Origin: Paramacrobiotus metropolitanus
Taxonomy: Eukaryota; Tardigrada; Eutardigrada; Parachela; Macrobiotidae
Direction of reading: 5' to 3'
NCBI RefSeq assembly: GCF_019649055.1
Contig: NW_026570399.1
Coordinates: forward strand, 1-64,000
DNA length: 64,000 nt
Shown: positions 1-64,000 of the stretch, one piece after another
How positions within the stretch are numbered: position 1 is the first letter of the stretch
Layout: each line of letters starts with the position of its first letter
Program-made: the position numbers and the translations under genes
The notes under the pieces: model-generated
Told to the model about the DNA's origin: nothing
The model's database searches: none
The model's input: the letters and a program-made list of their open reading frames with translations, nothing else

Positions 1-540
1 AGCCGACCTCAACAAGAGGACCGGCTCAGCCGAAGCCACCAGTACAGGACTTGGCTATAAGAAGCGCCCTAAGTTGCGGAAGAAATCGTCGTCAACATGA
101 CAGTGCGACTCGCCGGCATGGATGACAAAGATCCAGCCCAAGCAGCCAGGACAAGAAGCACCGACTGACGTCCTCGCAACAACGAGTCCGCGAACTAACG
201 GCGGAAATCGCCGCGCTTCAAGGTCAGCAGTCAGCACCACTCGACTAGCTCGACTCAGCCGACCTCTACAGCAGGACCGGCCCCACCGACCTCAACAGGG
301 AACCGCCAGTTTCCTAAGCCAGCGGACATTAGCGACCGACCTATGTCCCCGGTTACTGAAGCTAGAATAATGTCAGCAATACCGACCCAGGAACGATGCC
401 AACAAGCGCACCACCACTTGGTTAACCTGGTGAATCAGACGATGGAACTCATCACAGAAATGAGCCCGTCGAATCTTTTGTGATTCCAACAGCCGGTTAG
501 CACAAGACTTGGACCGTGATATTTTGGCCTGGGAACTAAC
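1..540 (+). pseudogene. E1 coding remnant, helical segments in three frames
   Basis: No single frame stays open, but protein-like stretches occur in succession. One near 177-227 reads as a charged helix (QQRVRELTAEIAALQ). One at 388-483 contains QERCQQAHHHLVNLVNQT and ends in TGA. One at 122-370 is rich in Arg, Pro and Thr. The frame changes look like single-base indels in one ancestral coding sequence. A perfect splice-donor-like GTAAGT follows at 541. Function unknown. Confidence 0.35.
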
Positions 541-546
541 GTAAGT
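541..546 (+). promoter_or_regulatory. candidate splice donor in E1
   Basis: The sequence GGGAACTAAC|GTAAGT matches the metazoan 5' splice site over its six intronic bases. A donor this far 5' in an LTR element is where a subgenomic mRNA would be spliced out, and a good acceptor sits at 5,551. Pairing of the two is inference. Confidence 0.3.
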
Positions 547-642
547 TCCTCCGCCAACTCCACCATCCAGACGCGCCGAAGACCGGCATAGGCCATATAA
601 TAAGGACCTCTTCCTGGTTGGAGACGCGAGTCCGAGATTACA

Positions 643-1311
643 TTGAAGAACGGGACCGTGACCAACAACGAAACCGAAGCATCGATGCGAACTGCAGCAA
701 CGGATCGTCGAGCTCGGATCACACAAATCCAGTCGACACGTAACCCGACGGACCCTTTCGCGGTTCCACAATCCATACCGGATGACGAAATCCAGTTGAC
801 TCTGCAGACCGCGGACAGATTGATTGGTGAACTTTACCAATTACGGGACTCAACCGACCCGCAGACTCCGCAGTACTGCCAGATTGACATTAACCTGGGC
901 CACTTGGAGAACAATGCCAAGGAGGTCCGGTTCATTCTCCGACCTGAGACGCAACGGACCGTCAAAAATCAGGATCGGCTAAGGATTTTGAAAGTCAAAA
1001 TTGACAGCTTCGCGGAGGACTTCTACAAACGCAAACAACAGGAAGCAGAACGCAAGCTGAAGACTCCCGCGAAGAAGATTAAGGCGACACTTAAGCCACC
1101 GGTCCAACCTGTCAAACCATTGGAGGTTCAACAAGATGAACCAATGGATGAAGCACCGCCACTGGGAACGAACTCGAGGTCGGAGCATTCGAACAGGTGG
1201 ACATGGATACTTCTGAAACACCAACAACACCGCAGGACGGCCAACCGAAGCCAACTGCCCGACTCACTCGACCAACAACTCTGCCGGGACTCTCACATAA
1301 AGAGCCCATAG
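643..1311 (+). CDS. E1 ORF segment 1, basic/helical protein of unknown function
   Basis: An ATG-initiated frame (frame 1). The part to about residue 180 looks genuinely coding: charged helices, then a Lys/Pro-rich stretch and the acidic motif QQDEPMDEAPP. After about 1,175 the composition degrades while frame 0 becomes protein-like (segment 2). The true product therefore probably changes frame (-1) near 1,165-1,190, leaving the last 40 residues here spurious. I recognise no domain. DEPMDE or EEMD motifs recur in later segments (2101 and 4420 regions), hinting that they belong to one product. Confidence 0.45.
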   Translation: MKNGTVTNNETEASMRTAATDRRARITQIQSTRNPTDPFAVPQSIPDDEIQLTLQTADRLIGELYQLRDSTDPQTPQYCQIDINLGHLENNAKEVRFILRPETQRTVKNQDRLRILKVKIDSFAEDFYKRKQQEAERKLKTPAKKIKATLKPPVQPVKPLEVQQDEPMDEAPPLGTNSRSEHSNRWTWILLKHQQHRRTANRSQLPDSLDQQLCRDSHIKSP

Positions 1312-1610
1312 CAGATGACAGAGGTCCGAGGAGACGCCTATTCTCACCTCCACCAGTCCGAACAAAGGAACAACTGCTGGAAATCCTGAAAACGACTCCA
1401 GCGGATGAAACACAGCCGGGTCAGTCACAGAAACCGACCTCGGCAATGAAGTCAATGGTTACGTCCGGAGTCCATAAGAAGTTAGTCCGACAGGCTAAGA
1501 ATTACGACCTGGAACGGATCCTCAACGAAGCCCACCTAACAGAGGGACTGAGGCTGGGAAAGCTATCCACTGACGAGCAACAAGCACTCGGCCAGCGGAT
1601 ATATGCGTAA
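1197..1610 (+). CDS. E1 ORF segment 2, Pro/Thr-rich then helical
   Basis: Frame 0. It opens with an MDMDTSETPTTPQ-type low-complexity stretch, then PSPPPV-like prolines, then two amphipathic helices (KEQLLEIL; ILNEAHLTEGLRLGKLSTDEQQALG). It is open upstream of the listed start (LEVGAFEQ in the same frame), consistent with continuation from segment 1 by a -1 frame change. It stops at TAA (1608-1610), but frame 2 is already open across that stop. Unknown function. Confidence 0.4.
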   Translation: MDMDTSETPTTPQDGQPKPTARLTRPTTLPGLSHKEPIADDRGPRRRLFSPPPVRTKEQLLEILKTTPADETQPGQSQKPTSAMKSMVTSGVHKKLVRQAKNYDLERILNEAHLTEGLRLGKLSTDEQQALGQRIYA

Positions 1611-2410
1611 TCCAGGACAGGGATAAGGCTCTACGCCGATTGATGTTTGTGAGGTGCGGAAGACAGGCATTACGACAGCTTCCGTTGGACGCGGCCATTA
1701 TTAAGCCAGCCCAACTACTCCGACACCCTCGCATCAACCCTGCAGCCTACACGTTGGAGATGCCCCCCCCTCAACCCGGTCAACAGGTTACCGAGAAGAT
1801 TCGGTGCATCATGTCCGACAGTAGCGACGAATCTGACCACAACTACAGAAAGGGTGCTCAGATCGAAGATGACCCGACCTATGACGACGACTTAACCTGG
1901 CAAGAGACTCTGCTGATGGATGCACAAACAAGCTCCAGGTCGTCATATGGATCTCGACCGGCAGAATCAACGCCGAGAAGGAGTAGGTCTCCGGTGAAAC
2001 AGATCTCACCGAACCGGGCAGCGTCTCAACCGGCAACGATGCCGAGTCAACCTCCGAAGGAACAGCCACGTAGGTTTACGCCCCGGAATACCCCAACTAA
2101 ACCGAAACAGACCCCGGAGGAGATGGACACGACGTCTCCAAAGGAGGTCGGACCTGAATCACAGAATGAATCGACTTCGGAACCAGCCAAGTTGGTCATT
2201 GACGAATCTCGGACAGATGAGCCGGCAACAGCTCCGGGTAAGAGAAGCAAAAAGAAGCAGCAACCGGCTGACGATTTCTCGCGAGAATACCACGATGACC
2301 CAGCCTTGAAACACGTTCAGGACCCGACCAGGTCGGAACAGGATGCGAGTGTGGACACTGCGTTCAGAGGACAAAGAACTCTGGAACTCATTGAAGTCAC
2401 GCCGTGCTAA
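1610..2410 (+). CDS. E1 ORF segment 3, disordered S/P/T/E-rich
   Basis: Frame 2, open from about 1,601 across the stop of segment 2. The first 50 residues are basic and helical (DKALRRLMFVRCGRQALRQL). The rest is disordered and rich in Ser, Pro, Thr, Lys, Asp and Glu, with the motif PEEMDTTSPKEV. A roughly similar EEMEATSQKDV occurs in the N-terminal Gag of E2 (51,872-52,513). That could be shared ancestry or shared composition. Near 2,367 the protein-like frame shifts to frame 0 (EDKELWNSLKSRR) for about 110 nt, then returns to frame 2. Confidence 0.4.
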   Translation: MQDRDKALRRLMFVRCGRQALRQLPLDAAIIKPAQLLRHPRINPAAYTLEMPPPQPGQQVTEKIRCIMSDSSDESDHNYRKGAQIEDDPTYDDDLTWQETLLMDAQTSSRSSYGSRPAESTPRRSRSPVKQISPNRAASQPATMPSQPPKEQPRRFTPRNTPTKPKQTPEEMDTTSPKEVGPESQNESTSEPAKLVIDESRTDEPATAPGKRSKKKQQPADDFSREYHDDPALKHVQDPTRSEQDASVDTAFRGQRTLELIEVTPC

Positions 2411-2464
2411 CCTCGTTGGAAACACCGACGCGGTCCGTAAGGAACATGAACGCCTACACAAAGG

Positions 2465-2683
2465 ATGGCTGAGGTCATGAAAAGAATGGGAGAACGATTC
2501 CGTGCGGAGAAGGTCCGACTTGCGGCACAACAACAGGCCGCCATGACCCGACCGAAACTCTTCGCACCGGACCCGAAGTCGACCTCCACGACAACACGTC
2601 AATTGGTGGTCAAGATGAAGAACCCTCAACCAGTAAGGGAACCTTCCGTGCAGATCCAGGACGAATTACTGGATTCAAAGTGA
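2465..2683 (+). CDS. E1 ORF segment 4, basic helical
   Basis: Frame 2, 72 codons from ATG. It is a continuous basic helix (MKRMGERFRAEKVRLAAQQQ) followed by a Pro/Ser/Thr linker. Its TGA overlaps a GTG in frame 1 where segment 5 begins (GTGA), so the two may be joined by a frame change or by stop/restart. No known domain. Confidence 0.35.
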   Translation: MAEVMKRMGERFRAEKVRLAAQQQAAMTRPKLFAPDPKSTSTTTRQLVVKMKNPQPVREPSVQIQDELLDSK

Positions 2684-3087
2684 TCAACTCGGCTAACTCG
2701 GCTAAGTTGTCACGGAGGGAGAAAAAGGCTAAGAAAGAAGCCAGAAAGGAAGCTGAAAAGGAGGTGACCAAACAACCTCCGAAGGAACCGACTAAACCGA
2801 GGTCGGACCTTTCAATTAAGACGCCGAAACCTAACCCGGCCAAACGGCATAAGTCCTCCGACGACCTTGATACCTCAGACGCTGGCCCACAGAAGCCGGA
2901 CAAAAAGGGGAACGCCAAGGAGGAATTTGACTACGACGCAGCCAAACAGCGGATGCGAGAACTGATCGCCAGAGCAGGTACTGCGGCGACCAAAACGGAG
3001 GCCGAAAGACCACACGAAAGGTCTAAGCCGACGCCTAAGCCACCAAGCAAATCGAACCTCTACGTCCAAGAAAGACTCGGACGATGA
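2680..3087 (+). CDS. E1 ORF segment 5, Lys-rich
   Basis: Frame 1, 135 codons. It starts with a strongly basic Lys/Glu/Ala helix, resembling a nuclear or nucleolar targeting helix in composition only. A Pro/Lys linker and a short helix (AKQRMRELIARAGT) follow. From about 3,062 frame 2 becomes the better coding frame (TSKKDSDDESEKPSEP), so the last codons before TGA at 3,085 are probably not used. Confidence 0.35.
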   Translation: MINSANSAKLSRREKKAKKEARKEAEKEVTKQPPKEPTKPRSDLSIKTPKPNPAKRHKSSDDLDTSDAGPQKPDKKGNAKEEFDYDAAKQRMRELIARAGTAATKTEAERPHERSKPTPKPPSKSNLYVQERLGR

Positions 3088-4150
3088 ATCAGAGAAACCC
3101 TCGGAACCCGACGATGAGATCTCCGACCATGGAGAAGCCGATCCATACGAAGGATTCAAAGGCGATCGAAATGAAGAATGGAGTCACGAAGAAGACACTG
3201 ACGCTTCTGAATGGCCAGCCCCTGATGACGTACGTCAGCGGCTACCCGACGCTCAACCTGGCGACCGACCAGTCGGATTTCATACGGTCCGACTTCACGT
3301 CGAAATAGTCCGAAGCGTCAGGAATGCCCGAAACGAAGGCAGAGATGTGTACCAGTCATTGGTGCGCGACCTCTCGACCAACTTAAGGATCGTAGGCCGG
3401 ACCTCACCTGGCCACAAGAAACTTATGATGGCTATAGTGGCATGGGCCTTGGACTTCGGATTAGCCGTAGCGGTCCACCGACAATGGGGACGGACCGCCG
3501 AGTTAATCGCACCGGACATTATCCAAAAGCTCAAGAGCGCCGCCGCCAGAGCACTAGACGACCCGCCAACGAGAATCGTCAGGTGCATCGGATACGCACG
3601 AAACCCTCGCGGATCCTCCTTACTACATATCGCCCGTATATACAACGTTATGTACGAGAACAGCCAGGGCAATATTGACGTCATAATGGGCCTCTTAGGA
3701 CCTGTCATCGCAACGATGGTGGCAGAGTTTTCCCTTCATACGACCAACGCGGAACGCGATTTACCACTTCGGTACACAGTACCTCGGTTCATACCGGAGC
3801 AGCAACGACGCGATTTCAAACTCCGGATATCCTATATCAACCTACAGTCCTCACCCGAAGGTACTGAAACGGTCGTCGAGGAGTACAGTGAGTCGGATGA
3901 ACAACCATCCGGCGAGGCGGCGGATATGTTGAACATTGCACGAGCGTCGGGTATGTCGTCACAGAAACGACTACCAACCAACCGACCTCGGGCACCGTTC
4001 GAACCGGTAACATATGTCAACACCGCCTCGGCACCAGCAAGGGCAAGTGCAACTAAGCCAGGTCGGACTACAACCGGACGTTTTGCGGTGAAAGACACGC
4101 ATCTCTTCCACCGACTCACCTATGGAAACTTCACCGGCTCCGGAAGGTAA
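3062..4150 (+). CDS. E1 ORF segment 6, novel globular domain
   Basis: Frame 2 is open without interruption for about 360 codons. The first 85 residues are acidic and disordered. From about 3,347 there is a compact hydrophobic-patterned domain of about 190 residues with motifs GHKKLMMAIVAWALDFGLAV, RIVRCIGYARNPRG and DVIMGLLGPVIATMVAEF. A Ser/Thr/Pro tail follows. Its all-helical look is compatible with a capsid-like or nucleoprotein-like fold, but I see no family signature. The TAA stop overlaps a donor-like AAG|GTAAGA at 4,147. The next ORF begins at the ATG at 4,122, overlapping by 29 nt in another frame, an arrangement reminiscent of gag-pol overlaps. Confidence 0.5.
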   Translation, partial: TSKKDSDDESEKPSEPDDEISDHGEADPYEGFKGDRNEEWSHEEDTDASEWPAPDDVRQRLPDAQPGDRPVGFHTVRLHVEIVRSVRNARNEGRDVYQSLVRDLSTNLRIVGRTSPGHKKLMMAIVAWALDFGLAVAVHRQWGRTAELIAPDIIQKLKSAAARALDDPPTRIVRCIGYARNPRGSSLLHIARIYNVMYENSQGNIDVIMGLLGPVIATMVAEFSLHTTNAERDLPLRYTVPRFIPEQQRRDFKLRISYINLQSSPEGTETVVEEYSESDEQPSGEAADMLNIARASGMSSQKRLPTNRPRAPFEPVTYVNTASAPARASATKPGRTTTGRFAVKDTHLFHRLTYGNFTGSGR

Positions 4151-4973
4151 GACTCTACGGAAGAGTCAACCTAAACCGCTGAAATCAAGGAAGAAGTCGG
4201 TGAAGACCAAGGAGAAAACGCCCTCTGAGGAAGAAGACGAAGATGAAGAAGAAGATGAGGACGATGACGACACCTATCAAACACCAGAAGGGTCGGAGGA
4301 CGACGATAACGACGATGAGGATCAACCTCCACCAGCTTCGGCACCACAACAGCAGGGTGAACCGGAGATTTCTGACAATCAGAACGAACCACCGGCCAAC
4401 GACGGCAACGAAGCTGACGAGCCGATGGATGAAGATAGTGGTGACGTCTACGTTCCTCAGAACTACCGTCAACAAGTACGGTTAACACCAGACTCCGACC
4501 CGAATCAACTCCTCCAGGAATGGAACGAGGATACCCAGGAAGTCCTACCGTTACAGATTCCTAGCCTACCGAAGGTAAACGTCAAATACCCGACGGTGGC
4601 CATTAAACGTGCTCATACTCTACCCCCACGCGTCTCGGAATACGACCCGGGATGGATGTACACCTTTGCGGCCTTGAAGGCCCTGGCGACCTGTGGACCG
4701 AAGTTTGCGACACCGAAGATCGCATTCCAGCTCCTCAGGCACCATAAGATCGGTGACATCGGTGGAGGTTGGAGGCAACTAAGCCAGAGCAACGTATACC
4801 GGTACTGTAACCTTGGGTACAACGAAAGTAAAATCATACGGACATACACCAGCAGCAAGCGGATGTATTACGAGTTCCACCGGAGAAACGAGATCCGGCG
4901 CCGACCACTTACGAAGGTTGGGTACATGCCATCGAAGCGTGTATGGAAATGTCGTGGCACCCGGAAGGACTGA
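4122..4973 (+). CDS. E1 ORF segment 7, acidic N-terminus plus conserved-looking domain
   Basis: ATG-initiated, frame 0, overlapping segment 6. The N-terminus is Lys/Ser/Pro-rich, then comes a run of Asp/Glu (residues about 35-70) and the motif EPMDED. The C-terminal 110 residues are globular, with Trp, Tyr and Gly in a fold-like pattern (YDPGWMYTFAALKALATCGP; GDIGGGWRQLSQSNVYRYCN). Near 4,905 the coding signal moves to frame 2. The listed C-terminal residues after about 260 are then likely spurious. No database family recognised. Confidence 0.45.
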   Translation: METSPAPEGKTLRKSQPKPLKSRKKSVKTKEKTPSEEEDEDEEEDEDDDDTYQTPEGSEDDDNDDEDQPPPASAPQQQGEPEISDNQNEPPANDGNEADEPMDEDSGDVYVPQNYRQQVRLTPDSDPNQLLQEWNEDTQEVLPLQIPSLPKVNVKYPTVAIKRAHTLPPRVSEYDPGWMYTFAALKALATCGPKFATPKIAFQLLRHHKIGDIGGGWRQLSQSNVYRYCNLGYNESKIIRTYTSSKRMYYEFHRRNEIRRRPLTKVGYMPSKRVWKCRGTRKD

Positions 4974-5308
4974 CCCGCGGCGAAGTTCTACATCAGCTGG
5001 TAGCTAGGTTCGAATTTGAATGGGAAGCCAGAAAACCCCAGCTAGTCGACCCGAAGTACAAACCCACGAACAGAGTGAAAGGGGGCGAAAAGTACATGCT
5101 GGGCGACGACTTGGACTTCGTTCTCAACAAGGGATTCTTCCAAAAGAGATTTGGCATCAACCAGACTCGGGAAGGAGAACGATACGAAGCCCTTAACCCA
5201 TCAACACACCGACACGGACACTTACCGAAGCATCCACCGACCCCGGAGCAACAGAATGAGTCAACTGACTCTCTACAGGTGAACCGGGTGGAATCGACTA
5301 ACGGATGA
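4900..5308 (+). CDS. E1 ORF segment 8, C-terminal part of segment 7
   Basis: Frame 2, open from before 4,900 (PTYEGWVHAIEAC), so it reads as the continuation of segment 7 after a -1 change. It contains an aromatic/charged domain (LTRGEVLHQLVARFEFEWE; GDDLDFVLNKGFFQKRFG) and ends in a Pro/Gln/Asn-rich tail at TGA (5306-5308). After the stop comes a 135-nt gap holding three hairpins with CACA-type loops. Unknown function. Confidence 0.4.
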
Positions 5309-5356
5309 GGAGACATGGAATACGTCAGAAGAGTCGTAGAATCGACCTCTTTCATG

Positions 5357-5445
5357 AGTACCACACAAGTACTTGTGATCACCGACCTCCCCTCGGACAC
5401 AACAGAATGTCCCGACCTACCTCATTAGGCACCACATAAGTGCCT
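5357..5445 (+). repeat. three consecutive hairpins with CACANAA-type loops
   Basis: The hairpins are AGTAC-[CACACAA]-GTACT at 5357-5373, GGACA-[CAACAGAA]-TGTCC at 5395-5412, and AGGCAC-[CACATAA]-GTGCCT at 5427-5445. Stems differ but are complementary and loops are alike. They separate two coding blocks and match the larger array at 7.9-10.4 kb. Confidence 0.6.
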
Positions 5446-5531
5446 TGGACCAGCTCGAGAACCGACCCGGCCCGACCGTTGTAATCATAGGACGTAACAC
5501 GTATAGGCTAACGAATCCGAGAAACGGATCG

Positions 5532-5551
5532 TCTAATTTTTCTTTTAACAG
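5532..5551 (+). promoter_or_regulatory. candidate splice acceptor before the second E1 coding block
   Basis: A pyrimidine-rich run, TAATTTTTCTTTTAACAG, ends at 5,551. It is unusual in a T-poor element. The frame that opens immediately after it (frame 2) is closed by TAA at 5546-5548, inside the putative intron. This is what is expected if the downstream ORF is reached by splicing, as env-type ORFs are in retroviruses. Confidence 0.4.
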
Positions 5552-6187
5552 CCGCGAACGGAGGCGTACACGGCGGACTGCCGACATTGCAGAGAGAACT
5601 CAACTCCGCAGGGCAACAGACTCCCATGCGCGGACTGTATCATTTCTTTCTCGGATGAACATACCCCACAAGTCGGACGTCGTGACGCGATGCAAGCAGC
5701 GGCGTTGTACATAAACGTCGTCGCTGGGAACATCAGCGCATACCGACGTTTAGCCCGCAGCGAACGGCTAATTAACCAGTTACGGGCCTACGAACAGGAT
5801 CATTTGTCGGAAATCCAACGCAACCGCGCTTCCGACCCCGGATGGACTAACACAGTGCCACCGACCCTGACGCATCGACTTCTGGAATATCGTCAGCAAC
5901 AGGACCTGCGACGCCAGGAGGAGGACCGTGCAAAACTGAAGGCAGTCAACGAAAGAATTGCCACAATGAAGGTCCACCCACCACCAACGAAGCACGAGCC
6001 ACAAATCACTGTTCACTTACAGCAGCCCACACAAGGCCGCTCAGAGTCAGAACAGGTGCTTCATGACGTGAGAGAAGTGATAGTCGGAGACATTTACCGA
6101 CCTCTTCAATCCGCATCAGTCCAAATGATGATGCGACAAGATGACGGCACCATGAAAATGGTCACTCTTTACCCTGCAACGGAGAAC
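5552..6187 (+). CDS. E1 second coding block, zinc-finger N-terminus
   Basis: Frame 2, open from the acceptor at 5,551. Near the start are two CX2C pairs 12 residues apart: CRHC (codons at 5579 and 5588) and CADC (5627 and 5636). Together CX2C-X12-CX2C is a plausible treble-clef or RING-like zinc site. A long charged helical region follows (RRLARSERLINQLRAYEQDH; QQDLRRQEEDRAKLKAVNER), then a Val/Gln-rich segment ending near 6,185. There the frame moves -1 to the ATG at 6,190. An alternative ORF at 5445-5714 in frame 0 is probably a shadow, because it lacks the Cys pattern. Confidence 0.45.
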
Positions 6188-6189
6188 AG

Positions 6190-7695
6190 ATGGCAACGAT
6201 CCCACAGAAGGTCGTTCCAGTGGTCACACAAACCCAGCCATCCGTTCCCCAGCAGATTCCTCAACCTGGACCTTCGGCACAACCAGTTGCCCCGTCGACG
6301 ACTCAACAGCAGCGCCGACTTGCCAAACCATTGGCCGGACATGACCTTCGCCATAAGCTCGGACATGACGCTCGACACAGAATCGAGGAACGACGAGCCT
6401 CTGCTGGACATGGCAGCAATGAAGCGACCAGACCTTCACCTGGCAAACGGTCAAGTCCGGAGAAGACAAGTATGGGACTGGTCGTCGACTCAACTAGTAA
6501 GTCGAAACGGAACTTTGTCCCACCCGAACAGCAACCAGAACCGGAAGCCCACATGGCGGAACCGGCAGATAAGCCCGAAGAAATGGACGTCGAAGTGGCA
6601 AATCAGATGGCTTCGATGCCAACAGTGCAAGTGCCAAGCCAAGACGACCCTCGCTACGACAACGCCCGACGACAGGGAGTTGAGGTCGTTATGCCACATC
6701 CGAACGAACGGACAAATTACATTATGAACACCCTAGGATATGAGGAGCGACACCGACCACAGATTTGGCGGATGGTAGAAAACCTACGTCAGTTCCTCAT
6801 CCGATCTGGATTCCAGACCAGATTCCAACTGAACAATTGGATGGGTGAATTCAACATGAACGATCATCCTAACGTGGATCACCCAATTAATCGAGCAAAC
6901 GCCTTGCCTTCGGTGCATGACCCGGCACTGTTGGACACACCTCTGTCCACACCGGAGAGGACGAGTCTAAGTCAGCTCGGACCTCAGGAGTACTCGCGCG
7001 ATCAACTGGAGAGCGTGGCTCAGTTTGTCATCACCGACGCCCACCCGGCCTTCGTAATCGCAGCAGCTCGAGCGGCCCTGGACTTATTGCAGTACTTGCC
7101 GGAAGAAGAACCAGGACCAGAGGACCGCAACGCAACTATTTTACGGTATGTCTTCGCCGCAAGGTTGGGCAACTACTTTTGCCATTACACCCTGTGGGGA
7201 GCACGCCGAACCGCCCACATACCACCAGAACTGGATACAATTGTCGCACAGCTTGGCTCACCTATGCGAAGCATCATCTTGGCAGTCTGGTTACGCGACC
7301 TCCTTTACATACAGGAACGGCACGCGTCCAAGTACGCCTTTCGGAAGGACTTTAAAGATCCTGATGATGATGCCGCCGAATTCGTGAAATGGTACCGTGA
7401 AGAAAAAGCGTTACCTAGCGGATTCACTTCCCGACCTTACGGAGAAGGGATGTCGGACGACTTGGCACCCGGTGCGGTACCTAACGCACACAAACTCCGT
7501 AGAAAGGTCCAGAAAGCCAAGAAGGCGCGAGCGGAACACCCCGGTCAGGAAGACACCCCACAACAGAGTGGGCAGCCACCAGCAACATGCAAACCAGATG
7601 TCTTCCGGCGCCTTGGTAAACCACCGAAACCTGACGATGAAGAAGATGAGGATTACTTCGGTGGAGACCCGCCGATCTCAGTCCCCTTGGGATAA
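6190..7695 (+). CDS. E1 longest ORF, 501 codons, unknown protein
   Basis: ATG-initiated, frame 1, the longest intact frame of the element. Residues 1-150 are Pro/Gln/Ser-rich and disordered, with the PEEMDVEV motif shared with other E1 segments. Residues about 170-410 form a globular helical domain (RTNYIMNTLGYEERHRPQIW; AAARAALDLLQYLPEEE; SPMRSIILAVWLRDLLYIQE). The C-terminus is basic, then acidic (DDEEDEDYFGG). It resembles in layout, not in sequence, a Gag-like or nucleoprotein-like polypeptide. The TAA is followed directly by a 24-nt perfect hairpin. It probably continues from the zinc-finger ORF by a -1 frame change. Confidence 0.55.
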   Translation: MATIPQKVVPVVTQTQPSVPQQIPQPGPSAQPVAPSTTQQQRRLAKPLAGHDLRHKLGHDARHRIEERRASAGHGSNEATRPSPGKRSSPEKTSMGLVVDSTSKSKRNFVPPEQQPEPEAHMAEPADKPEEMDVEVANQMASMPTVQVPSQDDPRYDNARRQGVEVVMPHPNERTNYIMNTLGYEERHRPQIWRMVENLRQFLIRSGFQTRFQLNNWMGEFNMNDHPNVDHPINRANALPSVHDPALLDTPLSTPERTSLSQLGPQEYSRDQLESVAQFVITDAHPAFVIAAARAALDLLQYLPEEEPGPEDRNATILRYVFAARLGNYFCHYTLWGARRTAHIPPELDTIVAQLGSPMRSIILAVWLRDLLYIQERHASKYAFRKDFKDPDDDAAEFVKWYREEKALPSGFTSRPYGEGMSDDLAPGAVPNAHKLRRKVQKAKKARAEHPGQEDTPQQSGQPPATCKPDVFRRLGKPPKPDDEEDEDYFGGDPPISVPLG

Positions 7696-7718
7696 CAGGT
7701 TCCCACATGCGAACCTGT
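7695..7718 (+). repeat. hairpin abutting the stop codon
   Basis: ACAGGTTC-[CCACATGC]-GAACCTGT, an 8-bp perfect stem whose first base is the last base of the TAA stop. The loop contains the CACA core seen in neighbouring hairpins. Confidence 0.6.
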
Positions 7719-7753
7719 GTCCCCGACTTCAACAGTAAAGGAAGGGACACCTA

Positions 7754-7829
7754 GCCGAGAAACGGCGGAGTCGAGAATCGACCTGGCGGAGAAACTGCCC
7801 AGCTGAGAAACAGCACCATCGAGAAACGA
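7754..7829 (+). repeat. five mini-hairpins with AGAAA loop, about 16-nt spacing
   Basis: GCCG-AGAAA-CGGC (7754), GTCG-AGAAT-CGAC (7770), GGCGG-AGAAA-CTGCC (7785), GCTG-AGAAA-CAGC (7802) and TCG-AGAAA-CGA (7819). Loops are constant. The stems all differ and remain paired, with one G-U. Start-to-start distances are 16, 15, 17 and 17 nt. Confidence 0.7.
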
Positions 7830-8151
7830 CGTTGAAACACGGAACGGACATTCTTTGGAACAGCAGACGTGAACCACGAATAAGCCAGAAGAGCTAACCA
7901 CTTAAGTTAGCCGGATTCTTCGGCTAGACCCGGAAACGTGTGGTCAAGACCGACGGTGATTCGGTTCTTTCACCGTACCGGTACGTCCTCCGAGGAATCC
8001 CCTGGAATGAACTGAGCAACCGACCTCAGTTCCCCAGCATGGCTTGAGCAGATCGATAACCACATCTGCTTTGACCGGAGACAACAGACGCCCCGGCTTG
8101 CTAACATAGCATATCGTGAACCACGTTCTGCTACCGAAGAAGATTACTCCG

Positions 8152-8800
8152 GCTAACCGACTCTGGAGAACAGACCGAGAGGATTACGCTAACATGGTGT
8201 CGAAAACGTTGTCACGTTCTCGACACCATGTTCGCCTGGCACCCGTGGCCGACTTTGGGACCGGGTAACCGACCAGTAACTTCCATCACCGCAGACAGTG
8301 GTATCCTCATCGGCCCGCAATGTCACATGGCTCGGAATTGACCACAGAAGTCAAAACCGACCTGTTACGACATGACGCAATGAATTGACCGAAGACAGGA
8401 CCAAAGAACCGGATCCCCGCCCAGACCTTACTACCTCAGTCGACCACGGAAGTCGACCATTCCCGAGGTAGAAATCGGAACTCTTACTACGACTCGGATG
8501 ACTTAACCGACCACAGAAGTCGGTGAAGTTTCAACTCTACATCCGAAGGATAAGTCGTATAGAAGGTTATGCCCAACGCAGACCGTGTTGGTTAACCACG
8601 ATCTACTACCTCAGTTGACAACGAAAGTCAACCACTCCCGAGGTAGATGATCGGAATCAAGACACTCCGGCAACCGGACTCCGGAGTATAAACCAGCGAG
8701 GATTCCGCTAGCATGGCCCGAAACACGGCTTTACGGCGTGTTCCAGGCCATGCTTGCCAATGCACCCATGGCTTACTCCGGCAACCGAACTCCAGAAGTA
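8152..8800 (+). repeat. ACTCCGG hairpins and two long GC-rich hairpins
   Basis: ACTCCGG-type stems with loops CTAACCGACT, CAACCGGACT and CAACCGAACT lie near 8152, 8666 and 8773. A long hairpin at about 8,192-8,231 has arms ACATGGTGTCGA and TCGACACCATGT. Another at about 8,711-8,754 has arms AGCATGGCC and GGCCATGCT enclosing a CACG/CGTG inner pair. Two hairpins of the same layout in one leader-like tract suggest duplication followed by divergence. Confidence 0.55.
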
Positions 8801-8894
8801 AGAACTAGGAATCAACGGACCGTAACAAGGCGGACTGTGTCAACTACGACCTGCTACCTAGAATCGACCACAGAAGTCGATTTGTCAACGGTAG
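8431..8894 (+). repeat. three composite hairpins, outer CTACC/GGTAG clamp
   Basis: At 8431-8471 and 8606-8646 an outer stem CTACCTC/GAGGTAG encloses a CACAGAA-type inner hairpin. At 8854-8894 the outer stem is CTACC/GGTAG. The outer arms are constant while the inner stems differ (GTCGAC/GTCGAC, GTTGAC/GTCAAC, AATCGAC/GTCGATT). Total lengths are all 41 nt. Confidence 0.7.
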
Positions 8895-9809
8895 CCGACC
8901 TTAGAAGTCACCATTCGACCAACCGGCGTCGACTCGACGGAAGCATATGGAAATTACAAACGGGATGGCTTTATCGTAGCCTTTACTGACCACGGAAGTC
9001 GGTAATGGTGACCGCAAACCGCGACACCCGACTACGATTTTAGTCTGGACGGATTCTCCGTTTGAACCCGGATCTACAGGCTCTCAACCAGGAACCTGTA
9101 CCCGGAGTCCAACCGCAGTCTCCCCCGGCGGATATCGGATAAACCAACCGATTCACCGGTGACCACGACTACGCGCGGCTTGACCGTGCTGCCATTACCT
9201 GAAGAGGAACAGCGACGGTGATTTGGCTACTGACGTACCAACGACTCCGCCGCGACCTGCTTCCCCATGTCTTAATGGAACATCCTAGGCAAACCGTGTT
9301 AGGACACACGGCTTGCACCCCCATACAGATCCCTACGGACGTGTGATGTCTTCCCCCAACAGAAGCGGCAAGGCGTCACAGGTTCGCGGAACCGAACGAA
9401 GGAACTCCAAACCAGGGAAGTGAAGTGATCTGATTTTACCTCAGTTTGCATGTTGCATGGGGATGGGAACGGGCAGTCTGACATAAGTCGGGGCCCGACG
9501 CACAAACGAACCAAAGAGATTACCTGGTTAAAAGGGACCACAGAAGTCCTTTGACGCCATAAGTAATCAGCAGTGTATGCTGAATGGCCAACGGACGCCA
9601 TAGAACAGCCAAATTCGACGGAACTCGGACCCGTCCAGAGGCAAAGACGCGAGCCCGAACCAGGGCATGTTAGAGGCACCAACCGGAATTCGCTCCAAAA
9701 AAACGACTTTGAGGAGCTCGGATGGACGCCCGGAGGCTTAGAACGACCTCTTAACGGACGGAACCGACCAGGATGAAGAATCATCGACCTTGAGTTGGAT
9801 AACATTGTG

Positions 9810-10159
9810 TCCGACCTCAGGTCGGATATGTGAAGCAACCGACAACAGGTCGGTGGATGGAGACGCCATCCAAGACGTTTACGGAAAACGACTTCCGGAC
9901 GGATGAAATCGACCTCAGTCGACCTGCGAAACGGGATCACCGACCTCGGGTCGTACAGCATTACCACCGATAACAGGTCGGTGAATGATCACCAAACTGA
10001 AGATTGGAACTGGAAACGACCTCGAAATGGACGAATTCGACCTAACGGGACTTGTTCGGCCCCACATGGGCCTAAATAACACGAGTTACCGAGGTCGACC
10101 ATGGAGGTGCGTTATTACCGACCTCAGGTCGGATAACATTATGACCGACCTCAGGTCGG
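9810..10159 (+). repeat. CCGACCTCAGGTCGG palindromes and AACAG-loop variants
   Basis: TCCGACC-TCA-GGTCGGA at 9810-9826, and CCGACC-TCA-GGTCGG at 10118-10132 and again at 10145-10159. The related ACCGAC-AACAG-GTCGGT is at 9838-9854, and ACCGAT-AACAG-GTCGGT at 9966-9982. These give the block its striking CGACC/GGTCG word bias. Confidence 0.65.
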
Positions 10160-10649
10160 ATATCCATCCCAACCGCCAACAGGTCGGATGACAACAGTGA
10201 ATCACCAATGGATGGACGGAATAACAAACTCCGACCGGACCTTCGAGCCAGTTCGCATCGGAAGTCATTACCAGGCTCGTGGTAGCAGATTTAACGGTTT
10301 TAACCGACCACACTTCATCGGCATTACCACTTGGCGACCACAGAAGTCGCACGACACAAGTACGGTTTTGTCCGACCTGACCTGAACTTCGGAATTCGGG
10401 ACTTAGCCGGATTCCATGACCGCTGGTTAAATTTGCCAGTAGGTCGACCTTGGTCTGACGACCTTGGTCCATTCCCCTTACTTAGAGAGGATGCTTCGGC
10501 ATTCGCAAAAGCGACAGTGCCTCTCTCTCCGGAACGGATAAAGTACGAGTCGGACGTAAGTGTCAGCCGTGCTTACCCGACCTCGGACGAATTTACCGGT
10601 TATGTGAGGTAACCCGGGAACCGACGCCCCGGACCTGATATACCGGACT

Positions 10650-11149
10650 GCATTTAGACAGGAGACCCCGTGGAAACTCAAGACCCGTGGACGTCATCCT
10701 AGTCGGAATAAGCCCCCGGACAGATCTCTTTTTAGTATTTTTATACATTTTCTAACAAACGGAATTGTATTTTACTTAGAATCTCTAACCAGATCTGTTT
10801 TGTATTTACTTTTTGCTCACTGGAATTGTGATTAAACTTTATTACTTTTTTAACCTGTCATTAAACTTTTCTCCTACTTTCTCCGCGAGCCAACAGAAGC
10901 AAGATGCCTGCCAACAGACGCGATACCGGTCCAACAACGAACCCCGAGCGGCTTCCAGATTTTCGGCCGTGAGTTGCTTGCCTCTCATGGATCTGGAGGT
11001 GAAGGATGGGACGGTCAACAAGACACCGGACTCCCACTGGAAGAGGACGCGTACCGGCGACCCCACCTGGGTCGACCGGAGAGGTGCGATCCTGGTGCGG
11101 TACTGAGTCGGAGCATCCTCGCAGGAGCTCGGATTCCCGCCCAGAGGCA
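10650..11149 (+). other. AT-rich switch and pre-LTR segment of E1
   Basis: At about 10,710-10,735 the T-poor block ends abruptly and about 150 nt of T-rich sequence follows, then GC-rich sequence to 11,149. ORFs here on both strands (for example 10,813-11,106) look like shadows. No polypurine tract directly abuts the proposed LTR start, so the boundary at 11,150 is tentative and the LTR could begin earlier. Confidence 0.35.
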
Positions 11150-11601
11150 TGTTAGAGGCACGACAGCCTGCGTGATAGATACGCCACTTTGCGTATGCGT
11201 ATCACTGCACACATGCTGATTCGCCCTCTCTTGTACGTACGTGAGTGGCTGCACTGCACTCTCCGCCTATGCGGATACACCGCGGGCGCACTCACTGAGC
11301 ATACTTGCTCTCTCGCTCCTCTCTCTCGCTGTATGACTCAGCGTATATTCGCTCGCGTTGGATACGAGTCCAGTCTGCGCACACACATTCCATGGGTCTG
11401 GACAGCGTGACGCCGTTGCCGCCAGCACATTTCTTTCTCTACATTTTCATTACGCTCTAGAACTAGCTCGCAGCAACTTGACTGCTCACTTTTCTGCCAG
11501 ACATTGGCTTTTGTTGTGTTTTCCCCGCAATCACGCGGCATTTGCTCCACTTTATTTGTACAATAAAGTCACCTGTGAGCTCTCTGTGCTTGCCTGTCAC
11601 A
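11150..11601 (+). repeat. probable 3' LTR of E1
   Basis: Begins TGTTAG and ends GTCACA (TG...CA). It has AATAAA at 11,562-11,567, 34 nt before the end, and pyrimidine-rich promoter-like sequence. Directly right of it a family A repeat resumes in mid-sequence (TAATCATAG). The 16-mer GGCATGTTAGAGGCAC at its start (11,146) also occurs inside E1 at 9,664, which is unexplained. The solo LTR at 38,119 also begins TGTTAG. The 5' LTR is outside the window, so this cannot be confirmed here. Confidence 0.45.
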
Positions 11602-12560
11602 TAATCATAGCCATTATATGTCCGTCAACAAATTAAACCAGATAATTCGGTAATCCTTTCGAAAAGCCAAAATTAATAGAACTGCAAATTAAGACTCTAG
11701 CTATAAAATCCCGGCGAACGGAAGTGGAAGTACATGTAAATGTGGGATGTGTAGAATGGAAAGGCCTGCAATCCTAATGTGAAAAGCACAAGACAGAGAC
11801 GTTTACGTTTGCTTTCCTGCTGAGCACGACTGGCATGAAAACAGAAATTTTGCAGAGTGCAGAATCTGATAAAGCAAGAACGCTTTGGAATGCACTTACC
11901 CTGCAACAACAGCATGAAATGGATCAGTCATGCTTATCTCGCTATGCTCCAGTATTGATGTTTTCCGGCGTGTGCATCTCGGAGCGGCCTACTCGATCAC
12001 TGCGGCCAGACAGTATCAAGTGAATATACTTATTTGTACTTTGTCCCTTCCGATTATTACGCGGTCAAGGACACATGCGAGACTATTTCGCAGTTCAAGG
12101 CCAAAATGTTTCCGGCCAAAATGTTTCCGACAGAAACGCACTGACCTTGAACCGTGAATCGGCCAGCCGCTCGAACGTTCAATCTTTCCAGACGTGCATA
12201 CATACGCGGGTATGTCAGTTCAGATTGCTGGATCCCACCTCCGCACTCTCCTCGAAGAAGCAAAACCTTAAGCTAAATTCATGCAAACTGGTGCTGCTTG
12301 GCATATGTTTTCCTGTGAAGCAGTACTCCGCATATTCATTCAGTCTCAGGCAGTACGCCGTGCACTTTGAGAAAGAAAACACAATTTCGCACTTCTCTCA
12401 TTTGCAAATTGCAATCTATGTAAAATTGTACAGTTTTTTGCGCTTTGTTCGGCCACAATAATGTTTTCCTTTTATTTTTATTTTATAGAAGTTCGATGCT
12501 CAAATTTTTCTTTCTATTGAATTCTTCCGAAACCGAAATAATGTTTTTTTGCTAAAAGTA
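11602..12560 (+). repeat. family A repeat, copy 1 (5' end cut by E1)
   Basis: Shares long blocks with 15.7, 17.9, 24.3/26.3 and the inverted copies at 57-59.5 kb.  Landmarks: CCGTCAACAA...CCTTTCGAAAAGCC, GAGCACGACTGGCATGAAAAC, GCGGTCAAGG, TTGAACCGTGAATCGGCCA, and a terminal block with CAGTACGCCGTGCA. There is no durable ORF. It is non-coding and likely a non-autonomous element or decayed TE. Copies differ by many substitutions and small indels, so the family is old. Confidence 0.7.
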
Positions 12561-12589
12561 AAATTTGCATTACAAGTGCTACCTGTAAG

Positions 12590-12700
12590 AATCAGGCCGC
12601 TGACTTCGAACTGTGAATTGGTCATACACTCAAACAATCTTTCGCTCTCCAGACCTGCATGCAGCGCACACACAATTATGTCCTTACGAGTGTAAGCGAT
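12590..12700 (+). repeat. family B end fragment
   Basis: The block CTGACTTCGAACTGTGAATT, followed by GGTCATACACTCAAACA and a CTCTCCAGAC/TGCAGCGCAC stretch, recurs near 21,505-21,565 and 28,240-28,320. It resembles the internal TTGAACCGTGAATCGG block of family A, so B may be a diverged relative. Confidence 0.5.
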
Positions 12701-12799
12701 GACAAAATTAAAATCTTACGTGGGAACGACACCGCAGTAAAGAACCGAAATTGATTTCCAGACTTCCGGTGACGGGACTGAGATTAGCCCAACGTGCGG

Positions 12800-13170
12800 A
12801 CAACGCATCAATGCGTGGCAGCTCAAGCGAATCCCGCCCGTCGCCCGCCGCTTCCGGTTTGTGTCCGACTACGACAGTCCACGTTCACGCCACCCACTGG
12901 AAGCCACAGGGCACGCCCACGATAATTAAAGATCGACGAAGTTACCAGTGCAAGCAATTCAGTGAAACGCGCATTGTCCAACCGCCCATTGGAGCCGTTC
13001 ATGGCCGCTGCCCATATCCAGATCCCACCAACAATAACATTACGACTACTGCGCAGTCCGCAGATCAGAAATGTGCAACCCACTACCTGCGAGATTGACC
13101 TCTGAAAAAGCGAGTGTCATCCTGTTCCCAACTTCTCCATCTGATGCGATTAACCTAGTTTTACCTGCAA
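12800..13170 (-). pseudogene. minus-strand gene-like block with splice acceptor
   Basis: On the minus strand a good acceptor (TTTCCATTTTTGCAG) ends at about 13,168. The frame after it reads KTRLIASDGEVGNRMTLAFS, then a Trp-rich stretch (VIVGGIWIWAAAMNGSNGRL) in a neighbouring frame. Frames are interrupted. The block sits between two other minus-strand pieces and may be exons of one decayed gene. Product not recognised. Confidence 0.3.
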
Positions 13171-13244
13171 AAATGGAAACATTAACACAAGCAGCATAGC
13201 GTACATACAATAATATACATGCTATTCTGGATGAGCAGCATGAG

Positions 13245-13736
13245 TTAAATAAGGGCGTCGACTGATCTGTCGAATGTGGGCTTCGGTTTGTTGCATGCGG
13301 AACCGAGATCCTCGCGGCAGCGCTTTCGCGCATCCGCCCACGACAGGCTACCGAGATGTTGGCCGCTGCGCCAGACGACCAATTTGGCATTCCTAAAAGC
13401 AAGTCTACCATTGAAAATCGCTGCTTTAGCGGTGAAACTTTCATCGACGCAGACGCACCCGACCTCACCCGCGCTTTTGCCGACGAATTTGTCGATGTCG
13501 ATCTCCATGGCCGTAAAGGATGGGATCATCGCTTTTTGTATGGCGGTGGTTCCCAACGAAGAAGACGGCCGGGCCGTCGTTGTCCGGGGTTCGTAGGAAG
13601 TATAAGTCGACAGCAAAACCAGATCCAGGCCTTGAGACTTCAGTGTATAGGTGCCCTCGCCATATAAGGCGCGGAAGAACTTCGGGAACATCTCACGTCC
13701 CATGTAGACCCTGCGCGGCCACTGCAGATGCACCAC
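13245..13736 (-). pseudogene. minus-strand Cys-motif ORF, copy 1 of a repeated exon family
   Basis: A 163-codon open frame. Residues about 90-120 contain SAGEVGCVCVDESFTAKAA, followed by FNGRLAF and a SWADARKRC stretch that superficially resembles the WxDAxxxC start of C-type lectins. The GCVCVD-type exon recurs near 16.9 and 22.4 kb on the same strand, and the upstream 'YGGxPxRxxGGR' part recurs at 22.46-22.6. Upstream (13,736-13,830) the reading frame continues only with a shift, so the gene looks broken. Function unknown. The C-type lectin idea is weak. Confidence 0.4.
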
Positions 13737-13939
13737 GCCGGCTTCTGCTGGGTGACGGTGCAGGTTATGTACTCATCGTCGGCTTCGACGGCGGTCCATG
13801 CCGGCTTCGACGCACACTACACATACCACGCAGATGACTTCTGCTTTCCGTCAGCGGAAAAATGATACCTGTAGCGACATTAGGTTTGGAATAAACATGT
13901 ACAGCATAGACGCATAGTATATTTGTGTACCTTGTTTTT

Positions 13940-14870
13940 GAAATTCCTTAATTTTTGATCGTGCCGGAAATCATCGGAAGCGCTAGGGCAGCACACGTCA
14001 ACTGGACAGGCAATAGGTGCCGAGAAGACCATAGAGGCCGCTCTCAGAAATATCGATACTGTCGTATGCGGATGCTTCAAGTTGCAGCAGCTGATGTACC
14101 GGAAATCTGTGACTGCTATGCATTTCAAGCCACCAGCAAAGACAAACGTACATCGAAACTAGAGATGCAATTTCCAGCGGATTCGATTTCCGGCGGATGC
14201 GTTGTAGGCGATCTGCATGTACATGTGGGCGTACTGCGTGGTTCCTTCTTCGAGCAGTACCTCGCTCAACTGGCCCTTGACATCCTGGCGGCTCGTCCAA
14301 GGGCACTGACCACCATTCAGATGATGTGTATGGTGTGCTGTCGTTCTACCTGGATTATAATTATGTACTGCTGCACCATCAACTTCATTATCTCCTTAAC
14401 GGCGGACATGTCTTTGCTCAGGCCATCGACCTTGCCCTACAGTTTACCGACACTCGCTCGCCCGATATTGTCCGCCTTCCCGGAAAACACATCCGCTTTC
14501 ATCCCGTTCGTGCCCAACGTCAGACCAGTGGTGTCTTTTTGCACTGCAAAAATGCTCGCTGTCAACGCCGCGATGTCCGCCTCAATCCGGTCAGCTGTTC
14601 GATCCGGGTGATGTAATGAAGTATAGCAACTTGTAGAACGGTGTTGCACGAGTTGACAAGCCACTGTACTCCATCACGACATAGGCTAGACGATCCTTCA
14701 TCGTATTGATGTCTCGGCTGTCCTCGTTGGTGAAATACTGGACCTTCTCCACCTCCTCCGGTGGTCGGCCGTCATGTGCTTGGGATCTTGTTCGAGGTTC
14801 CTGTATAACTCGGCGACCAAGTCGTGGTACACGCGAATGACCTGCATCTGCTCCATCTGTCATCTGCAAT
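13940..14870 (-). pseudogene. decayed minus-strand gene with helical segments
   Basis: From 14,840 downwards, protein-like stretches appear in successive frames: MEQMQVIRVYHDLVAELYRN, then VEKVQYFTNEDSRDINTMKD, then a helical stretch with VDGLSKDMSAVKEIMKLMVQ (in the frame after a TAG), then QDVKGQLSEVLLEEGTTQYA ending near 14,180. The pieces read as one coiled-coil-rich protein interrupted by frame changes and at least one stop. Not recognised. Confidence 0.35.
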
Positions 14871-14999
14871 TTTTAGATCATGACGAAGAGGGAGCGGTTG
14901 CTGGGCACGAAAATTATTCTACATGCGGTTGCAAGTATTAAGCTTTTATAAAATGAATAAGATTTTTATGCAGCTGCGGTATTAAGTATCGTTTCTCCT

Positions 15000-15150
15000 G
15001 AAGTACAGTAACATTTCTGATCGTTTTGGCCTTTAATACCCTCTGTTTCTGTCGCGCTCAGCGCCGCTACAACGTAAAATTAAACGAATTATACAACAAA
15101 TAAGCATTCATCCTTTTCTTAAAACGAACTTCTGAACGTGTCGATTCACA
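15000..15150 (+). repeat. family D fragment
   Basis: Matches 60,480-60,630 in the same orientation (CTGTTTCTGTCGCGCTCAGC versus CAGTTTCTGTCTTGCTCGTC, then ACGTAAAATTAAACGAATTA). A splice-donor-like ATTCCGAATCGGTGAGTG also recurs, on the minus strand at about 15,285-15,300 and on the plus strand at about 60,335. The two regions may therefore be decayed copies of one gene in opposite orientation, or one composite repeat. Confidence 0.4.
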
Positions 15151-15699
15151 ACGGCGAAAAACAAGATAAATTCACAGTATGATGCACTCATATCCCAAAA
15201 GCTTCTCTGCAGATTTTTTTAAAGTTTGACGAACGGCTATCAGCAACTGCCGAAAAACGCATAAATCTGTACGGAAGAAGCGAAGCACTCACCGATTCCG
15301 AAGGGATGCTCCGAACGCACAGTGTAGGACGACGGGGTTCCCAGAGTTCTGAACCTCGCAACAGACAACGCCTGGTTCTCCCGATCGAGCAATGGGTCGT
15401 CTTAAAGGAAATCGGTACTATAAAGCAGGTACGAGTAATATCATTATGAATTTTATCGCATACTTTAAAGTATGCTAATTGCTTTAAAACTCTTCAGTTA
15501 AAACCCGATAAGGAATGGCGAAATGGAGACGTTAAGGTGCAATCGTTAAACGTGCAAACGAGGAATATGAATGATTGCCAGCTGGAGTAATTCCGTAAGA
15601 TGCTCCAGGCTTCAAGCAACATTATAACTGAGGATGCAGACTTCATCTGATATGTTCTGCATAACAAACGGTAGAAAAATGGGAGGCAGCACGTTCCGT

Positions 15700-16340
15700 A
15701 ATGTGCAGTCCTATAATAATCATAACCTTATATCCGTGAACGGTGAACTAGATGAACAGGATAATTCGGTAATCCTTTCGAAAAGCCACAATTAATAGAA
15801 CTCCAATTTTAGGCAATCGTTTAATAATCCTCGCAATCATGGAACGATAGCGGAAGTACATTGTACATGCGCAGAAAAAAAAGGCCTGAAATTCTGACGA
15901 CTGCATAAGGCAAAAAAACTTCACATTTTAATGCTGTGCGCGATTGGCATAAAAACCGAAATTCTACAGGCTGCAGAATCGGATAAAGAAAGAACGCTTT
16001 GGTGTGCACTTACCCAGCAACAACAGCATGTCCATCTGGTGAATCAGCCATCCTTATCTCGTCTTCACCAGTGCTGATGTTTTCCAGCGCGAGCATCTGG
16101 ACGTAGTTTTTCACTGTGGCCTGACGAAACCAAGTGAATACGTTTCGTTGAATGGTGCTCGTTTGCTCGTTTGATTCGTTCACGGTCAAGGTTTTTTCAC
16201 AATTAAATGCCAGGACATTTCCGCCGGAAATGCGCTGAACTTAAATGTGCACTGGCCAACCGCTCGAAAATGTCCTCTTTTCAGTCGTGTGTACAACACG
16301 CCCTCGTATAACAGTGCGGACTGACGGACCACCTCCGAAT
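15700..16340 (+). repeat. family A repeat, copy 2 (partial)
   Basis: Contains the AATCCTTTCGAAAAGCC, GCGCGATTGGCATAAAAACC and CCAACAACAGCATGTCC landmarks and ends near the GAACCTAAA/TTAAATGTGCACTGGCC block. It is shorter and more diverged than copy 3. Confidence 0.6.
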
Positions 16341-16439
16341 TCTACCGAGCGGTGAATCAGTCAGGCTTGTCTCGCATTCTGTATTGTTGAGGCTACTTGC
16401 CGGTGGGTGCATCTTTTGGCGGCAGGGTAGTTCAGGCTT

Positions 16440-17120
16440 GCTGGACGGTATAGAAAGCTAGTTATCTTCGCAATTTTTTGGCAGCGTGTCGGCTTGTCTA
16501 CTGCGCACGCGGAAGCGACATGATCGCTCACGCTGTCCGAACCGCGGTATACGGCATCAGAACGCCTGTGGGTACTTTGGGGAATGTCCCGACGCTCACC
16601 CGATTAGCCTAATTGCCTCAGTGATAAGTTGACCTTGGTGTCGATCCACCCCGAAGCGGTATCGCCGCGGCAGCCCCTTCGTCATCCAGACACGACAGGC
16701 CTACCGCGGTAATGGCACTGTGGTGTACTGCACGGGCGTCCTTTGTCTCGTAGTAACGATGCAGAGTACGCACGTTCCGTACGCCCTAGGCGCCAATGAG
16801 CCGGACGGCTGGTTGCTGTTCATAAACATAAAGGCACGACCACTATGGAAATTGGCTGCATAAGCGGTAAAGCTGCCGTCCACGCAGAAGCAAGTTCACT
16901 CAACCGACCTCGCCGGCTCTGTGGTCGACACATCCCCGGACGTCGCTCTCCATGACCTATAACATGCAGCTCCATCGTCTCTACCTGTATGGCGAATGGC
17001 GACGAGCATGATCTCAGCGGTAAAGGTGGCCGGCTTATGGCTGTCCTTTTATGTGGGTGATATGATTGACGGCTGAATCGGATCCCGTTCGCCAGACGCC
17101 ATTCAAATTAAGAGGCCTGT
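16440..17120 (-). pseudogene. copy 2 of the Cys-motif exon family
   Basis: On the minus strand the stretch at about 16,820-16,890 reads CFCVDGSFTAYAANFHSGRA, clearly related to copy 1 (GCVCVDESFTAKAAIFNG). Flanking DNA (16,930-17,110) also matches the 22.4-22.6 kb region. Stops interrupt it before and after. A decayed duplicate. Confidence 0.45.
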
Positions 17121-17589
17121 AAATGTATAGGTCTCTCGTATACAGTAAAGTAGTAAAATTGAGTAAATCAATATAACCAATCGTGTTCAAAGCATACGCG
17201 CCCTTAACCGAAATTGTATAAAATCTATGAAAAATAAATTGTACAAAATTGTATAAATTTGCATAAAATAATTTGTATAAAATTACTAAGAAAACTAATT
17301 GTTAGTTTCCCATAAAAAGCTTATATATATTCAAGATTTAAAAAAAATTAATTTGCTTTGACATAAACGTAAGTAAAATTGACTGTGTACTTTGTAGATT
17401 GAGTAAAAGCAAGGAAATGGTACATATTTGTACTTACTAAGAGCAAGAAAATGGTACATACGGCGGTTCAGTGCAGACAAGCAGTAAAATTATTTTGCTA
17501 GCACGTAACCATGTAGATGTATTGGTACAGGTGTACAAGACCTTTAATAAGTATCACAATGCTAGTACAAAACTGAGTACCATGTATAT

Positions 17590-20520
17590 GATGTATGGTA
17601 CATGTATATGATCGCATAGCATTGTACAAAACAATATGCCGATGGAAGTATTCTTTGTGTTCCTGTTTAATAGGTTAACGGGTTATTTACCAGTTTCACG
17701 TTGTGCAGTGTTCCTAGTGCTTTTAAAGACCCTTTCATCCAGAGTAAATATTACTATGCAGCTGGAAAAATTCTGCAAAATGGAACAGAGAGCACCTCCT
17801 AATTTCCGAAACAACTAGGCGAGTAAAGCAATCTCATAGTATGGCTGTGTTTTTCACATTAAAATCGCAGACATCGTCATTCTAATGTTTTGTGCATGAC
17901 AAACGGTAGACAAATGGGAGGAACATGTTCCGTAATGTGCAATCCTGATAGCCATAAGTAAAACCATTTTTTTTATCTGCCAACAAGTTAAACAGGATAA
18001 CTGGGTAACCCTTTCGAAAAGCAATCGAGTCACTCGCTGTAATAATCCGGCCAACCTTGAGGTGCAAGTGAAAGTACAAAGTACATGCACATGATTGTGC
18101 GGAATGAAAAGGCCTGCAATTCTGATGCACACTGCACGGGACAAAGACGCTTATGCTGGTTTTCCTGCTGAGCACGACTGGCATGAAAACGGAAATGCCG
18201 GAGTAATTTTGTAGAAAGCAGAATCTGAACGCTTTTGGTATGTAGTATTTATCTGCACTGACTCGGCAACAACCGCAAAATTCATCTGGTTCATTCATCC
18301 ACCAGTGTTGATGTTTCCGGCATGGGCATCTGCGAGCGGCATACTCGTTCACTTCGGCCGGACATTACCAACTTGTAACCACAAAGTGACTATGCTTTTC
18401 TGCACTTTGTCCCTTCCGGTTATTGCGCGGTCAAGGGCACATGCGAGGCCATTTCGCAGTTCAAATCCGAAGAATTTCCACAGGAAGCGCAATGACCTTG
18501 AACCGTGAATCGGCTACCCACTCAATCTTTCCATCTTTCCAGGCGTGTGTACATACGCGGGTATACAGTCCAGATTGGGGGTTTCCACCATCGCATTCTC
18601 CCTGAAGAAGCGAAAACATGGGCTAAATTCATACAAACTGATACTTCTCGGCATAATTTTTTTGGTTGTTTCTTCAGGTGAAGGAACACTTTGTAGAATT
18701 ATTCATTCTCATGCAGTACACAGTGCATTTTGAAAAGGAAGAAAACAGAATTTTATTCTTACAGGTATAATACCTGTAATGGAAAAGGGCGGGAGAGTTA
18801 TTATCAGTAATAAAATATTATTTCTGCATCGGATCGAAAAATGCAACAGAAAGACAATTTGGGCACCAAATTTTTAAAAAATATACATTGAAGAGGAAAA
18901 CGTTAAAGTGGTTGTCCAATAAAGTAAGAAAAAAAATTGCGATTATCAAAAAATGTAATATTGCAACAGCAGATTGCGACTGAGAAGTGCATGTTAAGAG
19001 GAAAAGCGATACATACAAAGTACAGAAACATCGGTTGGTCACACAAATATTTGAATGTATTGTTTTAAAATGCTTTGCTATTTAAATGTACAAGAAATGA
19101 CGTCGACTGCGCCTCCGCATTTCTTGTGTTCCTCAGCCGGTCTAGTTTAGTATATTGATAAATTGTAAATTACTAAATTTGCGAAGCGAAAGCTTACGTA
19201 CCCAAATGTAAGCAGCAGTTACTGTCTACGAGTAGGTATCAACTGGATGTCCGTGGTAGGCCAGTCACTCTTTCACCTAACGGGCACTGTGCACTAAATA
19301 GCAATGGTAGTATGGTATTATACAACTGTGACGTTTCGTGAACAAATCATTAAAAAGTTGTTCTAAGGCTTCAACACGAGTTTTAAAAGGTAGGGCGCCG
19401 CCTGATCTATATAGTAGTTTGGTCACTCGTTGTCTCGTTCACCTAACGGGCAGTGTGCACAAAGCAAATTGCATGCTTCAGTGCCGGTATGCCAGAAAGA
19501 TCAACAATAACCACAATGGAAGTTCGGTCACTCATTCATCTAACGGGCCGTGCGCACCAAATAGCAGTGGTAGTTTGGTATACCACAACTGTGACGTTTC
19601 CTGAACAAATCCCTAAAAAGTTGTTCTAAGGGCTTCAAGACGAGTTTTAAAAGGTAGGGCCTGATCAAACATCTTGCAATAAAAGTTCCAACGAATCGTC
19701 ACATGAGCGAAAAGTTCAGGTAATGAAAGGTTTTGAGTTGTGCGATTGAAAAACGTCACTATGACTAAAACGTCGCTCATTGCGTACAACGTAGCCGGTT
19801 AGAGTACACTAATTATTTGTAAAATGTAATGTGTAATTACTAATTTTGCACAGCTGAATTCTACTGAGAATGGAACATTTAGAACTGAACTTTTGTCATC
19901 CATTTTCAGAACTTTTATCATCGCTAATCAGAAATTTCTAATTAGCGTAATATTTTCGACGTTTTCTCGAAATGTTCTAGATGTAACTCTTTTACGTTTG
20001 CGAACTTTCTTATGCTTGATAACTGGAGGTGCGATTTGCCGGCTGAAACCTCAATATATCTAACTTCTTTAAGGTCGTTCATTTCCAAACTTCATATTTC
20101 TAAACGTAGCAGCAGCAATTTCTTATGTACAGACGTACTATTCTTAAGTATGGATTTACTTTAACTATATATGGCAGACCCGGCTGGTTGAAGTGATTTG
20201 TTTGGTCGCTCTAATGCATTTTTCTAAAAAAAAACGAACAGTGTCTGGCCGCGTTTAGAATAAGGGCTTTCCGAAGATAGCAGTGGTTTATGTTGATTCT
20301 TTCTGGGATACCGGCACTGGTGTATGCAGCTTGCTTTGTTCGTGGTAATAAAGATCTAGAACTGTAGATTATTTAGCTGTTTTTCACTTTGAGATGGAAT
20401 AAGAAGTGCGTTTATTTGCAAAATATTTTGCCCAGTCTTTTTCAAATTATTTTCTAAGACAATGGAGGTTAACTCGCGCTGCAGTGATCGAGCGGCTGAC
20501 CTTCAAATGCTGACTGCTAC
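17590..20520 (+). repeat. family A repeat, copy 3 (longest left part)
   Basis: Starts with ACAAAACAATATGCCGATGG, matched at about 24,017 in copy 4. It runs through the shared TAGGTTAACGGGTTATTTAC block and the usual landmarks. It continues via 20,370 (TTTTTCACTTTGAGATGGAA) to GAGCGGCTGACCTTCAAATG, which is also present in inverted copy 5 (57,170-57,330). The block 19,260-19,650 has an internal duplication (CACTCGTT/CACTCATT, CACCTAACGGGC). The right end is interrupted by a MITE at 20,525. Confidence 0.65.
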
Positions 20521-20524
20521 TTAA

Positions 20525-21405
20525 GGGGATCACTATGAGATGAATTTCATATAAATGTGTTATCAATATTAACACCAGCTTGTAGTAAATTTTTCGGGCT
20601 TTCAACTAGGATATCTCGATGGGTTATATTGTATTGTGATCATAAGTTATTAGTAAAAAAACAAGACCGGGTCAGCAGAGGCGAAGTAAATGCAATGATG
20701 TTATCGGCTAGCCATGGCCAGCCGCATGGCAGATAGACCTGGGCAGATAAACAGAACGCCTCACGCTGTCCTGTGGCCGGAGCCAAGCTCATTCTTCCCT
20801 CTCAAGCTATTTGCTGTCTGATCTCTATCCTGCAAAACGCGGGCATGGGTAGCCGGTTCTAGCACACATTGCTGCCGGTCAGTCAGCAAGCCTTTCATTC
20901 AGCTGCCGTTTTCCAAAAACTTGTTAAATGGCTTTAAAAATCGATAACTTTATTGTGAAACCTTCTATATTTTCCCAATTGGCATCATACGTTGTGTTAT
21001 TTTCTAGAAAGCTTATATACCGAGATACTGCCATAGTCCAATAAAGCATGTTTGAATAAACTCAAAAAAACACTTTTCAAAAAGTGTTTTTCTCGATTTT
21101 TTTGTAAACTAACAACATTTTTTATTAGCATGTTGGAGAATATAAGCTTTCTAGGCTAAAACACATCTAGTGATGTGTATCACATCTAATTTGAAAAAAA
21201 CTTTCTCATTCGACTTTAGAATTCAAAGTTTTTCCTTTGTTTCTTGAATAGCTCTGTCTAGACAGAGCGTAGACAAGATCGCAGCACACCATTGTGTAGC
21301 CAAACCCTTTGCGCATGCAGTCAGAACAATGGCAACAATGGTCTTTCAGTTGTTTTTATCCTATTCCTGTTTTCCCAGACCCACTTTCATCTCATAGGGA
21401 TCCCC
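20525..21405 (+). mobile_element. TTAA-flanked non-autonomous DNA element (881 bp)
   Basis: Terminal inverted repeats of about 21 bp: GGGGATCACTATGAGATGAA at the left and its complement (one mismatch) at the right. TTAA duplicates lie at 20,521-20,524 and 21,406-21,409. The paralogous family A copy at about 57,160-57,195 (-) shows the uninterrupted site (GCTGACTGCTAC-CTAA-ATTAATTATAG), which proves the insertion. Inside are an inverted pair CTAGAAAGCTTATAT (21,004; complement at 21,140), an AAAAACACTTTTC/AAAAAGTGTTTTT hairpin and an 18-bp palindrome GCTCTGTCTAGACAGAGC. There is no transposase. The TTAA target suggests piggyBac- or Kolobok-type mobilisation. Confidence 0.75.
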
Positions 21406-21409
21406 TTAA

Positions 21410-21780
21410 ATTAATTATAGAATCAAATACATACCACGATCACATTGAGATTCCGCCGCCGATTACAGTAATCACGCCATTGCGGCCGCTGCCGACGTCG
21501 CCGGCGCTGACTTCGAACCGTGAACTGGTCAAACATTCTTTCTGTAGAGACTTGCTTGCAACGCACTCATGTACGCGTATAACACGGACGACAGGATAAC
21601 GGACGACTGGTTACGGTCACTCCAGTTGGTATAGATTTGTAGATTCTGCCTCCGCATCCTTGCTGAAAAAGCAGTAGCATGAGTTGCACTTGCATACGGG
21701 GAAACGATCATATCAGAGAACGATAAACGATAAGAATACTTATGCAACAGTAAAAACATACATAAAAAAGACTGAAATGA
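21410..21780 (+). repeat. family A/B right-hand portion
   Basis: Resumes the sequence interrupted by the TTAA element (ATTAATTATAGAATC) and continues with the family B block CGCTGACTTCGAACCGTGAA. The same order is seen at 28,050-28,330. 21,780-22,127 holds nothing recognisable. Confidence 0.5.
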
Positions 21781-22127
21781 AAAGAATAAGGTAAAAGAAA
21801 ATTAAAAGTAGATTAAAGTGCAACCGACAAATGTTCTGCTGACGTGAAATGCAAAGAAGAGCACAACTGAGAAACCAATGCAATCGAAAACGATCCTCAA
21901 TTGACGGTTTTACGCATACCGGTTAATTTGATGTTGCGCTAACACACTCGAACCGTATCCTAAAAGAACAAAGAAAAGTAGTTATAACTCTGCACAACTA
22001 TGTAGCAATGAAAAGCGGAAATACAGGTTGGTTCTAACAATAAGAAAAACATAGCCGAGGTTTCATTGTCGGGGTTAAGTGGGTTGTATGGAGTTCAGTG
22101 TATAGGTCCCCTTGCCGGTTAATCAGC

Positions 22128-22637
22128 TTTTTACACGAATGATTTATAGTGATTTATATACATTTACAGACTTTACAGACTGTGAATGGCGTCTTGCGAC
22201 CGGGTTCTGATTCAGCCATCGACACATACCACCCGTGTACCGGGACAAAGATAGCGGGACCACCTTGTTTTACGGTTGGGATCCCCGCCATACATATACC
22301 AAATACGCATATTACGGTTGCCATGCATAATTCCAGGACCACGATGGAAAGTTTCTGCACAGCGGTACAGCTCTCGTCCACGCAGACGCAACCGTCCTCG
22401 CCGGCGCTGTGGTCGACAAATCCCGACGCCGCCCTCCGTGGCTGTCAAAAGCTGCGTCTTTGGTACATGTATGGCGGGGATCCCAACCGTAAAAAAGGTG
22501 GTCGCGCTATCTTTGTCCGGGTGCACGGGTGGTATGTGTCGATGGCTGAATCGGAACCCGGTCGCAAGACGCCGTTGACGGACTGTAAAGTCTATAAATG
22601 TATATAAATCAGTATATGTAAATCATTCGTGTAAAAA
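22128..22637. repeat. long inverted repeat (510 bp) carrying the Cys-motif exon
   Basis: Arms of about 185 bp run from TTTTTACACG at 22,128 to its complement ending at 22,637. They are roughly 90% identical, with a spacer of about 140 bp. Because of the symmetry, mirror-image ORFs appear on both strands (both ending ...KTP...CKVxKCI). The spacer encodes, on the minus strand, the third copy of the GCVCVDESCTAVQK exon. The transcript would fold into a long dsRNA stem, a natural source of small RNAs. Confidence 0.75.
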
Positions 22638-22659
22638 CCAGATGCGCACATAACCGGAA

Positions 22660-23930
22660 TTACTAGTATGACGTGTACTGGCGTCCCTTAGTACACATCG
22701 GTACTACTTTACTACTTCTACCCCTACTACTACGGCTTAGGCTTTACTACAACTTCTACGCGAGTCCTGACCCCGAGTCTCTATTTCGACTTCTCAGAAA
22801 TCACCGGCAGAGAACTTTGACCGCGACTTGCCATTTCGACGTGACCGCGCTTCGATGACGTAGCTCAACCTATTGTTCCAGTGTATTAGCTGACCTCTTG
22901 TTCTCATTAGTCCACGTGTGTGAATGCCTGCTCTCATTAGAGTAGTCCACGTGTTTGCAGTCGTAGTTCATTGGCTTACGTTTACATCCCTATTGTTCTC
23001 AGATCCGTACCTGCGCGTACGAAGAGCCGCACCTGCGAGTGCTCACGGCTATATAAGGCGCTCGTCGCCCACACAAATGTCAAGAGTTGTAATCCCAACA
23101 AAAGTAGAGGCTTGTACTCGATCTGATTAACTTCAGGCTTTTGCTCTGGTCTTCTCGTTCCAAGTGAGGCTGTTCAAACTGACCTCTGGGTGACCTTTCA
23201 CCTATTGTCTGGGGTCATTCCTCTATCTCGTCGACGTGCATTATCATCTTCGGATAGTCTCGTGACGTAATAGGTTACCCACTTGATCCCACTTGCATCC
23301 GGTGACCTTTCGGTCTCTTCATCATCTTCATGCCCTGTAGCGCCAGGTTGATGGATTTCTCATACTTATACGCTTCGGCTACCATCTAGCGTCGGACAGG
23401 TAACGTATAACATCCTCGCATCTCTTGTGTTTTCCTTTCGTGTTTGCAGCAGGGTTCCGGGTTCCTGACTTCTTCATCCTCGCATATCATCTCATACTTG
23501 TACATCATCACCTTTAACCTTTCGCTCCATGAAATACATAAGAAGTTGAGATAAGAGTCGTTCTATTCCCGATTGTGTCGTGGTCTGGGAAGTGGTATAT
23601 CAACAGCATACAACGTCTTGTTTTTATATTGCACGACAAATAGTACAGTATGGCTGTATGCAAGTGCAAAAAAAAACTAGATATAACTTTCCTTTGCGCA
23701 TCTTACTTATATTTAAGACTAACGAAAATTAAATTCAATCTTAAATAAACACATTACGCAAAATTTACTTGTTAGAACGAGACTTATTACAAGCGAGAAA
23801 ATCATACGCGCAGATACAGCGATTCAATGCAGGCAAGCAGTCACATACATTATTTTTGTTGACATGTATCTGTACTTGATTCGCTTTTATTAATAATCAT
23901 CGCACAGTTATGGTATTAAAGAAAGAAACA
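22660..23930. other. pyrimidine-rich tract, no gene recognised
   Basis: The plus strand is C/T-rich with degenerate TAC/TTC runs (22,700-22,760) and a duplicated CTCATTAG..GTCCACGTGT motif (about 22,902 and 22,935). A TATA-like GCTATATAAGGCGC lies at 23,049. No durable ORF on either strand. 23,560-23,930 is plain AT-rich sequence. Confidence 0.4.
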
Positions 23931-23933
23931 CGC

Positions 23934-23964
23934 TATATATATTAATCATATATATATTAATCAT
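23934..23964. repeat. short AT-rich tandem duplication
   Basis: The 15-mer TATATATATTAATCA is repeated twice, then degenerates (TATAATCATA). A microsatellite. Confidence 0.6.
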
Positions 23965-23999
23965 ATAATCATAAACACGCTATATCTGCACATGTGCTG

Positions 24000-24482
24000 A
24001 TCCCATAACATCGGCAAAACAATATCTCAATATCTTCTTTGTGTTCTCAAAATTCTTTGTATTAACGTATTCTCATTATTTTTTAGTAGGTTAACGGGTT
24101 ATTTACCAGCTTCATATCTGTGCGATTTCACATACAACGTACCTTGGTACTTTCACAGGCTCCTGGATCCAGAGTAAGTGTTCACACGCAGCTGGAATAA
24201 TTCCGCAAGTTGGAACAGAGAGCACCTCCAATCCACATTATAATCGGAGAAGTCATTATTATGTCCATGACCAACAGTAGAAGGAGGGAGGAAACACGTT
24301 CCGTATTGTGCAGCCCTAATAGCCATAAGTAAAACCAATTTATATCCGTCAACAAGTTATACAGGATAACTTTGTAACTCCTTCGAAAGCCGAAATAATC
24401 GAATTGCAGATTGAGGCAATCGCTCCAAGAATTCGGGCAATCATAAGACGCAAGTGAAAGTGCATTTATAAAAAGGCCTGCA
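24000..24482 (+). repeat. family A repeat, copy 4, left part
   Basis: Parallels 17,600-18,120 of copy 3 (TAGGTTAACGGGTTATTTAC, CGTTCCGTATTGTGCAG). It is cut at AAAAGGCCTGCA by the gag-only LTR element and resumes at 26,277. Confidence 0.65.
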
Positions 24483-24582
24483 TGTGATGATGTGACATAG
24501 CAACATAACAGCAGCAGCGTAACAAGCTGCCAGTATGACTGAGAAGAGCTAAGTGAATAAATGACTTTGTGAAGACGTGACA
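24483..24582 (+). repeat. 5' LTR of the gag-only element
   Basis: 100 bp, TG...CA, preceded by TSD CTGCA. A TGG (primer-site-like TGGCGTGAG) starts four bases after its end (24,586), but I cannot match it to a particular tRNA 3' end. Confidence 0.85.
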
Positions 24583-24670
24583 ATCTGGCGTGAGAAATCG
24601 AGCTCCTTGCCGTTTAAGAGTGATAGTGTTGATTAACAGCGTGGTTAAGCCTTCGGGAAGTGGTACAGCC

Positions 24671-26101
24671 ATGCTGTCGGGAGGAAGAAAAGAGGACACC
24701 GGTAGATTGATGAGGTTCGAGCCAGCCGCGATGACCTGGTGATCCTGGCAGTTCCGATACAAGAACTACGTGAATGTGCACAAGGTCACGGACACGGCCG
24801 AGCAAAAAGCGGTGTTGATGGACGCCTTAGGCGTGGAGGCGCTGGAAATTCTTATTTCCATGTGCCTGCCTGGTTCTCCGGACGACTTTACCGCTGGCCA
24901 GCTGGCAGATAAACTGGAGCAAGCGTTTGTGAAGAAAACGCTGAAGGAGACGGAGTGGGCGTTGTACTTTAGGATAAAGCAGGAACCTGGGGAGACGCTC
25001 CTGGAGTTCTCCAGTAGACTGCGCCGGAAGGCGACGGTGGTTGGGTTCCCTGCGACAGTCCTGGAGCAGAACATGATGGCTGCATTCACCAATGGACTGG
25101 CGAACGAAAACACCAGGCTGCACCTGATGTCGAAGACACGCACCAAGCTGGAGGAGTGCTTGGAGATATGCCAACTGTACGAGCTCGCCCGGGGTACAAA
25201 GAAAACCACAGAGGCGGTGGATGTAGCGAGGGTCCGCGATGGGCGTGGCCCGGATAAAGGTCATGGACCCGGTGGCCGTGGTGATAGGCCGAAAGAGCGA
25301 GAAGGTCAGAGCGACAACCGCCGCGGCAGAAGCGGCACTGGGGAGAGAGACCGTGATGGCGCAAGCCAAACAGCACGGTAGCCATTCAGTGGCGGATGTT
25401 ACGGATGCGGAGAGCGCGACCACCGCAAGGCCAAATGTTGGGCAAAAGATCTGCGGTGTGGCAACTGTGGCAGGTATGGCCACATTGCCAGGGCCTGTCG
25501 CGCCGACCCGAAGGAGAAAGAGCAACAGAGGGATGGTGCACGGCGCACCAATCTGATAGAAGAAGAGTTTGATGTCCTACAGGTCAATCAGAATAGTGAT
25601 TTTGACTGTATGGTTAAACATCAGCCTAGTCACACCAGGCGAGCAAGCAGCCACCCCTGGAGATGCAGCATGGACGGAGATGCTGTTCTGGATACTCTGC
25701 TGGGCGAGTTGGCTGACTTGCGTATAAAGGTGGACGAAATTACACGACGGAGCACAGAAGCGACTCCATGATACTGGAGACCGGTGGAGCATCGGCGATA
25801 TCAGCCGGAGCAGAACCGGTGCGTGGAAGAACTTGCGGCGACCGAACTGCCAGAAGACTGCGACGTTCAGCAAAGCGTGGTGGCAGTCAGCGATGGCGGA
25901 AACACTGACGGGGTCAGTAACGAACAGCTAGAAAATGATTTTCTGCCAATCGGAAGCGTACCCGAGAAGGAAATGGAAACGGCTTCGAGCAGACTGGTTC
26001 GACTGGTTAAGACTCGCAGCCAAATGGAGCGGGAGAAGAAACGGAAAAAGAAGGAAGCATTGAAAGATACCGATAATATTTTGGATTTATTTTCTGATTA
26101 A
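24671..26101 (+). pseudogene. Gag of the gag-only element, three in-frame stops
   Basis: One frame (frame 2) runs from ATG at 24,671 to TAA at 26,101 with no indel but three internal stops: TGA 24,740, TAG 25,379 and TGA 25,769. The longest piece (24,770-25,381) is a Ty3-type Gag capsid: DTAEQKAVLMDALGVEALEI, the MHR-like LKETEWALYFRIKQEPGETL region, then a LEECLEICQLYE helix. After the TAG come two perfect CCHC knuckles, CYGCGERDHRKAKC (25,397) and CGNCGRYGHIARAC. The C-terminal part is acidic, then basic (MEREKKRKKKEA). No protease or RT. All three stops can arise by one C-to-T change (CGA or CAG). Confidence 0.8.
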
Positions 26102-26168
26102 TTTGGTGTTAATTCTGGAATTTTATGTTTCAGTTATCGTGCATTTTCTTTAGTGTGTTTCACACACT

Positions 26169-26176
26169 GAGGAAGG
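26169..26176 (+). promoter_or_regulatory. polypurine tract
   Basis: GAGGAAGG directly abuts the 3' LTR, the standard plus-strand primer position. Confidence 0.7.
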
Positions 26177-26276
26177 TGTGATGATGTGACATAGCAACAT
26201 AACAGCAGCAGCGTAATAAGCTGCCAGTATGACTGAGAAGAGCTAAGTGAATAAATGACTTTGTGAAGACGTGACA
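26177..26276 (+). repeat. 3' LTR of the gag-only element
   Basis: 100 bp, 99% identical to the 5' LTR and followed by TSD CTGCA. The near identity implies recent insertion. Confidence 0.85.
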
Positions 26277-26281
26277 CTGCA

Positions 26282-27347
26282 GTTATTGTGCACACTGCAA
26301 AATGCAAAGACGTTGAAATTTGTTTTCCTGCTGAGCACGACCGGCATGAAACGGAAATTTTACGGAGTGCCGAACCTGATGAAGCCAGATCTGGGATGCA
26401 CTTACCCAGAAACAGCAGCATTTCCATGTGGTGAGTGGTGAATCAAGCATCCTTATCTCGTTATGCCCCAGTGTTGATATTTCCGGCATATGCATCTGCG
26501 AGCGGCATACCCGTTCAGTGGCGTTCACTACGGCCGGAACCTACCAAGTGATTATGTTTCTCTAAACTTTGTCCTTTTGGATATTGCGTGGTAAAGGGCT
26601 CGTGAGAGGCCATTTTGCAATTCAAGGCCAGAGAGTCTCCGTCGGAAGCGCGCTGACCCTGAACCGTGAATCGGCCAGTCGCTCGAACATTCCATCCGTC
26701 CAGACTTGTATAAGGATATATGCGCGGGTATACCGTTCCAGATGGTTGGATCCAACCTACTCATTCATTCTGAAGACGCAAAAACTCAAAACTAAATTCA
26801 TAGAAACTGCAGCAGCTCGGCATTTGTTTCATGTGGAGCATTACTCCGCATATTCGTTTATTCTCAAACAGTACGCCGTGCCGTGTACTTTGAAAAGGAA
26901 GAAAACATAATTTGATTCTTACAGGTAATGCTGCAATGCAAAAGCGGGTGGAGAATCACTTTTAGCGAAAAACAGTATTTCTGCTTTGGAAGAATTCAAT
27001 AGGAAGGAAATTTGAGCATTTAACTTTCAAGAAAATTAAGAGGAAATCGCTGTTGTGGTTGTCCGATAAAGGCAAAACACTGTACAATATTAAAAAATAA
27101 TACTGCAACAGTAGATTGCAACGGAGAGATGTGCATGTTAAGAGCAAAACATTTACATACAGTAGTATAAAAATATCCGTTGCCCACACTACCATTCATA
27201 TGTAGTGCTCTACTTCAAATGCTGTACTATTTAAAAGCATTACTTAGCTTTTTTTCGTTTTGAGATGGAACAATAAGTATGCTTATTTGCAATATATTCT
27301 GCCAATATTTTTCGAAATAATTGTTGAAACAATGCAAATCAATCTCC
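26282..27347 (+). repeat. family A repeat, copy 4, middle part
   Basis: Resumes after the LTR element (GCACACTGCAAAATGCAAAG) and follows copy 3 to TTTTCGTTTTGAGATGGAAC. It is then interrupted by a LINE fragment at 27,360. ORFs in this stretch are shadows. Confidence 0.65.
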
Positions 27348-27359
27348 ACGTTCTGAAGG

Positions 27360-27979
27360 GGATATCACGGGTTAGGGTGCAAGCGTCTCAAAGCGAAAAT
27401 CTCCCGGCACAACGGAATCAGAGATGTAATTCACCGAGCCTGCGGTTCCGCCTGTATCCCATCAGTTCTGGAACCACCCGGTCTGTATCGCGATGTCAAT
27501 AAAAGACCGGACGGCATGACATCGGTCCCCTTCAGTCACGGAAAGTCATGGGTTTGGGATGTCACCTGCCCGGATACCATGGCCATCACCTATATCGCGA
27601 AGACGTCCGAAGAAGCAGGCTCAGCCGCCAGCATGGCAGAGGCAAAGAAAAACCAAAAGCACGGATTTTTACGCGATAATTTCAATTTCTCTGCTTTGGT
27701 TTTTGAAACAATGGGCGTGTGGGGCAAAGAATCGAAATGTAAGATGTCTACACTCGGTAAGATGCTTTTTGAGAGGGCACAGGAGAAACGGTCCACTCAG
27801 TTTCTGAAGCAGAGAATCAGTGTGCTTTATTGTGAGGCAATGCTGCTTGTGTACAGGAAACGTTCTGTATCGGTAAGAGGTTGGACGAAGTGTATTACGT
27901 ACTGAAGTGATTTACTGCGTGATTTTCTATTCCGCCAATGTATACTTATGTAAACAACCGATTAAAAAATTAAAATTAA
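27360..27979 (+). mobile_element. 5'-truncated LINE copy with 12-bp TSD
   Basis: The TSD ACGTTCTGAAGG lies at 27,348-27,359 and 27,980-27,991. The insert ends in an A-rich tail (GATTAAAAAATTAAAATTAA), as expected of target-primed reverse transcription. The body is homologous to the 3' end of the minus-strand LINE at 54.4-56.8 kb. Confidence 0.85.
27516..27905 (+). pseudogene. LINE C-terminal endonuclease-like fragment
   Basis: An open frame of 129 codons equivalent to the C-terminus of the LINE ORF at 54.45-54.9 kb. It keeps the GKSWVWDVTCPDTMA motif, EEAGSAASMAEAKKNQKHG and FETMGVWGKESK. The WDV aspartate plus the AExKKxxKH segment are compatible with a PD-(D/E)XK restriction-like endonuclease core, known from several invertebrate non-LTR elements. 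RT and upstream parts are absent, and the copy is dead on arrival. Confidence 0.75.
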
Positions 27980-27991
27980 ACGTTCTGAAGG

Positions 27992-28340
27992 ATTCGAGCC
28001 GCTGACCTTAAAATGCTGATTGCTGCTTAAAGGATTTATATTTAAATAGATACCTTGCTCACATTGATGATTCCGCCGAATGCCGTTCACTCGCGATAAC
28101 GGTTAACGTGATGACGGCGAAATTGTACATGTTTGTTGTGCAAAAAATGCGCGCGCGCACTAAGCGGAGTAATCTGGCGGTTTGCAGACGAGATCGAGTC
28201 TCCGAGCCTCCCGATGACGCCGCTCCCGACGTCACCGACGCTGACTAGGAACCGTGAATTGGTCAAACACTCAAATATTCCTTCTCTCTCCAGACTTGCA
28301 GCGCACACCTGTGCAAGAGGAGAACGACTGGATAAGGCCA
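27992..28340 (+). repeat. family A/B right-hand portion of copy 4
   Basis: Continues with GAGCCGCTGACCTTAAAATG, then GATTCCGCCG and the CGTGAATTGGTCAAACACTC block seen at 12.6 and 21.5 kb. It includes a CGCGCGCGCAC stretch. Confidence 0.5.
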
Positions 28341-31300
28341 CTCCGATTAATAGATTTTACCTCCGCAGAAGCAGATTTGCAGATTTGAAATTAGCTGTAA
28401 AGTTTTGCATTATACGCATTCGGCCATCGGCACTTTTACAAATTGACCAGCGAAACCAAAAGCAGGGAATCAGGCGGTTATCCAGCTATCCATTAGAAAG
28501 TTGAACGGTTCATGAAACTCCTTCCTTCATGAAACTCCTTTCGCCCTCGCAATTTCGCAGCTGAATGCTTTCCAGCGTGGTTGCAAGACATCCAGGGTTC
28601 CATCAGACCCTTCACGCTACTCGCCACCGCCAAGTCACCACGACACTCCAGCCCTTCTTGGCGAGTGAATTCAATTCACGTCGTCCTCGGGCGGAAAATG
28701 TGACGGTGGGCACGTATCATAGATGACATTCCAGCAGCGAAGCGACTGTTCGGTTTGAGGAAACACTGTTAACGTCCAGTCCACTGTTGACGTCCAGTGT
28801 GCGTGCCGTTATTGCACGCATAAACGGCACGGCCACGATAGCGAACGGCTAGGACGGCCAACAAGAGTATGCGGAGCTGACCCTTTCTTCGCTGTGGCCG
28901 ACGATAAAATAGCGGGTGTCGATCGTTATTGTCATCAGGTGCCACGTAAACAGCAGCGACGCTAACGGAGGCAACAGTCCGTCTTGTTACTTACTTTTTA
29001 ATACTATTGTATGTTTTCAAGCCTGTAAGAATGGAATGCATATCCCATAACAATATTATGGTTTGTCATTGTGCAATACTTTTATGGAGGTTTCAGAATG
29101 ATAATTATTATGATGCGCATATGTACATATGTACATTTCGCGAGATGCGCCAAGACAGCAGTTAATTGATGCATGTAAATTTGCATTTAAAAGCACTTAA
29201 AACTTGGCGTTTAGAAAGCTTTCCCACACTGAAAAGAGGTACTGCCCGATATTGTGAGGTCTATCACTCCCCGCATGTATGCAAGCAAACATACCGGTTG
29301 ATTCATGTTTCCTTATGACGCGTACATTTGTAGTATGTACAAAAATTCATGCACTGTACAAAATTAGTAGTTTATACTAACTATACTTGTACTCGATTCA
29401 CATCTACTGGTAACAGAGAAAAAGAGCAACAGTCACTAGGCTCCGTCACTGGCAACAAGTAATGTTCCTCATGGTGCAGGGTGCATGATGAAGCAAATAT
29501 GCGTTCTTTTACAAGGCTCAACAGCGTTACCATTTCCCTCGGAACCAGCTTGTGGGTGACCTAGCGGTCCTTGACAGTGTCAGATGTCGAGCACGGAACG
29601 GGCAATGTCAGTTTGCTGTGACAATTTGCTCTCATAATTTATATGCAGTGGACTGAGGGGAACCTCCCAACTTTGAACACCCTCGTATTTTAGATTCAGA
29701 GGTGTTCACCGTTCGGGGGCTGTTCAAAGTCAGAGGTTTCACTGTATCAAGTTTAATTAGCCCCATCCGGTACGTCCTCGTACTCCGTGCCTAACGTCAT
29801 AGGTAATAATGCTGTTAATGATTCTACTATATGATAAAAATTAATAAAAATTAGTTCTACATTATCACAGGCACGTACAAAGTTTCTTTAATTTTTTGCT
29901 CTATTCATCGATTTTCAAGTTTTTATTGTTTCAAGTTTTTATTGTTGTAATGTTGTATCCACATATTTCCGCGCATGCACTCGTACGAGTAAAGCGCTGT
30001 GCATTTGATAAATTACTACCATACTGATTTGCAGTGTCAGTTTGAGAAAGTTTTTTTCTGCCAGCTTAACTGGTTATTGTGCTAAAGAAAGCTGCAAAGG
30101 TCATGCGTGACAATCGATGACATGCTGTCTGTTTATTGCAGGATTTAATATGTCAGTGCAGCGTTCATCGTTAACAATTTGTTTGATGATGTTTGAGCCA
30201 TGGCAGACCACCCGCTGCCTGATTCGGCTGTGCAAACAGTAACTAGCCATTGGTCACTGACGGCTGATACTGTCACGCAACCCATGTATCGATGCACTAC
30301 ACATTATATGACAGCTGAGCTGAGAGAGGCAAATGGTCACTGTCAGTAAGGAATATCACGCAGCCACTGGGCACTGGTCTATCCACCAGCGCAGCGCAAG
30401 TACGAATGCATGTGCAGTACGCGCGAGATACGGGATACGCACAGTATTCCCATATTTAAAGAGTAGCCTGTTACTGATACGATAATTTTTATTAAGTATT
30501 GTATATATAAAACGCGCAACTACGGAAATTACTTTCAGTAATAGTATTTGTAGTACGAATATAACTAGTCTATAACAAGTATACACTGTCAGCAAAATTA
30601 TTATTAAATTTTTATTCTTGTACTCTTTCACGTCTTGCCATGACACAACAGCGTACCCTGAATTCGTAATATAGCATCTGATGGTGAGTTATTACAGACT
30701 ACAGAAACATGCAGCCATCGCCATAGTTTTCACGCTTCAGTCATCTAATCCCGGATACGTATTGTACTCGTACTTACCGACTATGAAATTATCGAAATCC
30801 AGAAAGAGTCAACCCATACTCCATTACTGATCTGGGCTGCTGAGTGAACGGAATCTACAGTACCCGTTATTACTAAAAGTACCCCTGTTCGGTCAACTTC
30901 GGTGAGCAGGACCATGTGAACACTGGATCGTTCGGCATTCCGTGCTGCCGACTGAACGGTAATTTTCAAAGATTCCCGCTATAATAATTATGGTCACTAT
31001 TCACTGACAAAGTCTACATACTGAATAAGGGGAACGATAACAATAATACTGTCCACGATCAAATTATCAATTCAACAGTTATTAAAAAACAGCGTAGTTG
31101 CTAGAAATTTAGCACCGCTCTTTGACTACTCGTCGTCGTGCTACTAAAAGTTTGTCCAAAGTGCACCGATGAGCTGTTACTGTTTCCTGATCAGAGCAGC
31201 CTACGAACGGAAGGCAGTGCGTAATCGTTTCCTACAAAAAGTACACATATCCAAACTTAAAAAAATGAACAACAATTATTTTTTATGGAATTGACTGTAG

Positions 31301-32600
31301 GCCACCAGAGCATCTGTGGCAAAGCCGAAGATGACTCTTGTATATAACAGCATGCATGTGTTCGAAATATTGTATTTTAAATTATGCATACATGCGTTAA
31401 CATTTAACAATTAATCGCACTTCATCTCACCATCCCAGTATCAGCACCGTCATTGTGATTAACTACAGAAGGCACAAGAGCAAACAAATTCAACGACTAA
31501 GCCTAATTGACATGCATGTGCGAGTGCTTTGTATAAAGCGCATACATGCATAATCTGGTAAACACAAAATACTAATGCTTTAGTTATCGAAAATAACCAA
31601 AACCGTAAACAAAACCTGTAAAAGAAGAAAAAGAACTGAAATGATGAAGCGCGTAAATGATGAAATGATGACATCTGTAAATGACGAAGCCTGTAGAGCA
31701 GCCTGCACTGAATGCACCACAGATGTACGGCGAACAAGCAGAGTTTCACCAGTTGTGTCCAGGATGCAAGCTTTTATAAAATAAGGGCTCATTTGGTTCT
31801 AATTTATTATTAAAAAATTGTCAACACTGACACAAAAAACATTAACTGTGTACAATCGGTTCTAATCATTTATTGTGATAGAACTGTGATTGTGAATTGC
31901 TTGAAACTAACAATTCAGTTATGCAGAAGATTTGAAACAAACCGTTTGGCAGTTTGTGTATACATGTTTGTTTTGAGTTCGGTTTTTATCATAATATTAT
32001 ATACTTAACAACTTAAACTTAAACTTAATAGTCCGGTAATCGCTTACTTTTTAAAAGAATAAATTGCGTTTTGCAATTTGCTGACAAGCATTTGCTAGTA
32101 AGTGATAATATCTTTAAGTGACGATCGATACGTCCTTGTTGCAATATGGGCAAGAAGGAGGGCATACAACTTCCCGTACAGTCCATTGTAGCCGGCATAC
32201 AATTCATACGATAGTACTATGAACCGCGCGCTGATGCACCGACAAGCGAAGAAGCATTAGTAGCTGGTGCCATCATCACTTATAACATCTACCATGAATT
32301 CCGTATATGGAGACGATAAACACGGTTTTACTAGTTCCGGCATTTTGCATAGTCAGTCAGCACACAAAATAAGAAAACAATTATTGTACTAATTCAATGG
32401 CTGACAGATATCAGGTAAAAAAACAACGTTAAAACTTTGACTGTAGTTCTTTTCCCCCGAGTAAGTGTGCGCGTACACATGCACCCTATTAAAGTTTCTA
32501 TAGTCTACCAGTAGCATGCCGTCGATCTTGGTACCGCACACTTTATGCACAGTGTTAACATGTAATCGACCGGGGCTACGTGTGTGGATCGGCAGGAAAC
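28340..32600. other. 4.2 kb with no supportable gene
   Basis: Mostly AT-rich unique-looking DNA with frequent stops on both strands. Items seen: a GTGCCGTTA/TAAACGGCAC hairpin at about 28,805-28,836, and family C at 30,330-30,460. Also present are a few GATGAANNNNGTAAATGA-like near-repeats at 31,640-31,690, and a minus-strand ORF at 32,389-32,676 that ends inside the MITE and shows no recognisable motif. Confidence 0.5.
30330..30460 (+). repeat. family C fragment
   Basis: AGGAATATCACGCAGCCACT followed by GGGCACTGGTCTAT and GCGCAGCGCAA is also found at 61,455-61,515 (one or two changes), followed in both by GAATGCATGTGCA/GAATGCGTGTGCA-type sequence. Confidence 0.6.
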
Positions 32601-32610
32601 GGTCTTTATA
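32550..32610 (+). pseudogene. FMR1/FXR-like Tudor exon, part left of the MITE
   Basis: Read in the frame of the downstream ORF, the bases just left of the MITE give CVDRQETVF, which continues right of it as IINSQTEEATVVPFEQLR. This resembles the end of the first Tudor (Agenet) repeat of FMRP/FXR, where the pattern is 'ITVAFENN-WQ-PFxxVR'. A TAA closes the frame about 17 codons upstream, so an exon start or decay lies there. The reading across the junction assumes precise loss of the MITE and one TA. Confidence 0.4.
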
Positions 32611-32878
32611 CAAGCCCGTTTTCAAACCTGTAGACCGCTGTAAGCGGGATATTTGAAAAACGTGGGCTTGAGCCATTCAGGGTGCTTCGGCACGTCACGG
32701 CGTTTTGGTCATTAACGCCACTGCGGTGTGAGGGGTGTGTGAGAGAGACAAGTATGAGATAGACTGAGTGCTCTACGCCAATGCATCCAGTGCAGAGTAG
32801 ATAAAATCTAGCTTTTCACTGTGCGCTTATTTACTGCGTCGCGCTTACAGCGGTCTACAGGTTTGAAAACGGGCTTGT
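32611..32878. mobile_element. TA-flanked MITE 1 (268 bp)
   Basis: Perfect 36-bp terminal inverted repeats: CAAGCCC, then the 15-nt core GTTTTCAAACCTGTA, then GACCGCTGTAAGCG. TA lies on both sides, so it is Tc1/mariner-type. The left 60 nt are self-complementary: CAAGCCC pairs with GGGCTTG at 32,664, CCGCT with AGCGG, and the core GTTTTCAAA with TTTGAAAAAC. MITE 2 (59,580) shares everything except the 15-nt core. No coding capacity. It interrupts the FMR1/FXR-like exon. Confidence 0.85.
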
Positions 32879-32879
32879 A

Positions 32880-33595
32880 TTATCAATAGCCAAACCGAAG
32901 AAGCAACAGTGGTCCCATTTGAACAATTACGGAAAGTAGATCAGTTTTCATACCCCTTCCATACAGACCAGGACATAAAAGAAGAAGAAGTTGATGTTCT
33001 TTTGAAAGCGGATGAAAATCAACGGGAATCATGGTGGCCAGGGTGTATCAAAAGCTACAGAGCGAAAGACGCTGCGCTCTTCAGTTTTACGGAAGCTGAG
33101 GTCACATTGCCGAGAACTACGCGATGTTACATCAGGATGCAGTATCAAAGTTATTTCAGAATGCGGACAATCCGTCCGCGGGGGTACCTTGGGAAAAAGG
33201 TGACGCCGGAAACCTTCCCTGTAATGCGAATTTCCTTGCCAGTGTCGGAGCCATGGTGTCGGGACGCTTTAGTTGGCTTGAAATGGTTGAGCCGCATCGC
33301 AGCGTTTTACACCGACTGGTACTGCCAAACAAATACGATTTTTCTCCATTCCGATGATCAGTTTATTGAAGTTCTAAGCAGTCACCGGAATTATGACTCA
33401 CCGCGTACTCTTGCTGAAGCCTTTAAAGCGTCCCTTTTGCAAGGGATATTGAACTACTTCCGGAAATTTGATGAGCGCGTTCACGCGGTAACAGACAACC
33501 TAATTTGCCACTTGGTTAACGTTGTTACGAAAGCAGAAGGTTGGCAATTTTTGTCTGGGTACAGCCTGCTAATTGTTGGCATTCAAATTTACTAA
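32880..33595 (+). pseudogene. FMR1/FXR-like fragment: Tudor 2, KH0, start of KH1
   Basis: An open frame of about 238 codons from the MITE edge to TAA 33,595. Features align in order with FMRP/FXR proteins (recognised from memory). PFEQLRKV marks the Tudor1/2 junction. IKEEEVDVLLKADENQRESWW corresponds to the DEVEVYSRANEKEPxxWW of Tudor 2. IRP...VTPETFPVMRISLP corresponds to the 'PATKDTFHKIKLDVP' linker. A KH0-like DALVGLKWLSRIAAFYTDWY and a FDERVHAVTDNLICHLV segment sit where KH1 begins. The frame stops before the KH1 GxxG loop, so this is an exon set of a diverged gene or a pseudogene. It would act as an RNA-binding translational regulator if functional. Confidence 0.5.
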
Positions 33596-33689
33596 CGCTT
33601 CTTATTCATCCGCGTTAGGCGGTCGTAAACCGAAGCACCAGTGTGACGCCGTACATTTGATTTGAAGAATTCTGCATACAAAATTTATT

Positions 33690-33819
33690 TTAGCATTTGT
33701 TGTAGTTCCGTTGAACTCGTGCGAGTATCGCATAGATGAATTACCTTTGGATGTGCAGCTGACGGTGTATTCTTTTCTGGATCCGTATGACCAAGGGCGT
33801 TTCAAGAGGTTGCAGCAGC
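33690..33819 (+). pseudogene. F-box-like exon, cut by the Mutator-type element
   Basis: In one frame the sequence reads RIDELPLDVQLTVYSFLDPY, then DQGRFKRL. This matches the F-box pattern LPxDxxxxVxSFLDPxDxxR, which in known proteins binds Skp1 in SCF ubiquitin ligases. Acceptor-like TTGTTGTAG lies just upstream. The frame runs into TAA inside the 9-bp target site, so decay may pre-date the insertion. Downstream pieces at 37.96-38.12, 38.80-38.93 and 38.93-39.55 kb on the same strand may be the rest of the gene. Confidence 0.45.
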
Positions 33820-34048
33820 AAAATTAACGGCAGGGTGTAAAACCTGGCACTGGCAAGTGCCTCTGGCGTTGCCACTGGCATGGCAAGGGATAAAACCTGG
33901 TATGTTATACCTCTGGCACGCAATAAAATATGGCATATGCCGGAAAACTAGAACTATTAAAACCATAACTTTCAGTACGATGTTGTAGCTTTGGTTTCTT
34001 GTAGATAGCTTTACCGCACACTAATGGATTATTACAAGCAGTAATAAA

Positions 34049-34241
34049 GGGGGCAAAACCAAGCCTGTTCCACGGTTCCCCTGTATTGCTGCCGTCACCC
34101 GCCTGGAGTGTGACGTTACGGCAATACATATGGTTAAATCTGGCGCGGTACATAAGCGCCATATTTAGCCACAACGTAAAGCTCCAGACGGATGCCGGCA
34201 GCAATACAGGGGAACCGTGGAACACGTTTAGTTTTGCCCCC
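34049..34241. mobile_element. 193-bp foldback MITE inside the MULE
   Basis: Inverted repeats start GGGGGCAAAAC and share TGTTCCACGGTTCCCCTGTA, continuing to TGCTGCCG. The remainder (GGTTAAATCTGGCGC versus GCGCCATATTTAGCC) stays largely complementary, so almost the entire element folds back. TSD not clear. No ORF. Confidence 0.7.
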
Positions 34242-35149
34242 TATATTAAAGGGGACAAATTTTTCACATATCGCAATAAAAGACGAAAATGACAATGCTG
34301 TACGCAGTGCGAATGTGATTTCCGACAGAAAGGAACTCTTTGTAAACTGCTAAAATAAAAAAAGCGATTAAACTGCTACTTCTAGAACTAAATATAAAAA
34401 TGATCTACTACCATACATCGTACGGTAATTCGTCCCGGCGAATACGTAACAGAAGTAGAAGTATTACTTAAACTGAATTTTCAAGACATTTCTCATGTGG
34501 TGATAATGCACTTGTTCAAGTCGATCTCTAACGACCGGCAAAATAGTGATGTCCGAGTACGGCTGATCTTCATGTCGACGATTTCCGGTGGGTGGAACGC
34601 TGATGGCAGGAGCTCTCCCTTTGTACACATACTGCACCTGTATACGAGGTCATACTGTATTAAGGTCATACACGTACTGTACAGTACGGTAAGGTATGCG
34701 GCCGGGTACTGCAGCAATTTTAGTACAATTATTGCATAATTATTGCATACAATTATTGCATTACAAAATTGCTTAATGGAATAACCGATACAAAAATAGG
34801 GGCAGTTTCTTCCATTAATTAGCAGTTTATTATTTTAACGGAAACTTAAGAGCTATTGAATTACTGTAATTTCATGGAAATTAATCTCATGCAACAAACA
34901 AGGTAATTAAGGTCTTAATAGCTTAATATCTTACTATGTAGATCAGCCTGAATATTTACCGCTGTCACTCTTTTTCTAGTGGTGATTGCAACCAGTTCAG
35001 CACTTCACGATCATCGTTGCACCAACTACATGTATGTATCAAGCCCGCTATTGAGAACTGGGATTCTAGAACGAGATAAAAATAACAGAAGTAATATTCA
35101 TCATTCAGCTTATTCACCAATCACCGTAGGATTAATTAAACTGCAACTT

Positions 35150-35182
35150 TACATAATTTTAACATAGTGTTAAAATTATGTG
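35150..35182. repeat. AT-rich perfect hairpin
   Basis: CATAATTTTAACA-TAG-TGTTAAAATTATG, a 13-bp perfect stem with a 3-nt loop, inside the MULE. Confidence 0.6.
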
Positions 35183-35260
35183 AAGCTAAAATTATATAAT
35201 AATTTTAATATAATAGTTTTAACACACTTATCAATATTTGTAATTATAATCCGTGTTGTA

Positions 35261-36220
35261 CTGGGTGGCCGAACAAAATGTCAGTCTCCTGTTTTGACTG
35301 GTTTCACGCGAACCATTTTTCCTACCATAAAGTAACTATGCCATTTTTCCTACCATAAAGTAGCTATGAGCTATGCAGTTCTCGCATTTATTTTAGAAAA
35401 TTAAAACATGCTCATAAATTTCGGTATTAATTAAAAAGGTGTGAAAATTTATTTTGTCCCAGCTTGCAAACTTTTGAATCTGGTGATACGTTTTTCCGGC
35501 ACGCAATATTTTAACTTTTTTAGCTGATTTTCTTAGCAAAAACCTTCTGCTTTTTAAAGAAAAAAAAGTTGTTGGCATGGTGCATGCTCTGAACGAGCTA
35601 TGCAGTTCTTGCATTTTGTGGCTTTTCGAAAACCTGCAAGTTTTTTGTTTGATTTTTTCGGTTATTTTAGGGAAAATTTTTTGCTGCAAAACAGGCTGCA
35701 ACCACATAAGCTGATTTGGATGATAAATGTAGGTAAATGATTGCTCTTATAGAAATACGATTAAACTTTATCAGTTTCTGAAGCGCCGGAGAGAAATTTA
35801 TTATTAAAGCACCGGCCAGCTGATTTCACGAGAATCATATGTGAGGGGGTTTGTGCCTACCGCTTCTAGCCCGAACACATCCAGTAAAGGTCACAGTTTG
35901 TTACGAGGAAAACAACAAGAAACATTTCCCCTACCCGAAATAGTAAAGTTACACCCATAAAAATACTTCGTCGAATAACGGCGATTTTGAATTCAAAAAC
36001 GGCAAATTTGAATTTGGGTTTCCGGGACATCCTTCAACTTCACCCATTTTTTCCAAAGAATTTGCAAGAAATGCAAAGCTTTGTATAATGTTGGTTTTTT
36101 CTAGTTATTATATGGAACGAACGCTGCTTTTTTAAATGAAATTAGAAAGCTGTCAATTGAAGGCTGGATAGACCCGCAACACTTCAAAAAAACAGACCGA
36201 CATTTTGTTCGGCCACCCAG
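35261..36220. mobile_element. 960-bp Tc1/mariner-type MITE inside the MULE
   Basis: Inverted termini CTGGGTGGCCGAACAAAATG (perfect for 20 bp and similar for about 15 more) are flanked by TA at 35,259-35,260 and 36,221-36,222. There is no transposase. The only sizeable frame (35,393-35,707, minus) shows no DDE motif. A non-autonomous derivative. Confidence 0.8.
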
Positions 36221-37795
36221 TATACCACACAGCTCCGAACGCTTACCCGGTGTTCATCCAAAATGTCCAGCATCGGTACATTTCCAAGCGTTACTCTTTT
36301 TCAACAGATTAAAGCAAACACAATCAGTAATATTTCGGAACATACAATTAATAAAATAATTGTTCGTAGTATGTTGGCAGTTGTGTCAGCTTGTCGTCTG
36401 CGTAACAACGATGGCTGAAGGCAGAACAGTAATTTTAAGTTCAAAATGATTAGCGTTTGATGTCTGAATGGTAACTACCAAAATATGTAATGTTGTGTCT
36501 CTATGTGCACTGAACTTTGGTCCGGCGAAAGAGAAGGTCGATGCTGTTGCGAAGCTGCAGCGTAGCACGAACCAAGAGCGCTTTATACAATTTCATAAAC
36601 ATACGCACACACTCATAACACAAGTGCATGTGCCAATTGCCTTTTTGCAAGCAACTGTTCTTATCATTGCATAGTATTCTGTTTTCCAAACAACAGATAC
36701 CCCAGATCTTTAATTATCAGTCATGTCAAGTTTAACGTATGCAAACAAAGACAGTCAATAAGCGTTGGATTTAAGTCGATATTTTCTGTTTTCGATGAGT
36801 GCCATTTTACTTTGTGCCGTTTGTAATAATCCTGCACATGTAAACCATACAAGATTTATTGAAATTTAAGTGCTCATTTGAACATGTGTAGTTAAAACTT
36901 AAAAGCAATTCGCATATACTGGTATGCAAATGATGCCGCTAATTACGAAATTTAAACGATGACGATGACAAATTGACAACTAAAAGTTAACTTTATTTTT
37001 TACAGGTCTGTTTGGTGTAGAATAACCGAATAACGGGTGTTTTTCGGATTTTCAGTGATCACATCAGTCTTATCGTGAGCGCCTATTGCCGGGATATTTA
37101 CCTGCATTTTTTAATTATGCAGCTGTGTTAAGAGCGGCGTCGTTTTGACCTGCTTTGTGTGGAAATGTTTGAGTGGTTGTAATTTTTACCGTGACGTGTA
37201 CCATCGCGTAAGGTACAGACAATGCGGAATAAGCCCGATGTTAAATTAAAAATTTTTACTACTCGTCATTATTGCAGCGACCTTTGACTGGCCGCCAACC
37301 GGTGTCCATTAGGCGATGAGGTATTTTGCATTACAGTATTAAGCGTACACCGTCCATGCCAAATTATTGCAAATCGAAACGCAATGCAGTACTTCGTGAA
37401 TCGGCGTGGTTTGGAGCTTAGCACAATTTTGGAATTCATTCTTTTTGCAGCACCATTACGCATTAATTGCTGATCGTGCTATTCGTGCCGGTGGTGTAAT
37501 TCGCTGAGAAGATTAGTAGGGTCTTGTAACTCTTGTCCATGTACGGGTTTAGGTATTAGCAGCTATTAATGCAACTGATACCATCGCAATTTTATTAATT
37601 TTTGCAACTTGTACAATGGAGGCACCGTCAGTATTTTCTACTTATTTATTAACCGCTATGCCCCGTGTTTTCTGGCATATGCCATATTTTATTGCGTGCT
37701 AGAGGGATAACATACCAGGTTTTATCACTTGCCATGCCAGTGGCAACGCCATAGGCACTTGCCAGTGCCAGGTTTTACACCCTGCCAAAATTAAC

Positions 37796-37957
37796 TACCA
37801 TAAGGCGGCTGGTCCATAGGATCCCGACAGGCCGTCTGCGAACGTAGTTTGTTGCTAGAATCGCAATAGTGCCACCCCCGGCTTAGATTTGTGGGTGAGC
37901 TCTGCAGTACATTCAATCCAATTTATAATAAACTAGAAAAATGCGCTTTTCCGTGCA
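37796..37957 (+). other. host sequence resuming after the MULE
   Basis: About 160 nt between the TSD and the next protein-like frame. Stops occur in all frames. Probably intron or decayed exon of the F-box-like gene. Confidence 0.35.
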
Positions 37958-38118
37958 TTGGTAGACCGGAGCGCGGCGGCGCGGAGAGAAAATTTTCAAC
38001 GTTTAGCGGTTTGCCAAGTTATTAACGTACCGGTACACCACTGCTGCAATGAAAATCCTCACGTAAGGAAAGCGGTTTTGTACACAAAAATGACAATTAA
38101 CGAGTTAATTGATGTTAA
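37958..38118 (+). pseudogene. candidate exon of the F-box-like gene, cut by the solo LTR
   Basis: The frame reads RENFQRLAVCQVINVPVHHC, then NENPHVRKAVLYTKMTINEL up to the LTR. If the LTR and one TTAA copy are removed in the mind, the frame continues only four codons to a donor-like TTTTTG|TAAGC or TTTTT|GTAAGC at 38,606. No domain recognised. Assignment to the F-box gene is by position only. Confidence 0.35.
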
Positions 38119-38591
38119 TGTTAGCTGGAGGACATGCGCTCCCGCACTTTCTCCTTTCGCCGTGTGTGGCGAGTTACGTGAGTCTGTTGGTGGCGCTGCG
38201 CGTCGCCGTGGCGCTTAGATCAAAGCGACCGCCGTCATGCACGGGCATGCCGTTTGCACTTGGCACTGTTCGTACGCTCGCATTGCATCTTTCTGCAGTT
38301 CTCATTGCTGTCTGTTTTGCTCATTCGATCGTGTGCGCGCGAGTGATCTGTTCTTTTACCACCCGCCACACCCTGCTGTTTTCTTCTGCTGTTATTTCGC
38401 ACTTGCTCAATAAAGGGGCCTTCGGTTGCGCAGGGCACTGGTCGCTCTCTTCCGCCGACCCGGTCGGCCGGCTTCTCGCTGACCCACGGTCACCGCACGC
38501 AGCCGATCACCGAGAGCACCAGCCTTCCAGCAGCCGGGGCTCCAGCGCCCCCAGTGGATTCCGGAAGCGGCCCCCAGTGGATTCCGAAACA
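38119..38591 (+). repeat. solo LTR (473 bp)
   Basis: Starts TGTTAGCTGG and ends CCGAAACA (TG...CA), with TTAA duplicated at 38,115-38,118 and 38,592-38,595. It contains AATAAA at 38,409 and a downstream pyrimidine-rich R/U5-like part with a duplicated CCCAGTGGATTCCG. There is no internal region. It begins with the same six bases as the proposed E1 LTR, but the rest is only loosely similar. Confidence 0.65.
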
Positions 38592-38799
38592 TTAACCACA
38601 TTTTTGTAAGCGTTGGTTGGCGGTCAGAACCCATTAAGGGTAAATTCAGCGCGGTACACAATGTGCTATGTACCGCTTTATCGCTTTATGGATCTGCTTG
38701 CTGAGACGTTATGCCCGAATAAAATCACATACGTTAAAGTTTAAACGCAGTCCTTTTAGTCGAAATGCGAAAACCTACCGTTAATTGTCCAGTCTATTT

Positions 38800-39550
38800 T
38801 TTTAAGTTTATCAAGTCACTTTCGGCATCTGTCGTCGGCAGCTATTCTCCAAGAGTGCATTGTACTGCCAAAGTATTCCAGTAATGTTATTCTTGATGAA
38901 GGACTTCGTCTGAATGACTCGAGCATTTTATGCAGCTCCATATTTGCAAAATAATCATTTCAGTTCTATCGAGAAATACAAAGGTCGTATATCTCACTGG
39001 AAGCTGGGAGGAAATCTTGGAGCCAATATCCAATATCCTGCAGATTTTAGAGTTGAAGCTAAACTGGCTCGTGGTTGCTGACAATCAAACGCTGCAATTT
39101 GGTGAATTTATGACCTTCCCTCCGGTCAGTCACACGTTGAGGAAGAACCATGATAAAGCATATAAGACAAAATGGATGCCTACACCGGCTTACGCTGACG
39201 TGTGCCAGAACTTTCTCGTGAAAAACTGCATTTTCAAGAGCAACAAGTCACTGTGCTTCAGATACGCATGTTCTCACTTTACTCCAACCGTGGACTTCGG
39301 ATTACTCAATTGTTGCACCGATCCATTTGAAATTTCAATTTCTCTGTGGTCTTACCGATTTGAACGATCGTGGGCCAAATCGGGAAATCGTTTCCACGAC
39401 GAATATAATCTTCTGCTCTGGAAACTCTGTCCCCAGTTAGATGACAACAAATTTCAAAAGCTTTTGGAATGGTTGGACTACCTTAAAACACAACCGGAAG
39501 ATCTTGAATTTTTTATATGGACGTTCATCGAGCTCGTTTTTACAATGTAA
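38800..39550 (+). pseudogene. 3' exon(s) of the F-box-like gene
   Basis: A 206-codon frame from ATG 38,930 to TAA 39,550 looks like genuine globular protein (NTKVVYLTGSWEEILEPISN; KLCPQLDDNKFQKLLEWLDY). Just upstream another frame reads AILQECIVLPKYSSNVILDE up to 38,955. An acceptor-like CATTTCAG at 38,945-38,952 could link them. It would form the C-terminal, substrate-facing part if the F-box assignment is right. Unrecognised family. Confidence 0.45.
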
Positions 39551-39957
39551 AGTATAGCCAACCCTGTTTCGAATTTGGAATTCTATAGGTGGAGTGGTTT
39601 TCGCTGTTTTATTTACTTTTGTGCCATTTGCACCGGTAAACAGTTATACCAGAAACCACAAGAAGACCGAATTCTGCATAGTTCTGCTTGCGATTTTGCT
39701 TGGCAGCCAATTTGCCGACAATGCGCCGCCCATTGTAATTTGCTCCTAAAAAGCTCCCCCTCCACCTCTTGGCCAAAAAATTATTAAATTAGTCTCAAGG
39801 GTATATTTTTAAGGTGGCGCGTCGAAGCTCCAAAGGATATCGCAGAAGTTATTGATATCGTTTCAAATCCCAAAATACAGCACTGTCCGTTGACCCACAC
39901 CCTTTATCTCCTTGTACCAATCCGGCCGTTTGCGTGACAATGGAATTTTGGTATGTG

Positions 39958-40646
39958 CTTAAGGGAAGTGGGCCGGTACATGGTACCAAATTCGTGTACA
40001 TGCACGAAAACTTACACTTTCGCGCACTCTCAAACACATTTTTGTTTTGGTTTATGACGTTTTGTAGCCATAAGAATTGTATACACTGGCGTGAAAACCG
40101 TTTGTGCGCGCAACATCCGGTTCGGGAGTTATGGCTGCTGCAAAATTCCAAAAAGTTTAAATGCATTCAGGTGTACCAAAAGTCTCATTATAGACCGATC
40201 TCTCTCAAATTTTGCACGTAAATGCGCATGTCTATGAAGATCGTTTTTACACCGATCCAGACTTCCATGATTTTTTTCAAATTTTAAAATGAATTTTAAA
40301 ATTTTTGAAATTCATTTTAAAATTTGAAAAACATGCTAGAACAGTGGATCGGTGTAAAAACGTTCTTCGTGGTTATGTGCATTTACGTGCAAAATGTGAG
40401 GAAGATCGGTCCATAATGAGACTTTTGGTACACCTGAACGCATTTAAACTTTTTGGAATTTTGTAACAGCCATAACCCCCGAACCGGATGTTGCGCGCAC
40501 AAACGGTTTTCACGCCAGTGTATACAAATCTTCTGGCTACAAAACGTCATAAATCGAAACAAAAATGTGTTTGGGAGTGCGCGAAATTGTAAGTTTTCGT
40601 GCATGTACACGAATTCGGTACCATGTACCGGCCCACTTCCCTTAAG
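39958..40646. repeat. near-palindromic foldback (689 bp)
   Basis: Arms of about 340 bp run from CTTAAGGGAAGTGGGCCGGT at 39,958 to its complement ending at 40,646. They meet at an AT-rich centre near 40,302 (TTTTAAAATGAATTTTAAAA). The arms carry scattered differences (for example TACACTTTCGCGC versus the complement of GCGCGAAATTGTA), so it is not a simple assembly mirror. No TSD found. The mirror ORFs on the two strands are by-products of symmetry. Confidence 0.75.
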
Positions 40647-40649
40647 TAC

Positions 40650-43600
40650 TACACGTAATGATAAAATTTTGCGCCTCGTGTATGAGTATAATATTATGGC
40701 ATTAGTATAAAGTTGCATCTGCTTTCCAGTTATACTCTCCGCAATGCAACAAGAACTGCAGAACCCAGAAAAGTTCTGGCAGAAATTTAATTTCGTTACC
40801 TTGTCGATAGTCGAAAGCCATGTTGTAAATGACTTCACCTCATTTTAAATTTTTGTTGTAGCGTATTTACAAACTTCTAAGAATAGAAACTTGCGCAGAG
40901 CCTGAAAAGCGAATTCTTTTACAAATCAAGATGATACATACTTTTCAGAAATCTTTTTGTGGATAGTGAACTAGGTTGTACAGTCTTCTAACTTGCCAAT
41001 GAGATTATTAAATACCATAAGAAAGTAATTAAAGAAAGTGCACTCGCGTTGTGCGGGCTCTGCATGACCGAAGCGTAGCAGAATTGATTGATTGAAGGAC
41101 GAATCTCTGATATTTTTATTGCAGATAACTGTTCTTTTTTGTCACGTTCCTTCACATCTGTAGTATGTTCGGAAATACATAATAATTTTAGCCTTAGGTA
41201 TATGCATGATGGACTGGGCAATACTCAGTCTCTTCTCTCTAGGCCCTTTATATTTGTTGGAACAACTGTATTTCGAAGTGCTCCGAGGGGCAGGTTGGAA
41301 CCCCTGGCGGCTTATAGTTTGATGTTTTACATATTATTGATTGATTGATTTATTTTCGAGTAGCCAAGCCCATAAACGGGCACTCTCACATATTCTTATC
41401 CGTTGAAGAACATCAAATATGCTAGGCTAGTCAAGTCACCACAACTTGTTAAACACCAGTAATACGTGCGCTAGAGAAGCAACACATCAAAGAATTGCTG
41501 TAGGCTAATACGGGCACAAAGCTACGTCATGCACAAGGCACAAAGCCACAGAACAACAAGATTATGTAGTTGCATTGCGCACCCCGAGCTGTCGGTGACA
41601 GATAGTTCTCCAATCTGTGATCCGCATATACCATATAGGACGTTTTAATTCGTGCGCGTGTATTTTACTTTAATTTATTCGACGAACAGAAATAACTGAT
41701 TGTTTTATTTCCTGTGTTAGTAGCGGTGATCAAAGAACGACTCAGACCTTGTAGGAAACATAGTCTGCTTTTAGAAAATGGATACCGTTCAATTTTAATA
41801 GTATGTAATGTGACCTTTCGATTTATTGAATCAGGAACAGTACTAACGGCAGTGGTAGTGGTCGCATGGTCAACAAACAATAGCAGCAGGCTCCTTAAAG
41901 TTCGTTCACTCAGCACCTCTGACTACTGAAAGCTTAACAGTATTAAGCGCGCACTTTAGATCACGTAACAGCCAGCGCAGATAAATACTGACCATTTGCT
42001 GAATTCAGTCGTCTGAAAATAATTTCTTCTGGAACGGAGTCTTTTAAGGGGACTATAAGGTTTTTATTTCTTTGTTACCTGCTTGAAAGGTTCCCGGTTT
42101 CTTGATTTTATTCTAGTTTGGTGTTCTGGTTATTGGCTTCATGGTTACTGGCTTCATGGCAAATCCACATCTCAGGTTTCTAAGTTTCTTGGACATAGAA
42201 ATAAAAGACGCTTAAGGACTTCAGTTAATGGTTAAGTATGAAACGGTTACGTAGTAATGGCCGACAACGAACATCTTGTTGATCGTTGCCCACGAGTATA
42301 TCCGGCGTACGGTGAAAAAGGCCGACGGTCACCGACAGAAGGTTTCCAGTTCTTCGATAATTGAATGTATCGACTTTCACTGCACTTCCGTTAACACTAA
42401 ACATTCCCGTGCATAAGCAATTTGACAATGCGGGTGCCGTCTTCTACAAAATAAGGCGTAAGCGTATATGGCAAGCGCGCATGTCTGTAATTGGTAGCAA
42501 AAACCGCACTCGTGGTTTAGGGGGCGGCGACCGACGGATATTGCGTTAATGATGAACATTAAGGACCTTCGCTAGGCTTCCGTCAATTATGATGCATTTA
42601 CTATAAGCAACAGTTTCTCTGGTTTTTCTAAAATCAGCCATGAAATCGGCATGTTGTACAGCTGGTTCAAGCAATCTTTCTTGATCAGCCAAGAATAGTT
42701 AGGGGTAGTACTTACTTTTACTCCTTACCGTCGCGGTAACGATCGGACAATATAGTGCAAATTCCATAATTCTTACTGGCTGAGGTTAGAGCAGTACGCG
42801 TGTTGCGAGCCCACAATGCGCCAGCTGCGGCTACAATTCTGTTGCGCCAATGCAGTGTACCATACGTTTGATTCGAAATAGGGATCACAAAAGCACGACA
42901 CTGCATTTTGCCAGTACCAGACACACTTTCTCACATTACTTAGTACGAGCGCATTCATCATCGGCTTCTTTGAAACAAGGCACTGCCGATAAAAAGTAAT
43001 GCGCATGAAAGTCGCAATTGATGCCGATGGAAAATATCGCTCTGCAAAATGAAAACTTCGACTTGGCTGAAGAAACCACCAATATTTACGGTGCAGCTAT
43101 TGTATAACGAACTCCGAACAATGTAAGATCAAGAAATACAGTGCGTAACGCTCCACTTTATCTGGCTAGTGACGATTATCGGTTAGCGCTTCCGGTCGAC
43201 AACAATCAAATTACTGATAAAATCAAAAGTACCCGCGAGACGCTAAGGATTGCTACCGACCACCATCAAGCACCAAGGAGGAAAAATTTACGTTCATGTA
43301 AGTGAAGTAAACCCGCGACCACATCTACTGTTCCTGTTGACGGGTCGGTGTTGTCAGTCTTCCGCTTTTGTAACCGCGCGATTATATTACACCAAGGGCC
43401 TGCCCAGTCGTATCCTGTCCACAGTACGGCATCGTCCATAATGCACCTCACATTAAACAACCTATGTATTGCACGTTTAAATTGTACGAATGTCACGTCG
43501 TCGCATGTAAGAACAATGAGCATTTACCGCTTGGTATCTTCGCCGAGGAGAGAATTACGTTTTGGCCTAGATCTGCTAACGCAGGAATACGCGGAAGGTC

Positions 43601-45400
43601 AGTGATTACGAATTGCCAGCAAGCACGGACGCAGGGCAGAGCCTTGCACCTGGCGAGACCATACATAGTACTTCAACAAAGTTTGCCCATTGTAACATTA
43701 TATGCTTATAAATGGATGTACTCTGTAGGAAGTTTGATTGGGCGTCCACAGATGGTTACGCCAAACGCCGTGTTTGCAGCAGGCAGAGGATCAAAAGGCC
43801 GCGCTGAATCTTACAGTCACATGCTGGATCACTGGCTAATTCCTCCATTGCGAAAGCTCGCGCAAAGCGTTTAAGTCGAACAAACGCGACGTCGATTTGT
43901 TTAATACACAAAGTGCAGCTACCATTTTGCACAATTGCTTTCTATATGAACTGTGCAATAACCGTCTGGACTAGGCTGTATACCGCTACGTATCTGTTAA
44001 TCTGATATCGTATGCTCGGCGATCCAATTGTAGCTGAACCGTAAAGTAACCCGATTAACTGAGGTTCCACGCCGAAGTACCGCTTTTTGCATAATGAAGA
44101 CATGTGGTGAAGCTGCCGCAAAATGCCTTGACAAATCGTGATTTGGCTGTCATGTGAATAGACACTGATTCCTCGTCAACATCTACTCCAACATTAAAAC
44201 TTAATGTTGAACTCTAGGCTTTATTGCAGACTCTTTCTCTGAGCGTGCATCGACACGAAAAAATTCAGCACTTCATAAAGGTCATTCGCTACTTTTTCTT
44301 TTTTTGTTCCTTAATCCGTTCTTCGTGCAAATCGCGCCCAGAGACAACCGTTTCGCTGATACTAACTTTCTGTGACGATAACATCCAAGCCGAATCGTGA
44401 TGCAACGTCTGCTTTTCAGCTCCGACGGATCCAAGCTTCTACAATACAGTAATATCAGACAATTGTTCAGACCGCTACAGGTTGATAACTTTTTGTTTTT
44501 CTCCACCAATTTCGTCCACTTTTTAATGTGGCCATTGACCAGCCGAGGAGATATTTCGAGGCCGTTAAACAGTTCTACGCAGGCGCGTTTCTCGTTGATC
44601 TCGGCGTGCACTACAAAGCAGAGCCAGAAATCTTCAAAATCTATGTGAGCACACTTAATTTCTGGAAAGAGTATTGACTATTGACTATTTGTAGAGGGGT
44701 ATTGACTATTTGTTATTTTCGTACTGGCTTGCATTGTGAAAGTTTTGAATGTCCAGCGACTATTCTACTGTTGATTTTATTGTAGCGTGCGTGCGTCAGT
44801 TAGGCGAACTTGTAAAATGATAGTAAACATTTTCTTTGGGTCAACGGAGAGTCGGAGACGTCGCGCGAAGCGCGAAGCTGACGATGCTTTTTGCCCAGAA
44901 AACTTTAGAAATTTAATCAAAATAGGTTATTTATCAGAAATATATTTTTGTGTTTGTTAAATTTATTGAAAGTTTGTAGTACTCAAGTAGTAGTTTGTTT
45001 GTACTCAAGATCTTTTATCTTGTCTCTCTTGGCCCGATCAGGATGTTGAGACTGCAACACTGTCTGTTTCTAATTTCAGTAATAAAGAAATTTGGAAATG
45101 GAGAGAGTAGGTATCTGTATTCATAAGAAGGACAGAGTACCCATGTACTAAAGTAAGTATAATAAGTGCAGCAGTCAACTTATACAATTGTACTCAGTAA
45201 AGTAGCGTTAGAGTACTCTTAAGATGCCCTTACGGCCGCACTGCTAAAAAACATGATCTGGAAAAGGAATAAGAACAAACGCAGCTGCGGCAGAAAGGTT
45301 TCGTAATATATTCCATTTTATCCCGGTCTGGGCCCGGTCGTGTAAGACTTTTTTTTGAACTTGTATGGAAACCCGCTGCCAGAAAAGCCGATAGAATATG
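40650..45400. other. 4.7 kb without a supportable gene
   Basis: ORFs here (for example 43,464-43,874 +, 44,282-44,611 -) show no domain and overlap others in opposite frames. A (GATT)n tail-like TATTGATTGATTGATTT at 41,334 follows GGAACCCCTGGCGGC and could be the end of an old retroposon. A short TATTGACTAT repeat lies at 44,672-44,720. Otherwise AT-rich and unremarkable. Confidence 0.45.
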
Positions 45401-45405
45401 CACTC

Positions 45406-45560
45406 CTAGACGAAAAGGTCATTCTCGAGTATTACCAGAGATTTTTTATCGGCAGAAACATAGTTCATGGTAGTTAAAATCATAAACATCACCAGGCCGG
45501 CTAAATCCATGTGCGTACTCGTACAGCTTACTCCAAGCGGAGGCTCGGCAGTAAGCCGGT
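45406..45560 (-). CDS. candidate signal-peptide-type exon
   Basis: On the minus strand MDLAGLVMFMILTTMNYVSA is a convincing signal peptide or membrane segment, followed by DKKSLVILEND and a stop. A donor-like CTG|GTAATA lies within. It may be a first exon of a secreted protein. No downstream exon identified. Confidence 0.25.
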
Positions 45561-46164
45561 ATTTCGCGTACAAGAAACGAACGTGTAAGAAACGTGTATT
45601 TTGTGCAGAGTACGTACTAAAATTCATTGTGTTAATTCATGGTAAACTCATTGATATATTAAGATGGTAGTAAGCTACTGTACATAGTGTACGTACAAGC
45701 GTATTAGGGAAGGTGAACATGTAAGCGCGCTTTCCTATTTTCAAAAGCAGCATAGCACTGCTCCGTTACGAAAATTCAGACAGATTTGCTGTTGTAATGG
45801 TTCATCGTGCGACTAAGTAATAACTGGGAAATTCGGCCGCAAACCTGCGCATAAAACTAGATTTCGTGAGCAGGAAACAGCATTGTAACTACGGAAGTAA
45901 CGGAACAACTGCACAGATGCGCAAATACGGATGTAGCGCAACTTCTGTCAAAAAAGCGGTTGGACTAAATACGTTGACCAACAAATCTGCACATTAAATT
46001 GTAGGAGAAGGCGATACGCATGTATATCGAGTGGCGTCTAGGTTATTCTTCAAAATCTTCACCGCGCATTTTCTATTTGCGTATTTTAGTTTGTAATTTT
46101 AAAATAAAATGATATTAGAAGCTGCTTAATTACAGAAGAGGGGAGTATTGGTAATTTTTAAGCA

Positions 46165-46225
46165 CAAGTTCTAATCTAGGTGAGCACACGACCCTTTATG
46201 TGAGCACATTTTGTGTTATGTGAGC
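46165..46225. repeat. GTGAGCACA repeats
   Basis: GTGAGCACA occurs three times at about 18-nt intervals (46,171; 46,190; 46,209) and once at 44,646 (TATGTGAGCACAC). Origin unknown. Confidence 0.4.
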
Positions 46226-46608
46226 ACAAGTTTTCAGGCCCTGCTACAAAGGTCCTGTCGTCCGAGTCGCGCTTGCTGCAACAGCGTAACACAAAAGCTA
46301 TCATTAAAAAATGGAACTTTTGAATCTGCTACTGCCACGCTGCTTACATATTTCGCTTAAATAACACATGCGACAGTTGACTTCTGTGCGTACACTACTC
46401 TTACTCATAATTCAATAGGCGCCAGTAGCAAACTCATATATTCCACCAGCCTATAGCAGTTTTCTTACTAATCGTTCGACTGTATTTTATGAAATAAAGA
46501 ATAAAATTCTTATTTTATGATTATTATAAACAAATTCACGAGAATTTGGAAGTTCGGCTTACGCATTTTTGTACGTACAGTAAATATCATTATATAATAA
46601 ATTTTTCT

Positions 46609-46798
46609 TACAGTCTCGGCCTCATAGATTCCAGAAAATTCTTCAAAACGGTATCGGGACTATCGGCGTTGGTTCCAAACAAAAGTACCAACATTTCCGT
46701 CTCCTTGTCATCTCTTGGCAGCGCATGTTCCATAGCGCCATAGACATCATGCTTCAGCAAGACACCATTGTATTCATCAGAAACCCCTGAAGGTACAA
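46609..46798 (-). CDS. candidate internal exon, unknown protein
   Basis: On the minus strand acceptor TTGTTGTACCTTCAG is followed by a frame reading SDEYNGVLLKHDVYGAMEHA and ETEMLVLLFGTNADSPDTVL, then donor ACT|GTAAGA at 46,609. It is protein-like throughout. Its phase does not join directly to the exon at 47.1 kb, so another exon or another gene is implied. Confidence 0.4.
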
Positions 46799-47076
46799 CA
46801 AGCAGCCATAGAAAACCCAAGCGCAAAACTTTTCGTAGCCGCAATAAGCAAATACAAAAAATTTCGAAACTAGTGGAATCATTGCTACAATGTTCGTTTT
46901 ACTCTTAATTGCTTACGTTATGGTTGGGGAATTGTACAGAAGAAATTTAGAGCATTAGGATATTATCGTCCAATAATACAGTAATATAAATCAATAAATT
47001 ACGTAGCTAATCGTTCTTTATTCGCGGAAGGTCCCATTTATATCGCACAAATATAATTAATGTTCCTTACATTTTC

Positions 47077-47190
47077 TGCTTGCATGTTTCAACGAGATAG
47101 ATAAGCCGTAAATGGAAGTCGTCGTGACGGTCTTTTTCCTGCTCCTTGTTTCGACTGGCAGACTGCGAGCTGCTGGCTACTGGCTCCGAG
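47077..47190 (-). CDS. candidate exon, charged helical
   Basis: Acceptor TTTATACTCGTAG, then MSSEPVASSSQSASRNKEQE and a KDRHDDFHLRLIYLVETCKQ helix, then donor AAAAT|GTAAGG. The acceptor is right before an ATG, so this may be the first coding exon. Function unknown. Confidence 0.35.
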
Positions 47191-47639
47191 GACATTCTAC
47201 GAGTATAAAACAGAAACATGCAAAGATAGACCTCGAATCGCTCTATCACTACGCTAGTTTATGGACAAAAGTGCTGCAGTACTGTAGAAGAAAATTATGT
47301 CAAATAAAGATTCAAGGGCGCTTTGAATCACAGATCGCCTGCGCATGGCGTACCTTCTCGATAAACGGTTAAAGTGTGGAACGGCAATTGCAAGAGCTCT
47401 GTCCGTATTTTGTCGCGATCGGTAAATAAAAAAGCTGCTTCTTAGTTAGAATAAACTTGTTCGAAAACTTTTCAGCCAAATTTTGGTGAAAAAATAAAAA
47501 ATGATTAAGAACTTCAAGAAATATTGAGAACTGACTTGCATGAGACTAGACGAGCTCTTCAAATTCAGAATTTTTGATTTGCAATTTAATGAATTTATAC
47601 TAATTAAAATTCGGCAATAAAACCGGAAGTGACTCACCG

Positions 47640-47890
47640 GAGCCACATCACCTGCGGGCGGTAACGCTATCGCCATCCGCATCGAGAAGCCTAATCTGGC
47701 TTATCATACCTACAGAGAAGTGAAGAACGTACGGATCAAAATATGCATGTATAGCGAAACAAGTCCACCTAGTTCAAGGTAGCTGTATCCCAGTAGCGCC
47801 AGTTCGTACAGCCACTTCACTCCACATTCACATCGTACAAGCTTCACCTCGCGGCATCTTTAATATTGTACGAGTACCACTGGAATGTAT
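47640..47890 (-). CDS. candidate exons upstream in the same minus-strand gene
   Basis: At about 47,780-47,870 (-) a frame reads VKLVRCECGVKWLYELALLG then YSYLELG. At about 47,645-47,710 acceptor CTTCTCTGTAG is followed by ISQIRLLDADGDSVTA and a donor-like CCG|GTGAGT. Stops prevent a single reading, so boundaries are uncertain. Confidence 0.25.
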
Positions 47891-48500
47891 CCGCTCATTC
47901 AGCACTGTGAGGCGGTGATTAGGAGTTATCGTTGATTATAGTTTACAGAAATTTTTTAACAGCTCCCTATTATCCTGTATTACATTTTCGCAGCTTCTCC
48001 GGAAAATTGCTATGTACTGTTACCCTTTGCAGACACAGGCGTTGAGGTAAGGTAAGTCTCACATGTCAGTCACATCCAGCGACATTGAGCAACTACTATG
48101 TAGAATTCGCGCGCGTACTTTTCAGTAAGTTTGCAAAGTCCGTGATATCCTAACACCGTAACTCATGAGTGCTTTGATAATGCGCGTTACCGTTGCCGCC
48201 ATTATCACGACCGAGTGTGCAGTACTTGGAACCACCCGCTATACAGTCACCTGAATGAAGTTTACGCCCACCTCACTGGTAAAACCCAGAAATCCCCGTA
48301 CTGAAATCGCCCTGCGCGAGTTCCACCATGAAGTCAGTACCTCTCGTAGAGCTCTCGCACAGCGACTACAATACGGTTGCATAGGGACTGAAATCGGCAC
48401 CCACGGTCCTCGAGCACACAACCGATTAACTACTGGCTGGCCAACTCATGCCGATTCTTTGGCCGTTCTCTGCTGCTGTTGGGCGCCTTTAGCTGGAGTT
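47890..48500. other. junction between candidate gene and E2
   Basis: 48,240-48,500 is GC-richer, similar in composition to E2, and may be its 3' end or LTR remnant, but it does not match the 5' LTR at 53.86-54.18 kb. No gene supported. Confidence 0.3.
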
Positions 48501-48504
48501 ATTT

Positions 48505-48830
48505 AGGTGATCCCCCTTATTGTTCACCTGGTGCTCGCAGTACTATTCTGCGGCAGTGGTCCTTTGCCCATTTGTGATGGCATCTTTTGAGCCATCTCAC
48601 CTGCAGTCCGATTCTGCGGTGACTTCGCAGTACTATTCTGCGGCAGTGGTTCTTCCCCACCTGTGATGGCATCTTTTGAGCCATCTCCTTCGATTGATGT
48701 GGTGGCATCTTATTAGCCACCTCCTTTTGTTAATGTGACGGCATCTTTTGAGCCGTCTCCTTTTGCTGATGTAATGGCATCTTATGAGTCATCTCCTTTG
48801 ACCGTTGTAATGGCATCGTATAAGCCATGT
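48505..48830 (-). repeat. 36-bp-period hairpin array with compensatory stems
   Basis: Given on the plus strand: GATGGC-[ATCTTTTGA]-GCCATC at 48,576 and 48,665, GGTGGC-[ATCTTATTA]-GCCACC at 48,701, and GACGGC-[ATCTTTTGA]-GCCGTC at 48,737. Then ATGGC-[ATCTTATGA]-GTCAT at 48,774 and ATGGC-[ATCGTATAA]-GCCAT at 48,810. The last five are spaced exactly 36 nt. Also CGCAG-[TACTATT]-CTGCG at 48,536 and 48,626, and AGGTGA/TCACCT at 48,505-48,529. It lies just after the Gag stop. Confidence 0.8.
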
Positions 48831-48905
48831 CCCACGCAGTACCATTCAGCGTTCCTCCTTTATCCGGTGGTTTCGGTTCGGGAGGATCAGTAGGCTCACC
48901 GGCGC

Positions 48906-49490
48906 CTACTGATTTTGATCGTTTCCCTGGTCCATTTGCTGCTGCGGGGCTTGCTCGTTTTGCTGCCCCTGGGCAGCGCCGTTCACGCCGCCGCCGTTAT
49001 TCTGGTCGCCGCCACCATCATTCCTGTTGGCGCGCCAGTTCCGGTTGCCGTTGTTGCCGCGTCCATTGCCGCGACCTCGTCCGCGAAAGCCTCCTCTGCC
49101 GCCGCCGTTATAACCACCTTTGCCCCCTCCTTGGCCACCTCCTTGGCCACCGCCATTTTGCTGTTTAAACTGGGACGATGTGGCCACCAGGTCGTAGCCG
49201 TTCGCTACTGCCTGTCGCCAGCCGCCTTGAGTGCGCAGCCTCTCCCACTCTCGGGTGGCGAACAGGTTCGGGTTCCGGTTCAGCGGCATGTTGGCGAACT
49301 TGCAGCCCTGTGCATTGTGGTTTTCAAATCCACAATTCTGGCACAGCTGCACGCCCTGGGCTACCCATCCATCAATTAGACCGAACTTCCATTCCGTTCG
49401 AGAACCTTGCTGAGGCTGATAGTTGCCACGGTTCTGCTGATAGTTCCCTTGGCGGTTGTTCTGCTGATAGTTGCCATTTCCTTGACCATT
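48906..49490 (-). CDS. E2 Gag C-terminus: zinc knuckle and RGG-rich nucleocapsid
   Basis: Contains the CCHC knuckle CQNCGFENHNAQGC (49,302-49,343), the classical CX2CX4HX4C of retroelement nucleocapsids. A long Gly/Arg/Asn tail follows (GGRGGFRGRGRGNGRGNNGN) and ends GNDQNQ-stop at 48,906. Upstream to 49,490 the same region is Gln/Asn/Gly-rich in a neighbouring frame. Single-stranded nucleic-acid binding and packaging are the expected roles. Confidence 0.75.
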   Translation of the reverse strand, partial: NGQGNGNYQQNNRQGNYQQNRGNYQPQQGSRTEWKFGLIDGWVAQGVQLCQNCGFENHNAQGCKFANMPLNRNPNLFATREWERLRTQGGWRQAVANGYDLVATSSQFKQQNGGGQGGGQGGGKGGYNGGGRGGFRGRGRGNGRGNNGNRNWRANRNDGGGDQNNGGGVNGAAQGQQNEQAPQQQMDQGNDQNQ

Positions 49491-49493
49491 ATT

Positions 49494-50275
49494 CTAGTTA
49501 TCGTTTCTATTTCCGTATTGATTCCCCATGTTTTGCCTTCCTTGCTGAGGTGGCACTCCTACGTTCAGGGGATTCGGCATCACTTTAGCCGGGGCCACTG
49601 GTCTCGCCTGTGCCTGCGCTTGTATCGCAGCGACCATGGCGTATGAGATCGGCTGACCAGTTTGACTATCAATAAAAGTCACCTCCTTCTGGACCGGAGC
49701 TGGTGATCTCAGCCGATATTCCACCTGTTAAGCTGGTGCAGCTGCGTACTGTCTCGGTGCCATCTCAACTTGGCCCGAGCGGATGGTTACGCACTCTGGT
49801 TGATTGCGTTGACCTTCAACCACCTTGTATTTATCTTCTCCAGCTGCCCATGATCGGAAGAAGTCCTTTATTTCCGTTGGGGTCTTGAACCCCTTGGTTT
49901 TCAGCGCGTTATAGAGGTTATTATCGACTCTGCATCCATCTATGAGGAATGCGACTGCTTGTAATTCCGTGATCGCCTTTTTTGCTTTGAACTTTATAAT
50001 CGCCTGGTAAAATTGTTCCAATATTTCTTTTCCAGGTTTGAATTTCCTGGCCATGGTTTCGCGTAAGCCAAGGACTTCCTCGTTTCGATCACCATACTCT
50101 TCTTTGAATTTGTTGAGCCATTCTTACGGCAGTTGCTATATCGATGAGGATCTGCTCGTCAGTTAAGTCATATGTCCGCTGGGTTTCTTTGACCATCCGG
50201 ATCCATCCATTTACCGCATCTCGGTTGCCGTCAAAAGTCGCGAGATCCGTCTTCCTGCCCATATTCTTGATGGAT
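49494..50275 (-). CDS. E2 Gag capsid region
   Basis: From about 50,270 the minus strand encodes DLATFDGNRDAVNGWIRMVK and LTDEQILIDIATAVR in one frame. After a one-base frame change near 50,120 come EWLNKFKEEYGDRNEEVLGL, then ARKFKPGKEILEQFYQAIIK. The 'FDG..V..WI....' start and the EWL..F pattern are those of Ty3-type Gag capsids. A Gln/Ala/Pro linker (49,494-49,724) leads to the zinc knuckle. Broken by at least two frame changes. Confidence 0.65.
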
Positions 50276-51832
50276 CTGTTGAACTCCCTTTGGGCGCGAT
50301 CTTCGTTTCGCTCATCTCTTTGGTTATGATCATTTCTTTCGTTGCGTTCATTTCGATATTCTCTGAATTATCTGCCGTCATGTTCGTGTCGAGGCGAACG
50401 CGCATCTCGATTTGCATCATCTTTGATTGTCGTTTCGATGAGCTGTTGAAACTGGGAAGGATCAACAGAGCTCATATGTGGCTGATGACTACCCGAAGGA
50501 TTCCGGTTATCGGTGACTTCTCCATCTTTTTCCGTTTTCGGATCACCTCTGCCGCCACCCGTTCGTAGCGGCATTTCGAAGTGAGGACTCCCGCCCGTTC
50601 CTTTTCCTTGTGCCTTACTGTAACTGGGCGGGGGTGATTTGGTGGTGGCTTTCTTCACACCGAACTGCAGGAGTTGTTAATCCTTGTGTTTGTTCGTCAT
50701 CTGGAGAGCCTTGTTCTCATCCTCGAGACGTCTTGTCTTCAACTGGATTTCTTTCCTTTCTCTCCTCAGGTCTGAATTTTCCTGGTTGATCTTCATGTGA
50801 TCATGAAGTGCAAAGGTCTTCTCCTGGACGATTTTTTTAGTATTGGTTTCCATCTTCTTAATATGTACGGCCAGCTGGGTCACCTCTCCTTCCATTCGGG
50901 TGTATTCCTCAGCCGCTGATCTCATCTGATTTCTCAGTCCGATGGCTTCATCTTCTCTAAGCATTGCTGTCGTTGCCATCGCGGTCAGCTCCGTATTGAG
51001 CTATATATTCTCCTCGAGCTGCTCATGAACTTTTTGTTGATGTTTTTTTTCAGCTATTTCAAGTGCCGTGAATATCGTATCCAGCCGGAGCGCTTGAGTT
51101 TTCCACTTCTGGCTTTCCTCTGTTAGTTTTGTAACGTCTTCTGTGAGCTTCGGGTTTTCTTCGTTGACTTGTTTGATTCCTGCCTTGAGTCGTTCGCCTT
51201 CAGTTGCTCCAAGCTCAGTGAGCTCCTTTGCCACCTGGAGTGCCTCATCAGCTCGTTTCTGATGAGCTCTCGACTCGTTTTGGAGGATGCCAGTGTTCTC
51301 GTCTCTCAGCTTCAGATCGTTCCTGAGCTTTAACATATCCGTCGTCATCGATGCCAATTTCTGTGACGCTTCTGCTAACTTAGTTGCGTACTCATTCCGT
51401 TTGATTTCGGCATCGTTTGCCTTCTTGCGAAGCTCATCGCACTGATCCCAAGTTCGGCCATATGTCGTGATTTTTCAGCTGATTCTTCAGACATACTCTC
51501 GTTGAGATCGCTAACTGCGAGATGCCCTTCCATCTCCTTATCGTCTGCGATCTTCTGAGCTTCTTCGGCGATCTCCTTCTGACGTTCATATTTAATTTCC
51601 ATTCATCTGCCGCACTCTCCAAGTCACCTCGTTGCTGCTCCAATTCGTACAGCCGGGTCTCGAGTGTCGTTAGTCTATCACGATATTCCTGTTTCCTTTT
51701 GGTTGCCTGTCGTTCCTTTACTTCAAGTTCAATCTCTAGTTCCTTGACACGGCTTTTCAACGTTGACGTGGGACTGTTCGGAGATGGTGAGCGTACATTA
51801 ATGATTTTTCCCGTCTGACTTCGTTCGATCAA
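50275..51832 (-). CDS. E2 Gag central coiled-coil
   Basis: About 500 residues of heptad-like charged sequence in three successive frames: 51,434-51,832 (KSRVKELEIELEVKERQATK), 51,001-51,357 (VNEENPKLTEDVTKLTEESQ) and 50,677-50,979 (NQMRSAAEEYTRMEGEVTQL). A Pro/Gly/Ser linker follows at 50,368-50,658. A long coiled-coil before the capsid is unusual for Gag and suggests multimerisation or trafficking. Frame changes occur at about 51,435, 51,360, 50,990 and 50,670. Confidence 0.6.
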
Positions 51833-51871
51833 CTTTTCAGGGATGTCTTCAAATGGTGTCAGTACCTCTGC

Positions 51872-52513
51872 TCAATCAGCTTCCTTCATTGCTGTTCGGA
51901 ACGACATGTTCATTGTCACGTCGTCATCGGTGAAGTAGGATTCATTTGGATCGGTTGTTTTCTGATCTCCCATCATCTCATTGAATGACATCGGGCTCTC
52001 GAACAGATCCTCCACTGTGACGTCATCATGCAGTGAGAGATCGTCTAAGTTCAGCTCGTTGAGATCTTTTTCAGTGACTTGTGACTGTTCGCTGAGGTTC
52101 GATTGAGCCAGATTGGCATCCTTGTCCTGCTCTGATATGGCAGGACTGGTTCTGACATCCTTTTGTGATGTCGCCTCCATCTCCTCTGCTCGTCCCGAGC
52201 TCGTTCCTTCTTCGGTGACCACTTTGTTCACCTCGCTGCTTCCCGCCGCAGGCTCGGAAGATCGTTTCGTAGAGTCGCTGGAGCTCTCATGACCTGACAC
52301 TGCTTCGAGTGCCTTCTGATAGGTCGCATCCAAGCCTCGAGAGTCCTTCCTCTCAAAGGCTTTAGGTGCCCGGGTGCTCCGCTCATGTGCGACTGGACGT
52401 GTGTATGAGTTGAGGTCGTTCTTGTACGGATTAGGTGCGCCTTGCTGAGATCCGCGAGAGCCTCGGCTCCCCTGGCTGCTGTTAGATGTCGGTTTGATGA
52501 TCTCTTTGTCCAT
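51872..52513 (-). CDS. E2 Gag N-terminal region
   Basis: ATG at 52,513, 213 codons. Basic/Ser/Gly-rich N-terminus (SSQGSRGSRGSQQGAPNPYK), Ser/Thr/Glu middle with RAEEMEATSQKDV, and acidic C-terminus (LNELNLDDLSLHDDVTVEDL). The first ATG after the leader, so a natural start. It stops at TGA 51,872, and the coiled-coil continues in another frame at 51,832. Confidence 0.6.
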   Translation of the reverse strand: MDKEIIKPTSNSSQGSRGSRGSQQGAPNPYKNDLNSYTRPVAHERSTRAPKAFERKDSRGLDATYQKALEAVSGHESSSDSTKRSSEPAAGSSEVNKVVTEEGTSSGRAEEMEATSQKDVRTSPAISEQDKDANLAQSNLSEQSQVTEKDLNELNLDDLSLHDDVTVEDLFESPMSFNEMMGDQKTTDPNESYFTDDDVTMNMSFRTAMKEAD

Positions 52514-53220
52514 CGTTGATCGGATAACTCAGACGCACCTGTCGATTTATCTCACACACACGTTATAGTAAGCTCGTTATGACCCTATAGATCACTTTTC
52601 AGCTCGGGAGATTAGCTCAGGTTCGTTTTAAAAGATCACTTTCAATAAAAAGTTCGATAAGCTCACTTCGGAGATGCTGATAATCAACTACTTATGTCAA
52701 CTGAGCTGCTGAAAGTTCATTTCGAGTTCGTTTTCAGATCAGCTGGTAGATTTCAGCTCAGCTCAGATCACTTTTTACTCAGCTCGTTTCAGCTGGAATG
52801 AGGTCTTTTCAACTGAATTTGTTTAAGTTTCGATGGAAAAGTTCATATATTAGGTCAAAACTGATTTATCTCAGCTCATCTGTGAAGGTCATTACCAGCT
52901 CAGTTCAAGGCCAGAGATCGATCTCAGGTTCAATTGGTCAACTTTTTACTCAACTTGTTTCGATCAAAAACAGCTCCTACTAGCTCTTATAAGATCAAAT
53001 TTGATGAGAAAAGATCGTTTACGCTACTTATTAGCTCGTTACGAGATCGTTTAGCTCGATTTAACCCGTTAAAATTCCGACCAATCACAGCTCATATAAC
53101 TGACCAATCACGTGAACCCGTAAAATTTTCTGGCCTGCGTGGCGTCACAGATCGACGGCCAGACTTGCGCGCCGAGTGCAAAATCTCCGCCTACGTCTAG
53201 CTCAGCTCAGTACAGACCAA
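52514..53220 (-). other. E2 leader with AGCTC/GATC-rich low-complexity sequence
   Basis: About 700 nt with no ORF. AGCTCG, AGCTCA and AGATCA words recur every 10-30 nt (for example CAGCTCAGCTCAGATC at 52,756). Because AGCT is self-complementary, these words can pair with each other in many combinations. Possibly a packaging or translation-control leader. Confidence 0.45.
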
Positions 53221-53528
53221 TGAAAATTGCGCTTTTTACGCGCCGACCAATCCGATAATTAATAAGGTATTTTACCTGTTTACCGATCCGATTTCCGCCA
53301 AAATGATCCAGATGATCGCGTTTTCTTCTCCACGATCCGATCCCGCGCAGCCGTATTCCGCACGGTTTTGGCGCCTTCCTGTCCGACCTAGTCTGCCTTT
53401 TGCTGGGCTTGTCAGGCCTACCAGCAGGTCGCTCCACAGCCTGTTTGGTGTGCGCGTAAACTGATCTCTTTGGCACCTCCTTCGGTGCTGCCAACTTTCG
53501 TGGCTTCTCGGCGCCTGTGCCCGACAGC

Positions 53529-53770
53529 CTCGTCCTCTACAGAGGATCTCGCTGCCTAGCAGTGGAAACGGCACAAGTTCTCCACAGGAGGGACCTGCGT
53601 CGCGGCCAGCTGCCGTCTGACTTGGAAGAGCACAAGACGAGTTCTCCTACAGGAGATACTCGAGCCAGTGCTGCCGCTCCCGCTGGCAATCCGATGAGTT
53701 GCGCCTTGCTTCAGATGAGGAAAACCAGTGCCTTACTGGTGCAGTCGATCAATATCGATGGATCCAGATT
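53529..53770 (-). repeat. hairpins in the E2 leader with TACA loop
   Basis: Plus-strand notation: TCCTC-[TACA]-GAGGA at 53,533, CTGC-[CTA]-GCAG at 53,552, CTCC-[ACA]-GGAG at 53,580, TCTCC-[TACA]-GGAGA at 53,643 and CCAGT-[GCCTT]-ACTGG near 53,727. Stems differ and loops are similar (ACA core), like the E1 hairpins. Confidence 0.5.
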
Positions 53771-53774
53771 CGAC

Positions 53775-53822
53775 GTGGCCGTTCGCCAAACAGATAATTG
53801 TGGCCGTTCGCCAAACAGATAA
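53775..53822 (-). repeat. tandem duplication beside the primer site
   Basis: A 23-bp unit starting GTGGCCGTTCGCCAAACAGA is repeated twice with period 25. It lies between the primer site and the leader hairpins. Confidence 0.7.
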
Positions 53823-53847
53823 ACACTCGAGCACCGTCGATTACGGG

Positions 53848-53858
53848 CTCTGCTACCA
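53848..53858 (-). promoter_or_regulatory. candidate primer-binding site (initiator Met tRNA)
   Basis: On the minus strand TGGTAGCAGAG, complementary to the CTCTGCTACCA 3' end of animal initiator-Met tRNA (11 bases, from memory). It lies where a primer site belongs, immediately after the LTR-like segment. Confidence 0.55.
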
Positions 53859-54183
53859 TATAACGTGGTACTCAGAATGAGTCCAAGACAGAGATCCCCA
53901 CTGACAGGATCCTGCGTAGCGTAATATGCTATAAAATCTGGATAAATGCGCAACGCACGACATCCACTAGCATAGGTACACTTTATTGAGTGTGCAAATC
54001 TACTGACTGAACAACTGAATGAACAACTGGCAAATCTGCCAAGCGAAGAGCCAAATCCTGCCACTTCGCATGCGCACATAGGCGCGCCCACACAAGGCAA
54101 ATACAACCAATCAGAAGAGACACAACACAGACACGTCATCCGCATAGCGCCACAGGCGTGAGGGTGAACGTGAGTGCAGCCAT
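53859..54183 (-). repeat. probable 5' LTR of E2
   Basis: About 325 bp bounded at its 3' end by the primer site. It has AATAAA (minus strand) at 53,982-53,987 and GC-rich promoter-like sequence upstream. The outer edge near 54,183 is set only by the change in composition. A second LTR copy is not seen, so limits are approximate. Confidence 0.45.
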
Positions 54184-54446
54184 GGCTCTTACGTACTAAC
54201 GAAAAAATACTGAAATAAAGAATACTGGAATAGTGTTTTGATCATGTTATGTTATCAGTACATACATGCCCTTCCACATGTCAGCAAAATGAATGTGACT
54301 GTTTGCCTGCATTAATTCGGTGTACGTTTGATTTTCTCGCTTAAAATGTCTCTCTCTAACAAACGTACTACAATATGATTTCAAAAGATTTACTTTAATT
54401 GGGTTATTCACGTTAACACAGGTTAAAAGCAAAATTACGCAGTTCA

Positions 54447-55293
54447 TCATTTCAACACATAATACACTTCGTCCAGTCTCTTACCGATAAAAAACGTTTC
54501 TTGAACACAAGCAGCGTTACCTCGCATTAAAGCAACACTGATTCTCTGCTTCAGAAAATGAGTGGACCGTTTCTCTTTTGTCCTCTCAAAAAGCATCTTA
54601 CCGAGTGTAGACATCTTACATTTCGATTCTTTACCCCACACCCATTGTTTCAAAAACCAAAGCAGAGAAATTAAAATTATCGCGTAAATATCCGTGCTTA
54701 TGGTTTTTCTTCGCATCCGCCATGGTGGCGGGAGCGCCGGCTTCCTGGGATGTTTTGGCGATGTAGCTGGTGGCCATGGTATCCGTGCAGGTGACATCCC
54801 ACACCCAGGATTTTCCTTGGCTGAAGGGAACTGAGGTCGTGCCATCCGGTCTTTTCTGGGTATCGCGGTAAAGGCCTGGTGGCTCGAGAACGGAAGGGAC
54901 ACTGGCTGATCCACAGGCGCGATGAATCACATCTCTGATTTCATTATGACGGGAAATTTTTGCTTTCAGACGCTTGCATCCTAACCCGTGATATCCCCAT
55001 TTGTCAACATTGTTGCCGCATTTGCACCGGTGTTCGATGCATACTGGGGCACCGATGCGCTGCGCAATGGATATCCTAACTTCGGTATTTGACAACATAG
55101 TGCCGAGGCTTGCCACTGGGACTGCATTAAGGCACAACCCAGACTCAGGCTGGGAGACAGCTAGCAGCCGGGCTTTCTGGTTAACAGAATCGGTTTGGCA
55201 AAAAACTGCTTCTTTCTGGTGAAGAACCACCGGGATGTCCCAAGCACGCTGCGAAGCACGCAAATTTTCATCAGGGAGTTCCGCGGGCCCCAT
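54447..55293 (-). pseudogene. LINE C-terminus: zinc finger and endonuclease-like domain
   Basis: The zinc-finger motif CKCGNNVDKWGYHGLGC (CX1C-X9-HX3C) is followed by RHNEIRDVIHRA, then GKSWVWDVTCTDTMATSYIA and ADAKKNHKHGYL, compatible with a PD-(D/E)XK-type endonuclease (Asp in WDV, then downstream acidic/Lys residues). A frame change near 54,640 (MGVG-stop versus WGKESKC) separates the last 60 residues, ending RLDEVYYVLK-stop at 54,447. The endonuclease would nick the target DNA. Confidence 0.7.
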
Positions 55294-55314
55294 TGATTTC
55301 CAAGCTTGTTCCGC

Positions 55315-55760
55315 TCATGTCGTATATGCTTCGGTGTACAGGTCAGTCATGTGTGACACCAGCGAGCGCACCGAATTGACCGAGGCAAGGAATGCCGAAG
55401 CTGCTAGTCGTTTGGTGCGTCTGATGCCCAAACCGCCCACCCGGACCGGTAAGGACGCTTGTTCCCATATTTCGTCAGTAATGCTCACGTTGGTAATTTT
55501 TTCCAGACTGTTGCGTACAGTAGAATCGAACTTCGTAAGGATTTCCGGAAAACTGAAGGCTTCACTAGTTCGTAGAAGGTGCATCAGTTTAGGGACGGAC
55601 AGGCAGTTCTTCAGGAGAAAAAGTGCTTGATGGGATGGCAAAAGTGGCAAACGAGATATCATCTTGTTTACCATACCGACTTTCTCTTCCAACGGTGGGC
55701 CGACCGATTCACGTGTGATCCCTGCACCAAGGAGGATGGACGTCTTGCTCGGTGAGACAC
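55315..55760 (-). pseudogene. LINE thumb/connection region
   Basis: A 125-codon frame (KVGMVNKMISRLPLLPSHQA; WEQASLPVRVGGLGIRRTKR) in a third frame. The 'LP...GGLGIR' motif is typical of the RT-thumb/connection of this invertebrate LINE group. Joined to neighbours only by frame changes. Confidence 0.7.
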
Positions 55761-55969
55761 TTCATGCTTGGGTAACGCTGGACGAAAGCTTCTTCGGTCT
55801 GCGCGCGCTGTTCCGGGCTTCCTCCACAGATGTAACACTCACATTTTTCTTCGTTGAGTTGCAGTCCCACTTCAGCTCACACTGCCCGAACCGTGTCGAT
55901 GTCTTCACACACTACATCGAACTCTCCTCCGGAAGTAAGATCATCAAGAAATGAAACTTTTAATGCGGA

Positions 55970-56806
55970 TTTTAGAGCTCTTGATATGGGCGCGTAACGA
56001 GACTGTAGAGCAGGGGTGCTGACGGGTCGCCCTGATGAAGTCCTTTTTCGGATTGGATAATATGCTCCCCGAAAGCCAAAGAAGTTGGCTTACCGTAGCA
56101 CTGATTAAAAAACGGGAAATATTCTGGCATTTCGGTTTTAACCATCTCTAGGATTTTATGCCGATAAACACAATTAAAGGCGTTCGCGAAATCCAACTTA
56201 ACAAGTACACGGCATTCACCGTTCTGATGAACAAACATGCGCGAAGTGTGTACGGCAGCCTCGGCTCCCCCTTTCACACCGAATCCAACTTGAAATGGAA
56301 ACAGCTTTTCTACCATACGCTTTTTCACTCTGCAACAAATGATTTTTGATGCGATGCGGCGGATCGTATTACCGACAGCAATGGGGCGAATTCCGCCGTT
56401 CGGTTTTTGAAGTCCAGTAAGCGTAGCGCCATACAGCGAGGGGAGGATTTCCTCAGGTACATCCCCCGAGATCATCTTCGTCACGGCACCTGCAAGTGCT
56501 GAGCAAAGTCTTTTTTCGTGCTCGTTCGTTCCGTGTCCTATCAGGTCTTTCACGTGTTGAGGGCGCATACCAAACAGACCTCCTGAGGATCCGTGCGGGA
56601 ATGACCGGACGGCGTCGAGTATTTCATCAGCGGTAACGTCAGAGATCAAGAATTGTGCTTGGGGCTTGTCAACCGGTGTCGCATGGGCACACGCCCGAGG
56701 ATGCTTCTCCTGCAACAACAGCGCCGATTCTGGGGTTGGGCGAATAACGTTATCCGTCGAGCATAAGGCTTTAACTGCGGCTGAGATAGCACAGTCCTGG
56801 AACTTG
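55970..56806 (-). pseudogene. LINE reverse transcriptase, fingers/palm
   Basis: Open from the truncation point (FQDCAISAAVKALCSTDNVI) through RT motifs: KPNGGIRPIAVGNTIRRIAS (motif 2 region), VLVKLDFANAFNCVYR (motif A, with catalytic Asp), and SEKGLHQGDPSAPLLYSL (motif B). After motif B the frame is lost near 55,985. Motif C follows in another frame (SFLDDLTSGG, about 55,925-55,955), then a TGA. RT synthesises cDNA at the nicked target. This copy cannot make a complete enzyme. Confidence 0.85.
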
Positions 56807-56816
56807 CTACAATATG

Positions 56817-58200
56817 TGAAATCAAAATAATTTTTGTTTGTTTTAAGATGTGTGTAAGCTTTAAAGGAAAGTCATAAATAATTTTCTTTGCAGTTTTCTT
56901 ATATAATTACTTGTGGCAGCTAAAATATGAGAATTTTTCAGTTCTTTTGAATACATACGCATCCGCTAGAAATCGCATCTCTAGTTTTGATATTCGTTTG
57001 TCTTCGCCGGAGGCTTGAAATGCATCGCAAATCACATATTTCCGGTACATCAGATGTCGCAACTGGAACCATCATACGACAGCATCCGATATTTCTGAGA
57101 GTGACGTCTGTGAACTCATCGGATGTCCCACTGACGTGTGCTGAACTAAAGTATCGATTCTATAATTAATTTAGGTAGCAGTCAGCATTTTAAGGTCAGC
57201 CGCTCGATCGCTTAAGCGCGAGTAGATTAGCCTGCATTGACTTGAAAAATAATTTGAAAAAAATTGGCAATATATTTTGCTAATAAGCGCACTTATTATT
57301 CCATCTCAAAATGAAAAACAGCTAAATAATACATTTAAATAGCACAGCATTTTAAAACAATACATTCAAATATTAGTGTGACCAACCGATGTTCCTGTAC
57401 TTTGTATGTATCGTTTTTCCTCTTAACATGCACTTCTGTCAGTCGCAATCTGCTGTTGCAGTATTATATTTTTTGAAAATCGCAATTTTTGTTTCTTACT
57501 TTATAGGCTACCACTTTAACGTTTCCCTCTTCAATGTATTTTTTAAAAATTTGGTGCCCAAATTGTCTTTCTGTTGCATTTTCCCGATGCAGAAATATTT
57601 TATTACTGAAAATAACTCTCCCGCACTTTTCTATTACAGGTATTATACCTATAAGAATAAATTCCGTTTTCTTCCTTTTCACAGTGCACTGTGTACTTCT
57701 ACTGCATGAGAATGAATAATTTTACAAAGTATTCCTTCACCTTAAGAAACAACCGAAAAAATTATGCCGAGAAGCATCAGTTTGTATGAATTTAGCCCAT
57801 GTTTTTGCTTCTTCAGGGAGAATGCGATGGTGGAACCCACAATCTGGACTGTATACCCGCGTATGTACACACGCTTGGAAAAATGGAAGATCGAGTGGGT
57901 AGCCAATTCACGGTTCAAGGTCAGTGCGCTTCCGGCGGAAATTCTTCGGATTTGATTGCGAAATGGGCTCGCATGTACCCTTGACCGCGCAATAACCGGA
58001 AGGGACAAAGTTCAGAAAAGCATATTCACTTTGTAGTTACAAGTTGGTAATGTCCGGCCAAAGTGAACGAGTATGCCGCTCGCAGATGCCCGTGCCGGAA
58101 ACATCAACACTGGTGCATGGCGAGATAAGAAGGGCTGATTCACCGCTCACCAGATGAATTTGCGGTTGTCAGTACAGAATAATGATCCAATTTTAATTTT
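56817..58200 (-). repeat. family A repeat, copy 5 (inverted)
   Basis: Complement of the 17.9-20.5 kb copy. TATTTTTTAAAAATTTGGTG, TTATGCCGAGAAGCATCAGT and ATTCACGGTTCAAGGTCA match landmarks in reverse. It includes the uninterrupted TTAA-element target (57,160-57,195). At 56,950-57,140 it also matches 13,985-14,200 (+), so the family is longer than the left copies show. Confidence 0.65.
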
Positions 58201-58365
58201 TGTAATGCAATCACGAGAATGCTGTTCCCAGGTTGCCTTTTCTAGCGGTTGAGTGTTAAAATTTCCTTCTTTCTGAAGTGTGCCTATTTAATCAAATTAA
58301 AATAATGTCTTCGATCTCACCATGGTCAGTCGCTTCTGCTTGCAATAACGTCTTCTGCTTGAAAA

Positions 58366-58384
58366 ACTGAATGAATGAATGAAT
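58366..58384. repeat. (GAAT)n run
   Basis: CTGAATGAATGAATGAATG: four and a half tetranucleotide units, possibly an old retroposon tail. Confidence 0.5.
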
Positions 58385-58499
58385 GTACGAAAAATAACAT
58401 ATACATACCTATACAAATGTGAAAACATATGCAAATGCCGAATACGTACTTTGCAGTCCGATTCACAGTTGGAACCGTATCACAGTTGGAACTTCGAAG

Positions 58500-58580
58500 T
58501 CAGCGCCCGCGCGACATCGGTCTTAAACGGCGTGATTGATCGGGAGGTTCGCAGACGCGCGTCTGCGAACTTCCGGATAG
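58500..58580. repeat. GC-rich palindrome
   Basis: GTTCGCAGACGC-GCGTCTGCGAAC, a 24-nt perfect palindrome at about 58,547-58,570. Confidence 0.6.
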
Positions 58581-58719
58581 CTCCGTTTAAGTCCGCGCGC
58601 GCATTTTCTTCACAACCAGCACCACAATAATTATGGACGCTGGCATCACATTTTCCGTGATGGTTAGTGCACGGCATTCGGCGGAATCGTCACTGTGATC
58701 GCGGTATGCATGTATGTAA

Positions 58720-59560
58720 TTCTATAATCAATTTATGGTTTAGCGGCAACTGTGTGGGGGAAATCAAGATTTCCTTTAATGTGTGAGGGGAAAGATAGAA
58801 GCCCCCTGCGAAGACAGTTAACGTACCCCTGTTTCTATCAACTTGCGCTTACATTGCGCTTCTCTCATTTGCAATCTAATAGCTGTTGCAGTATTGTTTT
58901 CCATAATTGTACAGTAAGGGAAATGTCCTTGTTAATGCTGTATTTTAAAAATTCCTTGCTCCAGTTTCTTTCCTATTGAATTCTTCCGAAGCAGAAGTAA
59001 TTTTCTTGCTGAAAGTAAGTCTCTCCGCGCTTTTCTTTTACAGATACGAGACTTTTATGTAAAAATTATAATGTGTTATGTACTTATTTTGTTTTTCAAA
59101 GTGCCCGGCGTACTGCTTGAGATTGAATGAATATGCGGAGTACTGCGTTATATGAGAAACATGTGCCGAGCAGCAGCTGTTTGTTTGAATTTAGCTTAAG
59201 TCTTTGCTTCTTCTGGGAGAATGCGCAGGTGGGATCCAACAATCTGGACTGGTATACCCCATGCGTATACATGCACGACTGCAAAGTGCAAAGGTGGAAT
59301 GCTCGAGGGGCTGGCCGATTCCTGATTCAAGGTCAGCGAGTTTCCGGCGGTAACTCTTTCGTTCTAGAATTGTGAAATAACGTTGCATGTGCCCTTGACC
59401 GCGCAATAATCAAAAGAACAAAGTTCGGAGAAGCATATCGGAACTTCGCAGGATTTCGGTTTTCATGCCAGTCGTGCTCAATGCCAGTCGTGCTCAGCAG
59501 GAAAACTAACATAAACGTCTTTATCTTGTGCAATGTGCATCAGAACTGCAGGCCTTTCAT
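58720..59560 (-). repeat. family A repeat, copy 6 (inverted)
   Basis: Complement of 11.7-12.5 kb: GGTGGGATCCAACAATCTGG, GACCGCGCAATAATC, TGCCAGTCGTGCTCAGCAGG. It contains a local duplication of ATGCCAGTCGTGCTCA (59,465 and 59,481). Its outer end is cut by MITE 2 at 59,580. Confidence 0.6.
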
Positions 59561-59579
59561 TCCGCACATCGCGCATGTA

Positions 59580-60038
59580 CAAGCCCATCCAACAATTCTT
59601 TGACCGCTGTAAGCGGGAATTTAAAGAAACGTGGGCTTGAGCCATTTAATGTGCTTCGACACGTCACGCCACATGGGTCTGCGTATTCAGCGTAAATAAG
59701 CAACAAATCTGCATGTGTTGCATTTACTGTATCTGTGATATACATTGTAATATATTTAGAATTATTTATGGTAGTTCATAAACTGATCTGTTTCTTTTGT
59801 AATTACTGATAATTTGACTATGATAATTCCAACTGCGCTCTGTTTCGTTTTGTTGATTAACCTGATAATTTTAACTGTGATGATGGCTTTATCAGTGATT
59901 AATTGTGATCTAATATATTATTATTGGTTGAATATTTATAAATATATCTGCCACTACACTACGATGCGTATTTGCATTACTGTGCGCGATTTATATGCGC
60001 TGCGCTTACAGCGGTCAAAGAATTGTTGGATGGGCTTG
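59580..60038. mobile_element. TA-flanked MITE 2 (459 bp)
   Basis: Perfect 36-bp TIRs: CAAGCCC, the 15-nt core ATCCAACAATTCTTT, then GACCGCTGTAAGCG. TA on both sides. The left end continues GGGAATTTAAAGAAACGTGG to GGGCTTG, parallel to MITE 1. The core's TTCTTT pairs with AAAGAA inside. The interior (about 330 nt, AT-rich) is unrelated to MITE 1. No transposase. Confidence 0.85.
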
Positions 60039-60129
60039 TACATATACTGCCACGAATATTGAAAAATTGTTTTGCTAATGTTATGCGATCAGTACTCGTA
60101 CGTGTACAGATACACCTGACAGCAGAAAT

Positions 60130-60640
60130 AGGACCGCGTACCACGGAGCCGTCGATCCCCTTATTTAACTGTTGCTGCTCAGCCAGAATAGTTACGAACT
60201 TACGAGCTGCTCGTTCCCGCAGAAATCAGCATAAAGACCTTGGGCATTCCGACCTTTCCTTCGCATTGCAGGCGAATCGGGTGAGCGTCGGGACAACACT
60301 GTAATGGATCTCCGGTCATCTTTTCCGAATCGGTGAGTGCCTCGTTTTCTGTGAAATTTATTCGTTTTCGGCAGTTGCTGATAGTCGCTCGTTAAACATT
60401 TTTAAAATTTGCGGCCCTGGTTGAGGTTTTTTGCCTTTATACAACAAAATTTTTGTGCAATCGTTTTTCCTCGATTACAGTAATGTTTTCTATCGGTTTG
60501 CCTTTTCGTATTCTCAGTTTCTGTCTTGCTCGTCTTCGCTAGAACGTAAAATTAAAGGAATTATTTTTTAAATGAGGATTTTCTTCTTTATGTTAAGCAG
60601 CTTTCTAGCGTGTCGATTTCATGAAGAATCGTGCCTGTAG
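60130..60640 (+). repeat. family D copy 2
   Basis: 60,480-60,630 matches 15,000-15,150. 60,155-60,200 (CCCCTTATTTAACTG) matches 13,220-13,265 in inverse. A donor-like AATCG|GTGAGTGCC lies at 60,335. No intact ORF. Confidence 0.45.
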
Positions 60641-61330
60641 CAGCATAAATGTTTTTTCATAAATGCCTGATGCAACCGCATAAGACATCACGATTTTGCT
60701 ATCGAGAATTTTCGTGTTTTGCGCGGAAACCCGAAGAAATTCGGCGAGATGTCGCAGCTTACCGTGCGGGTTCGCGTGTCTGGCAGTGACGTCATCGGAC
60801 GGGAGAAAAGGCGAGCTCGATCGGATTATCGGAACACGTCGCGTGCGGCGATACCGGCGCGTTGCGTCTGATACAATATTTAATGCTGTACAGGATTCAG
60901 CTGCAGTATGTTAATAGCTACTGGTCTTAAACGGTGGTACATTCCCTACGGAGTACCACCGATGTCTGATCGCTGGAAACGTGCCTTTATTTTCGCTACA
61001 TCTGTAAATCGCCTCCGTAACATCTGCAGTTCGTGCAGTTTTGCTTTATTACTTATCACGAAATCAGTAATTACCATACATGTAACATTTGTGCATATTT
61101 TTTATTGCTTAAACAATTAGGTAATTGCGGAACTGGGGAAAGCCCCCGCCAAATTGTGGTAAAATTGCTGATTAGATCACTCACGTAATTAATGCTGTTC
61201 TACTTAATAATATTTAAAATTAAATGTTTTATTTGCTAATTTCGAGTGAATGCAGAATGATATGTTGTGATGTGGCGGAAGGTGTCTTCTTTCAAAATTT
61301 CGCTACGTACAGATTATACTTGTTATTTAT
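60640..61330. other. no gene recognised
   Basis: ORFs at 60,696-60,914 and 60,908-61,120 are short and motif-free. Composition is normal. Confidence 0.4.
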
Positions 61331-61670
61331 TCAAAACTACAGATAAATACTGCATACCAAAAGCTTTCAGATTCTGCTTTCTACAAAAGTACTTCGGCAT
61401 TTCCGTTTTCATGCCAGTCGTGCTCAGCCAGAGCATTGGCAAATTATCACTGGCAGTAGTAGGAATATCACGTAGCCACTGGGCACTAGTCTATTATCTG
61501 CGCAGCGCAATTGCGGATGCATTTGCAGGCCACTGGCTAGTTCGGTTGAACGAATTCTAGGTAGCCACTGGTCAGCGACGGCGCCGACACTCTAGCGCAA
61601 GCGCGCGTACGAATGCGTGTGCATTTCAGTGTGCACACTTTGCAGTACACGCGATGTGCGGTACACGCTA
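61331..61670. repeat. family A fragment joined to family C
   Basis: 61,331-61,430 is the complement of 18,170-18,260 (TTTCCGTTTTCATGCCAGTC). At 61,431 it switches to the family C sequence also found at 30,330. The switch point suggests that C inserted into A. Confidence 0.55.
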
Positions 61671-64000
61671 AAGATCCGCATGGCCACAGATCGCAAATTG
61701 TAATCGCGGAATAGGAAAAAGGAAGAGAAAGAAAAAAAGGAAAAAAATAGTAAAAAATAGGAAATGTTATAATGTCAATAGAAATAGGAAAAAAAGGTTA
61801 ATTTGAAGAAAAAGAGTGGAAGATATGTTTTATGTGTTGTGGCATCCTTTACATGCCACATATTCAGAAAAAGGTTCAAAAGATTAATACGAGTAATATA
61901 CTGAAGTTCCGGTTGCAATTAACGCTAATTATTGGAGTTTGTAGGAATACTGTGTGGGATAATCGCCCATGATCGCCCAACTGCCAAACTATCGCATTAC
62001 AGAATGGAGTTCTACATGCAAGCAGAATAATTTCTAGGCTGCCTTTTGTGGCATTTGCCAGCGAATGTCAAAATAAATCCATAATCTCAACAAAATTGTC
62101 GAACGTCGAATATTGTACGCTAGAGTGCCCACAAGGCAGTAATAACGTCCGTGATTTCACCTACATGTTTCACAAGAACCGTGTTTCATGGTATTTGGTA
62201 AGTTACATAAGCTGTTTGCATCTGGAATAAATAAGAATTAAGCAGTAGGTATCTGTAGATCTTAGAGAACTCGTATGTCGTAAATTTTATTTTTTTACAG
62301 CACATGGACATGGTGATATGATCATATGCGTATAAATAGACAATAATATGTGCACACACGAATGACAAAAAAACTACGTGTTTTTTGCAGTTACAAACTT
62401 TTCTGGAAACACACGTCTGGAAACTGTACACCGTACTTTAATTTCTTTTAATCAAGGACAGAGTAGTAGGAAAAAAATTATGTTGTGCAGTGCGCATAAC
62501 CAAGCAACACCAACTGTATGACGGGTGCTTGTAACTTGTAAGTACAGTTGAAAATTTCGCAATTCATGTCAGCTGTCAAATAACCAATAAGCACTGTAAC
62601 TGGCTAATGGTAATAACCTTGTCAGTTGTAAATTGCTTCAAAGTTCGTTTAGCTATACTCTGCTCTACTGTTCTACCATAAGAAAACATGTAAAAGCTAA
62701 ACCGTAAAAAAGCGCTATGAGTGCTATACTGTAGTCATTGTCCAAGTGCATGTATATGCTTATAATACACTGCGACAGTGCTGCTTAGTGCTTACTGTTT
62801 CTGCAGTGCAGTTTGAGAATTGAGAAAGTCAAACGATTCTATGTGACGTGTGTTTGCGGTATCCTTTGCAATCATCAACGGCACAAACGGTCTGGTGGCG
62901 TTCTCTGAACGCGAGGTATCTTCAACGAATGCCATCCAACGATAACCATGTCTGGAGTTTGTACACACCGGCCACTTGTTTCGCTGCTCAAAGGCCGTTT
63001 ATATTGTCCACCGCTAGATTGCCCGTCCAGAAATGACGAAACTCCCAGCCCACACTTTTCACACCCCGAGATGCATGGAGTGAAAGTGTCGTGGAGGTTT
63101 GTCCGAAAGGTTAAGGGGTGCTGCCAGATGGTAACCTGGCTCATTGGCGACGACATTGGAGTCTCATTCAGACCCGAATGACAACGTTCAAGAGCTTGGC
63201 TAATTTCTTGAATGTGACAAATGCTAATTCACATATTTTGTTGATTACGCACCTTAATGTAAGACCTCGATGCGGATACTGTTCACCGTTTGTAAAATCG
63301 TTTTCAGCGGTCGCAAGAACGCATTTTTCCATTCCGTACATTGTTTTAGGGAAGCCTGTCTAATGTGACAATGCCATCGGCATCCCTGATTTTCATCCAG
63401 ATGCATTTGCCAATATGCTAAAGTGCGTGAAGACATTCTTAACTATGCAGATATTTATGATATTGTGTTGGAGTGCATATATTTTGTGATAAGGTGCGCT
63501 TGAGTGCTGTGTGTTAGACTGGTAATCATTTTCACGCCTTGCAGTTTTCTCTACAGTATACCCGGACGCCTAGTTAAGTGCTGACGGTGTCTTCGAGATC
63601 ATCGTCCGCGCCGACAAAACGATTTCTCGAATCTGTTCAGATTTGCGCTGGCTTCGTCGGGAACCATTTGGATGCCTACACTGGAATCGCCTGGGCTCTT
63701 TAAACCAGGCACGTTTGACTTGTTTCTGTAGCGTTACTGTTTTATTACACCAACGTCTACTTGTATTTTCAAACGTGAAAAATGGCTTTCTTTGTCATGC
63801 GGGCTGTTGGCTTGCTGGCATAATTATACATCTGATCCACGATCCACTGGACCAGCGCTAGTGTATTGTAGTGATTGATGCTGACGTTTTAGTTGAACTG
63901 CGGTCGCAGGAATCCACTAACATCCTGTTGGGTACATTTCCAAACCATTCTGCAACGAGACACGCTATCTGAGGAGGAACACGTCATTCACTTTGCTGCT
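61670..64000. other. no supportable gene
   Basis: A purine-rich run (GGAAAAAGGAAGAGAAAGAA) lies at 61,710-61,760. Short ORFs at 62,848-63,363 on both strands overlap each other and show no domain. Nothing else stands out. Confidence 0.4.

Follow-up and report, generated by a model that had tools for sequence, protein, structure and literature searches.

A family of constant-loop hairpins dispersed along a 27 kb Ty3-type LTR retroelement of Paramacrobiotus metropolitanus

In a stretch of 64,000 nucleotides of the P. metropolitanus genome (the window; contig C179 of the 169.8 Mb assembly in 533 contigs, to which all genome-wide word counts refer), we identified an LTR retroelement, E1, whose plus strand carries a family of hairpins with a nearly constant 7-nt loop on stems that differ from site to site. 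By analogy with RNA viruses, the hairpins may serve, at many points along a very long RNA, as sites recognised by an RNA-binding protein that the element itself encodes, probably its zinc-knuckle Gag, when this RNA is packaged or assembled; to this reading we give a chance approaching, and still short of, even.

Element E1 and its copies

On its LTR features and the order of its Pfam domains E1 is a Ty3-type LTR retroelement, and the first-pass annotation of the window had rightly taken it for an LTR element. We found a full-length copy of 27.4 kb at C5:1068221-1095629 (the C5 copy), in which the two LTRs are 95% identical, have the form TGTTAG...TGTCACA (TG..CA ends) and are flanked on both sides by GTTA. 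Its internal region of about 26.5 kb between the LTRs lies above the 20 kb threshold for giant LTR elements given in the available text of PMC6431247. In the frames of this copy (L023, L024), Pfam families of protease, RT, RNase H and integrase were detected above cut-off in Ty3/gypsy order, the protease being aspartyl and the integrase comprising the H2C2 and rve families. The Gag-type frame in front of the protease contains a single CCHC knuckle, CHFCKFGNHPQARC, so that a zinc-finger protein of the element's own, which had been proposed as a reader of the hairpins, is indeed encoded. An 870-aa frame has a coiled coil below cut-off as its sole Pfam match, and no Pfam family above cut-off was found in the scanned post-pol frames, which occupy about 9 kb. 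This block appears to be missing from a further copy, the C27 copy, since homology to the 3' noncoding tract begins there at L021:3057, directly behind the homology to the integrase frame (L021:565-3007). The protein of the final long frame has two relatives among 7993 scored candidates, both from P. metropolitanus (59% and 31% identity), and the E1 integrase frame gave 78 matches, the best 3 of which all belong to the same species (53, 60 and 38%). A distant subfamily, P0002 (31% identical), was considered as another keeper of the hairpins and rejected; it matches none of the loci L011, L021, L042, L043 and L044. Searched against Rfam at gathering score, the window gave 0 matches. The number of tract modules differs between E1 copies.

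Table 1. Parts of E1 and hairpins of the family in the window
Feature	Position	Strand	Basis or remark
E1 part inside the window, up to the 3' LTR	1..11149	+	homology to C5 copy (L024/L012) along length, LTR match; element extends past window start
E1 3' LTR, TGTTAG...TGTCACA	11150..11601	+	92% to 5' LTR of C5 copy
E1 final long reading frame, 501 aa	6190..7695	+	relatives only in P. metropolitanus
E1 3' noncoding tract, last frame to LTR	7696..11149	+	ORF positions; hairpin and homology analyses
Hairpin CTCAT-CACAGAA-ATGAG	448..464	+	reading-frame region; retained in C5 copy
Hairpin GGAT-CACACAA-ATCC	716..730	+	loop CACATAA in C5 copy
Hairpin GTCGT-CACAGAA-ACGAC	3955..3971	+	retained in C5 copy
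Hairpin AGTAC-CACACAA-GTACT	5357..5373	+	between frames
Hairpin GGACA-CAACAGAA-TGTCC	5395..5412	+	8-nt loop; identified by eye
Hairpin AGGCAC-CACATAA-GTGCCT	5427..5445	+	between frames
Hairpin CTCGA-CACAGAA-TCGAG	6371..6387	+	in reading frame; outer stem present
Hairpin GCTAAC-CACTTAA-GTTAGC	7893..7911	+	loop 7899-7905; most other copies GCCAAC/GTTGGC
Hairpin TTGAC-CACAGAA-GTCAA	8338..8354	+	loop 8343-8349
Two-storey hairpin, outer CTACCTC/GAGGTAG, inner GTCGAC-CACGGAA-GTCGAC	8431..8471	+	loop 8445-8451; covariation in A1; fold
Hairpin ACCGAC-CACAGAA-GTCGGT	8506..8524	+	loop 8512-8518; outer stems
Two-storey hairpin, outer CTACCTC/GAGGTAG, inner GTTGAC-AACGAAA-GTCAAC	8606..8646	+	loop 8620-8626; A1 member
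Hairpin AATCGAC-CACAGAA-GTCGATT	8862..8882	+	loop 8869-8875; outer stem
Hairpin TTACTGAC-CACGGAA-GTCGGTAA, one T.G pair	8983..9005	+	loop 8991-8997; without covariation support
Hairpin AAGGGAC-CACAGAA-GTCCTTT, one G.T pair	9532..9552	+	loop 9539-9545; outer pairs
Final hairpin GCGAC-CACAGAA-GTCGC, outer ACTTG/CAAGT	10334..10350	+	loop 10339-10345

Enrichment, dispersal and strand

The first-pass annotation had described hairpins at 7893-10350 and at 5.36-5.45 kb. Our stem-loop scan recovered nine family loops in the former interval, and three hairpins, one of them with an 8-nt loop, are present in the latter; the four stems that had been quoted as changing in pairs under a constant loop are likewise there. 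The array had been placed in the 3' tract, a restriction that did not hold: in the C5 copy the family spans the whole 27 kb, and its 31 hairpins are distributed over the leader (2), the reading frames (20; stop-to-stop frames of at least 200 aa), the intervals between frames (1) and the tract (8); intervals free of strict hairpins reach 3.75 kb.

Hairpin density in the tract proved to be above that of shuffled DNA of equal dinucleotide composition, as a selected structure had been expected to show. At 7693-10650, with loops of 3-10 nt, we counted 45 hairpins with 5 or more stem pairs, 17 with 6 or more and 7 with 7 or more, vs shuffle means of 18.1, 4.1 and 0.9 (maxima 26, 10 and 3; 60 dinucleotide shuffles). 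The excess was smaller in the frames, where stems of at least 5 pairs numbered 17 vs 11.5 (5690-7692) and 36 vs 26.2 (1-5000). Stems of at least 4 pairs (G.U allowed) accompany 8 of the 9 CACN[GTC]AA words at 7693-11148 and 7 of the 21 at 1-7692. Genome-wide, GACCACAGAAGTC occurs 299 times vs 7 times for the reversed word, and the final tract hairpin with its flanks was found at 40 places vs 0 for the reversed pattern; 33 of the 40 were covered by the sequence analysed and seven lie outside it.

A census independent of loop sequence, performed on the C5 copy (26.5 kb, treated as four separate pieces), gave 65 hairpins with a 7-nt loop and a stem of at least 5 pairs vs 16.3 in shuffled sequence (maximum 22, 10 shuffles), loops of 5, 6, 8 and 9 nt being up 1.8- to 2-fold and those of 3 nt 1.4-fold. 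The C27 copy has 53 7-nt-loop hairpins vs 12.9 shuffled, with 3- and 5-nt loops likewise threefold up in this copy. CACAGAA is the most frequent 7-nt loop in both copies; in C5 it was counted 11 times, CACATAA and AACAGAA 3 times each, and CACACAA, AACGGAA and CACGGAA twice each. At least 4 Watson-Crick pairs enclose 14 of the 26 CACAGAA words of the C5 copy (0.1 expected) and 31 of its 112 [AC]AC[AG]NAA words (0.4 expected). Such a stem was found at 0 of 6 words on the opposite strand of that copy, at 0 of 67 and 0 of 61 on the two strands of 36 kb of neighbouring window DNA, at 0 of 4 CACAGAA words in host DNA and at 0 of 15 words in a second element of the window, E2 (both strands combined).

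All 31 C5 sites have one orientation. A covariance model, R1, built from these hairpins matched the 64 kb window 20 times at E up to 0.2, always on the plus strand within E1, and two of the next three matches (E 1.6 to 3.5) fell outside the element. In the loci around the C27 copy R1 gave 52 matches up to E 2. Those inside the copy are all on the plus strand, and eight on the minus strand lie upstream of it (L026, L027), a region that also holds an LTR fragment of the E1 family in reverse. As R1 was trained on a related copy, these matches show that the hairpins keep to the family and to a single strand, and are no independent discovery.

Loop, stems and covariation

Variation was measured at ten tract sites in 34 stretches (33 places; L011 and L042 overlap) comprising 184 distinct windows; site s11 was left out (its copy and distinct-window numbers are the same as those of s10), and s6 rows that duplicated those of s5 were discarded. 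Departure from the majority amounted to 0.5% at loop positions 2 and 3, 2.2% at position 6 and 1.1% at position 7, to 4, 10 and 6% at positions 1, 4 and 5, and to 0.5 to 1.1% at the closing pair, 4 to 8% at pairs 3 to 5 and 13% in the flanks. A pyrimidine-purine pair closes the loop in 31/31 C5 hairpins vs 37/73 other 7-nt-loop hairpins (C5 and C27 together); with a wider loop rule the proportion is 25/26 in C5, 21/21 in C27, 12/13 in the window and 211/217 in the other tract loci (31 loci). A protein that recognises the loop together with its base would be expected to leave this pattern, a constant short loop and a fixed closing-pair type on interchangeable stems. Furthermore, the loop is without self-complementarity and varies at positions 1, 4 and 5, which would fit recognition by protein better than pairing with RNA. 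Constant 7-nt loops are a usual design for loop pairing, and the E1 loop matches this design, as it would if it paired with a tRNA, a small RNA or a distant part of E1. We regard such pairing as very improbable in view of the three variable positions, the lack of a plus-strand match to the loop complement TTCTGTG within the window part of E1, and the fixed closing-pair type, which pairing leaves unexplained.

The tract hairpins are ringed by an outer stem, usually across an internal loop whose 5' side is short and whose 3' side is longer, as in the two-storey CTACCTC-A-GTCGAC-CACGGAA-GTCGAC-CATTCCC-GAGGTAG. When ten window hairpins (nine from the tract, one coding) were folded singly, 10/10 showed an open 7-nt loop and pairs beyond the inner stem, with z of -1.9 to -4.4, values biased toward structure because the fold ends were placed at the stems by the analyst.

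Stem sequences in the C5 copy are mostly unlike from site to site, yet paired. Between its sites, 88.7% of cells are paired vs 50.1% when shuffled and 73 cells are doubly changed vs 19.4, figures that describe and do not test the pairing, since the hairpins were chosen for at least 4 pairs. Between copies, where no selection for pairing was applied, the ten sites showed 82 changes in 1113 cells, 65 single and 17 double, with 16 of the double changes Watson-Crick; permutation gave 6.6 double changes (maximum 12, of 500) and slid partners 1 to 6. In A1, the best-sampled site group (37 sequences), 96.7% of cells are paired vs 92.1%, and 36 are doubly changed vs 12.6 in shuffles and at most 4 with slid partners. 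Pairs change in both storeys of A1: the outer stem alternates between C-G and U-A (22 and 11, plus 2 U-G), the inner stem between U-A and C-G and between G-C and A-U. In simulations that kept the tree and the changes per column, the observed sum of G (110.2) was above the maxima of 86.3 and 93.4 (0/400 on each of two trees), the signal being carried by three pairs, each reached in 1 to 7 of 400 simulations, and the other ten being nearly invariant. Two of five A1 measures were not above shuffles (doubly changed pairs 4 vs 3.0, pair types 9 vs 9.2), and likewise the numbers of doubly changed pairs and of pair types in alignment A3. Alignment A2 (the 8990 site, 17 sequences) contained no doubly changed pair and scored no better than shuffled sequence. 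The analysis of outer-stem covariation covered A1, plus two outer pairs in A2. Moreover, one leader hairpin is compensated between copies, with CTCTCC/GGAGAG in C5 vs CTCTTC/GAAGAG in C27. The compensation that the first-pass annotation had anticipated across copies was therefore seen above the null in A1 and in the overall count of double changes; it is absent at the 8990 site, and single changes dominate.

On the RNA strand, no asymmetry of G.U over A.C was found among single changes (25 G.T vs 24 A.C; shared 7 vs 5, private 10 vs 15). Such an asymmetry could be masked if, as is probable, many of the copies are insertions in decay, since these would contribute neutral single changes to both strands equally. 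The folding z was equal on the two strands (-2.14 vs -2.13) and did not single out the RNA strand. Both results speak for sites that act as DNA, either as spaced palindromic arms for a dimeric DNA-binding protein, for which the Su(Hw) site array of gypsy offers the comparison case, or as hairpins in single-stranded cDNA. Action as DNA is nevertheless improbable, given that the conserved part is the spacer while the arms vary freely, that 31/31 C5 sites share their orientation, that many of them lie within coding sequence, and that an asymmetric two-storey structure covaries.

Upstream of the tract, a recognisable counterpart of the 23 C5 hairpins was found for 13 in C27 and for 4 in the window, sequences that span only part of this region. 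Between C5 and C27 or the window, the arms of these hairpins differ at 8/170 positions and the flanks at 116/680 (p 1e-5). Words of this kind that have no stem gave 52/600 for arms vs 300/2400 for flanks (p 0.009), their arms too being below the flanks because ungapped matching favours the centre. The difference in conservation between hairpins and stemless words was not significant (p 0.10 for the arms, 0.25 for the loop), so that constraint on the coding hairpins is likely, though unproved. The 20 in-frame C5 loops occupy frame position 2 in 15 cases, 1 in 3 and 0 in 2, so that constraint on the peptide may contribute to the pattern without being able to account for every site. This common frame, the nearly equal conservation of stemless words and the differing number of tract modules between copies would agree with a by-product, i.e. 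a few ancestral hairpins that were duplicated, plus a peptide repeated in the frames, with no present function. We consider this the least probable of the explanations weighed here, and a slight one, because stems unlike between sites are still paired (in hairpins chosen for at least 4 pairs), 5 in-frame loops lie in other frames and 11 loops outside frames, A1 covaries on the tree, and the conserved loop positions are far less variable than the flanks.

A possible packaging code and its setting

If the hairpins are dispersed recognition sites for packaging or assembly, the full-length plus-strand RNA would bear about 30 copies of one module, the loop Y-[CA]AC[AG]NAA-R on a freely varying inner stem, and in the tract an outer stem, set off from the inner one by an asymmetric internal loop, would lift the modules. 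The recognised part would be the loop with its closing pair, the stems merely presenting the loop. The likeliest reader would be one of the element's own proteins, above all Gag through its CCHC knuckle, at many sites along the 27 kb RNA, and such multi-site binding could lead to the RNA being selected, condensed and packaged, as with the dispersed packaging signals of some RNA viruses. We infer all four steps, namely action as RNA, a protein reader, Gag as this reader, and a job in packaging or assembly. The large number of sites, all oriented alike and reaching into the coding parts, suggests that the RNA is handled as a whole. One orientation, full length and a constant loop would be equally expected if the hairpins bound an element or host protein for export, stability or protection of the long unspliced RNA. 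Rev/RRE and transport elements are known export precedents for unspliced RNA, and E1 would hold their dispersed counterpart. This alternative is rather unlikely in our view; no candidate protein was identified for it and the present data fit packaging equally. Among jobs of the whole RNA, packaging is preferred because it has a direct viral parallel in the available text of PMC6281560.

In E2, six loops near TCAAAAGAT, five of them paired and one broken, lie on the minus strand at 48.58-48.83 kb, directly after a Gag-like frame with the knuckle CQNCGFENHNAQGC (49343). Their stems include GATGGC/GCCATC, GGTGGC/GCCACC and GACGGC/GCCGTC. A search that required a closing C-G pair found 25 E2-type hairpins, with stems ATGGC/GCCAT and ACGGC/GCCGT, at five other genome places, and, allowing one mismatch at most, GGCTCAAAAGATGCC matches the genome 92 times vs 4 times for the reversed sequence. 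Being a local tandem array with few stem types, E2 is a lead for the idea of one loop per element, not proof of it. We suggest, with confidence somewhat below even, that plus-strand E1 RNA, coding parts too, may be overwritten with about 30 copies of a Gag-read loop code that would set packaging by dispersed sites and not by one 5' signal; with E2 having its own loop beside its own knuckle Gag, each family may carry a private code.

According to the available text of PMC6281560, assembly in RNA viruses is promoted by numerous scattered stem-loops that have a motif in common. Like E1, these viruses have many stem-loops on one genomic RNA, with a shared loop motif, variable stems and coding sequence included (PMC6281560, PMC3593212, PMC4751978, PMC7793301 and PMC7612645, in the portions available). 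E1 differs in its 27 kb LTR carrier, its 7-nt loop with a fixed closing-pair type and its two-storey stems, and its sites are candidate protein-binding sites. In Ty3, a Ty3-type element that shares with E1 the single CCHC knuckle in a Gag-type frame, the NC domain of Gag is needed for RNA packaging; for Ty1 and Ty3, the packaging sequences and the sites of Gag on genomic RNA lack precise definition, a repeated hairpin code like that of E1 is absent from the accessible part of the review, and the chief known Ty1 signals are near the 5' end (all PMC4974528). Burro of planarians and Ogre of plants are, like E1, above 20 kb, with extra coding capacity beyond gag-pol, whereas a hairpin family goes unmentioned in the available text of PMC6431247 and E1 has its extra frames after pol, followed by a structured tract. 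GOLLD, ROOL and OLE are likewise large structured RNAs in mobile or bacterial contexts (PMC12286853, available text), and E1 differs from them by one small module that is repeated and dispersed, partly in coding sequence. Titles and abstract openings returned by a literature search, in which subscription journals are thinly covered, described no such hairpins for an LTR element, and CACAGAA combined with hairpin and loop found nothing. In principle, the proposed mode resembles the known dispersed packaging signals, and what would be new is the Ty3-type LTR carrier.

Candidate E1 sites can be listed singly from the sequence, together with natural loop and stem variants, in an element well above the traditional LTR-element limit of about 10 kb (as stated in the available text of PMC6431247). 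Recognition of a very long retroelement RNA hence becomes directly testable. If the packaging reading is true, dispersed packaging signals would extend from RNA viruses to LTR retroelements.

Further hairpins in E1 and E2

Within the 3' noncoding tract of E1, the giant Ty3-type LTR element, CCGACCTCAGGTCGG and CCGACAACAGGTCGG represent a further kind of hairpin with very short loops, and both are contained in a 74-nt direct repeat. Among 3-nt hairpin loops, TCA was one of the most frequent in the E1 copies on contigs C5 and C27. The second element of the window, E2, carries its own loop, near TCAAAAGAT, on tandem hairpins with covarying stems, and this array lies directly after the Gag-like frame bearing a CCHC knuckle.

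Structural differences between E1 copies

Behind the C5 copy, the end of the E1 tract and the 3' LTR are present twice in tandem, the duplicates being 99.9% identical. The C27 copy appears to be without a block of frames of approximately 9 kb between the integrase region and the tract (L021, a stretch of C27, 565-3057), which is present in the C5 and window copies.

Other features of the window

A weak PNMA match, below the cut-off, was found in a further Gag-like frame, with two CCHC knuckles downstream of it. The arms of a long inverted repeat (347 nt each) are 91% complementary and separated by 1 nt. On the E1 plus strand, A strongly exceeds T in window 1-10000 (AT skew 0.21 to 0.32). At 48-52 kb of the window, T exceeds A.

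Positions of the features (window unless a stretch of C5, L012 or L025, is named)
Feature	Position	Strand	Remark
Short-loop hairpins, E1 tract	9780-10187	+	
Gag-like frame	24770-25500		
Long inverted repeat	39955-40649		
E2 tandem hairpins	48576-48828	-	
Reverse transcriptase frame, another element	55972-56718	-	RVT_1 above cut-off
E1 tract end with 3' LTR, tandem duplicate	L012 5008-6801; L025 1138-2931
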